From Chloroflexota bacterium (GTDB lineage Bacteria; Chloroflexota; Dehalococcoidia; JABGRK01), in contig JABGRK010000017.1 in assembly GCA_018648325.1 (NCBI GenBank), forward strand, positions 1 through 64,000: DNA of 64,000 nt, read 5' to 3'. This document shows positions 1-64,000 of this stretch, piece after piece. How positions within the stretch are numbered: position 1 is the first letter of the stretch; every line of letters starts with the position of its first letter. The position numbers and the translations under genes are program-made. The notes beneath the pieces were generated by a model. It was not told the origin of the DNA. It was given only the letters and a program-made list of their open reading frames with translations, and did not search any database.

Positions 1-345
<345 letters not shown>

Positions 346-369
346 TAAAATAAAGGACTAATTAAATAT

Positions 370-495
370 CCCTCCTGGTGATTAGAGCGAGGTGGCCCCA
401 CCCGTTCCCATCCCGAACACGGAAGTGAAACGCCTTAGCGCTGATGATACTGCCTCGGCAACGAGGTGGGAAAATAAGCCATCGCCAGGGGGGAC
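370..495 (+). rRNA. rrf: 5S rRNA
   Basis: Conserved 'cccacccgttcccatcccgaacacggaagtgaaacgcc' with complementary ends (tccctcctgg / ccaggggggac). Confidence 0.95.
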
Positions 496-497
496 TT

Positions 498-526
498 AAA
501 CTCTCATAAACATGGGAGTTTTTTTG
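498..526 (+). terminator. Rho-independent terminator after 5S rRNA
   Basis: Hairpin aaactctcat-aaac-atgggagttt followed by a T run. Confidence 0.8.
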
Positions 527-617
527 TGCTCATTTTACTCTGCACTTTCAGGTATTATTACGTTCTATATTCATTGACACCCCAAAAGGCGATAATTTAT
601 AATATGACACGGATTAT

Positions 618-971
618 TTGACGAATAATACGCTTAAAAGGTGGCAATATTTGTTAGCACACTACGGCTATAAAGATGGCTCGGGCGATTATTTCATCTC
701 CATTGATACTGATAATTGTGATGGATGCAAAAAATGCATTGAGGCTTGTCCCTGTGGAGTGATAGCTGTTGGGGAGGATGAATACGATCCTCTGCGTGAT
801 GGTCCGGTTGCCATGGTAACTTCTGATGAACGCAAGAAAATACGTTATGCTTGTGACGCCTGCAAACCATATCTGACGTCGATGAACGGTGTAAGTAGGA
901 ATGAAGAAGGTATAGCAGCTTTGTCCTGCGTATTGGCTTGTGAGTCGGGCGCTATAGATCATTCCTGGTAG
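618..971 (+). CDS. 4Fe-4S ferredoxin-type protein (117 aa, TTG start)
   Basis: CDGCKKCIEACP cluster motif and additional Cys (CDACK, CVLACESGAI). Confidence 0.8.
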   Translation: MTNNTLKRWQYLLAHYGYKDGSGDYFISIDTDNCDGCKKCIEACPCGVIAVGEDEYDPLRDGPVAMVTSDERKKIRYACDACKPYLTSMNGVSRNEEGIAALSCVLACESGAIDHSW

Positions 972-1061
972 ATTGACTCTTTTAGGGGAAAAATGGTAGA
1001 AAGGCTAGGTAGAGCGTAAGCATTCCTGGTCTTTTTTTATTGCTTAAAGCGTGGGGGTTTT

Positions 1062-3317
1062 ATGGAAACTATAACTATAGAAATAGATGGTATTGAAATT
1101 ACTGTTGATAAAGGGACAACGGTGCTTGAGGCGGCACGTAGTGTTAATTTGTATATCCCCGTACTGTGCTCGCATCCTTATCTGGAACCGGGACCTCAGC
1201 CCAAGCCTAATGTAGACTATGTATTCTACAACGGCATTAAAATCTATAATGAGGGGCCGCTGCCCCAATCATACGAGTGCGGACTGTGTGTAGTAGAGGT
1301 GGAAGGTCAGCCGGAGCTTGAGCTTTCGTGCTGGACATATGCCGAGGACGGTATGGTTGTCACTACCAACTCAGACCGCATCAAAGCCGCTCGTCAGGAT
1401 GCACTTGCCAAGTATATAGAAACTCACCCTCATGATTGTCAGATTTGCACAGTGAGCAAAGATTGTAGTCTGTCGCAGTGCTCTGAAGATGTCGCTAAAG
1501 AAGATCGTTGCTGTGATAAGTTTCATAACTGCGAGTTTCTAAAAATGGCGCAGTACGTTGGAATAAAAGCAGATACCCCCGCTTATCAGTACCAGGACCT
1601 GCCGATAATAAATGATGAACCTTTGATTATCAGGGATTACAATCTTTGTGTAAGTTGCACGCGCTGCGTAAAGGCATGTCGCGACCTGCGTGGAATAGAG
1701 GCCATTGGCTTTATCAATACCTCTGATGGAGAGGCTCTGATAGGTACACTTGCTCCCACACTCAAAGATTCAGGATGCAGATATTGTGGTACATGTATTG
1801 CGGTGTGCCCTACAGGTGCACTCATGGACAAGGATATCGATCCGGCCAATATCAACCAGGCAACGCTTGTTCCCTGCAGTCATACCTGTCCTGCCGGCAT
1901 AGACGTTCCGCGATACATTCGCTATATTACAGAGGGCAAACCAAGCGAGTCATTGGCGGTTATTCGCGAAAAAGTTCCGTTCCCGTCCGTTCTGGGGCGA
2001 ATTTGTTCCCACCCCTGCGAGGATGTATGCAGACGCTCTGAAGTTAATGAGCCAATGTCCATATGCTCGCTCAAACGATACGCCGCCGATAACGGCGATG
2101 ACCGCTGGAAGCAGAACGCAAAAGTCGCACCATCGACCGGAAAGAGTGTCGCGGTTGTCGGTTCGGGGCCATCCGGCCTTACCACGGCATATTATCTGGC
2201 CAAAAAGGGCCACGCCGTAACCATCTACGAATCGTTATCACAACTGGGCGGCATGATGCGCGTGGGCATACCCGATTACCGCCTGCCGCGTGATGTTCTG
2301 GACAGGGACATAGATGAAATACTTAGCGTTGGTATCAAAGCCAAAACCAGTACCCCCGTTGACGCTACGGCCCTCGAAAAGATGAAAAGCGAGTATGATG
2401 CGGTGTACATCGGCACCGGTTCGCACAAGGCCAGGCCTTTTTCTGTTGACGGCGTTGATTTAGACGGCGTTTATCGAGGCGTATACTTCCTGAGAGACAA
2501 TGCGCTGGGTAAACTGGCCTCAAGGTCGTTTGCTGATAAAAACGTGGTTGTGATAGGCGGTGGCAATACGGCCATAGACTGCGCCAGAAGCGCAGTGCGA
2601 CTGGGTGCTGCCGAGGTCAGTCTGACATGTATCGAGTCTTCACAGGAGATGCCAGCGCACCAGTGGGAGATTTACGATGCTCTTGATGAGGGCGTGAGAA
2701 TATACAACTCTCTGAGTCTTACAAGGATCAACGGCGAGGGCAGGGTCAGTGGTATTGATTTTATCAGGTGTACCTCTGTATTTGATGGGGATGGTAATTA
2801 CAATCCAACCTATGATCAGGAGCAGTCTGGTTCGTTTGAATGCGACGTGGTTATCATTTCGGTCGGTGAGCAGGCTGATCTGTCCCTGATCGAAGGAACC
2901 GATGTGCAGGCATCGCCAGAAGGCCTGATTCAGGTGGACAATGCGAATCAACGGACTACGTCCATGGGCGTATTTGCCAGCGGTGAAGTGGCCAGCGGCC
3001 CGGCCTCTGTTATCGATGCGATTGCAGCAGGTCGAAAAGCAGCCGAGTCCATCGACAAGTACCTTGGTGGCAACGGTGATATCTCGGAAACACTGCTTGA
3101 GTATGAGGAGCCCGACCCGCGCATCGGATTCATCGAAGATTTTGCCGACCTGCCTCGTGCCGAGATGCCCTGTCTTGATAGTCAGCAGTGCACATCAGAT
3201 TTCAGTGAACTTGCCACCGGATTTGACGAAACTACGGCGATGGCTGAGGCGCAGCGCTGTCTACAGTGCGACCTGCGGCTGAAGATTTCTGATGTACCAT
3301 TACCGCCGGAAAAGTAG
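1062..3317 (+). CDS. FAD-dependent oxidoreductase (GltD-like) with NuoG-like N-terminal 2Fe-2S/4Fe-4S domains
   Basis: N-terminal CGLCVVEV and CQICTVSKDC, ferredoxin motifs CVSCTRCVKAC and CRYCGTCIAVCP, then CSHTCPAGIDVPRYI and Rossmann motifs VAVVGSGPSGL, VVVIGGGNTAIDCAR. Confidence 0.88.
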   Translation: METITIEIDGIEITVDKGTTVLEAARSVNLYIPVLCSHPYLEPGPQPKPNVDYVFYNGIKIYNEGPLPQSYECGLCVVEVEGQPELELSCWTYAEDGMVVTTNSDRIKAARQDALAKYIETHPHDCQICTVSKDCSLSQCSEDVAKEDRCCDKFHNCEFLKMAQYVGIKADTPAYQYQDLPIINDEPLIIRDYNLCVSCTRCVKACRDLRGIEAIGFINTSDGEALIGTLAPTLKDSGCRYCGTCIAVCPTGALMDKDIDPANINQATLVPCSHTCPAGIDVPRYIRYITEGKPSESLAVIREKVPFPSVLGRICSHPCEDVCRRSEVNEPMSICSLKRYAADNGDDRWKQNAKVAPSTGKSVAVVGSGPSGLTTAYYLAKKGHAVTIYESLSQLGGMMRVGIPDYRLPRDVLDRDIDEILSVGIKAKTSTPVDATALEKMKSEYDAVYIGTGSHKARPFSVDGVDLDGVYRGVYFLRDNALGKLASRSFADKNVVVIGGGNTAIDCARSAVRLGAAEVSLTCIESSQEMPAHQWEIYDALDEGVRIYNSLSLTRINGEGRVSGIDFIRCTSVFDGDGNYNPTYDQEQSGSFECDVVIISVGEQADLSLIEGTDVQASPEGLIQVDNANQRTTSMGVFASGEVASGPASVIDAIAAGRKAAESIDKYLGGNGDISETLLEYEEPDPRIGFIEDFADLPRAEMPCLDSQQCTSDFSELATGFDETTAMAEAQRCLQCDLRLKISDVPLPPEK

Positions 3318-3341
3318 CACAAATACCATCATGTAATACTA

Positions 3342-3379
3342 ACAGGCCTGCCTGTATTTATAGGTGGGCCTGTTTTTTT
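3342..3379 (+). terminator. Rho-independent terminator
   Basis: acaggcctgcct...aggtgggcctgt hairpin followed by T7. Confidence 0.8.
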
Positions 3380-3394
3380 CATCTCGCAATATAT

Positions 3395-3563
3395 GATTCC
3401 CCGTTGGCTTAAAAGATGCTCCAAAATCGCCACTGGTATCCTTCATACGCGTTTACACTTAGCTGTGTTCGGGATCAAGCAGGCCTATTTGGTCATAGTA
3501 ATGCAGGGTGCGTACGCTCACACCTGCCAGGTCAGACAGTTTTTTAATCGTGTAAATCATCAT
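3395..3563 (-). pseudogene. Remnant of a MerR-family regulator (HTH half only)
   Basis: Minus strand 3563-3459 reads [34 protein letters not shown] (MerR HTH signature), then stops; EGYQ-like residues follow in another frame. Confidence 0.75.
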
Positions 3564-3569
3564 GTACTT

Positions 3570-3600
3570 ATGTTAAACCATGACGTTACGTCAGAGTCAA
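3570..3600 (-). promoter_or_regulatory. MerR-type promoter/operator
   Basis: Minus strand TTGACT-N19-TAACAT; the spacer contains the perfect palindrome TGACGTaACGTCA. Confidence 0.7.
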
Positions 3601-3621
3601 CCCCCTTCGTTCAACAAGAAA

Positions 3622-3642
3622 AGGCTGCCAAACTGGCAGCCT
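3622..3642 (-). terminator. Hairpin terminator for the Mo-oxidoreductase gene
   Basis: aggctgcca-aac-tggcagcct with T-rich 3' flank on the minus strand. Confidence 0.65.
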
Positions 3643-3679
3643 CTTTGCTTATAATCGAATGTGGTCGGTATGTAATTCC

Positions 3680-5926
3680 CTAGTACTCCTTGACCTTGTA
3701 AACCCTACACAGCGCCGTTTTCAGCGGCCAACCGCCTGAGCGCTCGTTGCAGCGCGCCGGGTCATCGTCCACCAGCACGTTTATGTTGGATTCCCATACG
3801 CCGTGCAGCCATGGCTCCTGCCCGGGTTGCTCCGGCAGCCACCAGCCATGCTCGCCGTGCACCACGCTTTCATCCAGTCCCGGGTTGTACTCGCACTGCT
3901 GTTTTATTACGCCGCGCGGCGTTTCTATCCACATCCAGTCGCCATTATCAATGCCCAGCTTCTTGGCAGTATTCGGGTTGATCTGGGCGACAGGGTTGGG
4001 GCGCATCTTGCGTATCGATTCGATCTGCCTGTGCTCCGAATGATAGTACGGCTGAATCCTGCCGCCGGTTATCAGGCTAAGCGGATATTTCTCGGCAAGG
4101 TCCGGTCTTGAGATGGGGCTTTCCTTTGGCTCCTCGAACTTGGGCAGAGGATCATATCCCAGCATCTCGAATATCTTGGACGACAGTTCCAGCTTGCCCG
4201 TAGGCGTAGCAAAACCGTTCATCTTTTCGTATTTCTTGTATTCCCGCTCGGGGAAGAAGATGCCGTCCTGCTTCTCCATGAATTCTGGCAGCGTTACGCC
4301 GAGGGGTTTCAACCTTTCGTCGTAGAAGGCGTCCAGCGTTTCCCAGCGCCAGTGCTCATCCTGACCCAGTCGCATACCCAGTCCGCGGTAGAAGTCGTAC
4401 TCGGTATAGTACTCGTGCTCACCCGGAACGATCGCCGATAGTGCCGTTTCGCCGCCGATGAGCGCAACGCCGCCTCCGAATGGCTCCACGTTGGGCCTCT
4501 CCGCCCAGCATGCCGAAGGCAGTACATAGTCAGCAAGTTGCGCCGATGGCGTCAGCCAGAAGTCTTTTACTACGTATAGCTCTGTATTTTTCAGCGCCTT
4601 GTACACCATCTTGGTGTTGGCCTGAGTGACCATGGGATTTGAAAAAACGCTGATGGCCGCCTTTACCGGATAGGGTTTGCCGTTGGCCATGGCGTGGATC
4701 ACCATTGGATAATGGGCGTAGGCGCGAAGCTGAGCCCTGCCGCTCCACATGTTCTTGTTCTGGCTCCAGATAAGCTCCCTGCCCGGATGCGACAGCAGCT
4801 TAAACGATCCTGCGCCTATCTGCTTGGCCTTTTGCTCATCGGATAGCAGGTCGGCCAGTTCCAGGTTTGGTCCGGCAGCCGGAATGGGTGTTCCCGCCGG
4901 TACACCTGTCATGTAGTCGCCGCCCTTGACATCAATGTTCCCCACGATGGCCGCCAGTATCAGCCGCGCCTGCATGGCGTCTATGCTGTTTTCCAGCTGC
5001 TCCATGCCCATACCATGCGGGCTCAGTCCCGGTGTGTTGGTGGCGTATATTACCGCCGCCTCACGTATCTTCTCTGCCGGAACGGATGTTATCTTCTCGG
5101 CAACTTCCGGCGGATACTCTCTTGCGCGCTCAGCTATTTCGGCAAAGCCGTAGCACCATTTATCAACAAATGCCTTGTCGTATAGCTCTTTTTCTATGAT
5201 CACGTTTATCATGGACATGAACAGTGCAGTATCGGTACCGGGGCGTACGCGCAACCAGATGTCAGCCAAGTCGGTCGTTTTTGTCTGGCGCGGATCCACC
5301 ACGATGATTTTCAGACCCTTCTTCTTACCGTCGCGCGCCGTCTTCCACAGCCGCGGATATGCCTCGGAAATGGTCATACCGGTGATGATAATGCACTTGG
5401 TTAGCGGCTCGCCCTTTTCGTCAAAATCGATAGTGACGTCGCCGCGGTACTGCTGCGGCCAGCCCAGTTGAGCAGCACCAACGCCTACCGAAGGTCCGTA
5501 GCATATTGTGCCGGGACTAACTGTGTTGGGTGAACCAAACAGGTTCATGAAGCGCGGCCCTGTCCATGATGTTGTTCTGGCGGTGCCGTGCGTGGTCATC
5601 AGCGTCTCGGCGCCGTATTTTTCGCGCAGGGCGCCCAGCTTGTCGGCTATTTCATCAAGCGCTTGTGCCCAGCTTATCTGCTGCCAGTTGTTATCGCCGC
5701 GCCCGCCAACACGCTTGAGCGGGAATTTTATGCGGTCAGGATGATAGATGTATTCTTTGGCCATCAGGTGACGCGGGCAACCTCTAGTTCGTGGTAGTAT
5801 CTCATCCACGCGTGGGTCGGTGGGATCCTCCGCCAGTTTAACCAGTTTGCCTTTTTCCGAGTGTACCTGCACGCGGCAGTCGGCGTGGCACCAGCGGCAT
5901 ATAGCTCTTGTAACCTTCTGGGTCAT
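3680..5926 (-). CDS. Molybdopterin-dependent oxidoreductase, DMSO reductase superfamily (748 aa)
   Basis: N-terminal CRWCHADC...RGCPRH 4Fe-4S motif, Mo-bisMGD domain (GTICYGPS, IIITGMTISEAYPR, VVDPRQTKTTDLADIWLRVRPGTD), C-terminal dinucleotide-binding domain. Confidence 0.92.
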   Translation of the reverse strand: MTQKVTRAICRWCHADCRVQVHSEKGKLVKLAEDPTDPRVDEILPRTRGCPRHLMAKEYIYHPDRIKFPLKRVGGRGDNNWQQISWAQALDEIADKLGALREKYGAETLMTTHGTARTTSWTGPRFMNLFGSPNTVSPGTICYGPSVGVGAAQLGWPQQYRGDVTIDFDEKGEPLTKCIIITGMTISEAYPRLWKTARDGKKKGLKIIVVDPRQTKTTDLADIWLRVRPGTDTALFMSMINVIIEKELYDKAFVDKWCYGFAEIAERAREYPPEVAEKITSVPAEKIREAAVIYATNTPGLSPHGMGMEQLENSIDAMQARLILAAIVGNIDVKGGDYMTGVPAGTPIPAAGPNLELADLLSDEQKAKQIGAGSFKLLSHPGRELIWSQNKNMWSGRAQLRAYAHYPMVIHAMANGKPYPVKAAISVFSNPMVTQANTKMVYKALKNTELYVVKDFWLTPSAQLADYVLPSACWAERPNVEPFGGGVALIGGETALSAIVPGEHEYYTEYDFYRGLGMRLGQDEHWRWETLDAFYDERLKPLGVTLPEFMEKQDGIFFPEREYKKYEKMNGFATPTGKLELSSKIFEMLGYDPLPKFEEPKESPISRPDLAEKYPLSLITGGRIQPYYHSEHRQIESIRKMRPNPVAQINPNTAKKLGIDNGDWMWIETPRGVIKQQCEYNPGLDESVVHGEHGWWLPEQPGQEPWLHGVWESNINVLVDDDPARCNERSGGWPLKTALCRVYKVKEY

Positions 5927-6024
5927 GATGGCCTCCTTCGTGGTTGGTTTCGTTTACATATGCAGTAGTATATCACGACTGGAGGGGACCGTGCGGATAT
6001 ACAAGTTGTGTTAAGGAAGAGTAA

Positions 6025-6101
6025 TGGTGGGCGATGCAGGACTTGAACCTGCGACTTCCTGCGTGTAAAGCAGGCGCTCTAGCCAACTGAGCTAATCGCC
6101 C
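6025..6101 (-). tRNA. tRNA-Val(TAC), CCA encoded
   Basis: Cloverleaf on the minus strand GGGCGAT..GCTCAG..; anticodon loop TTTACAC; 3' CCA. Confidence 0.93.
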
Positions 6102-6109
6102 GAAAAAGA

Positions 6110-6186
6110 TGGCGCGCTTGGCGGGGCTCGAACCCACAACCTCAGCCTCCGCAGGGCTGCGCTCTATCCAATTGAGCTACAAGCGC
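6110..6186 (-). tRNA. tRNA-Arg(GCG), CCA encoded
   Basis: Acceptor GCGCTTG/CAAGCGC; anticodon arm CAGCC-CTGCGGA-GGCTG. Confidence 0.9.
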
Positions 6187-6187
6187 A

Positions 6188-6273
6188 TGGTGCCGAAGGG
6201 GAGATTTGAACTCCCACGCCCTAAAGGACACTACGCCCTGAACGTAGCGCGTCTGCCGTTCCGCCACTTCGGC
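6188..6273 (-). tRNA. tRNA-Leu(CAG), CCA encoded
   Basis: GCCGAAG/CTTCGGC acceptor; anticodon loop TTCAGGG; long variable arm. Confidence 0.92.
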
Positions 6274-6279
6274 TAATAA

Positions 6280-6355
6280 TGGTGGGCGATACTGGACTTG
6301 AACCAGTGACCCCTTGCGTGTGAAGCAAGTGCTCTAGCCGCTGAGCTAATCGCCC
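6280..6355 (-). tRNA. tRNA-Val(CAC), CCA encoded
   Basis: GGGCGAT acceptor; anticodon arm CTTGC-TTCACAC-GCAAG. Confidence 0.93.
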
Positions 6356-6459
6356 AACTATCCATCGCTCAACCTATCTATTTTAGCTTAAAAACGTATG
6401 GTTTGTAAACAATAAAAAGGGGCGCTGTGTACACCTCCTGATTATTTGTTGAAAGCAGG

Positions 6460-8868
6460 TTATTCTTTGCTGGTATCCTTATCCATACCAATGGCGGATA
6501 TAAATGACTCCACTATTGCCGGATCCCATTGCGCTCCGGCCAGCGTGCGCAGTTCCGCAACGGCCTCATCTGCGGTCAGGGCTGACCTGTAGGGACGGTC
6601 TGATGTCATGGCATCGAATGTGTCGATTACGGCCAGAATACGGGCGCCCAGCGGTATGTTGTCTCCCTTAAGGCCATGTGGGTAGCCGCTGCCGTTGTAC
6701 CACTCGTGGTGGTGTTCGATTATAGGTAGGGCATCTTCCATAAAATCCAGGAAACGCAGAAGCTCGACTGCCCGTGATGGGTGAAGCTGAACCTCTGTTT
6801 TTTCCTGCGGGTCCAGCGGGCCGTCTTTCTGGAAGATGCGGTCCGGAATGGCGATTTTAGCGATGTCGTGCAGGTTGGCCGCCAGTTCCATGGCGCGCAT
6901 TTCTGCCTCATTAAGACCCAGTTGAGTGCCCATGGCTCTGGCAAACTGGGCCACGCGTTTGGAGTGACCTCCCGTGTACCTGTCTCTGCTTTCCTGAAGA
7001 AGTACCAGCGTTCTTGCCATATTAAGATATGATTCCTCAAGCTGCTTCTTGTTTTCTACAAGATTCTGATAGGCTTTTTCCTGTTCTACTTTGCTTTCTT
7101 CAAGGTGAGCGGCTCGTTTTTCCAGCTCGTGGTAGGCCTTTTCCAGTTCCTTATCGCGGCTTCTTACCTCTCTGAGCAATCGCGAGCTTTGCAGTGTTAT
7201 AGCCGCTTCACTGGCAAGCGTATGTAAAAACAGTAAGTCGTCTGCCGAGAACTGGGCACGTGATATTTTACCATCCAGGCATAGTAGCCCCACCTCTGTT
7301 TTACCAGCACGCAGGGGAATGAAAAATGCGGCATTAGAATCGAGCGGTGCCTGGTTGGGGAACATATCATTCTCTTTGAGGGCAGGGATGGATTTGACGA
7401 GCTTTTTTTGCGTTTCAGTATGCTCGTATCTGCCGGTGGCAAAGATGACCGATAGTCCCGATTCGCTTTTACCCGGCATGAGCAGGCATCCTGCTGACAG
7501 CCCCAGCGTTTGCGTTGTACTTACTATGAGGAATTGCGACAGCTCTTTCATATCTGTAGTTGCCGAAAAACCGAGGCTGATTGCTCTTATTGCCTTTTTG
7601 TAGTCGTATCTGTCTTTGTACAGGGTATGATCTACCCACCCCTGGAGTCGATCTATGATCGGTCTGTAGGATAGCGCGGCTATCACTGCGAAGAAAAAGA
7701 CAACAACAACTGTGAGACTAGTGTTTCCTACGTTGTTCATTATTTCATAGAGACCCCAACCGGTTAAACCGTAGATAATCATCAGACCCGTTGTCATTAG
7801 TCCATATACTATGCTGCGCTTTATTAACAGATCAATGTCCATTAATTGGTACCTGACAATGGTATAACCGATGGAAAGGGGGCTGAAGAGTAGGGTTAAA
7901 CTGGCTATACGAACAGGTACTATTTTTGTGCCGTTAATTGCATTTGGTAGCATGACAAGCAAAAGTATTGGCAGCACGGCTAGTAACATACCTATAAAAA
8001 TTATCTTTGTTTGCTGCCTTACTCGTATAAATGTGGCTGTGATGTAACTGTGCAGCAGCAACCCCAGGCTAAAGAGCAATCCTAGTGCCAGGTTTGCTGC
8101 ATAGGCCACCCCGAACCACGAAGTGGTCTGCCCTGCACTATGTCCACCGGCTAAAAATAGGACAACCATAATTATAAAGGGAACATATAATAGATATTCA
8201 GCGTGTGGCAAACGAGAAAGCCATTTTTTCTTAGAGGGGAATATCCAAAAGAAGTGCGCTACCAGCCATGGCAGAAGTATTATAACGCTTTTTTGGAGTT
8301 CAAATGACAGGAATAAAGCCCTTTCCTGGGCTAGCCCTGCCAAAAATTCCAACCCGGCCACCATACTTACCAGATAGAATACAGTGCTGGCATTATTCAT
8401 CTTTTTCTTAATGAATACGAAAAAGCCTACTGATAGGAAGAGGAGTGATATAATGGAAAGTATGACTGTCTCTTGGATATTGGCTGATGGTATTTTAGAA
8501 TCATGAACCGACAGTTTTATGGTTTCTCCATTACTATCAATTGATAGCTGCTCGACGAGTTGAGATGAAATAACTTTTAGATCTATATACGCTTGAGGAA
8601 AATCTGCAGGTTCCTGTCCATTTACACTGATTACTATATCGCCTTGCTCAATACCTCTGGCATGCGCAAGCCCCGAGTGCTCAAGCGACTGCACAACCCA
8701 TTGTTGATTATCGAGTTTGAGGTTGGCTCCAATGTATGGTCGGGATAAGCTCATTACAGACAAATAGATACAAAGCCCGGTTACTGCAAATCCTATTGCA
8801 AGTAGCAAAACAAACCAAGGCCGTTTGCGCAGTTTATTGGGAGTGGTTTTTGAGTTGACTGTTTGCAT
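6460..8868 (-). CDS. ComP-like membrane receptor (N-terminal TM + PDZ-like + multi-TM, GAF-like, coiled coil) fused to a C-terminal HD-GYP phosphodiesterase domain
   Basis: PDZ-like HARGIEQGDIVISVNGQEPADF after TM1; about 7-8 hydrophobic segments; C-terminal NLHDIAKI...HHHEWYNGSGYPHGLKGDNIPLGARILAVIDTFDAMTSDRPYR (HD-GYP). Confidence 0.88.
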   Translation of the reverse strand: MQTVNSKTTPNKLRKRPWFVLLLAIGFAVTGLCIYLSVMSLSRPYIGANLKLDNQQWVVQSLEHSGLAHARGIEQGDIVISVNGQEPADFPQAYIDLKVISSQLVEQLSIDSNGETIKLSVHDSKIPSANIQETVILSIISLLFLSVGFFVFIKKKMNNASTVFYLVSMVAGLEFLAGLAQERALFLSFELQKSVIILLPWLVAHFFWIFPSKKKWLSRLPHAEYLLYVPFIIMVVLFLAGGHSAGQTTSWFGVAYAANLALGLLFSLGLLLHSYITATFIRVRQQTKIIFIGMLLAVLPILLLVMLPNAINGTKIVPVRIASLTLLFSPLSIGYTIVRYQLMDIDLLIKRSIVYGLMTTGLMIIYGLTGWGLYEIMNNVGNTSLTVVVVFFFAVIAALSYRPIIDRLQGWVDHTLYKDRYDYKKAIRAISLGFSATTDMKELSQFLIVSTTQTLGLSAGCLLMPGKSESGLSVIFATGRYEHTETQKKLVKSIPALKENDMFPNQAPLDSNAAFFIPLRAGKTEVGLLCLDGKISRAQFSADDLLFLHTLASEAAITLQSSRLLREVRSRDKELEKAYHELEKRAAHLEESKVEQEKAYQNLVENKKQLEESYLNMARTLVLLQESRDRYTGGHSKRVAQFARAMGTQLGLNEAEMRAMELAANLHDIAKIAIPDRIFQKDGPLDPQEKTEVQLHPSRAVELLRFLDFMEDALPIIEHHHEWYNGSGYPHGLKGDNIPLGARILAVIDTFDAMTSDRPYRSALTADEAVAELRTLAGAQWDPAIVESFISAIGMDKDTSKE

Positions 8869-8874
8869 ATATAG

Positions 8875-9843
8875 CTAGTCCTGTAAAGATTCTACCAGAC
8901 CAGTCAATGTTTTGGTATCAGATCCGTACTTAGCGGCTTGTTTAAGTGTAGCTAAGGCTTTTTGTCGATACAGTTCCATGGTCACAACAGTATAGTGTAT
9001 CGCACCTGTGTCAAACAAGAGCTTTATAACTTGTTTTTCGGTTTGGGGCGTGACGGCGTCTGAGCCTTTATATATAGAACTCAGCAACTCAAGATCATTG
9101 CCCTCGGCATTTTCCAGTGCGTATATTATAGGGAGCGTTACTTGCTTTGCTATGATGTCGCTTTTACCTGTTTCCGACTTCGTTATTCCATGTATGTCGT
9201 TTACCAATTGAGTTGCCATACCAATATTGTGGCCGAATCGGGCAAATGCATCTATTAGATTTTGATTATCTGTTGAGAGCATGGCTGCAGTGAGGCAGGC
9301 GCATTCCATTGGAGGTGCCGATTTGAGTGCTACCATGTCGAGGTATTGGTCTTCTGTAATATCTGTGTTTGATTTATGTTTGATATCGAGATATTGGCCA
9401 GTGCAGGACATAATTCCATACTTACTTATCTCGGCAATAATCGAAACGATGGAACCGTTGTCTACATTTTTTGTTTTAAGCCTGACCATGGCCAACTGTG
9501 CCAGCAATAGTAGCGCAGTGGCGATATTGACTGCTTGAGCGTAACCGGCGGTTGCTATTAGTGAGCTTTTTGAGTCTTGATCCTCCACATCATCAAAAAC
9601 ATCGGCGGCTGTTTGCATGAAGCATATTGCCGCGGATAATGGAAGGACATGTTCGTATCCATCACAAACGCTTTGGGATATAAGAACAGGTAGTAGTGAT
9701 GATCGATATCCCGACTCAGACAGAGGTCTACCGGGACCCATTAGGGGCTGTTGGATTAATTGCTTAAACGACGAATCCCCCGGTAAACTTGCTATCAGCT
9801 CTTCTATTTCCTGTTTAAGAAGATGTGCTATTTTTTGTAACAT
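8875..9843 (-). CDS. ComQ-like isoprenyl synthase / class I polyprenyl synthetase fold (322 aa)
   Basis: Aspartate-rich ADVFDDVEDQD motif, second motif QLVNDIHG, helical isoprenoid-synthase layout; 12 bp downstream of a short peptide gene. Confidence 0.8.
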   Translation of the reverse strand: MLQKIAHLLKQEIEELIASLPGDSSFKQLIQQPLMGPGRPLSESGYRSSLLPVLISQSVCDGYEHVLPLSAAICFMQTAADVFDDVEDQDSKSSLIATAGYAQAVNIATALLLLAQLAMVRLKTKNVDNGSIVSIIAEISKYGIMSCTGQYLDIKHKSNTDITEDQYLDMVALKSAPPMECACLTAAMLSTDNQNLIDAFARFGHNIGMATQLVNDIHGITKSETGKSDIIAKQVTLPIIYALENAEGNDLELLSSIYKGSDAVTPQTEKQVIKLLFDTGAIHYTVVTMELYRQKALATLKQAAKYGSDTKTLTGLVESLQD

Positions 9844-9855
9844 TCAAAAGATCTA

Positions 9856-10071
9856 TTACCAGCCACCCATAGGTTGTGCTTTGGCCTCAAGCACTGCCGA
9901 GTTGCCATTTACGATGCCCACGCTGGTATGCACGTTGACGATGGCATCTTTCTCTTCGGTAGTGAGATTGAACTTGGCAAGTGTACTGCTCGGATCTTTC
10001 AGTAAATCTTCCTTGAATTTGCCATCGGTAAAGGTTTTTTTAACTAATGACCTAACTGCTTTAAGACTCAT
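9856..10071 (-). CDS. Putative ComX-like / RiPP-type pheromone precursor (71 aa, C-terminal GGW)
   Basis: MSLKAVRSLVKKTFTDGKFKEDLLKDPSSTLAKFNLTTEEKDAIVNVHTSVGIVNGNSAVLEAKAQPMGGW; RBS ggaggga 3 nt before the ATG at 10071; the upstream ATG in the ORF track lacks such an RBS. Confidence 0.7.
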   Translation of the reverse strand: MSLKAVRSLVKKTFTDGKFKEDLLKDPSSTLAKFNLTTEEKDAIVNVHTSVGIVNGNSAVLEAKAQPMGGW

Positions 10072-10141
10072 GATTCCCTCCATTATCGTGTTTATTTTAT
10101 GGATATACTGCAATGTAGTGGCTTACATTAGCAGATATATA

Positions 10142-10170
10142 TGTATACACTAGTTTTGCTCGGTTGTCAA
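10142..10170 (-). promoter_or_regulatory. Sigma70-type promoter of the comXQP-like operon
   Basis: Minus strand TTGACA (10170-10165), N17, TATACA (10147-10142), about 70 nt before the precursor ATG. Confidence 0.7.
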
Positions 10171-10306
10171 ATTATGTTTATTAATTGCGATTCCATGCTA
10201 CAAAAGATGGCAGGAAAGGCTAGGAGAAAGTATATTGCAATACAGTAACAATAGGTAACAATATGGAAACATGTTGCCATTGGTGTTGGCTCCCGGTATG
10301 CTGCAA

Positions 10307-10738
10307 CTAGTTTTTGCCGGCACTGCTGCAGGCTACCATATCCTTTTTGGGCGTGTGTTCCTTTGTGAAGTTTACTCTCCTTATCTTTGCGTTGATGCGC
10401 GCAATCATCTCTCGTATACTGAATGGTTTTTTGAGGTAGTCGTCTGCACCGGCGATTAAAGCCTGTTGAAGCCAGTCTTGATCGTGGGCTGCCGATAACA
10501 TTATTACCGGAACGTGAGACTGCTGCCGGATTGTATTTAATACCTGCATGCCATTGATACCGGGCATCATTATGTCTAACAGGACTAGGTCAGGTTTGGC
10601 TTTCTGGAATGCGGCCAGGGCAATTCTTCCGTGCAGTGCAGTGATTACGCGATACCCGTTATGCTCCAGCGCTCGATTAAGCATGGTAACCATTGTTTTG
10701 TCGTCGTCTATTATCATTATTAGTGGTGAGTTATTCAT
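10307..10738 (-). CDS. Response regulator, receiver domain only (143 aa)
   Basis: IIDDDKTM, DLVLLDIMMPGINGMQVL, ADDYLKKPF; no DNA-binding domain; RBS ggaggc upstream. Confidence 0.9.
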   Translation of the reverse strand: MNNSPLIMIIDDDKTMVTMLNRALEHNGYRVITALHGRIALAAFQKAKPDLVLLDIMMPGINGMQVLNTIRQQSHVPVIMLSAAHDQDWLQQALIAGADDYLKKPFSIREMIARINAKIRRVNFTKEHTPKKDMVACSSAGKN

Positions 10739-10778
10739 TTGAGTAGCCTCCTGACTTTGTGGGTTTGTTGTTAAAAGT

Positions 10779-11285
10779 CTATTGGGTCATGTGTTGAACT
10801 GCTCTGAGCATTTTATGCAGTATGTCTCGACGCTGGGTGTGTTCTGCGATCTCTACTTCACCGTCGTCGCTGTAGTTCTCATTGCTTTGAACTTCCAGCC
10901 TAGTTACTTCGGCGTCTTCTACTACGTATAATCTCATCAGCTTCTCGTGGATAGCATTGGCGTTTTTTGTTTTGTTGTGTGATGTTTGCATTGTTTCCTT
11001 CTTTTCTACGTTTGTAATAGTTAACGTGATAGGTTTTGGATTGGCATTTATGTCCTCAATTCGGTTTGCAATACTCAGTAGCGCCATACCGCCTTGTGTC
11101 GGTTTTAAAGTAGGATGCTCGTTTTCAATAGCGGTACGAGCGAGATCATTACTGAGCAGGTATCTGCGATAATGGCTATACTCCTCAGGAACAATTCCGA
11201 ATTGCTTAAGGGCAGTTATCTCGTTGTCGCACTCCATTTTAAGTACGGTGCTTATTGTTTCCAAGTGACTTCTTGAGCCGTTCAT
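10779..11285 (-). CDS. Hypothetical protein (168 aa)
   Basis: ORF with start overlapping the upstream stop (TAATG) and RBS ggaggc. Confidence 0.6.
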   Translation of the reverse strand: MNGSRSHLETISTVLKMECDNEITALKQFGIVPEEYSHYRRYLLSNDLARTAIENEHPTLKPTQGGMALLSIANRIEDINANPKPITLTITNVEKKETMQTSHNKTKNANAIHEKLMRLYVVEDAEVTRLEVQSNENYSDDGEVEIAEHTQRRDILHKMLRAVQHMTQ

Positions 11286-11523
11286 TATTCGCCTCCTTGT
11301 GGGCTATTGATTTTGTAGTTGATGTTGTAGCTGTTTGTTTGTGAGGCGTCGTTGCTACTGGGGGCTTGATATATATCGGTAAGACTGGTTGCTGTTTCTT
11401 CAGGTGAAACAAACTGTGCAGTAACTCCGGCTCCCACCATAATCACCAGCGCTGCTATCAACAGGAGAAGCAGGCTGCGTAGCGAGCTTTTTTTTGTTCT
11501 GCGATTGCGTTGGTTGTGTTCAT
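11285..11523 (-). CDS. Small single-TM protein requiring a -1 frameshift at an A8 tract (about 78 aa)
   Basis: ATG 11523 with upstream GGGGG opens MNTTNAIAEQKK; after the A8 tract the -1 frame reads SSLRSLLLLLIAALVIMVGAGVTAQFVSPEETATS...NSPQGGE* ending in TAATG coupled to the next gene. Confidence 0.5.
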
Positions 11524-11669
11524 TTCTGATACCCCCATTCGATTACAGTTATTAGATTAGGGGAGCAGGGTCACACCAGCAGCAAAAAAGAACTGAGAAA
11601 AATCACAGAACAATCACAGACAGTTATTTTGGGTGATTCAGGGGCGACAGGAGTGTTTTCAGATAAAAA

Positions 11670-11697
11670 AAACCTTCCGCAAAGCGGAAGGTTTGCA
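11670..11697 (-). terminator. Hairpin terminator between regulatory operons
   Basis: aaaccttccgc-aaa-gcggaaggttt with A/T runs on both sides. Confidence 0.8.
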
Positions 11698-11727
11698 TTT
11701 TTTAAAAAGGTTCTTTTTTAATATCTA

Positions 11728-12429
11728 TCAGCTATTTTTTTTCATGATATAGCCTATGCCGGGCCTGGTCGTGATGTACTTGGGGGTTTTTGTGCTGTCA
11801 CTGAGCTTTTGCCTGAGACGGGCCACGTTTACCTGGAGCAGGTGTGCTTCACCTATGTAGTCTGCACCCCAGACCTTTTCCAGTATCTGATCAGGCGTGA
11901 CCACGCGGCCTGCGTTATGCGCCAGAAAGGCCAGCAGTCTGTATTCTGTTGCTGTCAGGGTTATATCCTGCTTGTCTATGGAAACGGAATGCTGTGTGTA
12001 GTCAATTGTCAGGTCATCGCAGGTAAAGGCTGGCTCGGTTTGGTCCTCCCAGAATTTGGTGCGGCGCAGTACTGCTTTTACTCTGGCCACAAGTTCTTTG
12101 GACGAAAACGGTTTGGTTATGTAATCATCCGCACCGGCATTAAGTCCCTCCACCTTCTCATCCTCGTTGCCTTTTGCAGTCACGATTATAACGGGAACCT
12201 GAGAAAACTCACGGATACGCTGGCATGTCGTAAAACCGTCGATTCCTGACATCATTACGTCAAGCAGTACCAGATCAGGGGTTTCCTCGTCAAAGAATAT
12301 ATCCAGCGCCTCTTCACCGCTGCTGGCTCTTAAGACCTTGTGCCCCTCAATTTCCAGTATGCGCTGCATGAGTCGCAGTAAGCGAACATCGTCATCAACG
12401 GCTAGAACAGATATTTTTCTCGACGGCAT
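11728..12429 (-). CDS. OmpR/PhoB-family response regulator (233 aa)
   Basis: Receiver DLVLLDVMMSGIDG...ADDYITKPFSSKELVARVKAVLRR plus winged HTH (TATEYRLLAFLAHNAGRVVTPDQILEKVWG). Confidence 0.93.
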   Translation of the reverse strand: MPSRKISVLAVDDDVRLLRLMQRILEIEGHKVLRASSGEEALDIFFDEETPDLVLLDVMMSGIDGFTTCQRIREFSQVPVIIVTAKGNEDEKVEGLNAGADDYITKPFSSKELVARVKAVLRRTKFWEDQTEPAFTCDDLTIDYTQHSVSIDKQDITLTATEYRLLAFLAHNAGRVVTPDQILEKVWGADYIGEAHLLQVNVARLRQKLSDSTKTPKYITTRPGIGYIMKKNS

Positions 12430-12439
12430 ATTATCACCT

Positions 12440-12832
12440 TTATTTTATTAGTGCCTGAGCTGCTGCTTCTTTAAGGCTGGCGGCACTGAGCGGTTTTACC
12501 AGATAATCCATGGCACCCATATCCAGTGCTTTTTCGCGCATGGATACACCTGCTGATGCGGTTAGCATAATAACTTTGATATTGGCAAGTTTTTTGTTGG
12601 ATTTGACCTGCCTCAGCACCGACCATCCATCTTGCCCTGGTAGCCTTAGGTCCATGAATATCAGATCGACATGATTGTCTGCTACGATGGTTAGTCCTGT
12701 TTCCCCATCCTCTGCGGCAAGCACGTTGTAACCTTCAATATCGAGCACTCGCGTTGCAAAGTGGCGGATGTTGGCTTCATCTTCAATTATAAGGATTGTC
12801 TTTTTACTGCTTTCTTGCATATTATTTACCAC
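12440..12832 (-). CDS. Stand-alone receiver protein (130 aa)
   Basis: ILIIEDEANIRHF, DLIFMDLRLPGQDGW, AMDYLVKPL. Confidence 0.9.
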   Translation of the reverse strand: MVNNMQESSKKTILIIEDEANIRHFATRVLDIEGYNVLAAEDGETGLTIVADNHVDLIFMDLRLPGQDGWSVLRQVKSNKKLANIKVIMLTASAGVSMREKALDMGAMDYLVKPLSAASLKEAAAQALIK

Positions 12833-14537
12833 TCTCCTTTTTGCCTTTAATTATTGGCAGAGTGAAATAAACTATACTTCCTTCTTTTAGCTTGCTCTGT
12901 ATCCATATTTTACCACCGTGTGCTTCCACCAGTCCTTTACAGATGGATAGTCCAAGTCCTATACCGCTTCTGTCTATACCTTTATGCTTTATGCGGTACA
13001 TTCTATCGAATACCTTGTTCAGTTCATCATCAGGTATGCCAATGCCCTGATCTGAAATGCTTATAAGAATGTTGGAGTTATCTTTCTGAGCCTTTATTTC
13101 GATAACGGTTCCGGCCTCGGAATATTTTATAGAATTATTAATTACGTTGTCTATTACCTGCCGGATGCGTTTTGCGTCTATGTTGAGGTTAGGCAGTTTT
13201 ATTGGCAGCACCGATTTTATTGTATGGTGATTGGCTCTGAGGTTGGCTTCGGTGATTATCTCTTGCATGAGCTTGAGAAGATTATAATCTTCTTTCTCCA
13301 GTTTTAGCAGGCCTGCCTCCATGCGTGACATATCCAGCAGGTGGTCTATGAGTTCTATAAGTCTGTCGGTTGAATCATCTATAGATTGCAGATACTCTTG
13401 TTTCTCATCCGTATCCAGCATCTTGTCATAGTCTATCATCATGGTTGAGTAGCCTTTGATGGTTGCCAGCGGAGTGCGCAACTCGTGTGAGACATTGGAC
13501 AGCAGATCTGTTTTCATGCGGTCTGTTTCGCGCATGGCAATAACTTCCTGCTGATGGTGTATGATTTCCTCCTCTGCTGCCTTATGTTTTTCCTCCAGCT
13601 CTATGTTATGCAGTGCAAAGGCTATGTCTCCCGCGACCTCTCTAAACAGGCTCAAAGCCTCATCATCGGTCACTACGGTTGGAATTGCAGAAACGCATAA
13701 TATGCCATAGATGCTTTTTTTGTATGCCAGTTGAACGCACATGGCATACCTGTTTACCCCTTCTGTTGAGATGGGGCACTGGCTACAAGTTTCGGAGGTG
13801 TTTTTAACTACAACAACCTCTGGGGTTTCCATTGCACGTGTTGCACAATGAGGAAGGTTGCCAAGTTTCATTTGATTGGAAAAAGCGTGGTAGCTTGTGC
13901 CTATGCCCGCCTCGACGCAAAGGGTCGCTTTACGTTTTTTGTCGAGCAGTGATATCCAGGCGCTGTGGTAATCCGGGACTCTTAGCAGCGTGTCACATAC
14001 GTCTTTGAGTAAGCGGTATCTGTCTTTTTGCGTGGTTACAATGCGGTTGATAGTGCGCAATGCATTAAGTACGCGATTTAAGTGCTTTATACGCTCCTCG
14101 GCTCTCTTGCGCTCGCTGAGTTCCTGCTGTACTTCATTAAACAGCCTTTTATTTTCCCTCTTGAGCCGCTGCCGCTCCACTATGTCGCCGACCACAGAGA
14201 GCATTTTATCGATATCCATGGGCTTGGTGATATAGGCCGATGCTCCCTGGTTCAGTGCCTGCATGGCGGTTTCCAGCGAGGCAAATCCTGTGACCATGAC
14301 CGCTGCCATATCAGAATTTATCTCTTTGAGTGAAGCAAGAAGTATTGTTCCGTCCATATCTGGCAACTTGATATCCAGTAGTGCCAGATCAAACGATTGT
14401 TGCTTTGCCTTTTCAATAGCCTCTTTGCCTGTGCTCGCGCTATCGGTATCGTAGCCCTTTTCGTCCAGAATATGGGATAGCGTAGTGCACTGGCTTTCAT
14501 CATCATCGACAATCAGAATTGTTGGTTTTATTTCCAT
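12822..14537 (-). CDS. Hybrid sensor histidine kinase: N-terminal receiver, GAF, HisKA, HATPase (571 aa)
   Basis: DLALLDIKLPDMDG receiver; SNVSHELRTPLATIKGY H-box; NVINNSIKYSEAG, GIGIPDDEL, RSGIGLGLSICKGLVEAHGG. Confidence 0.94.
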   Translation of the reverse strand: MEIKPTILIVDDDESQCTTLSHILDEKGYDTDSASTGKEAIEKAKQQSFDLALLDIKLPDMDGTILLASLKEINSDMAAVMVTGFASLETAMQALNQGASAYITKPMDIDKMLSVVGDIVERQRLKRENKRLFNEVQQELSERKRAEERIKHLNRVLNALRTINRIVTTQKDRYRLLKDVCDTLLRVPDYHSAWISLLDKKRKATLCVEAGIGTSYHAFSNQMKLGNLPHCATRAMETPEVVVVKNTSETCSQCPISTEGVNRYAMCVQLAYKKSIYGILCVSAIPTVVTDDEALSLFREVAGDIAFALHNIELEEKHKAAEEEIIHHQQEVIAMRETDRMKTDLLSNVSHELRTPLATIKGYSTMMIDYDKMLDTDEKQEYLQSIDDSTDRLIELIDHLLDMSRMEAGLLKLEKEDYNLLKLMQEIITEANLRANHHTIKSVLPIKLPNLNIDAKRIRQVIDNVINNSIKYSEAGTVIEIKAQKDNSNILISISDQGIGIPDDELNKVFDRMYRIKHKGIDRSGIGLGLSICKGLVEAHGGKIWIQSKLKEGSIVYFTLPIIKGKKESGK

Positions 14538-14678
14538 ATACTCTTTTTAACTATCTAATCCGTTTCCCTGCGCCAGACAGTTATTAGTTTTTTTCGTTAA
14601 CTGACAATAAATGACAATAAATTAGTGCCCCAATCATATTGTGCTGCATCGTAGTTGTCAAGTAAATCTTGACAGGTG

Positions 14679-14707
14679 TTGACATATTACCTTTTTTGCG
14701 CTATTGT
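14679..14707 (+). promoter_or_regulatory. Sigma70-type promoter
   Basis: TTGACA-N17-TATTGT; a second TTGACA lies 10 bp upstream (14669-14674). Confidence 0.55.
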
Positions 14708-14736
14708 GCACGCAAATCGATAAGGAGGGATAAAAT

Positions 14737-14877
14737 ATGCAAGCTTATTGTATGAAGTGCCGCTCAAAAAGGGAGATGAAGGACGCCAAGAATGTGACCA
14801 TGAAGAACGGCAAGCCTGCAACCCAGGGAGTATGTCCGACTTGTGGCACAAAGATGTATAGGATAGGTAAAGGCTAG
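14737..14877 (+). CDS. Small zinc-ribbon protein, DUF5679-like (46 aa; below ORF-track cutoff)
   Basis: MQAYCMKCRSKREMKDAKNVTMKNGKPATQGVCPTCGTKMYRIGKG*; RBS aaggaggg; CxxC...CxxC. Confidence 0.8.
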   Translation: MQAYCMKCRSKREMKDAKNVTMKNGKPATQGVCPTCGTKMYRIGKG

Positions 14878-14908
14878 AAAAGGTAAAAGAGTAATTGTTT
14901 CATACCGA

Positions 14909-14958
14909 TTAAAAGGGCTGAATACGTGAAGCAGGCACCATGGTTTCAGCCCTTTTAC
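14909..14958 (+). terminator. Hairpin terminator
   Basis: aaaagggctgaa...ttcagccctttt inverted repeat. Confidence 0.6.
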
Positions 14959-14982
14959 CATTGTACCCGGATGGTTGAACTA

Positions 14983-15843
14983 CTATTCCTGGTGGCTGAA
15001 TGACCACATAGCCAGCGTTATCATCATCGCTCCGAATATTGCCAACACAGCAATGTTTTCCCACATGGTCATAGTGTGCCCGAAAAGCTTAATCCCCAGC
15101 GGATCGCTTATCTCTTTGCCCAGCACTACTTCACGGATCGGCGCCACCCCGTAGCTAGCTGGATTTATTTTGGTAAGGAAGTTGAGCCATGACGGCAGGC
15201 CTTGAAGCGGGAAGAATACACCGGACAGAAATATCATGGGCATCATCATCAGTTGCATTATCATCTGAAACGCTTCCATGGATCTTATGCGAGTGGCCAG
15301 CAGTATGCCCAGAGAGCTGAGCGATACGGCCAGCAGGAACATAAGTGGCAACAGTTTAAACACTGTGGCAATAGAGAAAGATATGCCTAAAATTGGGGCA
15401 AAAATCATGATGATAAGTCCCGGGATTAGGGCTATGGTGGCTGCTCCCAGAACCTTTCCTGTGGCAACGTAAACACGGTTGACAGGAGCCACCAACACCT
15501 CTTTTAGAAAACCGAACTCCCTATCCCATACCAGCGACGCTCCGCCCATAAGCGCGCCTGTGAGAACCGACATGCTTATAATGCCGGGAAACATGAAATC
15601 GAGATAATCTATCGGCATTTTAATAAACACTGAATCGCCTGGTAGAGATAGCCCCCCTGCTACTACGATATCGAATTCGTCCATTGATAGTTGAGTAAAC
15701 TGCATGCTTGAGCTAAGCCCACTGCCGAAAATGACCAGGAAGAGCAGAGGGAATGTTATGGATCCGAGCATACGCATTCTATCATGCCAGAAGCGAAGTA
15801 TGTCGCGGTACCAGATTATATATATGGCTCTCAGACCAGTCAT
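14983..15843 (-). CDS. ABC-2 type transporter permease (DrrB-like)
   Basis: Six hydrophobic segments; typical ABC-2 sequence (FPLLFLVIFGSGLSSSM; ALMGGASLVWDREFGFLKEVLVAPV). Confidence 0.9.
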   Translation of the reverse strand: MTGLRAIYIIWYRDILRFWHDRMRMLGSITFPLLFLVIFGSGLSSSMQFTQLSMDEFDIVVAGGLSLPGDSVFIKMPIDYLDFMFPGIISMSVLTGALMGGASLVWDREFGFLKEVLVAPVNRVYVATGKVLGAATIALIPGLIIMIFAPILGISFSIATVFKLLPLMFLLAVSLSSLGILLATRIRSMEAFQMIMQLMMMPMIFLSGVFFPLQGLPSWLNFLTKINPASYGVAPIREVVLGKEISDPLGIKLFGHTMTMWENIAVLAIFGAMMITLAMWSFSHQE

Positions 15844-15858
15844 TGTTTTTTTATCCTC

Positions 15859-16830
15859 CTAGTGGCCCATGCGGCGCGCCATCTCCTTGAAGCTATTGCC
15901 TGCCTGCTCCTGCCTGATCTCATGGCCAGTTAGTTTCAGGAAAACGTCGTCCAGGCTGGGACGGCGCAGGCTTATGCTTTGGATGTTGACGCTAAATTCT
16001 TTTATAAACAAAGGCAGGAATTCATTTCCGCCTGCTTTTTCAATAATCAGTTCATCGTTATCATGCTTGGCATCGATCTGGTATCGCGATTTGATTTCAT
16101 CGGCCGCTTTTACATTGTCATCCGTTTTCAGGGTGATGATGTCTTTGCCAACACTTGCCTTGAGTTTGGCAGGGCTGTCCAGCGCGGCGATTTTCCCGTT
16201 GTCGATAACTGCAATGCGACTGGCTTTATCCGCCTCGTCCATATAGTGAGTGGTAAGGAATATGGTTGTACCTTCCTGCTTCTGCAAATCGGTGATGTAC
16301 TCCCATATGCGGTTGCGTGTTTGGGGATCAAGTCCCAGCGTTGGTTCGTCCAGAAACAGCACCTTGGGATGATGCAGCAGTCCTCTTGCCAGCTCCAGTC
16401 GCCGTTTCATGCCACCCGAGTAAGTAGTTACCTTGCTGTTGCGCCTGTCCCACAGTTCAACCATGTTCAGAACTTCCTTGATGCGCTGCTCTCGGACAGA
16501 CGATGGTACATTATATATCATGGCGTGAAAGCGCAGGTTTTGTATGCCCGACAGCTTGATGTCCAGACTGGGGTCCTGAAACACCAGTCCGATGGACTCA
16601 CGCACCTGATGCTGCTGACGTACCACGTCGTATCCGTTTACGGTGGCTTGTCCCGACGAAGGTTTAGCCAGTGTGCATAGTATTCTGATGGTGGTGGTTT
16701 TACCGGCCCCGTTTGGCCCTAAAAAGCCGAGTATTTCACCACGGGCAACGTTAAAACTGACATCGTTTACAGCGGTAAGCTTACCGAAGTTCTTTATCAG
16801 GTTGTTTACTTCTATTATATTCTCGGCCAT
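15859..16830 (-). CDS. ABC transporter ATP-binding protein (DrrA-like)
   Basis: Walker A GPNGAGKTT, signature YSGGMKRRLELARGL, Walker B VLFLDEPTLGLD. Confidence 0.95.
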   Translation of the reverse strand: MAENIIEVNNLIKNFGKLTAVNDVSFNVARGEILGFLGPNGAGKTTTIRILCTLAKPSSGQATVNGYDVVRQQHQVRESIGLVFQDPSLDIKLSGIQNLRFHAMIYNVPSSVREQRIKEVLNMVELWDRRNSKVTTYSGGMKRRLELARGLLHHPKVLFLDEPTLGLDPQTRNRIWEYITDLQKQEGTTIFLTTHYMDEADKASRIAVIDNGKIAALDSPAKLKASVGKDIITLKTDDNVKAADEIKSRYQIDAKHDNDELIIEKAGGNEFLPLFIKEFSVNIQSISLRRPSLDDVFLKLTGHEIRQEQAGNSFKEMARRMGH

Positions 16831-16891
16831 GGGTCTCCTGTTTAAAAGGTGTAATTATAAGCTGGTTTTACAGTCCATAAAACGTAAATGA

Positions 16892-17140
16892 TTATTTCTG
16901 CTGCTGTGATGCGCCAGCTTCTGTGACCTCGTTAAATACAGCCATCATATGATTTAGCGTTTGTTTTAGCGCTGACGCTTTTATCAGTGCAATTCCCTGT
17001 CCCCCCGGATGAGCTATGACAAGCAATTTTTCTGACACATTAATATCAAAGTCCCGCCTTGCTTCTGCGGGTATGGCTATTTGCCCTCTTTCGCTTACCG
17101 TAGCGGTTCCATAGAATTTTGCCTGATCTGGCTGTTGCAT
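16892..17140 (-). CDS. AbrB/SpoVT-family transcriptional regulator (82 aa)
   Basis: ATVSERGQIAIPAEARRDFDIN motif. Confidence 0.85.
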   Translation of the reverse strand: MQQPDQAKFYGTATVSERGQIAIPAEARRDFDINVSEKLLVIAHPGGQGIALIKASALKQTLNHMMAVFNEVTEAGASQQQK

Positions 17141-17271
17141 ATGATTACTCCATCTTGAAAATCTTACTTACAAGATAAGTATGCCACATGAATGTAAACC
17201 CTTTCAAGCGGTGGCTTAAAGCACTCCATGTAATCTATAATATAGTGTAGAACAGGGCAAATAGGAGAGTA

Positions 17272-18111
17272 ATGAAGGCTGTTAAGGCGTGTTATGAGTG
17301 CTTAAAGAGGTTGGCGTGCCAGGCTGTTGATTTGGCGGCTGTCAGCGAGGATGCAAAACGGCGGGCACAAGCGGTGGCCATAGCTGTTCTGGATAATAGC
17401 TTTTCGCTGGATGAAATGACTATTGTTATTGCCTCAAGGATTCATCATGTAATCAAAACCATAACCAGCAACCCCGATCCCTATCGTGAAATGAAGAACA
17501 GGGAAGTTGAACTTGCTAGCCAGTGGCATCGTGAAATAGGATCGGGACATGAGGATGACTATGACACCTGTTTGAGGCTGGCTGCACTGGGCAATACGAT
17601 CGATTTTTTCAAGCCGTATGATGTGCTGGTTGAAGAACTGAAAAGGCCGGTACAGTTCACTATCGATCACTCTCGGAAGTTTGAGGAAATGCTCAAGCAG
17701 GGAGGGAACCTGTTGTATCTGGCGGATAACGCCGGAGAGGCGTTTTTCGATCTGCATTTCGTCAAGCTGCTCAGCAGATGGTGCAACGTGACTTACGTTG
17801 TAAAGGAAAAGCCTGTTCAAAACGATATCACGATGGATGATCTTAAAAGGGCTGGTCTTGAGAGTGAGTTTGGCAGGATTATCACGACTGGAACAGCTAC
17901 CCCGGGTATAGATTTTAAAGTTGCCTCGCCTGAGTTCACACACGAATATGAGACTGCCGATCTTGTTTTTGCCAAGGGTATGGGTTATTGGGAAAGCCTT
18001 TCAGAACTGCCTGCTGTCGGAAGGGTGTTCCACTGCCTGATGACGAAGTGCCAGCCGGTGTCCGATTCTCTTGGAGTTCCCCTAAACAGTTATGTGTCCA
18101 TGCTCAGATAA
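17272..18111 (+). CDS. DUF89/ARMT1-like damage-control phosphatase family protein (279 aa)
   Basis: LYLADNAGEAFFDLHFVKLL and FAKGMGYWESLSE motifs. Confidence 0.8.
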   Translation: MKAVKACYECLKRLACQAVDLAAVSEDAKRRAQAVAIAVLDNSFSLDEMTIVIASRIHHVIKTITSNPDPYREMKNREVELASQWHREIGSGHEDDYDTCLRLAALGNTIDFFKPYDVLVEELKRPVQFTIDHSRKFEEMLKQGGNLLYLADNAGEAFFDLHFVKLLSRWCNVTYVVKEKPVQNDITMDDLKRAGLESEFGRIITTGTATPGIDFKVASPEFTHEYETADLVFAKGMGYWESLSELPAVGRVFHCLMTKCQPVSDSLGVPLNSYVSMLR

Positions 18112-18663
18112 TTAGCCTTTTATTGCTTTGCTCAGAGACGTTTTATAGGCTTCGGCGGCTGATAACCCAAAAGCAACAATTACCACCTCTCTCAGCGATG
18201 ATACGAACGTATTGATGAAGGAAATGATGGCCTTAATAGCAACCATTGCTGCCTGCTGGAGGGGATACCTGTAAGCCCCCGTGCTGATTGATGGGAAAGA
18301 GATGCTGGCAAGGTTATGTGAAGCGGCCAGCTCAAGGCTTTTAGTGTAGGCACTTGCAAGCAGGTCCGCCTCGTTGTTGTTGCCGCCACCCCATATCGGG
18401 CCAACAGTATGTATTACATGTCTGGCAAGGAGATTGCCGCCGCTTGTTATGACTGCCTGACCTGTGGGCAGTCGCCCTTGAAGTGCCACTATCTTTTTAC
18501 ACTCGGCTAAAATTGCCGACCCACCCGCCCTGTGAATGGCCCCGTCCACACCGCCTCCGCCCATCAGGCTGGAATTTGCGGCATTGACTATTGCGTCGGT
18601 ACTTTGCTTGGTGATGTCGTCTTGAATTACGCGGATTATCGTTTGGTTAATTATGGCTTCCAT
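18112..18663 (-). CDS. Macro domain protein (O-acetyl-ADP-ribose deacetylase-like)
   Basis: DAIVNAANSSLMGGGGVDGAIHRAGG, VIHTVGPIWGGG, SFPSISTGAYRYP. Confidence 0.95.
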   Translation of the reverse strand: MEAIINQTIIRVIQDDITKQSTDAIVNAANSSLMGGGGVDGAIHRAGGSAILAECKKIVALQGRLPTGQAVITSGGNLLARHVIHTVGPIWGGGNNNEADLLASAYTKSLELAASHNLASISFPSISTGAYRYPLQQAAMVAIKAIISFINTFVSSLREVVIVAFGLSAAEAYKTSLSKAIKG

Positions 18664-18698
18664 TAATTGCCTCCATGGAAGGGAATATTAGGGGTGTT

Positions 18699-19187
18699 TT
18701 ATTCGAGGATGGTGGTTCCGCTTTTGCCACCGCTTTTACTAGCCAACCGTACATTCTCTATTCTCATGCCACGGTCTACGGCCTTGCACATGTCATATAT
18801 AGTAAGCGCGGCAACCGATACGGCCGTCACGGCCTCCATCTCAACGCCGGTTTTACCCGTGCATTTAACGGTGGCTGTGATTTCTACTGAGTCGGGGTTT
18901 TTCATATCGAAATCCATGGAAACAGAGTCAATTATAATGGGGTGGCACATTGGTATGAGCTGCGGTGTCTGTTTGGCGGCGCTGATTCCGGCTACCTGCG
19001 CTACAGCAAGCACGTCGCCTTTTTTAACCTGCCCTGTTTTTATCAGATCGAAAGTAGAAGGCTGCATTTTTACCAGTGCTCTGGCAACTGCAACTCTCTC
19101 GGTTTCACTTTTGCCGGTTACATCCACCATGCGTGCACGACCGGACTTGTCGAGGTGGGTGAGTTTGTTTTCTTGTGACTGGGTCAT
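18699..19187 (-). CDS. moaC: Cyclic pyranopterin monophosphate synthase
   Basis: [35 protein letters not shown]. Confidence 0.96.
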
Positions 19188-19189
19188 AA

Positions 19190-20173
19190 TTATCCCCCAA
19201 TCTGGGCCATATTGCGTTTTTTGGGCTTGGAGCCATTTACCAGTTCATGGCCTTTGGGCTTATTTGCCACAGCTTGCTCAATAAAGTTTTTCAGATCATC
19301 GCCTGTGGCCCCATTGCGTAATGGTTCTCGCAGGTCTATCTCGTTGTCCGATAGCAGGCATGGCCTTAGTTTTCCATCGGCTGTTAGCCTGAGTCTATTG
19401 CAGGACATGCATATGTGCTCTGTTACTGAGCTGATAAACCCGACTGTGCCTTTTGCGTTTGGGAATTTGAAGTATCTGGCCGGGCCATGTCCGGTTTGAT
19501 CGAAAACCGGCGTAAGCTCACCCGTCGCTCTGACACGCTGCTCTATTTCGGTTCGCGGCATGAACCACTTGTTTGCCGCCTGATTTCCCTCAAATGGCAT
19601 AAGTTCTATAAATCGCACATGCCAGCTTTTTTCTATGGTTATCTTCGCGAAGTCCGCTATCTCGTCGTCATTTACCCCGCGCATGGCCACAACATTTATT
19701 TTGATCGGCTCAAGCCCTGCTTTGTGTGCTGCCCTGATACCGGCAAAGGCCTCTGAAAGTGCGCCTATGCGTGTAATGCTTCTGAACTTGTCCTTTTGCA
19801 GGCTGTCCAGGCTGATGTTTACCCTCTTGAGCCCGGCTTCTTTTAGTTGTACGGCATATTTCTCAAGTAATATTGCATTTGTGGTAAGAGCCAGGTCATC
19901 AATGCCCTCTATGGCTGCCAGCATTTTTACCAGTTCTATTATATCCAGCCGCACCAGAGGTTCCCCACCGGTAAGACGGATCTTAGTTATTCCTGCCGAC
20001 GCTGCTGCTGTGGCAATGGAGCGTATTTCTTCAAAGCTTAGCATCTGGTTATGGGGCGCCAGTGGTACACCCTCATCAGGCATGCAGTAGGTACAGCGAA
20101 GGTTGCATCGGTCGGTAACCGAAATGCGAAGGTAGTTTATAGGGCGTTGGAAAGAATCAGATAGTCCGGTCAT
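19190..20173 (-). CDS. moaA: GTP 3',8-cyclase
   Basis: Radical [17 protein letters not shown]-terminal cluster [19 protein letters not shown]; terminal GG. Confidence 0.97.
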
Positions 20174-20251
20174 TCTTTACACTTCCTAGTTGTATATTAT
20201 ACGGTATACGCTGCGGTGTGTAAAAGGCATGTTAACGAGGTCGTGTTACTG

Positions 20252-20842
20252 CTACTGGCAAAGATTCATCAGCACGTCGCGTGCTTTTTGGGCAGCTTGT
20301 CCTCGATGACTGATGGAGTTTTTTTCTTCAGAGGTGAGCTCGGCCATCGTTTTGTCGAAATTGGGAACGTAAAAAACGGGGTCGTAGCCGAATCCGCTTG
20401 TGCCTTTGGGCTCAAACGTTATCAGGCCTTCGCATGCACCATCGCACAGTTCTATTTTACCGTCGGGCAGCGCTATGGCAATAACACACCTGAAGCGGGC
20501 GGTTCGCTTTTCCCACGGGACGTCTTTAAGCTTGGACAGCAGGTAATCGAGCCTTTCTGTGTCCGAGGCATCTTCACCTGCATAACGTGCTGAGAGCACA
20601 CCGGGCTGACCACCAAGTGCATCTACTTCCAGGCCTGAATCATCAGCCAAGCTCATCAGTCCGCTTATGGATTGATATCCGTTTGCCTTGAGGATGGCGT
20701 TTTGCTCAAAAGTAGTACCCGTTTCTTCGATCTGCGTCGAAATGCCCACCTGTGCAAGCGACACGAGCTGACACGAAATACCGGCAAGGAGGGAGTAGTA
20801 CTCTCTCACTTTGCCGGTATTATTAGTTGCTATTAACAGATG
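20252..20842 (-). CDS. rdgB: XTP/dITP diphosphatase, RdgB/HAM1 family (start uncertain)
   Basis: ADDSGLEVDALGGQPGVLSARYAG, FGYDPVF, SHRGQA; the conserved N-terminus LLIATNNTGKVREYY extends upstream of the GTG at 20809. Confidence 0.92.
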   Translation of the reverse strand, partial: HLLIATNNTGKVREYYSLLAGISCQLVSLAQVGISTQIEETGTTFEQNAILKANGYQSISGLMSLADDSGLEVDALGGQPGVLSARYAGEDASDTERLDYLLSKLKDVPWEKRTARFRCVIAIALPDGKIELCDGACEGLITFEPKGTSGFGYDPVFYVPNFDKTMAELTSEEKNSISHRGQAAQKARDVLMNLCQ

Positions 20843-20843
20843 C

Positions 20844-21938
20844 TTAGATATCTTTGAATCTACCTTCCAGTTTTTTGCTTACCGAAGGCATTGTTGTGTA
20901 TTCCATTTCTTCCAGTGGAAGACGGTGTGGCTCAAATGGGCCGTGCCTTCTCATGTATTCACCGGCTACATTGGCCTGCTCACGTGCCGGATCGAAACTG
21001 GGATCGTCGAACATATCAACCGGACCAACCAGTTTACCTTCAGCAAGCTGGAAGCCAGCTGCTATGACTCTAGGAGGACCGTCGAATCTGCTGGGATTGG
21101 CATCGGCCAGAGCGACAGGCATAAGAGGTCCATGATGGGAACCCCTCATCCAGCCTTCTACCAGTGCCGGGAAAGCGAACGGCTCTAGGACTTCTCCTAC
21201 TGCCGGGAATTGTCCCTGGCAGCGTACTATGCATACCGGATCGTCTTTACCCACATATTTGCCGGCAATAAGCGACAACTTCTGGGTAGATGATACAGCA
21301 GCAATTTCGCCGGACGGGCGATGATATACTGCCTTTACTGCATATCGGGAAGGTGCGCCCATGAAGACCAGCATGTCGTAAATTTCTTCCGGAGAGCTGA
21401 GCATTATTTTCTTGCTCTCTTTTACGTCATGAATCTCGAAGGTATAGCCTTGATGCATTTTTTCTGAAATTACCAGCCCGATAGTATTGAACGGGTCGGC
21501 GAACATTTTGTACAGAGGCATGTTCCAGGCACCGGACGATGTTTTATCTGCCATGTAGATAATTATCGGCTCGGCAACCCTCTCCTCAAATTCCATCTCG
21601 GCCACTCCAGGCCCCATGCCCTTTATGTTTCCTGAGTAGGAATCTGATAGCAGGTCCTGTCCTGCACCGTAAAGTTTTAGCTGTTTGGCAATCTCGGTGC
21701 AATCGATAAATGTATCCCATGCCAATTTATTGATTTTGTCGTTTTCTTCTCCCAGCGTGTGGGTCATTATCAGTTGCAGGTCATCACCGCACTTGGTGAC
21801 GTGATAGTCTATGAGCATTCCATCTTTTTTGGCCTTGGCCATGCATTCGTTGCCCTTTGTCATAAGGTCTGGATGCATGCTGGAATGTCCAACATATCCA
21901 CCGATATCTGCCTTGATTACGCTTAAAGTTACCACCAA
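20844..21938 (-). CDS. fbp: Fructose-1,6-bisphosphate aldolase/phosphatase (archaeal-type, bifunctional)
   Basis: LSVIKADIGGYVGHSSMHPDLM and C-terminal EYMRRHGPFEPHRLPLEEMEYTT. Confidence 0.93.
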   Translation of the reverse strand: MVVTLSVIKADIGGYVGHSSMHPDLMTKGNECMAKAKKDGMLIDYHVTKCGDDLQLIMTHTLGEENDKINKLAWDTFIDCTEIAKQLKLYGAGQDLLSDSYSGNIKGMGPGVAEMEFEERVAEPIIIYMADKTSSGAWNMPLYKMFADPFNTIGLVISEKMHQGYTFEIHDVKESKKIMLSSPEEIYDMLVFMGAPSRYAVKAVYHRPSGEIAAVSSTQKLSLIAGKYVGKDDPVCIVRCQGQFPAVGEVLEPFAFPALVEGWMRGSHHGPLMPVALADANPSRFDGPPRVIAAGFQLAEGKLVGPVDMFDDPSFDPAREQANVAGEYMRRHGPFEPHRLPLEEMEYTTMPSVSKKLEGRFKDI

Positions 21939-21992
21939 AATCCCCCTTTTATTTATACTACTATAATACCATATTTGAAGAATCTATATTAG

Positions 21993-22481
21993 TTAAAATG
22001 AAGATTCTCGGACCGCTTTAATAAACTCTCTTGCATCAATTGCTTTAACGCCATCGATTCTCCATCTGGACGCTATTTCATCTGTAATTCCTGCTGCGAT
22101 AAATTGATAAAACGCCGTTTTAATAATGAATCCCAGCAGTACCAGTAGAAACGCCAGTCCAATGGCGCCATAACAGACATAGTTGTAATTCGGCTGCAGG
22201 TTTATAACCCAGCTATCATCTGCCATGAAAAAAGCAACTGCCCGGGCCAGCAGGCCGATTGCCATTAATATGAACCCTATCTTAATCAAGCCTCTTTTAG
22301 CTACGCTGACAAGAGAAATCGATGTCACGTGGCTGCAAAGCAGGTCGTCCATTTCCTCGCGTGTTCGTGTTTGCATATGCCTTATTATGCGTTTGTTGGT
22401 AACGTAGTATTTAACGCCGCGGGAGCAAGAGATTTTCTCTATAATATCTTCGGTGCCGGTTAGATGGTCTTCTACAGACAT
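21993..22481 (-). CDS. PH-domain-like membrane protein (162 aa)
   Basis: KYYVTNKRIIRH motif plus two TM segments. Confidence 0.5.
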   Translation of the reverse strand: MSVEDHLTGTEDIIEKISCSRGVKYYVTNKRIIRHMQTRTREEMDDLLCSHVTSISLVSVAKRGLIKIGFILMAIGLLARAVAFFMADDSWVINLQPNYNYVCYGAIGLAFLLVLLGFIIKTAFYQFIAAGITDEIASRWRIDGVKAIDAREFIKAVRESSF

Positions 22482-22498
22482 TTTGCTAGCACCTCCTT

Positions 22499-23068
22499 TT
22501 AGTAATCAATCCCTTTTTTTGCGCCCTCTCCCCGGGCATAAGGATGTTTTATCTCAAGCATTTCGGTAACTAGGTCCGCTCGCTCAATCAGCTTTTGATC
22601 TGCATAGCGGCCAGTGAGGATGATATCGACATTTGCTGGTTTGTTGTCGATCAGGTTTATGACTGTTTCTACCTCCAGTAAGTTCCAGGCGACGGCCACA
22701 TTTATCTCATCCAGTATTACCAGTCCATAGTTGCCGCCAAGTGCAGCCTCTTTAGCTGCCAGAAGGGATTTTTGGGCTTCCTGCCTGTCTTCAGGCGTAA
22801 CATTTTCAGGATCCACAAATCCCTTCCTGCCGAATTTGGAGAACGTAATGTTAGGCAGCTTTGACATAGCAATCTGCTCGCCATAAGGGCTCTCGCCCTT
22901 CATGAAATAAGCTACATGCACCTTTTTGCCATGCCCAAGGGCTCGCAGCGCGGCCCCCAGTGCTGCCGTAGTCTTGCCTTTACCGTTGCCAGTATAGACT
23001 ATAATCAATCCATTACTCTCTGCTCCAGGCAAGGAACAGCTCCTAAATAAGCGCCATAAGTTTAGCAA
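22499..23068 (-). CDS. cobO: Corrinoid adenosyltransferase, CobA/CobO family
   Basis: GLIIVYTGNGKGKTTAALGAALRALGHGKKV; LVILDEINVA; LTGRYA. Confidence 0.95.
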   Translation of the reverse strand: MLNLWRLFRSCSLPGAESNGLIIVYTGNGKGKTTAALGAALRALGHGKKVHVAYFMKGESPYGEQIAMSKLPNITFSKFGRKGFVDPENVTPEDRQEAQKSLLAAKEAALGGNYGLVILDEINVAVAWNLLEVETVINLIDNKPANVDIILTGRYADQKLIERADLVTEMLEIKHPYARGEGAKKGIDY

Positions 23069-23158
23069 TCAGCACATCTCTTGTCAAGGCAGATCACATT
23101 CAAAGATTGACCAGATTTGGATGAGCAGTTACAATTCATGAAATAAGGTTGTGGTTTT

Positions 23159-24148
23159 TTGCAATATCTCAATACATTTAAGAGTGCTTTGGCTGGTGGA
23201 TTAAAAAGGGTTGCCAGTTATTTGCAGTTGGCTATAAGTGAATTTCTGGATGATAACGGCTCACATTTGTCGGCCTCTATGTCGTATTATCTGCTATTTT
23301 CATTCATCCCCTTGCTGATGGCTTTTCTGGCTATTCTTCCTTCGGCTCTCGGCCTTGAAGCTAACGTAAAGGAGTGGTTCTTAAGGAACTTCCTGGATAC
23401 CCCACAAACTCGAGACGCCATTAATTTGATTTTTGATAATGTAAAGAGGGTACAAGCTTCCAATACTGTTTTAGCTGTTTTGGGTTTACTCTGGGGTGGA
23501 TCGGCCATATTCAATGTTATCAGGAAAACCTTAAACATTATTTGGGGGATAACCATACCCCGGCCGTTTTTCAGGGAGCGTCTGATGGAAGCTATTATGG
23601 TGGCGGTAGTAGGCGCTCTAATGCTGGTGTCTCTCTGGCTGACCATTGGGATTAATTTTATCAGCAATTACTCTGAACTTACCGGATTTGCAGACACTAT
23701 CAATCAGGGTATTCTTGGTTATCTTTTCCCCGGGACCATCATGTTTTTGATATTCATGTTCCTTTATCGTTTTGCTCCGTATGTGAAGCTTCGCTGGAAG
23801 GATGTATGGATTGAGGCACTGATTGTGGCGGTTGTTTTTGAGGCTATTAAGAATCTGTTTATCTTTTATGTAGGAAATTTCGAGACTGATAATTTCCTGG
23901 GCAGCACATTGGGAGCAGTATTTGCCACACTGCTCTGGGCCTATATTTCATCTGTAGTCTTCCTGTTCGGTGCCGAGGTGGCCTCGTTGCGCTTCAGGGG
24001 TGTAACAATCTGGGGCAGAGGCCCCATAGAAGCTCAAGAGGGTCCGGTCCCCACGTTTATTCAGGAGTTAAAAGACCAGAAAAAGAATGCCATGGAAAAC
24101 CAAGACCAAGAGTTGCTTGATCACACCGATGCAGATAAAAGCCAGTAG
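23159..24148 (+). CDS. YihY/virulence factor BrkB family membrane protein
   Basis: LSASMSYYLLFSFIPLLMAFLAI; six TM segments; TLGAVFATLLWAYISSVVFLFGAE. Confidence 0.92.
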   Translation: MQYLNTFKSALAGGLKRVASYLQLAISEFLDDNGSHLSASMSYYLLFSFIPLLMAFLAILPSALGLEANVKEWFLRNFLDTPQTRDAINLIFDNVKRVQASNTVLAVLGLLWGGSAIFNVIRKTLNIIWGITIPRPFFRERLMEAIMVAVVGALMLVSLWLTIGINFISNYSELTGFADTINQGILGYLFPGTIMFLIFMFLYRFAPYVKLRWKDVWIEALIVAVVFEAIKNLFIFYVGNFETDNFLGSTLGAVFATLLWAYISSVVFLFGAEVASLRFRGVTIWGRGPIEAQEGPVPTFIQELKDQKKNAMENQDQELLDHTDADKSQ

Positions 24149-24169
24149 CGTTCTGCCACATTCAGACGT

Positions 24170-27100
24170 TTATTTTTGCCGTTTCACCGCCAGTATAACC
24201 TCGGTGTCCTGTATCTTGTAGCTCTGAACGTACGCCTCTTCGCTTGGCGGCCCCGCATTTAACTCTGCAGACAGCGTTTCTTGTTTAACATAGTCGTTGT
24301 GCCCATCCATAACCCTTTTTACATCGTCATTGCCCTGATAATATGTAAGGATATGGTCGGCGATCTCAAAACCCGCTGACTTTCTCATATTCTGAATGCG
24401 ATGTACCAGTTCTCTGGCCATACCTTCATCGGCAAGCTCTTGCGAAACGTTGGTGGTAAGGGCCACAACCAGTTCGCCTTCGCTGGTAGTTGCGTATCCC
24501 TCTTTATCTATTACATCGTTTCCATCATCAATGAAGTCGATTGATTTTACGTTAAGCTCGTTTAACACCTGTGGCGCCAGCTTGATCAGCCCCTGTTGCA
24601 TTTCTTCAGACCTTATGTTCAGAATTACCTTGGCCAGCGGCTGACGTACCTTTATGCCAGCCTTGCTGCGAGCCGACCTGCCCAGGCTTGCCACCTTCAT
24701 GGCGGTCCGGGTGTGAACCGACAGTTTTTCATCTATCAGGCTCGTGTTTGCCTTGGGGAAGTCGGTCAGGTGCACACTTTCCGGTGCGTCTGTATCCAAA
24801 CTGAGAACCAGGTTTTGATATATTTCCTCGGCGATAAATGGCACGAAGGGAGCCATCAGTTTGGACAGTGTTACAAGGCACTCGTACAATGTCTCGTATG
24901 CCGCCAGTTTGTCCATGTCGCTTTCGCTCTTCCAGAATCGCCTTCTGCTTTGCCTGATGTACCAGTTGGACAGGGCGTCAACAAATCCCTCGGCTTTACG
25001 TCCGGCTGTTGTCGGGTCGTAGTTATCCAGCCCTTGTGTGATGTCATGGGTTAGCTGGTGCAGCTCAGATAGTATCCATTTGTCCAGATCAGATCGGTAC
25101 TGAGTAAAGGCTCCACCCTTGCCCGGCTCGAAATTATCTATATTGGCGTACATAACGAAGAATGAATACGTGTTCCACAGCGTCATCAGGAACTTGCGTG
25201 ATACCTCTTTTATGCCATCTTCAGCGAAGCGGCGCACGTTGCCCGGAGTGGTGGACGTATACATATACCAGCGCAGCGGGTCGGCACCGTACTTATCTAC
25301 CATAGCCCATGGCTCTACGATGTTTTTCTTGGATTTGCTCATCTTCTCGCCCTTGCTGTCCAGAATGAGCCCAAGGCAAATTACATTCCTGTAGCTAGGT
25401 TCGTCAAACAGTAGCGTTGAAATGGCGTGCAAGCTGTAGAACCAGCCCCGCGTTTGATCTACTGCCTCACAGATGAAATCGGCGGGGAAGCGCCCGTCCT
25501 GCCGAATGGTGTCGTTATCGAACGGATAATGCCATTGTGAAAGCGGCATAGCCCCTGAATCGAACCAGCAGTCGATAACCTCCGGCACGCGATGCATGGT
25601 GCCGCTGCACTGCTTGCAGCCGAAAGCGATATCGTCAACGTATGGCCGGTGTAGATCAAGCTCGTCCGTCAGCAGTTTCATTGCTCCGTCGGTTTGATCC
25701 AGCCTTTTGCCTTTTAGTTCCTGTGTTCCGCCCACGCATTCCTGAGCACCGCACACATCGCATTGCCACACAGGAAGCGGTGTGCCCCAATAACGTTCAC
25801 GCGATACAGCCCAGTCCACGTTGTTTTCCAGCCAGTCGCCGAAGCGCCCCTTTTTGATGTGTTCCGGATACCAGTTTATGCGCTCGTTGTTCTTAATAAG
25901 GGCGTCTTTTACGGCGGTGGTTTTTATATACCACGAGCTTTTGGCGTAGTACAGCAGCGGTGTGTTGCAGCGCCAGCAGAAGGGATAGGTGTGCTTGATG
26001 CGCTCGCTACGATAAAGCAGGTCTCTTTCCTGCAGGTCCGTGAGTATGCGGGGATCCGCACCCTTAACGAACTTACCTTTTATATCGCTGTCTTCTTCAA
26101 GCCAGGGAATCGATACCGTCATCTTGCCCGACAGGTCCACCGGCTGAATGAAATAGAGACCGTTTTGCTGCCCGGCTTGATAGTCTGCTTCACCAAAGGC
26201 GGGTGCTATGTGCACGATGCCTGTGCCGTCGTCCATGGTCACAAAGTCGCCGGGTATTACCGGATAAGTCCAGTCCTTCGGTTTATCGGAGCGTTTGACC
26301 TCTTCAAGGTTTGTTTTTGCGTCCGACGCGTCGCTAAAACGCATAACATCAAAGGAAACCTTTGCCGGGTTAAAAAGTGGCTCGTATTTAAGGCCGGCCA
26401 GTTGCTTGCCCGTAAGTGTTCCGGTGATTTCATATGGGTCGGTGATGGCCTCATCCAGTCTGGCTTTCGCCAGTATTAACTGTTCCTTTCGCTCGCCAAC
26501 TTCTACTTCTGCTATTACGTATTCGTCTGCGGCGGCAATGGCCAACGCGGTGTTGCCCGGCAGCGTCCATGGTGTGGTGGTCCATGCCAACAGGTATGCA
26601 GGCAAAAAGTTGCGTATGCCGGAAGAGGCCAGTTCTTCGATGCTATCCTTTGTCAGTTTAAATTTAACGAATACCGATGGATCGTCCGTATCCTCTTTAT
26701 ATCCCTGTGCAACCTCGTGCGAACTGAGCGAGGTGGAACAGCGCGGGCAGTGAGGTGTTACCCTGTATCCTTTATATATGTAGTTTTTGTCCCACAACTG
26801 TTTGAGTATCCACCAGCACGATTCAATGTAATCGTTGTCAAAAGTCATATAGGGGTGGTCAAGATCGGTCCAGTAACCGATGCGCTTGGTCAGATCGTTC
26901 CAGTCGTCAATATACTTCAGTACTCCCTCGCGGCACTTGGCGTTGAACTCGGCCACACCGTAAGCTTCAATGTCCGGCTTGCTTTTAAGACCCAGCTCTT
27001 TTTCAACCTCAAGCTCTACCGGCAATCCGTGGGTGTCCCAACCTGCCTTACGCGGGGTATAGTACCCCTGCATTGTTTTGTAGCGCGGCAGTATATCCTT

Positions 27101-27292
27101 AAATACTCGTGCCAGTACATGGTGAATACCGGGTTTTCCGTTGGCAGTCGGAGGTCCCTCAAAAATGGTGAACTGCTCGTTGCCTTCACGGCTTTCTACG
27201 CTCTTTTTGAAGATAGACTGGTCCTGCCAGAAGCGCAGTACCTCCTGCTCCATCTCCGGGTAATTCACCCTGCTGTTTACCGGCTTGAACAT
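24170..27292 (-). CDS. ileS: Isoleucyl-tRNA synthetase
   Basis: GPPTANGKPGIHHVLARVFKD, KMSKSKKN, full-length 1040 aa. Confidence 0.98.
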   Translation of the reverse strand: MFKPVNSRVNYPEMEQEVLRFWQDQSIFKKSVESREGNEQFTIFEGPPTANGKPGIHHVLARVFKDILPRYKTMQGYYTPRKAGWDTHGLPVELEVEKELGLKSKPDIEAYGVAEFNAKCREGVLKYIDDWNDLTKRIGYWTDLDHPYMTFDNDYIESCWWILKQLWDKNYIYKGYRVTPHCPRCSTSLSSHEVAQGYKEDTDDPSVFVKFKLTKDSIEELASSGIRNFLPAYLLAWTTTPWTLPGNTALAIAAADEYVIAEVEVGERKEQLILAKARLDEAITDPYEITGTLTGKQLAGLKYEPLFNPAKVSFDVMRFSDASDAKTNLEEVKRSDKPKDWTYPVIPGDFVTMDDGTGIVHIAPAFGEADYQAGQQNGLYFIQPVDLSGKMTVSIPWLEEDSDIKGKFVKGADPRILTDLQERDLLYRSERIKHTYPFCWRCNTPLLYYAKSSWYIKTTAVKDALIKNNERINWYPEHIKKGRFGDWLENNVDWAVSRERYWGTPLPVWQCDVCGAQECVGGTQELKGKRLDQTDGAMKLLTDELDLHRPYVDDIAFGCKQCSGTMHRVPEVIDCWFDSGAMPLSQWHYPFDNDTIRQDGRFPADFICEAVDQTRGWFYSLHAISTLLFDEPSYRNVICLGLILDSKGEKMSKSKKNIVEPWAMVDKYGADPLRWYMYTSTTPGNVRRFAEDGIKEVSRKFLMTLWNTYSFFVMYANIDNFEPGKGGAFTQYRSDLDKWILSELHQLTHDITQGLDNYDPTTAGRKAEGFVDALSNWYIRQSRRRFWKSESDMDKLAAYETLYECLVTLSKLMAPFVPFIAEEIYQNLVLSLDTDAPESVHLTDFPKANTSLIDEKLSVHTRTAMKVASLGRSARSKAGIKVRQPLAKVILNIRSEEMQQGLIKLAPQVLNELNVKSIDFIDDGNDVIDKEGYATTSEGELVVALTTNVSQELADEGMARELVHRIQNMRKSAGFEIADHILTYYQGNDDVKRVMDGHNDYVKQETLSAELNAGPPSEEAYVQSYKIQDTEVILAVKRQK

Positions 27293-27457
27293 TTAGTTAG
27301 TGCCCTTTCCATGAGTAACGACTTTTTTTGTGTATTCTTCCTTATTTATAGGGGAAGACGCATGCGTAAAAGCACACGTTTGTTATTATACCATCCTTAA
27401 ATCTCATATAGAAGGTGGCTTGATTAAGTTTGCACCTTTCCTGTACACTTTACTGCC

Positions 27458-28321
27458 ATGGAAGTAAGAAAAGCAGTTATAACCGCCGCAGGGCTGGGCA
27501 CACGTTTTCTACCGGCCACAAAGGCGCTCTCCAAGGAGATGTTGCCGCTGGTGGACAGGCCGCTTATTCAGTATGCGCTTGAGGAGTGTGCCTCCTCCGG
27601 TATCGAGCAGGTGATAATTATAATCAGGCCTGAGCAGGGCACTATTGGTGAGCACTGTAGTCCTGCGCCTGAGCTTGAGCGTATGTTAGAAGACAAGGGT
27701 AAGACCAGTGAGCTGGACGCGGTTCGTAATGTAAGCAGTCTTGCCGATATATGCTATGTTCATCAGGCAGAGCAGCTTGGGTTGGGCCACGCCATACTGA
27801 TGGCAAAAGACGCTGTTGGTGATGAACCCTTTGCCGTGATTCTGCCTGATGATATCATTGATGGCCAAGTTCCGGCACTGGGGCAGATGAAGCGTATTTA
27901 CGATCAATATGGCGGAAGTGTGGTTGCCGTTGAGCATATCGCTGAAGACAAGGTCAGCAGCTACGGCGTCGTTGATCCGCAAAAAATCGATGACAAGGTG
28001 AGCCGTGTGCTGGGACTGGTGGAAAAACCTGCGCCGGACAAGGCTCCCTCAGACTTATGTATAGTTGGCAGATATATTTTTACTCCCCAAATCTTTGATA
28101 TGATCGAAAAAACGCCGCGTGGTGCCATTGGCGAGATACAGATAACCGATGCCATGCAACTGCTCCTGCAGGAACAAAACATGTATGCCTATGCTTTTGA
28201 CGGTAAACGGCATGATACGGGCACCCCGCTGGGCATGCTCAAGGCCTCGGTGGAACTGGGGCTTAAAAACGCCGCCTTTGGTGACGAATTCCGGGAGTAT
28301 CTTGCCCAACTTGAGCTTTAG
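27458..28321 (+). CDS. galU: UTP-glucose-1-phosphate uridylyltransferase
   Basis: KAVITAAGLGTRFLPATKALSKEMLPLVDRPLIQYALEE. Confidence 0.96.
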   Translation: MEVRKAVITAAGLGTRFLPATKALSKEMLPLVDRPLIQYALEECASSGIEQVIIIIRPEQGTIGEHCSPAPELERMLEDKGKTSELDAVRNVSSLADICYVHQAEQLGLGHAILMAKDAVGDEPFAVILPDDIIDGQVPALGQMKRIYDQYGGSVVAVEHIAEDKVSSYGVVDPQKIDDKVSRVLGLVEKPAPDKAPSDLCIVGRYIFTPQIFDMIEKTPRGAIGEIQITDAMQLLLQEQNMYAYAFDGKRHDTGTPLGMLKASVELGLKNAAFGDEFREYLAQLEL

Positions 28322-28365
28322 TTTTTCTAGATAGCTTGAATGTGTTACGTTGGTAGGTATATAGT

Positions 28366-28857
28366 TTACGTCTCATCAATAACCCATTCGCCGCTGTATT
28401 TACCCATAAAAGCTATCATTACAAATATCAATATCAAGATAACAGGAAACCGTACCCCATTCGAGAGCCCTAACGTATTGCATGCGAGTCCCCATAACGT
28501 CGCAAGTAAAGCACTTGTAATAGTGATTAGTATGAGGGCTTTAGTATTTCTACGTTTTTCAACACGAGCAGTGCATTTCTTTAATAAAATCCCGTCTTTA
28601 TAAAGGATACATTCTGCTGGACCCTTACGTATGCTTAAGATGTTAATCGCTATCTTATACTCATCGTTGCCTATCCTAAAAGCATGTTCACTATGTCTCT
28701 TTAGGTTTCTTGCCTCAGATACCAGTTCTTCATTGACGTACACTCGTTCTTTGTCAAACCCGGAGTTATGAATTCGTATGGTTCGTTCTTCGTCATGAAA
28801 TACAAACCATTGACCTTTCCACACTCCAATATATGAAGTTTCAGGTAAGTTTTTCAT
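28366..28857 (-). CDS. Hypothetical membrane protein (163 aa)
   Basis: Coherent ORF with two C-terminal TM segments. Confidence 0.55.
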   Translation of the reverse strand: MKNLPETSYIGVWKGQWFVFHDEERTIRIHNSGFDKERVYVNEELVSEARNLKRHSEHAFRIGNDEYKIAINILSIRKGPAECILYKDGILLKKCTARVEKRRNTKALILITITSALLATLWGLACNTLGLSNGVRFPVILILIFVMIAFMGKYSGEWVIDET

Positions 28858-29046
28858 ATCATCTCCTTAATATTGCCAGTATTATACCACCACTGCGCTG
28901 ATATTGGCATGTTGTTATTCCGCATATATGTTAAGACGAATCTGCGAAGTTTGATGGTAGCTTGACCTCTAGTTCTTTTTTCTACGACTTTAACTTTCGC
29001 AATCCTGTTGACTATTCCCTTGTTTGAGTGTAAATTGTAGTCAGGT

Positions 29047-30531
29047 ATGAATAAAAAATACAAACTGCCACATCGCTATAAATTACTAATAACCCCTGTG
29101 CTCATTGTATTTTCATTGCTGGCGCTTTTACCAACTTCCTGCACTTGCAACTGCACACCTGAAGGCGATATTTTCGGTGGTGGTTACAGGCCGGACCTGC
29201 TTATTAATCATAACAGGCTAGTTTTTACTTCTTCACGGGATGGCAATGAGCAAGGCGATATTTACATGACAGACCTTGATGGTCAGAATCTGGTGAAAAT
29301 AAATGACGACCCGCTTTTTGGCTATAGAACAGTATGGTCACCTACCGGCAAAAGAATTGCATTTATTACCAGAGCGGAAACGTCCGGTATTGAGCCAACC
29401 ACTACTCTGCATATAGTGGATGATGGCGGCAACTCTGTAGTCGCTATAGAAGGATTTCCAAGCGAGTTTTCCCAGTTTGATTGGTCACCCGATGGCAAAA
29501 CATTAGCATTTTACTATCCCAGCAACGACGATAATACCTTCGACCTTTATACGGTGGACAGCGACGGAATCGACTTCAATGCGATTGCAACTGTGCCGGG
29601 GCGTAATGTAGAGAACATATCATGGTCTCCTGACTCAGCTAAAATCCTGTTTGTATCCGATCAAATTGAGAATCATAATAATAATATCATTCGAGTAGTA
29701 GACAGTGATGGTAGTAATCTGATAGCAATTGACGATGCCCAGAGGTATGGTTTTGAGTCAGCCTGGTCTCCCGACTCAGGTAAGATTGCTTATATCAAAT
29801 CCGATAACGATTCAGGGGGTGATATCAGTGATATCTACATAGCAAATGCAGACGGTACGGGGCGGATTAATATTACAAACGGAGATTATGGACGAGCAAT
29901 GCGCGTATCATGGTCGTCTGATGGCCAAAAAATTACTTTTCAAGCACTCAGCTCTGCCAGCCAGATGGATCCACCAGATTCATATCGCGTGAATGCAGAC
30001 GGGACCGGACTTACCAAGACCACCAGCACCATCAATGGAGAAAGCGCCTATGAAATCATGCCATCGCCGGATGGCAAAAGAACTCTATTGGCTGTAATTG
30101 ACGATGAAACAACTACTGAATATCTTATATATCTTGCAGATGCTGATGGACGTAACCCGGTCAGAATTATGGAGAATGTCCAAGAGTATATTTCAGGTTA
30201 CACGTGGGCTCCTAACTCAAGCAAGTTTGCCTATTCTACACGCGGTCATGACGTAGATAACCCTGATGGCCGCGATACGAATGCCCACAATATATATGTT
30301 GTAAATGCAGACGGAACAGGACTCGTTGAGCTTGCCAGTGTCACAACAGATGGCAATTCCTACTCTTCCGGGCCTGGCTGGTTTGTGTGGTCGCCTGACA
30401 GCACCAGGATTATCTTCCCTAATACAATAGATGATAACCTGGATATATTTTCAGTAAGGGCCGATGGTACAGGCCTTGTCAATATCACTAATAGCCCTGG
30501 CAGTGACTGGGGGCCCATATTGCCTCGGTAA
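29047..30531 (+). CDS. TolB-like PD40 beta-propeller, probable lipoprotein
   Basis: Lipobox-like LLPTSC and repeated W(S/T)PDGxKIAF units. Confidence 0.88.
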   Translation: MNKKYKLPHRYKLLITPVLIVFSLLALLPTSCTCNCTPEGDIFGGGYRPDLLINHNRLVFTSSRDGNEQGDIYMTDLDGQNLVKINDDPLFGYRTVWSPTGKRIAFITRAETSGIEPTTTLHIVDDGGNSVVAIEGFPSEFSQFDWSPDGKTLAFYYPSNDDNTFDLYTVDSDGIDFNAIATVPGRNVENISWSPDSAKILFVSDQIENHNNNIIRVVDSDGSNLIAIDDAQRYGFESAWSPDSGKIAYIKSDNDSGGDISDIYIANADGTGRINITNGDYGRAMRVSWSSDGQKITFQALSSASQMDPPDSYRVNADGTGLTKTTSTINGESAYEIMPSPDGKRTLLAVIDDETTTEYLIYLADADGRNPVRIMENVQEYISGYTWAPNSSKFAYSTRGHDVDNPDGRDTNAHNIYVVNADGTGLVELASVTTDGNSYSSGPGWFVWSPDSTRIIFPNTIDDNLDIFSVRADGTGLVNITNSPGSDWGPILPR

Positions 30532-30557
30532 GGCATCACACCTTACTCTGGGCATGT

Positions 30558-31181
30558 TTACTGAGTTTGTTTAATGTAGTTAAGTACTTCTTTGTGAGTA
30601 TCATCACCTATCTTGTCCTGCTCAAGATAGTAGTCAAGCAACTCTGTTAAATCGATGGCGCTGTGCAGCGTGTATCCGGCCTTTTGCAGTTGGGCGGCCC
30701 CACCCTGCTGCCTGTCCACCAGCACTACCACGTCTTTTACCACCAGCCCATGGTCTTCCAGTGTTTTTATGGACTCGAACTTGCTGGTGGCACCGGTTAT
30801 CAGGTCGTCAATCAGCAGTACTGTTTGCCCTTTCCGGAATGCCCCATCTATTTGAGCGCCGCTGCCATAGCCCTTATCGCCTTTTCTGGGGGTGATCATG
30901 GGCCTCTTGGTGATGTATGCAAGGATTGCTGTTGCCGGTGTTGCAGCTGAGGGGCAGTCGGCCAGAATCTCGAACTTGATATTTTTTATAAGCTCCCGAT
31001 AAACCTCCACCGCCGTACCTATTACATTGGGAAATGAGCGCATTACCCTCAGGTCTACATATATAGGCGATAGCGGCGCGTCCGGGTTTGTCTGGTGAAT
31101 TTTCAGTTTGAAAGCGCCGAACTTTATTGAACCTGTATCCAGCAGTTGTGTGGCCAGCATTTCGGCCATTTTGCTCATCAT
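30558..31181 (-). CDS. pyrE: Orotate phosphoribosyltransferase
   Basis: QTVLLIDDLITGATSKFE PRPP motif; GSIKFGAFKLK. Confidence 0.93.
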   Translation of the reverse strand: MMSKMAEMLATQLLDTGSIKFGAFKLKIHQTNPDAPLSPIYVDLRVMRSFPNVIGTAVEVYRELIKNIKFEILADCPSAATPATAILAYITKRPMITPRKGDKGYGSGAQIDGAFRKGQTVLLIDDLITGATSKFESIKTLEDHGLVVKDVVVLVDRQQGGAAQLQKAGYTLHSAIDLTELLDYYLEQDKIGDDTHKEVLNYIKQTQ

Positions 31182-31194
31182 AAGTTACTATCCT

Positions 31195-31959
31195 CTAGTC
31201 GGGCAATACCGACGCTATTTCTTCCAGTATCATATCTGTTGCCGTAACAGGATCGCCTATCTGGGCCGGTGGCTTGGTTATAGCCCGGCCCACCACCAGC
31301 GCATACGCCCCATTTGATATCGCCTCTGTCGGAGTCATAATCCGCCTCTGGTCCTGCGATGCAGCCCAACTGGGCCTTATGCCCGGCGTTACGATTTTCA
31401 TGTCCGGTACGCTTTTTTGTAGTATCTCGATTTCTTGTGGAGACGACACTATGCCGCCAAACCCCGCTTGCTTTGCCAGTGCTGCCAGATTTACCACATA
31501 GTCCTGCAAATTGTCAGATACCCCGATCTCGTTTTTCAGTATATTTTTGTCGATGCTGGTAAGCACGGTAACGCCTAGAATAAGAGGCGGCTTTGTTCCG
31601 GCTCGATCTGCCTCGTCTCGTGTTGCTTCGGCGGCTTGCGTCATCATTGCAAGGCCACCTGTGGTGTGTACGGTGAACATGTCCACATTAAGTCTTGTAA
31701 CAGCCCGGCAGGCGCCTGCCACAGTGTTGGGTATATCCAGAAACTTGCCGTCGTAAAACACCCTGCCGCCGCGCTCTTTGATTTTGCGTACGATATCGAT
31801 TCCGGCGCTGGTTAAGAATTCAAGGCCGATCTTGAAATAGCCAACGTGACCTTGTAGCAGATCGACCAGCGCAAGTGCATCGTCCTGCGCAGAAACGTCC
31901 AGCGCTACGATCAACTTTTCTTTTGCACGGGTCAGTTTTTGATTTGTTGAACCTGTCAT
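31195..31959 (-). CDS. pyrF: Orotidine 5'-phosphate decarboxylase
   Basis: LIVALDVSAQDDALALVDLL; DGKFLDIPNTVAGA; start taken at MTGSTNQ because the longer ORF overlaps the flavin reductase gene. Confidence 0.94.
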   Translation of the reverse strand: MTGSTNQKLTRAKEKLIVALDVSAQDDALALVDLLQGHVGYFKIGLEFLTSAGIDIVRKIKERGGRVFYDGKFLDIPNTVAGACRAVTRLNVDMFTVHTTGGLAMMTQAAEATRDEADRAGTKPPLILGVTVLTSIDKNILKNEIGVSDNLQDYVVNLAALAKQAGFGGIVSSPQEIEILQKSVPDMKIVTPGIRPSWAASQDQRRIMTPTEAISNGAYALVVGRAITKPPAQIGDPVTATDMILEEIASVLPD

Positions 31960-31972
31960 AGTTAGAGAAATT

Positions 31973-32572
31973 CTACGTGTTACGGGCGGCCTTGTCAATT
32001 TGCTCTTTGAGTAATTCTCTACCGGCGCTAAAGCCGTTGCCCAGCTTCTTGCCAATGCTCCAGTACTGACGTACGGTGGCGCAATATACCAACGGATCGA
32101 TTTTTGCAATATCTGGTTTGCCGTTCGTGTCGATTTTGTCCTGATCGACATGAGTTTCCAAAATCTGGCCGAGTATCATTATCCAGTCACCCAACTCAAT
32201 ATGATGGCGAACCTTGCATTCTATATTATAGGGGCACTCTTTTATTATTGGTGTGTCTATTATCGAACTGGCTATGGTCGTAAATCCAGCATTGTTTAAC
32301 TTGTTTTGCTTTTTACCTGATACCAGGCCGCAGTAGTCGACCTTCTCAAACTGACTGGCAGTTGGCAAATTTACACTAAATTCACCTGTATCCTTTATCA
32401 GGCTAAGTGAAACTCTATTTTTGTGCAGTGATATTGCCAGCGTTGGCGGTGTGGAACTGACGATACCTATCCATGCACATGTCATTACATTGGTTTTCTG
32501 ATCAAGCCCACTGACTATCAACGCTGCCGGAACTGGAAACATGGTATCAGATGGACCCAGTCGAACTTTCAT
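31973..32572 (-). CDS. Flavin reductase family protein (FMN-binding split barrel)
   Basis: MTCAWIGIVSSTPPTLAISLHKNRVSLSLIKDTGEFSVNLP. Confidence 0.9.
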   Translation of the reverse strand: MKVRLGPSDTMFPVPAALIVSGLDQKTNVMTCAWIGIVSSTPPTLAISLHKNRVSLSLIKDTGEFSVNLPTASQFEKVDYCGLVSGKKQNKLNNAGFTTIASSIIDTPIIKECPYNIECKVRHHIELGDWIMILGQILETHVDQDKIDTNGKPDIAKIDPLVYCATVRQYWSIGKKLGNGFSAGRELLKEQIDKAARNT

Positions 32573-32710
32573 GTTTGCTCCTTACTTCATTTAGAAAAGA
32601 AATTGTTTGTAGCATACGTGTGTGTTTAGCTCTTGTCAATGTGTAATTGTTTGCAGTAGTGGCATAAGGACTATGAAGCACAACTAGGGCTCTTGGTAAG
32701 TGATGTACAC

Positions 32711-32768
32711 AGATAACCAGCGAAAGGCGGAGAGGGGATCATGCCTTTCGCTGGTTATCTATCTTTTT
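32711..32768. terminator. Strong hairpin terminator (18-bp perfect stem)
   Basis: agataaccagcgaaaggc / gcctttcgctggttatct followed by atctttttaaa. Confidence 0.75.
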
Positions 32769-32874
32769 AAAGGGAACGTTTTGTAAACCAAGAAGCCACA
32801 AGCTTACTATTCGTCCCCCAGCCTGATTAGCACGTTTTATGAAAATCAACTTTGCTTTAGAATGCTACGGTTGA

Positions 32875-33840
32875 TTATTTACCGTTATTTTTCTTTGCTT
32901 TCTCGTATACCAGTTTGGCACAGGCAATGTCCTGTATGGCGAGTCCGGTAGAGTCGAAAACGGTTATCTCATCGTCGTTTTGTCTGCCGGGTATCTTGCC
33001 GGCTATGATATCGCCCAAGGCGCCGTAGATGTTGCTTTCACTGATTGCGCCGCATGACAGGGGAACGTTAACCTCGCCCGAATGACAGGCCTGAGCGGAA
33101 TCATCGACAACAATCTTGCATATCTGCATTAATTCTGATTCGATCTCCTGTTTTCCTTCTGCATCGGCCCCTATGGCGTTTATGTGTGTTCCCGGTTTAA
33201 CGTGTTTTTTTAGCAGTACCGGTGTTCTTGATGGTGTAGTGGTTACTACTATATCGCTGTCGGCGGCCTCTTGGATGCTAGCGCATACTTCGATATTCAC
33301 ACCCAGTTGCGCCGATAGCTCTTCAGCGAAGGCCTTGGCTACGGCCTGGCGCGGATCGTATACCTTAACTTTTGTAATGCCCGGGACAGCGTGCTTGGTG
33401 GCGATCAACTGAGTTTTGGCCTGTGCTCCTGCCCCTATAAGTCCCATAACAGAGGCATTTTTTTTGGCCAGGTATTTGGCTGCAACAGCACCGGCTGCAC
33501 CTGTTCTGGCGCTAGTCAGATACGTTCCGTCCACCATAGCCAGCGGAACGCTGGTATTTGAATCGTTCAGGATAATGGTAGCGATAACTGTGGGTAGCCC
33601 GTGTTTGGGATTATTGGGATAAACACTGACCCATTTAATTCCTGCTACCCCATCAATGTATGCTGGCATTGCCCTGTAGTCCCCACTAAACTTTGGCAAA
33701 TCCAAATACAATTTGGGTGGCATTTCGCAATCACCCAAAGAATACGCTTTGAAAGCGTTTTCAACAGCGGCTACAGCCTCTTTCATATCCAGAAGTTCTC
33801 TTACTGCTGCTTCATTAAGTACTATGTCTGGTATCATCAT
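32875..33840 (-). CDS. Ornithine cyclodeaminase / mu-crystallin family
   Basis: GLIGAGAQAKTQLIA, HINAIGADAEGKQEI; start chosen at MMIPDIV with ggag RBS. Confidence 0.93.
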   Translation of the reverse strand: MMIPDIVLNEAAVRELLDMKEAVAAVENAFKAYSLGDCEMPPKLYLDLPKFSGDYRAMPAYIDGVAGIKWVSVYPNNPKHGLPTVIATIILNDSNTSVPLAMVDGTYLTSARTGAAGAVAAKYLAKKNASVMGLIGAGAQAKTQLIATKHAVPGITKVKVYDPRQAVAKAFAEELSAQLGVNIEVCASIQEAADSDIVVTTTPSRTPVLLKKHVKPGTHINAIGADAEGKQEIESELMQICKIVVDDSAQACHSGEVNVPLSCGAISESNIYGALGDIIAGKIPGRQNDDEITVFDSTGLAIQDIACAKLVYEKAKKNNGK

Positions 33841-34143
33841 CAACTCCTTATCAATTACTACTGACATCACGTAATATTTACTATCACTACTAAAAACCGG
33901 AAATTTTATTCTATTTGCTACTACTATCAATAGCACGAATATCGTAATTTGTCAAGCATAATACATCAATATCATGTGATAATCGTAGTAATTTAATTGA
34001 TCACGATTTTATTTCGGATAAGCGGTCTTCTGTCTTTGAAATATTATCTGTGTTCGCACTAATAATGGCAAACAAATACGAAAACGGGTAGAAATAAAAA
34101 AAATAGTGTGTTACAATGCCCGTACTAAACTAAAGGTGTAACT

Positions 34144-34620
34144 ATGTTGGACAATCTTGATTTAAACATTATTCAGATACTTGAGGAAGACGGCCGGCAG
34201 CGTTTTGTTGATATTGCAGCGCGGATGGGTGTTGCCGAGGGCACGATACGCAAAAGGGTTAAGAAGCTGTTGGATGGCAATATAATAAAGATAAAAGCTT
34301 ATCCCAATCCCAAGAGGCTGGGTTTCAATGTTATTGCCGTGATGGGATTGCAGGTGCAAATGTCGGCACTTAGGCATGTCGCGCAGATACTGGAAGCAAA
34401 ACCAAGCGTGCAGTGGCTGGCGTTTGTTACAGGCAGATATGACATGTTGGCACTGGTTATTGAAAAAACTACAGAGGACCTGTCCAGGTTCATTGAGCGG
34501 GAGATTTCCGCCATCCCCAGTATTACAAAAACTGAGACGTTTATTAATTTGGATGTTGTTAAGGGGTTGATGTCAAACACCATTGGCCTTATTGAGTCAC
34601 TAAAAACCGCGAAACGCTAG
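34144..34620 (+). CDS. Lrp/AsnC family transcriptional regulator
   Basis: LDLNIIQILEEDGRQRFVDIAARMGVAEGTIRKRVKKLLDGNIIKI. Confidence 0.93.
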   Translation: MLDNLDLNIIQILEEDGRQRFVDIAARMGVAEGTIRKRVKKLLDGNIIKIKAYPNPKRLGFNVIAVMGLQVQMSALRHVAQILEAKPSVQWLAFVTGRYDMLALVIEKTTEDLSRFIEREISAIPSITKTETFINLDVVKGLMSNTIGLIESLKTAKR

Positions 34621-34722
34621 GTGGATACTAGCTCGCGTCTTCAGCCTACTGAGAGTATTTGTAATTGATCCCTCTGTTCCCTGCTGCACGATTGCGTTTT
34701 TCGTTGAAGGTAAGCTGTATGC

Positions 34723-34751
34723 TTGACAAGACGGTAAAAGTATGATAAATA
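34723..34751 (+). promoter_or_regulatory. Sigma70-type promoter
   Basis: TTGACA-N17-TAAATA upstream of the aminotransferase gene. Confidence 0.5.
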
Positions 34752-34832
34752 TTAGGGATATTTTTGCGAAATAGTAAAACAAGTGACTAAAATAACAAAA
34801 ATAGTGCGAAAAGCGATATATAAGGAGAATTA

Positions 34833-36164
34833 ATGACGGAAAAACGAACGGAAGAACTGGTTAAGATGGATGCTGATCACGTGATACATCCCATGGCTGC
34901 AGTCGGCGATGAGCCCGATGAGGTTATGGTTGAAGGTCACGGTATATATTTGAAGGATAGCGATGGCAATGAGTTTATCGATGGTGCCTCGCAGCTTACC
35001 TGCGTCAATCTTGGATACTCTCAGCAGGAGATTGTGGATGCTGCAGCAGAGCAGATGGGCAAACTGGCCTACTGCAACACTTTTTTTGGCACATGTAATC
35101 CTCCCAACATTGAGTGTAGCGCGAAGCTGGCAGAACTGACACCGGGAGACCTTAATCGCTTCTTTTATACTTGCGGCGGCTCCGAGAGCATAGACAGCGC
35201 CGTGAGAATTGCAAGGACTTATTGGAGGAACAAGGGCGCACATAGCAGGTACAAGATTATCAGTTTGTACAATGCTTATCACGGCGTTAACATGGGTGCG
35301 GTAGGTACTACTACGTTGAAGCAGGGTGTTTTTAGTAGTTATGTACATCCGTTGCCTGCCGGGTATATGCACCTGCCTTCCTATTACTGTTACCGTTGTG
35401 CGCTTAATAAAACCTATCCCGATTGCGGCATTGAGTGCGCCAATTTGCTTAAATATACTATACAGGCCGAGGGGCCCGATAATATTGCCGCCTTCCTGGC
35501 CGAACCGGTGCATGGTACTGCTGGCGTGATAATACCTCCTCCCGAGTACTGGCCGGCGGTAAAGAAGATATGTGATGAATATGGCGTGCTCCTGATTGCC
35601 GATGAGGTTATGACTGGATTCGGCAGGACGGGCAAGATGTTTGGCACGGATAACTGGGACGTGGTGCCCGATATGTCCACACTGGCCAAGGGACTCACCG
35701 GTGCCTATCTGCCGTTTGGCGCAGTTGCGGTCGGCGACAAGGTATACGAAGGACTCAAAGGGGCTTCAGTGTTCGGCTTTACCTATAGCGGACATCCGGT
35801 AAGTTCTGCTGCTGCCATCAAGGCTATGGAAATCTACGTCAGGGATAAGATTGTTGAGAACTCGGCAGCAATGGGTAAGTACGCCATGGATCGCTTGAAT
35901 ACTGAACTTGCAGATGCTCCGTGCGTCGGAGAGATAGCAGGACTCGGTTTGATGATCGGTATTGAGATGGTTGCGGATAAGGCAAGTAAAGCGCCTAATT
36001 TCATGGCGGCCATGAAGGTTGGTAAGGAAATCAAGGCAAAGGGACTGAGGGCGAGAGCCGGAGGCCGTATTGCCTTTACGCCGCCACTTACTATTACGAA
36101 GCAGGAAATGGATAAAGCGCTGGACATACTGATACCTGCTATAGCTGCGGTCAAACCCAAATAA
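34833..36164 (+). CDS. Class III PLP-dependent aminotransferase
   Basis: LLIADEVMTGFGRTGKMFG, DMSTLAKGLTGAYLPFGAV (PLP lysine), YNAYHGVNMGA. Confidence 0.94.
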   Translation: MTEKRTEELVKMDADHVIHPMAAVGDEPDEVMVEGHGIYLKDSDGNEFIDGASQLTCVNLGYSQQEIVDAAAEQMGKLAYCNTFFGTCNPPNIECSAKLAELTPGDLNRFFYTCGGSESIDSAVRIARTYWRNKGAHSRYKIISLYNAYHGVNMGAVGTTTLKQGVFSSYVHPLPAGYMHLPSYYCYRCALNKTYPDCGIECANLLKYTIQAEGPDNIAAFLAEPVHGTAGVIIPPPEYWPAVKKICDEYGVLLIADEVMTGFGRTGKMFGTDNWDVVPDMSTLAKGLTGAYLPFGAVAVGDKVYEGLKGASVFGFTYSGHPVSSAAAIKAMEIYVRDKIVENSAAMGKYAMDRLNTELADAPCVGEIAGLGLMIGIEMVADKASKAPNFMAAMKVGKEIKAKGLRARAGGRIAFTPPLTITKQEMDKALDILIPAIAAVKPK

Positions 36165-36441
36165 GTGGTTGTAAATTTGTTTGTCATTTGTTATAACAGT
36201 GGCAAACAATAGTACCTATTAATAGCAAGTTTGAACAAAGAGAACAAAAAAGGTGGCAGGGGCAATCTACGATGCGACTCGGATGCCCCCGCCGGTGACA
36301 AAAGCATTAGCTTCTGCCTTTTTTATTGTAACACGATTGAAATAGCAATTTAAACTAAATTGGTTAAATTGGAGGGCAAGTGCCTATGAGAATAACTTAG
36401 TATTCCACTATATATTTTTAGATATTAGGGAGGAGACTATA

Positions 36442-38121
36442 ATGAAGAAGCGTTTGGTATTTTCGTTTTGTAGTATAGTTTTGGTCTTAAGCATGATACT
36501 TGGACCATTGGCCTGTGGGGAACCCGTCGATACTACAACTTACAGGCTAACGGCTGCTGTTACAGATTTGCATGAATCATCCAACCCATTTTTGGCCTCA
36601 GGTAGAGGGGATATACGCATTATGAGCAGGATATACGAACCCCTTGTGGTTGGATCGGGTGGAGCGGCTATCCCTCGTCTGGCAGAGTCATGGTCTTATG
36701 ATGATTCTACTATGAGTTGGACCTTTAATCTGGTCCAGGATGCCGAGTGGAGCGATGGAGAGCCGTTAACCGCTGCTGATGTAAAGTACACCTTGGATAC
36801 ACAGTATGCAGGTGATTATTCCGGTGGTGGAGACAGCAAGGAATTTGTGGACACTGTCACTGTTGTAGATGACAATACTGTCAAGATAACAGTAACGGAA
36901 TATGCATCGGCGTTTTTGGATTTCTTGAATTCTATGTATATTGTTCCCAAGCATATATGGGAGGATGTTGCAGACATAGATACGGAAGCCAATCTTGCAC
37001 CTGTGGGCAGTGGCCCCTGGCTGTGGGATGAGTATGTACCGCAATCCCATGTTGCATTCAAGAAAAATCCAAACTACTGGGGTGGCACAGTTAATATAGA
37101 TGAGATGGTGTTAGAGATTTACGGATCACAGGAACTGGCGCTACTGGCTCTGAAAACGGGTCAAGTAGATATGGTTCCCACCGTAGAGCTTTATTCATAT
37201 ATACCTCAGTTGCTTGAATCGACTGACGTCAAGGTTGGTGTAGATAGGGCAGCCAATTTCTATAACTTCCTGTTTGTTGATCATCGTGAAGAACCCAACA
37301 ACCTTCCTGCATTCAGGCAGGCCGTAAGTATGGCCATTAATAGGCAGGACATAATTGACTTCGCCTTGTTTACTTACGGATCAATCCCCAGAATGGTTCC
37401 TCTGGTGCCAGAGGCTATAGCCAGTGAGGATGTGGACTGGCCCGGACTTGGGATGACTGATGAAGCGCGCATCGATGAGGCCAACGCCATGCTTGATGCA
37501 GATAGCGATTTTTCAGATTTCGTTGAAGGTGAGACAAGGACATACAAGGGAGATCCACTGAATATTGAGATGACCATTGTAAACAGGCCCGCAGATGTGC
37601 AACAGGCCGAAATAATCCGCGAGAATATGGCCGAAATCGGGATTAATGTTTCGCTTAAATTAATTGGTTTTGGTCCTATGATGGGAATGATGTTTGGTGG
37701 TGGCTGGGATGACTGGACATGGTCAACAGCTGGTCATGGTGCCGGTGGCAGTACCCTTGACGGTCTTGCACAGGAATTCGGCGCAGACCCGTATAACGTC
37801 TGGTATGATGCTCCTTCTCTTGGTTGGGGTGAAGATGGTGACGGTGGTGGTACTACCGCCGCCAGGGCTTTACAAGCTGATTTGAGACAGTCGAGGCGTG
37901 AAGACGATCCGGCTACACTGGCCACACTGATTGAGCAGATACAGGTAGATTTTGCTGCTGAGTTGCCCATAATACCTCTGTCTCAGGGGAATACGATCTA
38001 TGCCTATCGCCTGGACACGTTCACCGGCTGGGCTCCTCAAGAGGAGATGGATGGCCAGGGCAGTTCCGGTCATCTGCTTGGCACAATCAATATCCTGGCG
38101 TTGGAACCTATAGCTCAGTAG
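36442..38121 (+). CDS. ABC transporter substrate-binding lipoprotein (peptide/oligopeptide family 5)
   Basis: Lipobox LGPLACGEP; WSYDDSTMSWTFNLVQDAEWSDGEPLTAADVKYTLD. Confidence 0.93.
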   Translation: MKKRLVFSFCSIVLVLSMILGPLACGEPVDTTTYRLTAAVTDLHESSNPFLASGRGDIRIMSRIYEPLVVGSGGAAIPRLAESWSYDDSTMSWTFNLVQDAEWSDGEPLTAADVKYTLDTQYAGDYSGGGDSKEFVDTVTVVDDNTVKITVTEYASAFLDFLNSMYIVPKHIWEDVADIDTEANLAPVGSGPWLWDEYVPQSHVAFKKNPNYWGGTVNIDEMVLEIYGSQELALLALKTGQVDMVPTVELYSYIPQLLESTDVKVGVDRAANFYNFLFVDHREEPNNLPAFRQAVSMAINRQDIIDFALFTYGSIPRMVPLVPEAIASEDVDWPGLGMTDEARIDEANAMLDADSDFSDFVEGETRTYKGDPLNIEMTIVNRPADVQQAEIIRENMAEIGINVSLKLIGFGPMMGMMFGGGWDDWTWSTAGHGAGGSTLDGLAQEFGADPYNVWYDAPSLGWGEDGDGGGTTAARALQADLRQSRREDDPATLATLIEQIQVDFAAELPIIPLSQGNTIYAYRLDTFTGWAPQEEMDGQGSSGHLLGTINILALEPIAQ

Positions 38122-38333
38122 AGTTTAAAAAATAATTACATAAGTTGATTTAGTGATTGGAATCTAGTAATAGTAACTGCGCCGTCGCCTGTAATGCGCT
38201 CGGTCTAAGGTGAAAAGTGCAAAAGGGTGACGGCGTAGGTTTATCATAAATATACGTATCTGACTATCAATTCCTTATCATATATCTCTATCTATAAATT
38301 TGCCCGAATGGTGTTGATCCTAGGAGGAATTAG

Positions 38334-39293
38334 TTGAACTGGAAATGGTTGATTAGACGGCTTGGCTTTATGCTTATGGTATTAGCGGTTGCCGTGATAC
38401 TGAATTTCCTTATTCCCCGCCTGATGCCCGGGAGTGCCAAGCAGGCATATGCGGGGAAATTACCCGAGGCTGTACAGGTGAAGATAATAGCACGGTTTGG
38501 GTTGGATAAGTCCATTTGGGAGCAGTTTGTTCTGTACATCCAAAATACCCTTAAGGGTGATTTGGGTATGTCGTTTTCAAACCACCCGAACTCCGTGACT
38601 TATATGATCGGCAATGCATTACCATGGACACTGTTTCTTCTCCTGACCGCCACAATTATTACCGTGCCTCTTGGCTATGTATTTGGAGTAATTGCGGGCT
38701 GGAGGGCCGGTAGCAAGACTGATACTGGAATACAAATAGGTTCATTATCCTTACTGGCCACACCACTTTTTTGGATAGCTATGGTATTGCTCTACGTATT
38801 TTCTGCACAGCTTGGTTGGTTTCCGCTGAGAGGAGCTGAGACCGCTTATTCTGGATATACCGGGCTTAAGTGGGTGGGTGATGTTCTGTGGCATGCAGTG
38901 CTGCCTGTTTTAGCCCTGATGACTCTATTTGGTGCCTATGAAATGATTATGAGAAACACCATGGTTACCACGCTGCGGGAAAACTATATAATAACCGCGG
39001 AGGCCAAGGGTGCCAGCGAGAACAGAGTAAAATATAAACATGCCGCCAGAAACGCATTATTACCGCTCATAACATCGGTTGGCATAAGGTTTGCAACAAT
39101 AGTTGGCGGATCGGTATTTGTGGAAAATATTTTTTCCTATCCAGGTATAGGCTCTCTCATATTTGATGCAGTAATATCTTATGATTTCCCCTTATTGCAG
39201 GGGGCCTTTTTAATTTTCTCGATAGTAACGGTCGTGGTAGTTTTTCTGCTTGATTTAGTTTATCTTCGTCTTGATCCCAGAATCAGATATTAA
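38334..39293 (+). CDS. Peptide ABC transporter permease (DppB/OppB-like)
   Basis: Six TM segments; ENYIITAEAKGASENRVKYKHAARNALLPLITSVG. Confidence 0.93.
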   Translation: MNWKWLIRRLGFMLMVLAVAVILNFLIPRLMPGSAKQAYAGKLPEAVQVKIIARFGLDKSIWEQFVLYIQNTLKGDLGMSFSNHPNSVTYMIGNALPWTLFLLLTATIITVPLGYVFGVIAGWRAGSKTDTGIQIGSLSLLATPLFWIAMVLLYVFSAQLGWFPLRGAETAYSGYTGLKWVGDVLWHAVLPVLALMTLFGAYEMIMRNTMVTTLRENYIITAEAKGASENRVKYKHAARNALLPLITSVGIRFATIVGGSVFVENIFSYPGIGSLIFDAVISYDFPLLQGAFLIFSIVTVVVVFLLDLVYLRLDPRIRY

Positions 39294-39308
39294 CAGTGGA
39301 GGTTAGGC

Positions 39309-40235
39309 TTGCCTTTATCCGGTAATCGACAATTTAATGATACAGATTCGCGGTTGAGCAAATCTATACGTGCAATTGGGCCGTTGTTTGCGTGGTGGCC
39401 GGAATACAGAAAGAGCAAGGTAGGCGTTATCGGCCTGATTATGGTGGGCATTTTTATTTTTGCCATAATTCTGGCTCCGTATATTGCGACACATGATCCG
39501 ACTTTTAAGGATAGGGATTTCATGTGGAAAGCACCCAGTTTTTCCCATTTTTTTGGCACGACTGCCCAAGGCAAAGATGTATTTTCCCAGCTGCTTCACT
39601 CGGGCCAGATCTCACTTATGATTGGTGTTGCTGCGGCTGGCGCGGTAACGGCGATGGGGACAATAATTGGATTGATTGCCGGTTATTTTGGCGGAATAGT
39701 TGATGAGATACTTACAAGGATTGCTGATATCCTGCTGGTACTGCCCCGGTTACCCCTGATGCTTGTGCTTGCAGCATACCTTGGTCCGGGTATGTCAACC
39801 ATTGTTTTTGTAGTGGTGATACTTGGCTGGACCAGAATTGCCCGGCAGGTAAGAGCACAGGTAATGTCATGTAAACAGCATACTTATGTTGAAAGAGCAA
39901 AGTCGATTGGGGCAGGCAATTTTCATATTATATGGAATCACATTTTGCCAAATGTGGCGGGGGTGGTAATTGCTAACTTTGTTCTGGAATGTGTAACGGT
40001 AATAATGTTGGAAGCGGGCTTAAGTTTCCTGGGATTTGGTGATCCTCTGCATCAAAGCTGGGGTATGATGCTTTTCAATGCTCAGAATGAGGGAGCGTTC
40101 TTGTTCGGTGCATGGTGGCAGTGGTTACCGCCGGGAGCATGCATTGCTGTACTTGGAATCGCGTTCAGTTTTATAGGTAATACGCTCAATGACAGATTCG
40201 TTCTGCGGCTTAAGAATATTAAAGGTGGCGCTTAA
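39309..40235 (+). CDS. Peptide ABC transporter permease (DppC/OppC-like)
   Basis: HFFGTTAQGKDVFSQLLHSGQISLMIG; YVERAKSIGAGNFHIIWNHILPNVAGV. Confidence 0.94.
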   Translation: MPLSGNRQFNDTDSRLSKSIRAIGPLFAWWPEYRKSKVGVIGLIMVGIFIFAIILAPYIATHDPTFKDRDFMWKAPSFSHFFGTTAQGKDVFSQLLHSGQISLMIGVAAAGAVTAMGTIIGLIAGYFGGIVDEILTRIADILLVLPRLPLMLVLAAYLGPGMSTIVFVVVILGWTRIARQVRAQVMSCKQHTYVERAKSIGAGNFHIIWNHILPNVAGVVIANFVLECVTVIMLEAGLSFLGFGDPLHQSWGMMLFNAQNEGAFLFGAWWQWLPPGACIAVLGIAFSFIGNTLNDRFVLRLKNIKGGA

Positions 40236-41194
40236 TGCCAATACTCACTGTAGATGATTTGAGGACGCACTATTTCACGGAAGCGGGGCCGGTTAAGGCT
40301 GTTGACGGTGTAAGCTTTACGCTTGATAAAGGCGAGTCCATTGGTATTGCCGGTGAATCCGGTTGCGGCAAGACCACCCTTGCTATGTCTCTGATGAGGC
40401 TTATTAAAGGTGGGGCCGTGGTTGGAGGAAAGATTCATCTGGGAGACATCTCGCTCCTTGATATGAGCATCAATGAATTTAGAAAGATTCGGTGGGAAAG
40501 AATATCGCTGGTATCTCAGGCAGCAATGGGTGCTCTTAATCCTGTATATACCGTGGGTTCTCAAATAGTAGAGGCTATACAGCTTCACTGGGATATGAGT
40601 AAGAGCGAGGCTTGGGAGCGTACGGCACATCTGCTTACACTGGTTAAGGTAGACCCTGTCAGAGGCAGAAGCTACCCGCATGAGCTAAGCGGAGGCATGA
40701 AACAGCGTATAATGATAGCCATGGCGCTTGCCTGTGATCCCGAGATTATTATCGCCGACGAGATGACTACAGCACTCGATGTTGTCACACAGGCCCAGGT
40801 ACTTAAACTTCTGATCGATCTGCAAAAAAGGCTTGATCTTTCGCTCATCTACATCTCACACGAACTTTCCGTTCTCGGTCAGGCCTGCGACAAGATGATT
40901 ATCATGTATGCCGGCAAGATCGTAGAGATGGGGCCGACGGCAAAGATATTTGGTGCGCCAAAACATCCGTATACACAGAAGCTGCTTGGTTCACTTATGG
41001 ACATTCATTCCGATTGTGTTATCCCTGATAGCATTCCTGGTAAGCCACCTGATCTGCTCAATCCTCCAAAGGGGTGCCGATTCTGGCCCAGATGTACTGT
41101 GGGACAGGTTACTTGCGAGACCCAGGAGCCATTGCTGATAGAAGTAGAGCCGGGGCATTATATGGCCTGTAATTGCTCTGACGATAAGATATAG
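40235..41194 (+). CDS. Peptide ABC transporter ATP-binding protein (DppD/OppD-like)
   Basis: GESGCGKTTLAMSLMRL; ELSGGMKQRIMIAMALACDPEIIIADE; C-terminal oligo_HPY. Confidence 0.95.
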   Translation: MPILTVDDLRTHYFTEAGPVKAVDGVSFTLDKGESIGIAGESGCGKTTLAMSLMRLIKGGAVVGGKIHLGDISLLDMSINEFRKIRWERISLVSQAAMGALNPVYTVGSQIVEAIQLHWDMSKSEAWERTAHLLTLVKVDPVRGRSYPHELSGGMKQRIMIAMALACDPEIIIADEMTTALDVVTQAQVLKLLIDLQKRLDLSLIYISHELSVLGQACDKMIIMYAGKIVEMGPTAKIFGAPKHPYTQKLLGSLMDIHSDCVIPDSIPGKPPDLLNPPKGCRFWPRCTVGQVTCETQEPLLIEVEPGHYMACNCSDDKI

Positions 41195-41203
41195 AGGATA
41201 TAA

Positions 41204-42184
41204 GTGGAAAACGAACAATATTTTGAGGTTGATCACTTAACGAAGTTTTTTCCTGTAAAAAAACGCGGCCAGTTTTTTGGCAAACCCATTTATGTTCATG
41301 CAGTTGATGATGTGCAGTTCACTGTCCGGAAGGGTAAAACCTATGGTGTTGTAGGGGAAAGCGGCTGTGGTAAAACTACACTTGCTAGAATGATTATGCA
41401 CCTGGAGAAACCAACCAGTGGCCGGATGCTGTTCAAGGGGCAAGACATTACCTTGTTCAACGGCAAACAAATGAAGGCATTGCGTCGGCAGATGCAGATG
41501 GTTTTTCAGGACCCGTTTGGTTCTTTGAATCCGGTCAGAACCATCCGCAATATTGTTGCCGAGCCGGTCAGGGTTCACCATATATTCCAAAACAGGCAAG
41601 ATGAAAAAATAAAGGTACAGGAAATGCTGGAAACCGTGGGATTGTCCAGTTCCGACGAAATGCTGGAAAAACGCCCCGGACAACTCAGTGGAGGGGAAAG
41701 GCAGCGAGTCGGTATTGCCAGTGCCCTTATTCTGGGAGCGGAGTTCATAGTCGCTGACGAACCGGTAAGTATGCTGGATGCCAGTATCAGGGCCGATATC
41801 ATTGCGCTTATGATGAAACTCAAGGAAGAAAAAAATCTAACCTACTTCTTCATAACACACGAGTTCGGTATGGCACGTGCCATATGCGATCGTATAGCTG
41901 TAATGTATGCCGGTAAGATGGTGGAAGTGGCCGATGCGGCCTCAATTGTTGATCACCCGTTGCATCCGTACACGCAGCTGCTAATCGATGCAATACCACC
42001 TCTAATACCCGATCCCAACTGGGGTAAGAACATAAGCGAGGGTGAAGTGCCATACTTTACAGTCCCGCCCCCAGGATGCAGATATCACCCCAGATGCTCT
42101 CGTGCTGACGAGCTATGCAAAAGCGAAATACCGGAGTTGGTTGATTATCGCGACGGTCACTTTGCAGCTTGTCATCACGTGTAG
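41204..42184 (+). CDS. Peptide ABC transporter ATP-binding protein (DppF/OppF-like)
   Basis: GESGCGKTTLARMIMHL; QLSGGERQRVGIASAL; GCRYHPRCSRADELC. Confidence 0.95.
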   Translation: MENEQYFEVDHLTKFFPVKKRGQFFGKPIYVHAVDDVQFTVRKGKTYGVVGESGCGKTTLARMIMHLEKPTSGRMLFKGQDITLFNGKQMKALRRQMQMVFQDPFGSLNPVRTIRNIVAEPVRVHHIFQNRQDEKIKVQEMLETVGLSSSDEMLEKRPGQLSGGERQRVGIASALILGAEFIVADEPVSMLDASIRADIIALMMKLKEEKNLTYFFITHEFGMARAICDRIAVMYAGKMVEVADAASIVDHPLHPYTQLLIDAIPPLIPDPNWGKNISEGEVPYFTVPPPGCRYHPRCSRADELCKSEIPELVDYRDGHFAACHHV

Positions 42185-42186
42185 GA

Positions 42187-44001
42187 CTACGTCTTCGACG
42201 AATTTAAGGCTGTGTACATGTTATAGTACATACCTTTTTGTGCCAGCAACTCCTGATGGCTGCCCTGCTCAGCCGGTCTGCCCTTATCCATAACGATTAT
42301 ACGGTCTGCGCTGGTGATGGTAGATAACCTGTGCGCAATGACAAGGCAGGTGCGTTTGGACGCAAGCGAGCGCAATGCCTTTTGAATGAGTGTCTCGGTC
42401 ATGATGTCTATGTTGGATGTGGCCTCGTCCAGTATCAGTATTTTGGGGTTGGCCAGTATGACACGTGCAAGACAGATAATCTGGCGCTGTCCCAGAGAAA
42501 GGTTCCCGCCCCTTTCACCCACCTGAGTGTCATATTTGAGTTCCAGATGGCTGATAAAAGTATGTGCTCGTGCCTTTTTCGCTGCCTTGACAATGTCTTC
42601 GTCTGATGCTTCCAGCTTGCCATACCTGATGTTGTCGGCAATGGTGCCTGAGAATAGATATGGGTCCTGCGGGACGATGCCCAGCTGGCTTGTCAGCGAT
42701 TTGTGCGTTACCGATCGTATGTCATGCCCATCGATGGTTATGCTTCCGCTGCCTACCTCGTAGAAGCGGTAGATGAGGTTGATGATAGTACTTTTTCCGG
42801 CGCCGGTTTTACCGACTATCGCCACTGTTTCTCCCGGGTTCACTGTCAGGTTCACGTCATGCAGCACCTCAACATCTTTGGTGTAGTTGAAGTACACGCT
42901 CGAAAATTTGATTTCTCCCGTTACCGGCGGTAGCTGGATTGCACCTGATACATCTGTAATCTCCTGTTTAACATCAAGCAGTTCGAAGATGCGGGCGCCG
43001 GAGGCCATGGCGCGTTGCAGCAGTGTGTACAGCATGGACAGCTCTCGTACCGGATTGAAGAAACGCAGTATAAACATCAAAAATCCAATTAGAATACCAA
43101 CTGTTATCGTTCCGTCAAGAACCATGTTTCCACCCAGTAAAATGGCAACTGCAATGGCGATGGCCATCAGTATTTCCACCAGCGGCAGCATTATCGAAGA
43201 CAGCCTTATCGCTTTCACGTTTGCTCCCAGATGTTCGCGGTTCACTTGTTCAAATTGTTCGAAGTTGGTATCCTCTCTGGACATGCTTTGTATCACGCGC
43301 ACACCGGATATATTCTCCTGCAGTCCGGCGTTTACCACTGCGATGGCCCGCCGTACTTTTGTAAATGCACGGCTGGCGTGTTTTTGCCAAATGAAAAGAA
43401 TTACGAACAGCACTGGTAGTAATATCAGCGTTGTTGCAGCAAGAAGCGGTTGCAGTACTACCATGGCAATGGCTATGCCCACTATGGTTATCACGCTGGT
43501 TACTATGTTCAAGAAACCATATGTCAGCAGTTGCTGCAGTTGCTGTACATCGTTTTGAACCCTGGACATGATTTTACCTGTAGCATTGTTTTCAAAGAAG
43601 TTCATGGACATTTGCTGCAGGTGATCAAACATCTGGGTGCGCAGTTTAAGCAGTACGGTTTGACCCGCATAATCAAGACACCTGTTTTCCACAAACTGTG
43701 CGCCCCATCCCACCAGAGCAATGACAGCATATATGATAACTATCACGGTCAGGCCACTGTAATTGCCATTGACAATGTAATTGTCGATAGCGATAGCGAT
43801 CAAAAGCGGATAAGAGATTGCAGCCAGCGATTTGATCACCATAGCAGCGCCGCCCACTGCCATTAGTAATTTGACGCCGCTTAAATACCTTAGCAGTCGC
43901 CTTACAACGCCATGGTCATATGGCTTGCCTTGCTCATCATCTTCTTCGTCTATAGAGCCCTGCAGGCGCTGTGCTTTTGTTGTTATGCCTCTAACTCTCA
44001 C
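42187..44001 (-). CDS. ABC exporter half-transporter (TM + NBD, 604 aa)
   Basis: GKTGAGKSTIINLIYRFYEV; GGNLSLGQRQIICLARVILANPKILILDEATSNID. Confidence 0.95.
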   Translation of the reverse strand: MRVRGITTKAQRLQGSIDEEDDEQGKPYDHGVVRRLLRYLSGVKLLMAVGGAAMVIKSLAAISYPLLIAIAIDNYIVNGNYSGLTVIVIIYAVIALVGWGAQFVENRCLDYAGQTVLLKLRTQMFDHLQQMSMNFFENNATGKIMSRVQNDVQQLQQLLTYGFLNIVTSVITIVGIAIAMVVLQPLLAATTLILLPVLFVILFIWQKHASRAFTKVRRAIAVVNAGLQENISGVRVIQSMSREDTNFEQFEQVNREHLGANVKAIRLSSIMLPLVEILMAIAIAVAILLGGNMVLDGTITVGILIGFLMFILRFFNPVRELSMLYTLLQRAMASGARIFELLDVKQEITDVSGAIQLPPVTGEIKFSSVYFNYTKDVEVLHDVNLTVNPGETVAIVGKTGAGKSTIINLIYRFYEVGSGSITIDGHDIRSVTHKSLTSQLGIVPQDPYLFSGTIADNIRYGKLEASDEDIVKAAKKARAHTFISHLELKYDTQVGERGGNLSLGQRQIICLARVILANPKILILDEATSNIDIMTETLIQKALRSLASKRTCLVIAHRLSTITSADRIIVMDKGRPAEQGSHQELLAQKGMYYNMYTALNSSKT

Positions 44002-45756
44002 TTACTCGCTACTCTCCTGGCCATCAAGCATTAGCAGTTGTGACTCGTATATCTGTTTATATAACCCGTCGCCGCTTATGAGTTGGTCGTGGTTGCCTTG
44101 TTCCAGTATATGCCCGTGCTCCAGCACCAGAATGAGATCGGCGTTTCTGATAATGGGCAGGCGGTGTGTGATGATAAAAGTTGTTCTGCCCTCAATAAGC
44201 CGGTTTAGTGCCTCAATTATGATGTGTTCTGTTTTTATATCCACACTGGATGTGGAATCGTCCAGAATCAGAATTGGCGTGTTCATTAGTAGTGTGCGGG
44301 CTATGCTCAGTCGCTGTTTTTCACCGCCGGAGAGGTTGACTCCACGTTCGCCGACCCATGTGTTATATCCCTGTGGCAGCGTTTCTATGAACTCATGCAG
44401 GTGAGCGGCTTTGGATGCGTCTATTATCTGCTCATCGGTGGCATCAGTTAATCCGTAGGCTATGTTGTCTCTGATACTTGCTGAAAACAGAAAGATGTCC
44501 TGCTGAGCTATACCCACGTTATTACGCAACGACGGCAACGTTATATCCCGTATATCGATCCCGTCAATTGTAATATTGCCGCTTGAGACATCGTAGAAAC
44601 GGGGGAGCAGGTTGGCTATGGTGCTTTTACCGCTGCCCGATGCACCTATCATGGCCACGGTCTGCCCCGGGCTAACTTCGAAAGTGGCTTTTTTTAGCGC
44701 CGGACTTACTGCATTGTATTTGAAAGTTACGTTGTCAAAGGCGACCTGTCCCTTTACATTATCGATGTCTATTGCATCCGGTTTTTGTATAATAGACGAC
44801 TCGGCATCCAGTATTTCCATTATGCGCTGCCCCGCCGATGCTGATCGTGAGAAGACGTTGGTTAGCATGCCTAGTCTTCTGGTTGGGACTATCAATATCC
44901 CCAGATAGAAAATGAACTGCGTAAGTTCTCCTATCGTCAGGGCGTCTCCGATTATCTGCCGCCCGCCATACCACAGGATGAGGGCTACAGGGATGGTCAT
45001 CAACATCACCATCAGAGGCATGTTAATGGCAAGAATTTGGGCTCTGGCCCTTTGCCGGTTGTATAGCTCACGTGTCTGGTTGGCGAATTTACGGCTTTCG
45101 TCTTTTTGGCGGGAAAACGCTTTCACGATTGTCACGCCGGTCAGGTTTTCTTCCAGTATGATGCCCAGCTTGCCGATCATCTGCTGTATTCCAGTCCAGA
45201 TGGGGCGCATGCGTTTGTTAAGAAAAATGGCGACGGCTGCTATTACCGGCAGTACAGCCATACTCATTAGGGCCAACTGCCAGTTGATGATTACCAGGAT
45301 GGTTACGATACCGGCAGTCATAGCTATGTATTGCAGCAGGCCCACAAGTCCCATACTGACAAACATTCGCACTGCTTCTACATCGGCTGTGGCGCGGGAC
45401 ATAAGCTGGCCGGTCTGGTTGACGTCGTGATAGCTGAAGCAAAGCCTTTGCAGGCGGTCATAAAGCGCGTTTCTGATGTCGTAGGCCGTTTTCTGTGAGG
45501 CCACTTCACTCAGGTAACTCTGCCCGTAGGCAAATATACCGCGCAAGATACTGGCACCCACAACTGCCAATGCCATCTGCGTTAAAAACGAGCGGCTTCC
45601 CTGATAGTTTGCCGGGTCGATCGTATCGATTGCCATTCGCAGGAACCACGGCATAGCAAGGGCAAAGGCGATGGTTGCCAGCAGGCAAATGAAAGAAGCT
45701 AGCAGCAGTATCCAATATTTCTTGGCAAATCCCGTTAATCTTACAAGCGTTATCAT
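44002..45756 (-). CDS. ABC exporter half-transporter (TM + NBD, 584 aa)
   Basis: GASGSGKSTIANLLPRFYDV; GVNLSGGEKQRLSIARTLLMNTPILILDDSTSSVD. Confidence 0.95.
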   Translation of the reverse strand: MITLVRLTGFAKKYWILLLASFICLLATIAFALAMPWFLRMAIDTIDPANYQGSRSFLTQMALAVVGASILRGIFAYGQSYLSEVASQKTAYDIRNALYDRLQRLCFSYHDVNQTGQLMSRATADVEAVRMFVSMGLVGLLQYIAMTAGIVTILVIINWQLALMSMAVLPVIAAVAIFLNKRMRPIWTGIQQMIGKLGIILEENLTGVTIVKAFSRQKDESRKFANQTRELYNRQRARAQILAINMPLMVMLMTIPVALILWYGGRQIIGDALTIGELTQFIFYLGILIVPTRRLGMLTNVFSRSASAGQRIMEILDAESSIIQKPDAIDIDNVKGQVAFDNVTFKYNAVSPALKKATFEVSPGQTVAMIGASGSGKSTIANLLPRFYDVSSGNITIDGIDIRDITLPSLRNNVGIAQQDIFLFSASIRDNIAYGLTDATDEQIIDASKAAHLHEFIETLPQGYNTWVGERGVNLSGGEKQRLSIARTLLMNTPILILDDSTSSVDIKTEHIIIEALNRLIEGRTTFIITHRLPIIRNADLILVLEHGHILEQGNHDQLISGDGLYKQIYESQLLMLDGQESSE

Positions 45757-45945
45757 CTAATAAACCACACTAATATTCATGATATTATAGCACTTTGAGC
45801 GTAACAATGATAAAAATCAGACACATTGAAAGGAGCCATTTCTTAGTGTATGCTGAAGCGGTGACAGGGCTTTTAGCCGATCAGTGTATCATAGGTAACA
45901 TTTAGTAATAATAAACGTAAGATAGAATTTGAGATAGATAGTTAT

Positions 45946-46329
45946 ATGTCACACAAAGTATTCGCTACAGCTATTAACTGTATAGACGGAAGAGTGCAGG
46001 TACCGGTAATTGATTGGATTAAGAAGCAACACGGTATAGATTATGTGGATATGATTACAAGCCCGGGTCCTGAGCGTTTACTGGCTAAAGGTACTGATCA
46101 TTCTGCTATTCAATCAATAAAGAAGTTTCTTGGAATATCAGTATCCCGCCATCAATCAAAACTTGTTGCCATTGCAATGCACCATGACTGTGCCGGAAAT
46201 TCGGCGGAGGACAAGACCAGAGCGGAACAGATGCTTATGGCAATTAAGACTTTGCATTCGTGGGATTATAATGTAAAGGTTATTGGATTGAGAGTTGATG
46301 AGAATTGGGAAGTTCATGAAGTGCAATAA
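45946..46329 (+). CDS. Small carbonic-anhydrase-like protein (127 aa)
   Basis: NCIDGR and HHDCAGN putative zinc motifs as in beta-CA-like small proteins. Confidence 0.65.
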   Translation: MSHKVFATAINCIDGRVQVPVIDWIKKQHGIDYVDMITSPGPERLLAKGTDHSAIQSIKKFLGISVSRHQSKLVAIAMHHDCAGNSAEDKTRAEQMLMAIKTLHSWDYNVKVIGLRVDENWEVHEVQ

Positions 46330-46375
46330 ATGATAGTATAAATGATGCTATAAGGATTTAGTTGAAGTAAATAGG

Positions 46376-46771
46376 TTGGTAGATATGGAATTTCTTATCA
46401 TCCCGGCGTTAGTGGGTGCAATTGGCGCAGCCGTTTATTTCTCTTTGAAGCGTGAGCCGGAGCGGCGGAAGCTTGCAGCTATTTTAGCTATTTATATGTT
46501 TTCATTTAGCTTGATAGTCTGCACAATTGTCTATGTAAATAGCTGGGTGCAGGCTAAAAGTGCCACGGCATTTTACGATGAGGCTTATAGTCAGCTCAGA
46601 ATGGAAGCACCAAACTTTATTGTTGTTGATTATGTTTCTCCTGATCAAACCGATTACAACGTTTACTTGAGAAGAGCAAGGGCGCTGGATAGTGATCCAA
46701 TCTTTGGCATACTTTATTTCACTCCACCCCAACGGCTAAAACAAGTGCGTCTTTCTCTACATTTAGCCTAG
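46376..46771 (+). CDS. Hypothetical membrane protein (131 aa)
   Basis: Two N-terminal hydrophobic segments; intergenic ORF with no competing frame. Confidence 0.5.
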   Translation: MVDMEFLIIPALVGAIGAAVYFSLKREPERRKLAAILAIYMFSFSLIVCTIVYVNSWVQAKSATAFYDEAYSQLRMEAPNFIVVDYVSPDQTDYNVYLRRARALDSDPIFGILYFTPPQRLKQVRLSLHLA

Positions 46772-46963
46772 CCCTATCTGGGTATTCTGGATTTCAACAC
46801 TCTTCCTGTAAACTCGCATAAAACGGGAGTCAATTATTGATGGCCGTTAACCTGTAGAAAACGGGTAAACTTGCCCGCTTTTTGCTTGAGGACTGGCGTC
46901 GTTGGTTTAAATGAGGGAGATAGATGGCTAGTGGACTGGGAAGGTGTGTGGGAGGCAATGTTC

Positions 46964-47050
46964 TGGTGGGGAAGGGGGGACTCGAACCCCCACGCTCGCA
47001 AGAGCACATGATCCTAAGTCATGCTCGTCTGCCAATTCCGACACTCCCCC
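46964..47050 (-). tRNA. tRNA-Leu(TAG), CCA encoded
   Basis: Minus strand GGGGGAGTGTCGGAATTGGCAGAC; anticodon arm CATGA-CTTAGGA-TCATG; long variable arm. Confidence 0.93.
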
Positions 47051-47180
47051 ATGAAGTGTAAGGCCAGCGATTATTTTACCATACTGAGCGGGATTTTTCT
47101 TCATTTTGGGTGTACAAAAACAGGCCAGTACGTTGGACGAGAATTGGCATATCCGGATTACGGTAAAGTTGTTATGGTTA

Positions 47181-47243
47181 TCTCACGTTTATCCCCCGCT
47201 TTTTCACGCTTATCCCCCGCTTTCTCACGTTTATCCCCCGATT
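47181..47243. repeat. Three tandem 21-bp repeats
   Basis: tctcacgtttatcccccgctt / tttcacgcttatcccccgctt / tctcacgtttatcccccgatt. Confidence 0.9.
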
Positions 47244-47353
47244 TTGGTCATTTTTACTAGTTAATACTTGAGTGTGAGGGCGTAGAAATAGCACTATTGT
47301 GGGGTTAATTACGGGGTGTTTTTTTCGCCTGGGGCGGCTCTAATTTTATATCT

Positions 47354-48748
47354 TTAGTCCAGCTCGGTGCCGTGTGTGGAATCCATCCCGTGGGGTGGCA
47401 TATCCAGGTCCCACCACAACTCATTGTCTTTAGGTTTATCGTACCCGAGCAGTTCATCCATCTTGGTGAATATTCCATTGAACATAGGCACTTTTGCGAT
47501 GGTTGATTCGACCACAGTGTGGATGAATGACTTGTGTTTTTTGGCAAAAGGGCAAACAGACAGGCAGGTTGAACAGCCCGCCGAACTTACCTTCCACTGC
47601 GTCATGCATTTTGCTGAGTCTATATAGTGGTAAGCCTTGTGTCCCGGGTTGCTCCACGTTCCGCTTGTTTCCCACGATGGATCGTCCGCCTCACTCAAGG
47701 TTTTTGACGGGCACAGCGTGGCGCACTTTTTGCAGGTGCGGCAGAAGCGCATGATACCGGCATCTATCGGCCCGGTTGGCGCCAATGGCAGATCGGTTAC
47801 GAGGCGGAAAATGCGTTGCATGGGGCCGAATTCGGGGCTTATCATTACGTTGAGCCGACTCTGTTCACCCAGTCCGGCCATAATGCCCAGCGCCGGTCCT
47901 ATACCCAGTCCGTTGAACCAGGGACTGCCCAGTCCCTGATATCCCAGCACGTGCAGAAAGGTTTGTAGCCTGTCCAGAACATTCCTGCCCTGGCTGTATC
48001 CCATAGAATTCGGCGTGCCGGACAGCGCGGTTGAAAACAGTCCGTCGCGTCGCTTTAGCAGTTCCTCACTCATCTGTACCGAGAACACGATAACCCATCG
48101 CGCCTTGTTGGGAATAACACGTTTGTCTTCTGTTTCGTATGCCAGATCAACATCCTCAAACTCTATCTTCTTGCCGTCTGCGTCGAATGAATATATAAGC
48201 TTTCTGGTTTTTTCGTCAAGCTCTACAAATCCTACCTGACCTGCGCCGTAGTATATTGCGGCTGAGCGAATCATACGTGCGTTTTCTTCGGGGGTTCCTT
48301 CCCAACGTGGTACGCCTATGTCGTCAGCGGTAAATATCTTGGAGGCGCGGTTGCTGAACTGTGCAGGAGAAGAGTAGTCGGGGATAAATACTGGTGCAGT
48401 CGTGCCGCGGTTGGCACCGATTTCAAGGGCGCGGTCTCTTAACGTATACCCCGGCTTGTTCTGAAGTATATATTCATTTCTTCTGTCGTTACTAAGCTTA
48501 TTTAGTTTGTCGGCTACATCCTGCCCAACGTAGTTGGCATAATAAACCTGCGGCACGTAACGGGAGTCGTAGCGCTGCATAACGTCCCAGTCTACCTCGG
48601 CTGTCGGCTGGTCTACCTGTTTTACCCACCAGGATCGCTTCCATTCGGCCTGCGCCAATCCCGCCACTTCATCCAGATCACGTCCTGCCTTGGCCAGACC
48701 CAGCTTCTGCATGATAGATCGCTTACTCTTAGTGCTGTGGTATTTCAT
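47354..48748 (-). CDS. rdhA: Reductive dehalogenase catalytic subunit homologue (RdhA), no functional Tat signal
   Basis: Two ferredoxin motifs CRTCKKCATLCP and CMTQWKVSSAGCSTCLSVCPF; EWKRSWWVKQVDQPTAEVDW; RBS ggaagga before ATG 48748. Confidence 0.88.
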   Translation of the reverse strand: MKYHSTKSKRSIMQKLGLAKAGRDLDEVAGLAQAEWKRSWWVKQVDQPTAEVDWDVMQRYDSRYVPQVYYANYVGQDVADKLNKLSNDRRNEYILQNKPGYTLRDRALEIGANRGTTAPVFIPDYSSPAQFSNRASKIFTADDIGVPRWEGTPEENARMIRSAAIYYGAGQVGFVELDEKTRKLIYSFDADGKKIEFEDVDLAYETEDKRVIPNKARWVIVFSVQMSEELLKRRDGLFSTALSGTPNSMGYSQGRNVLDRLQTFLHVLGYQGLGSPWFNGLGIGPALGIMAGLGEQSRLNVMISPEFGPMQRIFRLVTDLPLAPTGPIDAGIMRFCRTCKKCATLCPSKTLSEADDPSWETSGTWSNPGHKAYHYIDSAKCMTQWKVSSAGCSTCLSVCPFAKKHKSFIHTVVESTIAKVPMFNGIFTKMDELLGYDKPKDNELWWDLDMPPHGMDSTHGTELD

Positions 48749-48848
48749 ACGCGTCCTTCCCCGTGAAACGCAAGCTTTATAACATCTAGTTGTGCAGTGT
48801 TGGTTATCATAATATAACAACTGTATGTAAAATCGCAAACATAAGCTG

Positions 48849-49529
48849 TTGCCTTTTGTGAAAATAATTAATAAGATATACTCAACGTCGATAGATTTTG
48901 GTAGTGTAAAGATGAAAGACGAACTGATTATATTCGGAAAAGCGCTGGCTGACAGGGGCCTTGTTTGGGGTCATAGCGGCAACATAAGTGCCAGAGTGAA
49001 CGCTGACACGTTTCTTGTCACAGCTGGTGGGGCAGACCTCAGTTTTCTGATGGATGACGACGTAATTAGTTGCAGCATTGGCTCGGATGGATATGAAGGA
49101 TTGCGTACGCCCTCCAGGGAGGCCGGCCTGCATCGAAATATCTATTGCAACTGCGATGATGCGTCGGTAGTAATTCACTCTCAGCCGTTTTACTGTACGC
49201 TGGTGGCTTGCTCTGATGTTGAGATTAAAACTGATCTGCTGCCAGAGGCAATGGCATATTTGGGGCAAGTAGCAAGAGTACCATACTATCATGCGGGAAG
49301 TGTGGAGCTTGCCGATGCGGTTGCTGTAAAAGCATCAGATAGTAGTGTACTATTGTTGGCCAATCACGGTGTGGTTTGTTGGGGCAAGACGCTTGGCGAG
49401 GCGCTGATTGCTACTGAAACGCTGGAATTGCTTTGTCGAATGATAGTGATATCGCGCGCCGGTGATATTGAAATGAATTATCTGGGCAACGCTGTTATGA
49501 GTGATTTCGTTAATCGCTTGAAGGATTAA
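48849..49529 (+). CDS. Class II aldolase/adducin family protein
   Basis: RGLVWGHSGNISARV; ANHGVVCWGKTLGEAL. Confidence 0.9.
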   Translation: MPFVKIINKIYSTSIDFGSVKMKDELIIFGKALADRGLVWGHSGNISARVNADTFLVTAGGADLSFLMDDDVISCSIGSDGYEGLRTPSREAGLHRNIYCNCDDASVVIHSQPFYCTLVACSDVEIKTDLLPEAMAYLGQVARVPYYHAGSVELADAVAVKASDSSVLLLANHGVVCWGKTLGEALIATETLELLCRMIVISRAGDIEMNYLGNAVMSDFVNRLKD

Positions 49530-49531
49530 AT

Positions 49532-49987
49532 GTGCAAAAAGTTAATATAAAGCTAATACATCCGCAGGCCAAACTACCTACCCGGGCAACTAAAGGCAGC
49601 GCGGGCTACGATCTATACGCGGTTGAAGACATACAGATACCGGCATCGCAATGTGGTCCCGATGGCACTGTTGAAATAGGCAGAGCACTTATTTCCACAG
49701 GGCTTGTTTTGGAGCTTACGCCTGGCACGGTGGGTAGGGTGGGTGCACGGTCTGGTTTGTCGGTTAAATCAAATATAGAAACGGGTGCCGGTTGGATTGA
49801 TAGCGACTATCGGGGCGAGCTTAAGGTAGAGCTTAAAAATCTAAGCGCTAAGCCATATGCCGTGCGTTGCGGAGACAGGATTGCACAGCTGGTTATATTG
49901 ACGCTTGCTGATGTGCAGGTTGAAGTGGTGGACCAGGTTGAGGATACTTCCCGAAATTCCGGTGGGTTCGGCTCTACCGGCTTTTAA
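49532..49987 (+). CDS. dut: dUTP diphosphatase
   Basis: KGSAGYDLYA; GRVGARSGLSVK; DSDYRGELKV; RIAQLVI; C-terminal RNSGGFGSTG. Confidence 0.96.
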   Translation: MQKVNIKLIHPQAKLPTRATKGSAGYDLYAVEDIQIPASQCGPDGTVEIGRALISTGLVLELTPGTVGRVGARSGLSVKSNIETGAGWIDSDYRGELKVELKNLSAKPYAVRCGDRIAQLVILTLADVQVEVVDQVEDTSRNSGGFGSTGF

Positions 49988-50229
49988 AAACTACCACATA
50001 ATTCATGTTTTTGATGTTATTATTTTGTCCTTGCTCTCCCACTTATTTTTGATATCCACTTTATTCGCGTATTTGACCCTGATAGGTCTTGACGTTTGCA
50101 CCAATACCGGGTGTAGAATTGATCGTTGACATAAAATGACCTGAGGTGTGCGCATCGCTGCGCTGTATGGCTGGACGTTTTTGCTAATATGCATTCCTTA
50201 AAATCATATTATAGGCAGTTTTTTAAAAA

Positions 50230-51587
50230 ATGACTGATCAGAAGCAAAAGAAAGAATCCATAGTAGTAGAAAATACTTTTCAATTGGTTCCTGATGTGAA
50301 AGATATGAGTATGGATATTCAATCGACCAAAGGTGATGACTGGTATCGTCTTCTTTTGGATATCGCTAACGACGGCCTTACCGTTCATTTGCTGACGCCT
50401 GGGAAAAAACCGGGCAAATTTATTGAGGCCAACAGGGTTATCTGTGAGCGTTTGGGGTACACAAGAGATGAACTATTAAAACTTTCGCCTTCGGATGTCA
50501 CACCTAAAAGCTATACCGATGTCCTGGCGGGCTTAAAGAAAAAGTTGCTTGGCAGCAAACACCTGATTTTTGAACTGGCGGAAAAAACTAGAGATGGCAG
50601 GGAGATACCCGTAGAGATCAATTCACATCTCTTTGAACGGGACGGTCAGCAGTACATACTATCTGTTTCACGAGATATCACCGGGCGCAAGCAGGCAGAT
50701 GTGGAGTTGACACAGGCGCGGGATAACCTTGAAAAGCAGGGGTCCCGATCAATAGAAGTACTGCATTATAGAAAAGACAAAACCATTTTCTCCGCTTTTT
50801 CATCGGTTACCATTATTAAGGATGCCAGTGGTGAGCCTGTGGGTGTGGTAACGGTTGTCAGGGATATGACCGAGCAGAAGCGTGCGAGGCCAAACTCAAG
50901 GAGTATTCGGAGAACCTGGAACAGATGGTTGAGGAAAGAACCGGCGAACTTACCGAGGTGCATGACAAGCTGATGAGATCGGAGAAACTGGCCGTAATAA
51001 ACAATTCTACCTACTATCTCAGAATGAAGATGGTCATTGGCGATGCTAAGGTTGCCAGACATATGGAGATTCTGGAGAGAGAGGTTTTCAGGTCCTCAGG
51101 TATTATCGATGGGCTCCTAGACTTTGCCCGCTCACGGGAGCCAAAGATTAATCAAGCGCGGATAGATCAAATTGTAGATGCTGTGCTTGAGCGCATCAAG
51201 TGGCCCGAAAATGTGCAGCTGGTGCGCAAGGATGACGGTTTACCTTTTATAGATGTGGATATTGAGCAGATTGGCAGGGTGTTTTCCAATATTATTAATA
51301 ACGCTTTGCAGTCTATGCCTGATGGCGGCGCGCTCAACATTGGCGCTTCAATTGACGATGGGTTTGTTTCAATTAAGATAACCGATACCGGCATTGGTGT
51401 TTCCATGAAAAATATTGATAAAATATTTGAACCATTGTTTACCACCCGCTCCGGTGTAGGTGGAACCGGTATAGGTCTTGCCATCTGCAAGTCTATCGTT
51501 GATGCCCATCGTGGTAGCATTGAAGTTAAAAGCAGTGAAGGCAAAGGCACCACCTTTACTATAAAATTTCCCCTTAACCAGAAATAA
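50230..51587 (+). pseudogene. Degenerate PAS sensor histidine kinase (frameshift + H-box deletion)
   Basis: PAS ORF 50230-50973 continues in another frame (EAKLKEYSENLEQMVEERTGEL...) from about 50886; SEKLA joins VINN directly, missing the H-box; HATPase GVGGTGIGLAICKSIVDAHRG retained. Confidence 0.85.
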
Positions 51588-51645
51588 AGTGGTTCATTTA
51601 ATCCCCATTTGCACATCTTTTACCTCAATCTCACTATGGCGTAGC

Positions 51646-51675
51646 TTGACATTCACCTTGCCTTAAGGGTACTAT
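51646..51675 (+). promoter_or_regulatory. Sigma70-type promoter upstream of PAS-HK
   Basis: TTGACA-N18-TACTAT. Confidence 0.5.
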
Positions 51676-51850
51676 TGCTGGCACTAAAGGTAATTAGGTT
51701 TGTATTTTGTGAAAGGCTTTGGTTTTTTAAGAAGATAAATCTGTTACTGAAACATTTTAATAAAGTATCGGTTTGTCATGTTTTAAAAAACCCTTTCTTT
51801 AGTAAAGAAGGGCTTTGCTGTTTTAAGTGGTTTGATGGTAGTGGGGAGCA

Positions 51851-54800
51851 ATGGCAAAAAAACAAAAATCTAACGATCAGTCCCATCCCGGCAATCCGTT
51901 TGATGAAAGATCGCGCCTGCATCGTATGATCGTGGATCATGCCGCCGACGCTGTTTTTGTTTACGAGCGTGTGGCTGATGGTGGGCGTGGTGAATTTATC
52001 GAGACTAATAAGGCCGCATGCGATATGCTGGGGTATACCAGAGCTGAGTTGCTCAAGATGCATCCGCAGGATATTGCTGATGAGGCAGGCATGGAGGACA
52101 AATTATCTGCCATACAAGAGCAGTTCCTTAATGAGAGACACGTTGTTTTTAACACTATGCATGTGGCCAAAGACGGCAGGAAAATTCCTGTCCAGATTAG
52201 CGCACATTTGTTTGAAATCGATGGCGATTTTATTACCTTAGCCATTTCCCATGATACTTCAGAGAGCACGGAGTCACAGCAGAAACTTGAGGCTAGTGAG
52301 CGCTGGTATCGCATGATCGTTGATAGCGCCAAGGACGCTGTTCTTGTCTATGATAGAACTCCGGAAGGTAAGCTGGGCAAGTTCGTCGATGTTAACAAGG
52401 CCGCCTGTGATTTGTATGGGTACACGCGTGAAGAGTTCCTCAGTATTTCTCCTCTAGAAATCAGTGCCGCTGATAACGTGGGATATTTCCGCAAACAGCA
52501 GGAACAGGCAACTTTCGGTGAAAAGATTATTGTTCAATCTACACATGTATCAAAAAATGGGCGAAAGTTTCCGGTGGAGATCAGCCGAAGCCTGTCTGAA
52601 ACAGATGGCAGACAGGTAGCTGTGTCTATCGTTCGTGATATATCCGAGCGCCAGCGTATACTGCAGGAGCTTGAGGATGCACGTGCCGGACTGAAGCAGC
52701 GTGTTGATGATCGCACGGTTCAGCTGCAGGAAAACAGCGAGCGAGTTACTGACCTGATCTCCACGATACATAACGCCGTTTACGTGTACAAAGCTGTGGA
52801 TAATGCAAATGACTTTGTATTGTCTGAATTTAACCATGCTGCTGAAGTAATGGAGGGTCGCAGCAGGCAAGAGGTCATTGGCAAGAATCTTACAGAATTT
52901 GCACCAAAGGCCAAGAACTCCGGGTTATTAATAGCACTTAGTACGATTTATAAAACGGGGAAACACGAGTATTACCCGCCATCAATATATAAAGATCGAC
53001 ATGGTGGCCCGGATTCATGGCGTGAGGCGTGGCTCTATAAGCTTAGTTCCGGAGAAATAGTAGCTGAATACAACGTTGTAACCGAACTTAAGCAGTCCGA
53101 AGAGGCGTTGAAAGCAAGTGAGCAGAAGACACGAGCCATTCTTGATGCCAGTCCCGATGTTATACATCTGATTGATAGCAATGGAATCATTCTGGCTTCC
53201 AACGAGGGTTTCGCAAAAAGAATGGGCTTGGAGTTAGATGATGTTGTTGGCACAAGCGTTTTTGATTACGGTACAACTGAATCAGCTCGCAGCAGGAAAG
53301 CAGCGCTTGATAAGGTTTTCAGCACGGGTAAGCCACTTCAACTCGAAGATGAAGCAATAACTGGTGTATTCGAGTCGTATATTTACCCTGTTTCTAATCC
53401 GGCAGGAGAAATATCGGCGGTTGCCATTTATGCCCGCGATATCTCCGAGCGCAAGCGTGCTGAACGGGAGTTGTTGGATAATGAGGCGAAATTCAAGACA
53501 ATCTCGCATGAATCGCTACAGGGCATTGTGATAACAAAAGATCAGACCATAGTCTATGTCAATCCAGCGTTTGAAGATCTTTTTGGATATACCATGGAGA
53601 AGTTGAATGCGCTTTCTCCAGAACAGCGTATTGAAAGAACTTATGTTGATGATCGTGAGAGGATTGTCCAATACCATCAAGAGCGTTTTGAGGGGAAAGA
53701 TGTCCCGGAAAGTATAGAGTATCGCATAGTGCGCAAGGACGAAACGGTGAGATGGATCGAGAGCCGTTCGTCCACAATAGAGTTTCAAGGGGGGCCGGCG
53801 ATTTTATCCGTTTGCATTGACACTACCGAGCGCAAACGTGCCGAGGCGGAAATTCATAAGCTGGGTAGCGCCGTTGATCAGTCTATTGATGGAATAGCTA
53901 TAAATGACCATACCCACAAAATAACATATGCAAATACAACCTATGCTTCTATGCATGGCTACAGCCCACAGGAGTTAAAAGATATAACCTTCAGGGATCT
54001 CATTCTGGGTGGCCAAGGTGGTGTCTGGCCGGTTATTCGGGAATCCGTAGGGAACACCGATTCATGGTCGGGCGAAATAGACCACCTTAGAAAAGACGGG
54101 ACAACTTTTCCTGCGTATATCTCGATTACCAAGCTTAGGGATGATAATGGTCAGCAAATAGGTGTGCTTTCCATTTGCCGTGATATCACTGATCGCAAGC
54201 ATGCCGAGCAATCGTTAAGAGAAAGTGAGTGCAACCTTACCCAAGCGCAGTCTATGGCTCATATAGGTCATTGGAAACTGGACGTGATTACTCAGGAAGT
54301 CGAGGGATCAGATGAACTTTTTCGCATTTTTGGTTTAAGCTCCAAAGAGGCCACACTGGAAGCATTTACGGGAGTAGTACACCCTGATGACAGGGAATAC
54401 GATTTATTTCATATCAGAAGAGGGATGGAAACCGGTGAACCGTGGGATATCGAACATCGCTTGATCTGTAAGGATGGTACTCAGAAACATGTCCATGCCA
54501 TTGGTGAAGCGCTCAAGGACGATAAAGGTAAAATCGTTGCGTTGGTGGGCACCGTTCAGGACATCACCGATCGCAAGCGTGATGAGGTAAAGCTAAAGGA
54601 TTATTCGGATAACCTAGCGCAGATGGTTAAGGATGGGGCACAGCAACTGGCTGATAGTGAAGAGAAGTTCCGTCTCATCGTGAACAGCACCAACGATGCT
54701 ATATACGTTTCGCAAAAGCTGGGTGATGAATCTTTCAGGATTATGGAGGTCAATCAAACGCTTAGCGATATGCTGGGCTATAGTAAAGAAGAAGTGCTCA

Positions 54801-55723
54801 ACATGTTGCCGATAGACCTGGTATCTCCTCATGGGGCTAAGCTGTCGATGGCAGCCAAAGATAGTCTGGATTTAGAAGATCACATAGTCTATGAAACAGA
54901 GTTTTTATCCAAGTCCGGTAAAAAGATTCCGGCAGAGGTTGGCGCACGTCTGTTTATCTATAAAGGACTGCGTACTATAGTATCGATCATACGTGATATA
55001 ACAGATCGCAAAGAAACGGCAAAGAAACTTGTTGATGCACAACAACGGCTGGCGCGTTCCGAGAAGCTGGCTGCTATTGGTCAGATGGCCTCTGGCATAG
55101 CGCATGAGTTGCGCAATCCGCTGGCGGTTGTTAACAATGCTGCCTACTACATCAAGCTCAAGATGGGCGGTAACGATGAAACGCTGGATAAACACTTAAG
55201 TATTATGGAGAAGGAGATATTCCGTTCCAGCGGCATAATTGCGGGGCTGCTGGACTTTGCACGTACTAGAGAGCCTCAGCTAAAAGCAGTAGATCTCAAT
55301 GAATTCGTTAGAGCAGTCGTGTCCGGTTTATCAATACCAGAAGCTGTGAAATTGACATCTGAATTTCACAGTGGTCGGCTCGAAATTGCAATCGACACTG
55401 AGCAGATAAAGCGTGTGTTGATCAACATGGTTAACAATGCTGTTCAGTCTATGCCCAAAGGTGGCGAACTGCTCATTAAAATTGAGTTGAGTCAGGGTTA
55501 TGCCCAGATTCATATAACTGACACTGGCGTTGGTATTTCCCGCGAGCATCAGCGCCAAATATTCGAACCGCTGTTTACAACGCGTTCTGCTGAGGGGGGC
55601 ACCGGCATCGGCCTTTCCATATGCAAGTCTGTTATTAAAGCGCATCGTGGGGATATAAAGGTGAACAGCTCAATGGGCAAGGGGACAACGTTTATCATAA
55701 AACTGCCTATTGGCGATCAGTAA
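51851..55723 (+). CDS. Multi-PAS sensor histidine kinase (1290 aa)
   Basis: Repeated PAS/PAC units (RDISERKRAE etc.), H-box IGQMASGIAHELRNPLAVVNN, HATPase EGGTGIGLSICKSVIKAHRG. Confidence 0.95.
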   Translation: MAKKQKSNDQSHPGNPFDERSRLHRMIVDHAADAVFVYERVADGGRGEFIETNKAACDMLGYTRAELLKMHPQDIADEAGMEDKLSAIQEQFLNERHVVFNTMHVAKDGRKIPVQISAHLFEIDGDFITLAISHDTSESTESQQKLEASERWYRMIVDSAKDAVLVYDRTPEGKLGKFVDVNKAACDLYGYTREEFLSISPLEISAADNVGYFRKQQEQATFGEKIIVQSTHVSKNGRKFPVEISRSLSETDGRQVAVSIVRDISERQRILQELEDARAGLKQRVDDRTVQLQENSERVTDLISTIHNAVYVYKAVDNANDFVLSEFNHAAEVMEGRSRQEVIGKNLTEFAPKAKNSGLLIALSTIYKTGKHEYYPPSIYKDRHGGPDSWREAWLYKLSSGEIVAEYNVVTELKQSEEALKASEQKTRAILDASPDVIHLIDSNGIILASNEGFAKRMGLELDDVVGTSVFDYGTTESARSRKAALDKVFSTGKPLQLEDEAITGVFESYIYPVSNPAGEISAVAIYARDISERKRAERELLDNEAKFKTISHESLQGIVITKDQTIVYVNPAFEDLFGYTMEKLNALSPEQRIERTYVDDRERIVQYHQERFEGKDVPESIEYRIVRKDETVRWIESRSSTIEFQGGPAILSVCIDTTERKRAEAEIHKLGSAVDQSIDGIAINDHTHKITYANTTYASMHGYSPQELKDITFRDLILGGQGGVWPVIRESVGNTDSWSGEIDHLRKDGTTFPAYISITKLRDDNGQQIGVLSICRDITDRKHAEQSLRESECNLTQAQSMAHIGHWKLDVITQEVEGSDELFRIFGLSSKEATLEAFTGVVHPDDREYDLFHIRRGMETGEPWDIEHRLICKDGTQKHVHAIGEALKDDKGKIVALVGTVQDITDRKRDEVKLKDYSDNLAQMVKDGAQQLADSEEKFRLIVNSTNDAIYVSQKLGDESFRIMEVNQTLSDMLGYSKEEVLNMLPIDLVSPHGAKLSMAAKDSLDLEDHIVYETEFLSKSGKKIPAEVGARLFIYKGLRTIVSIIRDITDRKETAKKLVDAQQRLARSEKLAAIGQMASGIAHELRNPLAVVNNAAYYIKLKMGGNDETLDKHLSIMEKEIFRSSGIIAGLLDFARTREPQLKAVDLNEFVRAVVSGLSIPEAVKLTSEFHSGRLEIAIDTEQIKRVLINMVNNAVQSMPKGGELLIKIELSQGYAQIHITDTGVGISREHQRQIFEPLFTTRSAEGGTGIGLSICKSVIKAHRGDIKVNSSMGKGTTFIIKLPIGDQ

Positions 55724-55744
55724 CATCATTTTTTTAAAAGGGCC

Positions 55745-58700
55745 TTGTTGCTTATGTTAGACCAGAATAAAAAAGATAAGCGTGTTGAAGAATCGATGGG
55801 TCAAAGCGATAAAATGCTCAGAGACATGCTTGAAATGGCGAACGAGGGTGTCCTTTCCACTGACCCCAGGGAAGGAACAATTATCTATGCTAATCCTGCT
55901 GCAGCCAGAATATTTGGCTACGATAGCCCTGATGAGTTAGTTGGCAAGTCTTATGTAAATTTCTACGCCTATCCCGACCAGAGGGCTTTCATCCTAAAGC
56001 GTTTGGAAAAAACCGGATCCGTTACCAATTTTGAGACGACCATGATTAAAAAAGATGGTCGCAAAGTAGATGTTTTGACTACTGTGGCAGCGCAGAAAGA
56101 TGCAAATGGAAAGATTTTCAGGGCGGACGGTTTCTTTACCGATATCACCGAGCGCCAGCATGTCCAGGAAGAGATAGCCAGGCTGGGCAGTGCTGTAGAT
56201 CAATCCATCGATGGAATAGCTATTTCGGATACCGAACGTTACGTTGTATATGCCAATAAAGCGTTTGCCGATATTCATGGTTATCTGCCCGAAGAGGTAA
56301 TTGGCAAGATGAGACTCAGGGATTTTTACCCTGAGGAAATCCCGATGTATGAAGCAATAAAGAACAAATTGGCATCACAGGGTTCAGGCGTAATTGATGA
56401 GGAGCGTATAAAAAAAGACGGCACGGTATTTCCTGCTTTCGCCTCCTTTTCCAGGTTAACCAATGAAGCTGGAGAACCGACAGGTTTTGTTGCCGTTGTA
56501 AAGGACATTACCGAGCGTAAGCAGGCAGAAACAGAGATAGCTAAATTAAGTTCAGTCGTTGCGCAGTCTATCGATGGTATCGCCATTGCCGATATAGATG
56601 GACTTATAACATATGTAAACCTGGCTTATGCCCAGATGCATGGATATACGCCACAGGAAATGGTGGGAATAAGGCTGAGGAAACTGAATAAAAGGGTTAT
56701 TTCCGGCCAATTCCGTACTAGTACTATTGGGGATATTCTTCAGCAGCAAGACGTCTCCACGTTGGAAGTTGAGCACTACAGACAAGATGGTTCGTATTTC
56801 CCTGCGCTTATCTCCCTTTCCTTCCTCAGGGATGAAAAAGGCGATCCTGCCGGTGTGGCAAGCATTGCCAACGATATAACCGAGCGTAAGCGTGTTCAGG
56901 AAGACGTAAAGAGACTGGGCAATGCTGTGGAACAGTCTATCGATGGCATCGCCATGTCCGATACGGGACCGAGGCTGACCTTCGTGAATCAGGCATTTGC
57001 TCAGATGCATGGTTATACGGTAGATGAAATGCTGGGCATGAAAGTTGAAGGAATACACTCTAAGCAGCAGCAAAAAGAGTTTGAGAGCCGCATAGGCCAG
57101 ATTGCAAGTGAAGGTTACTGGGCTGGTGAGATAGGACATATGCGCAAGGACGGCTCTACTTTCCCCACCTTTATGACCACCACCATGCTCAAGGATGATG
57201 ATGGCAATCCCACCGGTATTATGGTGGTTACCAGGGATATCACCGAAACTAAACGTGTCGAGGAATCGGTAAGGGAAAGCAGTGAAAGGGTTGTCGACCT
57301 GATCGCCTCACTGCATAATGCCGTTTTTGTATATATGGCCATAGATGACGGCCAAAACTTTGTGTTTACCGAATTCAACTATGCGGCGGAAGAGATTGAG
57401 GGCTTTTCAAGGGATGAGATCATTGGCAAGAGTGTTAGTGAAGTCTCTCCAAGGGCCAAGGGATCAGGATTGATAAAAGCACTTCAAAGAGTTTATAAAA
57501 CGGGAAAACCTGAGCATTACCCTCCGTCAATTTACAAAAATCGAGGCGGTGGCCCTGATATATGGCGTGAGGTTTGGCTTTATAAGCTTAATTCCGGAGA
57601 GGTAGTGGCTGAGTACAGTGACGTTACTGGTCTCAAGAGTACAGAGGAGACGCTTAAGCAAAATGAACAGCGTTTCCGTTCTGTTACCGAGACTGCAGCT
57701 GATGCGATTATCTCTATTGATAGCCAAGGGCTGATAACTCTCTGGAATAATGAGGCCGAGAGGATGTTCGGTTACGAGCGAGACGAGATTATTGGGAAGT
57801 CCGTTTCTGCTATCATGCCGCAGGAATTTCAGGATGCACATACCAAGGCTGTAAAACGCGTGGTGACCACCGGTAAAAAGAAGATAATGGGGCAGAAGGT
57901 CGAGATATTGGCCATAAGAAAAGACGGTACCAGGTTCCCCATAGAGCTTACTCTTGCCGATTGGAAAATGGGCAGCCAGGTGTTCTTCACCGCTGTAATC
58001 CGCGATATAACTGAGCGCAAACGTATCCAGGAAGAGATATCCAGACTGGCCAAGTTCCCCAGCCAGAATCCTAATCCGGTGCTGCGTGTCGATGAAGATG
58101 GTATTGTCATTTATGCTAATGATGCCAGCGTACCTTTACTCAAACATTTTGGCTGTCAGGCAAACGAATACCTGCCACAGGATTGGCGGAAAAAGGTGTC
58201 AAACGCAATCAACTCGGGCGTTGCCACAAGTGTTGATGTTGAGTATCAGGACAGGGTGATGTCTATGACACTTGCCCCTATATTAGACCTGAGGCAGGTT
58301 AATATGTACGGGCTTGATGTAACTGAGCGCAGGCGCATGGAAAAGGAACTCCAGCAATATTCCCATAGTCTTGAGGAGATGGTTACCGAAAGAACCCGTG
58401 ACCTGCAATATAGCGAGGAGTGGCAACGCATATTGCTTGCTTCGGCCAATGATGCTGTGTATGCCTACTACAGAGATGAAAATGGCGTGGCAAGTAAATT
58501 TACTGAGGCAAATGCCGCTGCCACTCAAATGCTGGGGTATAGCAGAGCCGAGTTTATTGAAATGACTCCTTTTGATTTAACATCCCCGGATGACAAAGGC
58601 AAGGATTATAAACTCAGAAGAGAACATTTATATAGAGACAAACGTGTAGTTTTTGAGTCGGTACATGTGGCAAAAAACGGGACCAAGATACCCGTTGAAG

Positions 58701-59494
58701 TAAGTGCAAGCCTGTTTTCATACAAGGATAAAAGTATGTCACTCAATATTGTCCGTGATATCACCGAACGCAAAAAGGCGGAGCAGGAGATTCAGCAGAC
58801 ACATGAGAGGATGCTTCGTTCTGAGAAGATGGCGGCTATCGGGCAGTTTTCTGCTGGTATAGCGCATGACCTTCGTAATCCACTTAATGTGATCAACAAC
58901 GCGGTGCACCTGCTCAGACTAAGCGACATGGGTGGTGATGAGAGGGTGGGTAAGTACTTGCGAATTCTTGAAGATGAGTCCTGGAAATCGAATGATATTA
59001 TCAGCAAACTTATGGATTTTGCCCGTACCCAGGCGCCGATACTTGCGCCGGTACGGTTGTATACGATTATTAATAACTGTTTAGCTGGTTTCCTGCCACC
59101 TGAAAACATTGAAGTTGTCGTGGATAAGGGAGAACTGATGTCTAGGTTGCCGGACGTTTTGGCTGATGCAGGGCAGATGGGGCGCGTTTTTTCTAACCTG
59201 ATGAATAATTCAGCTGATGCAATGCCAGACGGAGGAAAGATAACCATTAGCGCAAAGGCCGACAGCAAATATGTAATTGCCCGGTTTAAGGATACAGGTA
59301 CCGGCATAGCCAGTCAAAACATTGAAAAGATATTTGAGCCGCTTTTTAGCACAAAACACGCAATTGGTGGGACAGGCATAGGGCTTGCCGCCTCAAAGGC
59401 CATAATTGATGCGCACAATGGCATTATTGCAGTAAAAAGCACGGAAGGTCAGGGGACCACTTTTACCGTAAAGCTGCTCGTGGCAAAAAAGTGA
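55745..59494 (+). CDS. Multi-PAS sensor histidine kinase (1249 aa)
   Basis: Repeated PAS/PAC units, H-box IGQFSAGIAHDLRNPLNVINN, HATPase IGGTGIGLAASKAIIDAHNG. Confidence 0.95.
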   Translation: MLLMLDQNKKDKRVEESMGQSDKMLRDMLEMANEGVLSTDPREGTIIYANPAAARIFGYDSPDELVGKSYVNFYAYPDQRAFILKRLEKTGSVTNFETTMIKKDGRKVDVLTTVAAQKDANGKIFRADGFFTDITERQHVQEEIARLGSAVDQSIDGIAISDTERYVVYANKAFADIHGYLPEEVIGKMRLRDFYPEEIPMYEAIKNKLASQGSGVIDEERIKKDGTVFPAFASFSRLTNEAGEPTGFVAVVKDITERKQAETEIAKLSSVVAQSIDGIAIADIDGLITYVNLAYAQMHGYTPQEMVGIRLRKLNKRVISGQFRTSTIGDILQQQDVSTLEVEHYRQDGSYFPALISLSFLRDEKGDPAGVASIANDITERKRVQEDVKRLGNAVEQSIDGIAMSDTGPRLTFVNQAFAQMHGYTVDEMLGMKVEGIHSKQQQKEFESRIGQIASEGYWAGEIGHMRKDGSTFPTFMTTTMLKDDDGNPTGIMVVTRDITETKRVEESVRESSERVVDLIASLHNAVFVYMAIDDGQNFVFTEFNYAAEEIEGFSRDEIIGKSVSEVSPRAKGSGLIKALQRVYKTGKPEHYPPSIYKNRGGGPDIWREVWLYKLNSGEVVAEYSDVTGLKSTEETLKQNEQRFRSVTETAADAIISIDSQGLITLWNNEAERMFGYERDEIIGKSVSAIMPQEFQDAHTKAVKRVVTTGKKKIMGQKVEILAIRKDGTRFPIELTLADWKMGSQVFFTAVIRDITERKRIQEEISRLAKFPSQNPNPVLRVDEDGIVIYANDASVPLLKHFGCQANEYLPQDWRKKVSNAINSGVATSVDVEYQDRVMSMTLAPILDLRQVNMYGLDVTERRRMEKELQQYSHSLEEMVTERTRDLQYSEEWQRILLASANDAVYAYYRDENGVASKFTEANAAATQMLGYSRAEFIEMTPFDLTSPDDKGKDYKLRREHLYRDKRVVFESVHVAKNGTKIPVEVSASLFSYKDKSMSLNIVRDITERKKAEQEIQQTHERMLRSEKMAAIGQFSAGIAHDLRNPLNVINNAVHLLRLSDMGGDERVGKYLRILEDESWKSNDIISKLMDFARTQAPILAPVRLYTIINNCLAGFLPPENIEVVVDKGELMSRLPDVLADAGQMGRVFSNLMNNSADAMPDGGKITISAKADSKYVIARFKDTGTGIASQNIEKIFEPLFSTKHAIGGTGIGLAASKAIIDAHNGIIAVKSTEGQGTTFTVKLLVAKK

Positions 59495-59559
59495 GCGTGT
59501 GCTTTTAAGTATGGTTCAAGTATTGTTATAATCAAGCCAGAGATTTTAATTATGGATGG

Positions 59560-62500
59560 GTGACATTGTCTATAGGTCCAAATGATATATTTGCCAACTA
59601 TTCCGATTGGCATTCCCTACTGTTTAGGCAATCTATTTGCGCCATGTTTGTTTATCGCAGGACTCCTGATGGTGATCCCGGCGTGTTGCTGGACGTTAAT
59701 GAAACTGCATGCACAATGCTGGGATATACCAGGGAAGAACTCTTAAAGTTAACGATGCTGGATATTTCTGCTCCCGAACGTTACGCTAATTATGCGGCGT
59801 ATAAAGCAAAGCTCGATAGCAAAAAACATATTGTTACCGAAACCGTGAAGCTGACCAAGGATGGCAGAAGAATCCCCTCAGAGTTGAGTTCTCATCTTTT
59901 TGAGATAGATGGTAATCCTTTCGTCCTGTCAATTATCAGGGATATAACCGCGCGCAAGAAAGCGGATGTGGTGCTCAAGGAGAGCGAGTGGTGGCACCGT
60001 ATGATAGTTGACAGTGCTAATGATGCCGTATTCGTGTATCGCAGAACCCCTAATGGTAGCTGGAGTAATTTCATCGAGGTTAATCAGGCCGCCTGTGATA
60101 TTTTGGGATACACCAGAGAAGAACTGTTCGGAATGGGCCCTCAGGATATTGTGCATGCGGATGATATTGGCAGGATTGCGTATGTACGGGAGAAACTGCA
60201 AAAAGAGAAACGGGTTGTTTTTGAGACGTTTGATGTCGCAAAAGATGGCAGTAAAGTGCCCATGGAGGTCAGTGCTCATCTGTTTGAAATAGGTAAGCAA
60301 AACATCGTAGTGGGTGTTGCCCGTAATATAGCCGAGCGTAGGAAGGTGGAGGACGAACTAAGGGAGAATGAGGAGCAGTATCGCATGCTGTTTAACAGCA
60401 GTAACGATGCTGTGCTGGTTCACTTTATGGAGTCTGACGGCACCTATGGTAATTATATAGAAGTAAACGATGTAGCATGTAATATGTTTGGTTATAGCAG
60501 AGAGCAACTTCTGCGTATGGCGCCCAAAGATCTTGTTGCTCCTGAAAAAAGAGCAAATCTTGCTGCCAAACAGGCAGGTATTATCCTTGGCGATACTCAA
60601 CGTGTGATAGAGAGTCTTTTGCTGTGTGCTGATGGCACAAAGCTGGCTGTTGAGGTCAGTTCTCATACTTTTTCATACAAGCAAAGATATTTGGTAATAG
60701 CAGTGGCTCGTGATATCACAAAACGCAGGCGTGCCCAGAAAGAAATACTGAAGTTAAGTCATGCCGTTGGGCAATCCTTCGACGGGATAGCCATAAATGA
60801 CAAAACCCGTAAAATAATATATGCAAATGAAACTTATGCCTCAATGCATGGATATACCCAGAAAGAACTGAGAAAATTTGGATTTAAAAATTTGCTATGG
60901 AATGATGGCGAGGACAAATGGAAACTCATTCGTGCTTTGGTGGTCAAAGAGGATTCGTGGTCGGGGGAGGTAAATCATGTTAGAAAAGATGGTACTGTTT
61001 TTCCCGTATATATTTCGGCTACAAGGCTGAAGGACGATAACGGTGATCAGGTAGGGGTGCTATCGATATGCCGTGACATAACCGAGCGTAAAAAGACCGA
61101 GGATGAACTGGTTAGTTCTCAGCAGCGTTATTACACTTTACTCAACAGCGCTTATGATGGGGTATCACTTCATGAGATGAATGACAGGGGTAGACCGGGC
61201 ATGTATGTTGAGGTTAACGATGCTTTTTGCCAGAGGATTGGCTATACGCGCAAGGAGTTGCTTAATCTCACTCCCTGGGATGTCGTTGTCAGAAGAGGCG
61301 CAAGTCGTATTAAGCAGTTAAGAGACGAACTTCTTGCCAAAAAGGGAATTGTATTTGATGTTACAGAACTGGCAAAAGACGGCACAACCAGACCTGTAGA
61401 GGTAACAGCCAGACTTTTAGAGCTTAAGGGTAAAAATTATGTGCTCTCCATATCCAGAGACGTAACCGAACGCAAACGTATTGAGGGGGAACTGCGGGAG
61501 AATGAGGAGCGCTATCGTATGCTGTTTAACAGCAGCAATGATGCTGTGATGGTTCACCACATGGATGCGCAGGGTAATTATGGTAACTATATAGAGGCGA
61601 ATGATGAGGCCTGCCGCATGTTTGGTTATACCAGAAAGCAACTTTTAAATCTGAGGCCAAGAGATCTGGTAGCGCCTGAGAGAGTCAATACACTGGATGC
61701 GAAGCATACGCGTGTGCTAGCCAAGGATAAACATACTGTTTTTGAGACTGCATTACAGGCCAGGGATGGTGTAACTATTCCTGTTGAGGTTAGTTCTCAC
61801 GGGTTTGATTATAAGGGCAGGCATCTGGTTATAGCGGTTATTCGTGATATAACCGAGCGTAAGCGTACAGAAAGTCAACTGGCTGAGGCGCAGGAGAAAC
61901 TGACGCGCAATGAAAAGCTGGCAGCTTTGGGACAGCTTGCTTCAGGAATTGCGCATGATATGGGGACGCCGCTTACTGTTATTGCCAACGTGGTTGATTA
62001 CTTGAGAGAAACGCTGGTCGACCTTGATGATATCACCATGACTCAGCTGGACAGACTGGAAAGACAGGCCAACATTGCCAATAATATAGCCAGTGATCTG
62101 CTTGATTTTTCCAAGGTCAGGGAACCGGAGTTCAGTGAGATGCAGATTCGCAATGCGGTCAAGGAAGCGCTTTATCCTCTGGCCATCCCGGAGTCGATTG
62201 TTCTGGAGTTGGAAATTGATCAGGTTTTGCCCAAGGTCCTGATCGATTCTGATCAAATGGCGCGGGTATTTTCCAATATCGTCAAAAACGCATACCTATC
62301 GATGCCCAATGGAGGAAAGCTACAAATCCGCACCCGCCACGATGATAAGTATGTGCTTACCGAGATAGTCGATACTGGCGTAGGTATCCCCATCTATGAT
62401 ATGCGCAAGATATTTGAGCCTCTGTTTACCACGCGTTCAAAGCAGGGAAGCACCGGAATAGGTCTTGCCATTTGCAAATCCATAGTTGAGGCTCACAGTG

Positions 62501-62571
62501 GTGTTATAGAAGTGGATAGCCAGGAAGGTGTTGGTACCACATTTATCATCAAGCTCCCCATCCCCGCTTGA
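59560..62571 (+). CDS. Multi-PAS sensor histidine kinase (1003 aa)
   Basis: Repeated PAS/PAC units, H-box-like LGQLASGIAHDMGTPLTVIAN, HATPase KQGSTGIGLAICKSIVEAHSG. Confidence 0.94.
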   Translation: MTLSIGPNDIFANYSDWHSLLFRQSICAMFVYRRTPDGDPGVLLDVNETACTMLGYTREELLKLTMLDISAPERYANYAAYKAKLDSKKHIVTETVKLTKDGRRIPSELSSHLFEIDGNPFVLSIIRDITARKKADVVLKESEWWHRMIVDSANDAVFVYRRTPNGSWSNFIEVNQAACDILGYTREELFGMGPQDIVHADDIGRIAYVREKLQKEKRVVFETFDVAKDGSKVPMEVSAHLFEIGKQNIVVGVARNIAERRKVEDELRENEEQYRMLFNSSNDAVLVHFMESDGTYGNYIEVNDVACNMFGYSREQLLRMAPKDLVAPEKRANLAAKQAGIILGDTQRVIESLLLCADGTKLAVEVSSHTFSYKQRYLVIAVARDITKRRRAQKEILKLSHAVGQSFDGIAINDKTRKIIYANETYASMHGYTQKELRKFGFKNLLWNDGEDKWKLIRALVVKEDSWSGEVNHVRKDGTVFPVYISATRLKDDNGDQVGVLSICRDITERKKTEDELVSSQQRYYTLLNSAYDGVSLHEMNDRGRPGMYVEVNDAFCQRIGYTRKELLNLTPWDVVVRRGASRIKQLRDELLAKKGIVFDVTELAKDGTTRPVEVTARLLELKGKNYVLSISRDVTERKRIEGELRENEERYRMLFNSSNDAVMVHHMDAQGNYGNYIEANDEACRMFGYTRKQLLNLRPRDLVAPERVNTLDAKHTRVLAKDKHTVFETALQARDGVTIPVEVSSHGFDYKGRHLVIAVIRDITERKRTESQLAEAQEKLTRNEKLAALGQLASGIAHDMGTPLTVIANVVDYLRETLVDLDDITMTQLDRLERQANIANNIASDLLDFSKVREPEFSEMQIRNAVKEALYPLAIPESIVLELEIDQVLPKVLIDSDQMARVFSNIVKNAYLSMPNGGKLQIRTRHDDKYVLTEIVDTGVGIPIYDMRKIFEPLFTTRSKQGSTGIGLAICKSIVEAHSGVIEVDSQEGVGTTFIIKLPIPA

Positions 62572-62590
62572 TATATTCCAAGTCCCAGTG

Positions 62591-63154
62591 ATGTTCAAAG
62601 GAGAGATTAGTCAATTGTTTGACATAGAAAACGCAGTACTGGTAATAGTCGATGTGCAGGAAAAGCTGACAAACGTTATGCATGAAAGCCAGAACATTCG
62701 TCGGGAACTGAGCAAACTCATTAAAGGCATCAGCGTTCTTGAAGTACCCGTTGTCCTTACCGAACAAAACCCGAAGGGATTGGGCCCTACTATTGCAGAA
62801 ATCAAAACTCTTTTGCCCAACCTTGAGCCCATATACAAAATGGCTTTTAGTTGCCTGGGAGAAGAGATATTTCCCAAACGTCTAGAGGCTTTGGGCCGCA
62901 AACAGGTAATTCTTACCGGCATTGAGACGCATGTATGTGTATACCAAACTGCTATGGACCTGGTTGATGCCGGCTATAACGTACAAGTGGTTGCTGATTG
63001 CGTTTCCTCCAGAACACCGGTTAATAAACAGCTTGCTCTAGATAAAATGAAAAAGGCCGGTATAGATATTACCAGCACCGAGATCATTTTGTTTGAACTG
63101 CTAAAAACCGCTGACAGCCCCAAGTTCAAGCAAATCGCCGGTATAATCAAATAA
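62591..63154 (+). CDS. Isochorismatase/nicotinamidase family hydrolase (start may be TTG 62615)
   Basis: NAVLVIVDVQEKL; LTGIETHVCVYQTAMDLVDAGYNVQVVADCVSSR. Confidence 0.92.
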   Translation: MFKGEISQLFDIENAVLVIVDVQEKLTNVMHESQNIRRELSKLIKGISVLEVPVVLTEQNPKGLGPTIAEIKTLLPNLEPIYKMAFSCLGEEIFPKRLEALGRKQVILTGIETHVCVYQTAMDLVDAGYNVQVVADCVSSRTPVNKQLALDKMKKAGIDITSTEIILFELLKTADSPKFKQIAGIIK

Positions 63155-63169
63155 CGAATTAACAAAGAA

Positions 63170-63206
63170 AAAAGCGCTGTGTTGCATATGTCATACAGCG
63201 CTTTTC
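63170..63206. terminator. Bidirectional hairpin terminator between convergent genes
   Basis: aaaagcgctgt...acagcgctttt. Confidence 0.8.
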
Positions 63207-63223
63207 CTTTTGTAAAAACTTTG

Positions 63224-64000
63224 TTAGATTAAATAAGGTCTGGCTTTATAAACCTTGCATAGGGCAGTCCTGAGGGGCCAGCCGCCATGTACTTCGCCGC
63301 AGATCTCCGGGTCGTCGTCGGTAAGCACGTTGGCGTTTGATTCCCATACGCCGTGCAGCCAGGGGTCTTCGCCGGGCAGTTCCGGGAACCACCAGCCATG
63401 CTCAACGTGGCACACCCTTGGATCAATCCCCTTGAAGTGCTGGCACTGTTGCCTTATTCTTCCTCGCGGTGTCTCGATCCAGGCCCAATCACCGTCGTTT
63501 ATACCCATCTTTTTGGCTGTATCCGGATGCAGTTGCATCGTCGGATGCGGACGCTTCTGGCGCACCGAATCTACCTGCCTCCACTCTGAGTGGAACATGG
63601 GGCGGAACCTGCCGCCTGTTATCAGTATCAACGGATAGTCTTTGGCCAGTTCCGGCTGCGATACGGGTGTTTCGTGAGGCTCATCAAACTTAGGCAGCGG
63701 GTCATATCCCAGTTTATCAAGTACGGTGGAATATACTTCGGCCTTGCCGGTGGTGGTGCCAAATCCACCCTTTTCCTTGTATGTTTCGAATTTGCGCTCA
63801 CCCTTCATATAGCCGTTTTGATTCATTAGTTGTTTAAAGGTCATGCCAATGGGTTCAAGCTGCCAGTCGTACATCTCCTCCAGCGTTTCTTGCGGCCAGT
63901 CCTGACCCATGCGGATACCCAGTTCGCGGAATATGTCGTAGTCGATCTTGTGGTCGTACTCGCCCTCGATCTTTTCCGGTACGGCCTGATCTCCCGCATA
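63224..64000 (-). CDS. Molybdopterin-dependent oxidoreductase, C-terminal part (runs off window end)
   Basis: In-frame to 64000; ITGGRFRPMFHSEWRQVDSVRQKRPHPTMQLHPDTAKKMGINDGDWAWIETPRGRIRQQ is paralogous to the 3680-5926 product. Confidence 0.92.
   Translation of the reverse strand, partial: YAGDQAVPEKIEGEYDHKIDYDIFRELGIRMGQDWPQETLEEMYDWQLEPIGMTFKQLMNQNGYMKGERKFETYKEKGGFGTTTGKAEVYSTVLDKLGYDPLPKFDEPHETPVSQPELAKDYPLILITGGRFRPMFHSEWRQVDSVRQKRPHPTMQLHPDTAKKMGINDGDWAWIETPRGRIRQQCQHFKGIDPRVCHVEHGWWFPELPGEDPWLHGVWESNANVLTDDDPEICGEVHGGWPLRTALCKVYKARPYLI

Follow-up and report, generated by a model that had tools for sequence, protein, structure and literature searches.

What does a 71-residue polypeptide that ends in its only Trp, encoded next to a gene of the isoprenyl synthase type, serve for, and which protein, if any, responds to its product? 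The polypeptide gene (hereafter designated X) lies at positions 9856–10071 on the minus strand of the window, that is, the whole 64,000-nucleotide stretch of Chloroflexota DNA analyzed here, where it starts with ATG at 10071 and runs for 71 codons to a stop at 9856–9858. The product is MSLKAVRSLVKKTFTDGKFKEDLLKDPSSTLAKFNLTTEEKDAIVNVHTSVGIVNGNSAVLEAKAQPMGGW, in which Trp71 is both the sole Trp and the final residue, just as a sequence-only reading of this DNA had described. A strong Shine–Dalgarno sequence (GGAGGG; 10076–10081, minus strand) is located directly 5' of this ATG, and the 71-residue start is therefore favored over the longer alternative in the program's ORF listing, an 85-residue frame beginning with TTG. 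X is a single-copy gene in its own genome.

The NHLP/Os1348-like leader that the same reading had suggested proved to be measurable. Thus, the top NCBIfam match of X is NF038399 (Os1348 family, NHLP clan) with an E-value of 9.8e-8, its 32 bits being below the curated cut-off of 40 bits, and this model matches 12 of the 17 homologous precursors (E up to 0.01; best E, 5.6e-12). In Pfam, X gave sub-threshold matches only, to LigA, nitrile hydratase alpha, and Frankia_peptide, which we take to represent one general helical type. An AlphaFold2 model of X contains helices at residues 3–15, 17–25, 27–31, and 38–56, with low confidence from residue 53 to the end, and its nearest folds in the PDB are those of the RiPP precursor SonA, the LigAB-type enzyme DesB, and Os1348, at E-values of 0.3 and above that are as weak as expected for 71 residues. 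Based on the model, residues 1 to about 52 with the four helices (9916–10071, minus strand) are read as the leader, and the remainder (about residues 53–71; 9859–9915, minus strand), which is disordered in the model and variable among the homologues except for the Trp, as the core plus a spacer.

The X family consists of 17 distinct precursors, pooled from genomes of relatives and from 85,488 species genomes, in which an alignment of the neighboring enzyme Q (see below) found 15 loci, mostly in Dehalococcoidia. The homologues share 24–42% identity with the window X, and only Leu36, Ala43, and Trp71 are invariant columns. The Trp71 codon (9859–9861, minus strand) is the predicted prenylation site. 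The last Trp is the final residue in the window X, the second from the end in 14 precursors, and the sixth in two, so that all 17 have a Trp within the last six residues; for eight representatives with <50% identity, the probability of such a placement by chance is about 3e-8. The expectation of a conserved leader, a variable core, and an invariant C-terminal Trp was thus borne out, except that the Trp is strictly terminal in the window only. No homologue lacking the Trp near its C-terminus was encountered, nor one in which GGW is incidental to a longer protein, the two outcomes that the sequence-only reading had held to speak against itself.

A profile of X, mostly matching through leader positions 1–40 only, also retrieved PalX-like precursors, and 27 of the 30 fetched have a Trp as the C-terminal residue or close to it. 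The extreme C-terminus of formate dehydrogenase alpha is formed by an Os1348/NHLP-like domain in other Dehalococcoidia, and such a domain ends a formate/nitrite transporter at other loci; both tails, which are likely a shared docking tail, terminate in RLSQEKW or similar (loci L006, L013, L048, L050, L051, L053–L056, L058, and L060 for the C-termini, together with L052 and L057; protein identities from sequence reading, not from Pfam). Because Os1348-like, Trp-ending tails occur on these proteins, a leader and a terminal Trp alone are no proof of the function of X.

Downstream of X, the enzyme gene Q (8875–9843, minus strand) starts 12 nucleotides past the X stop codon, and a third gene, P (6460–8868, minus strand), starts 6 nucleotides past that of Q; with such short gaps, the three genes are presumably co-transcribed as one operon. 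The X-Q-P unit recurs with its order unchanged in Dehalococcoidia and in one Sphaerobacter metagenome-assembled genome (MAG), and is present in four single-contig genomes of one genus (putatively Dehalogenimonas). Among 396 genomes of the class, strong matches of X and of P were each found in 13, with 12 having both (hypergeometric p = 6e-21, with relatedness ignored). Two genomes depart from this pattern: the contig of G040 breaks off within Q, and G280 possesses P but neither X nor Q. In G033, the unit is divided between two contigs, X lying at the end of one and Q-P at the beginning of the other. Recurrence of the unit and co-occurrence of X and P rule out chance neighbors. Moreover, the divergences of X, Q, and P are correlated (rho, 0.83–0.91; Mantel p = 0.0005), as plain joint inheritance would also give. 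The isolated P of G280 (L117, 3525–5930; E = 1e-115), with neither X nor Q nearby, might be an orphan receptor listening to the signal of other cells. A contig filed as a Clostridiales MAG (L026) barely differs from one of Dehalococcoidales that was obtained from a sister sample (L025), which likely reflects a binning error.

The Q gene encodes a 322-residue protein matching PF00348 (E = 6.2e-29), and an isoprenyl synthase gene therefore does adjoin X, as had been read from the sequence. The AlphaFold2 model of Q (pLDDT, 90.6) has the trans-IDS fold, the best E-values in the structure comparison belong to isoprenyl diphosphate synthases, and the matches include the Trp farnesyltransferase Ord1. 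The fold and these closest structures would also suit an ordinary short-chain isoprenyl diphosphate synthase lying by chance beside an unrelated NHLP-clan protein, an explanation that we regard as highly improbable, since X, Q, and P travel together and the genome already possesses two full-scoring synthases (227 and 210 bits with PF00348, against 102 bits for Q, the third and last such protein). Furthermore, in a tree of 53 sequences, these two ordinary synthases fall outside a clade (100/99) that unites all X-Q-P enzymes with ComQ and Bacillota enzymes and adjoins GGPP-synthase-like proteins. The second Asp motif also argues against an ordinary synthase. While the first aspartate-rich motif of Q, DDVED (residues 84–88; 9580–9594, minus strand), has Asp84, Asp85, and Asp88 invariant in 11 homologues, the second motif, QLVND (Gln212, Asn215, and Asp216; 9196–9210, minus strand), is degenerate. 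All X-Q-P enzymes carry this QxxND form (pseudo-SARM), which lacks the first Asp and also characterizes Lysinibacillus ComQ and that of other Bacillota, in contrast to the QxxDD of 12 of 12 Chloroflexota housekeeping synthases compared; Gln212 is invariant among the Q homologues compared. A 2026 review (PMC13290415) states that trans-IDS-like peptide prenyltransferases recognize tryptophan through the second motif and the preceding Gln.

PalQ-type enzymes, represented by the family of genome G646 (taken as putative Paenibacillaceae) and recognized by context and a Q-x-x-D-x-x-x-D motif, not by accession, form a separate branch with a length of 5.25 changes per site. Owing to long branches, the internal order of the tree is unsafe; the clade of Q and ComQ is also recovered in the tree without PalQ (100/100), and a Q profile finds ComQ at an E-value of 4e-38. 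These comparisons support the assignment of Q as a ComQ-type enzyme, not just an isoprenyl synthase. Searches of phages with Q gave weak matches only, and a plasmid search led to ComQ loci of Lysinibacillus, which were used as the reference. One plasmid record labelled Stenotrophomonas rhizophila KC1 (CP065518; L064) contains a comQXPA locus that hardly differs from the one on the Lysinibacillus fusiformis plasmid pMGMM7 and is probably mislabelled or contaminated.

The product of P, a gene that the sequence-only reading had left out, is an 802-residue membrane protein with the architecture PDZ–multi-TM–GAF–HD-GYP, as judged from Pfam and a sensor profile. Its sensor part (7579–8868, minus strand) comprises a first transmembrane segment at residues 20–38, a PDZ domain at residues 43–89 (Pfam, E = 8.7e-6), and further transmembrane segments to about residue 405, in a hydropathy pattern resembling that of ComP. 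When four Chloroflexota sensors were combined into a profile, it retrieved Lysinibacillus ComP (E = 2e-31) and, in 399 sampled Bacillota genomes, ComP-like receptors beside Q-like enzymes and response regulators. By sensor homology, P is a ComP-type receptor. Across the loci, the sensor part is conserved while the output module varies: by Pfam, it is HD-GYP in the window P, G018, and G033, HD-GYP plus GGDEF in the Sphaerobacter MAG, a histidine kinase in G007, G219, and SURF_40, and a PAS-kinase-receiver module (hybrid kinase) in G228, the outputs at the remaining loci being assigned from sequence reading. A Sericytochromatia MAG encodes a ComP-like sensor fused to a SpoIIE-type phosphatase (L158, 2139–4814) and, cut off at the end of another contig, a Q-like enzyme (L035, 2985–3367).

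The HD-GYP domain of the window P (PF13487, E = 7.4e-43; 6514–6993, minus strand) displays the motifs HD(I)AK and HHEWYNGSGYP, and, by the HD and HHExxDGxGYP motifs that mark HD-GYP phosphodiesterases, P is placed among these enzymes, with hydrolysis being predicted. In the window genome (93% complete), P is the only HD_5 (HD-GYP) match, one GGDEF protein was detected, and no EAL protein was detected; the predicted output is therefore c-di-GMP turnover, and P, if active, would be the main recognizable c-di-GMP phosphodiesterase of the cell. Signaling by X thus appears, on domain content, to be wired straight to c-di-GMP breakdown. Alternatively, the signal may be real and the HD-GYP domain of P regulatory or degenerate, with the output passing through other proteins such as the response regulators at 10307–14537. 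The motif HDIAK indeed departs from the usual HDxGK, and response regulators and a hybrid kinase are encoded directly upstream of the unit. Nevertheless, this alternative seems unlikely to us, since the HD, HHE, and GYP residues are retained, G018, G033, and Sphaerobacter share this architecture, the motif being a canonical HDIGK in G018 and Sphaerobacter, and the upstream genes do not accompany X-Q-P elsewhere. The latter form a dense run of signaling genes on the minus strand, encoding a lone receiver, a 168-residue protein without family, an OmpR-type regulator, a receiver, and a receiver-GAF-histidine kinase. For the same lack of company elsewhere, the upstream response regulators and a nearby ABC transporter were dropped as parts of the system.

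Residing in a three-gene unit with a ComQ-related enzyme and a ComP-related receptor, X very probably gives rise to a lipid-modified signal peptide. In full, the reading that we consider likely is that X-Q-P constitutes a ComQXP-type signaling unit, in which Q would prenylate the C-terminal Trp and the cleaved peptide would be a pheromone read by P. The NHLP-type leader is known mostly from RiPP natural products, which is in favor of a different fate for a peptide likewise prenylated by Q, namely an antimicrobial or membrane-acting RiPP with P as an immunity or self-sensing regulator. We consider such a fate improbable, because the constant partner of X and Q is a ComP-homologous sensor and neither immunity nor export genes accompany them in a conserved manner.

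In the pheromone reading, the following sequence of events can be proposed. The NHLP-type leader would dock X on Q, in which the intact first Asp motif would ionize an allylic diphosphate and the degenerate QxxND motif would hold the indole; the clade and the motif together suggest that Q prenylates the C-terminal Trp. Cleavage from the leader and export of the modified peptide would then fall to proteins encoded elsewhere, the unit itself including no protease or exporter. Outside the cell, the peptide may be sensed by the PDZ/multi-TM part of P, the part homologous to ComP. As an intact-looking HD-GYP phosphodiesterase replaces the histidine kinase in the window P, signal binding should change c-di-GMP directly, while in relatives the same sensor would drive histidine kinases or hybrid kinases.

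Related arrangements occur at other loci. In a second Dehalococcoidia group (G348, G180, G011, and G202), the gene of a Q-like enzyme is preceded by a short ORF that differs from X and ends in PWV, QWS, AWF, or QWT, and is accompanied by genes for a ComP-like kinase and a NarL-type regulator; G058 shows a similar arrangement with a short ORF ending in GWI and a more divergent enzyme. The loci of this second ComQXPA-like Chloroflexota group are L119 (4653–8816), L122 (3522–7707), L124 and L125 (minus strand), and L123. Their Q-like enzyme has lost an Asp from the first motif, and the NarL-type regulator directly follows the ComP-like kinase in four of the five. In the Bacillota sample, an X that terminates in W or Wx is encoded ahead of Q at eleven loci, and there are loci combining X, Q, and P with a response regulator. 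By hhalign, these Bacillota precursors match the Chloroflexota X at 87% (E = 4e-6), aligned through the Trp, and a small ComX set at 57% (E = 1e-4), neither score being reached in 200 column shuffles. The former match supports a common ancestry of the Bacillota upstream precursors and the Chloroflexota X. Direct membership of X in the ComX family was rejected: X has no match to the Pfam family, and, in a direct profile comparison, the Chloroflexota X and ComX score no better than shuffled columns do (14 of 200 reach the score). A genome search with PF05952 gave no match, as was the case for the control genomes. An indirect relation of X to ComX via the Bacillota precursors is suggestive only, and, because these precursors bridge the two where the direct comparison fails, there is no more than a hint that ComX has an NHLP origin.

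Taking these points together, we propose, tentatively and with somewhat less than even confidence, that the receptor of a prenylated-Trp pheromone is itself a c-di-GMP phosphodiesterase, acting in one step without a phosphorelay, and also that ComX may descend from an NHLP-type leader. If true, Trp-prenylated peptide signaling would reach Chloroflexota, in which the 2014 census had none and no later report was found, and the ComX and PalX worlds would be joined by an NHLP-type precursor that is modified by an enzyme of the ComQ clade. Since the unit occurs in four complete genomes of the one genus, putatively Dehalogenimonas, it would also provide a candidate cell-to-cell signal for organohalide-respiring bacteria. 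The natural series of one sensor combined with a phosphodiesterase, kinase, hybrid kinase, or SpoIIE-type phosphatase makes direct peptide control of c-di-GMP testable.

Among the known systems, a ComQ-clade enzyme with an NHLP-type precursor, or such a receptor ending in HD-GYP, was not found described in open-license papers, in which ComQ in Chloroflexi/Chloroflexota gave nothing relevant. The sequence-only reading had taken the pairing of an NHLP-like leader with a ComQ-like enzyme to be new. The general idea of such a leader with a Trp prenyltransferase was already known from PalX/PalQ/PalP of Paenibacillus alvei, consisting of an NHLP precursor, a prenyltransferase that modifies a strictly C-terminal Trp, and a histidine kinase (PMC10853753, 2023); with PalQ on its separate, very long branch, such a leader paired with an enzyme of the ComQ clade still seems to be undescribed in open-license papers. 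The window unit shares with PalXQP an NHLP-type precursor with a C-terminal Trp beside a trans-IDS-like prenyltransferase and a sensor gene, but differs in the receptor output and in the enzyme, PalQ-type enzymes keeping the Asp residues of the second motif; as Q is not on the PalQ branch, membership in PalXQP is ruled out. Os1348/NHLP-clan RiPP precursors resemble X in leader sequence and predicted fold, whereas the usual NHLP maturation enzyme does not adjoin X and the modifying enzyme is of the ComQ type. Ord1 (PDB 9v4g), a free-tryptophan farnesyltransferase, shares with Q the fold (TM-score of about 0.8) and the Gln before the second motif, but acts on free Trp without a precursor peptide and is 16–17% identical. 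With ComQXPA of Bacillus and other Bacillota, which a 2014 census did not find outside Firmicutes (PMC4008528), the window unit has in common the enzyme clade with the QxxND pseudo-SARM, a P sensor homologous to ComP, and a short precursor with a Trp near the C-terminus, X with its 71 residues and Trp71 fitting the size of about 50–75 residues. The unit is distinguished from ComQXPA by the order X-Q-P instead of Q-X-P-A, an NHLP/Os1348-type leader without a ComX Pfam match, the absence of ComA or any regulator gene after P, its occurrence in the phylum Chloroflexota, and a P that ends in HD-GYP, not in a histidine kinase.
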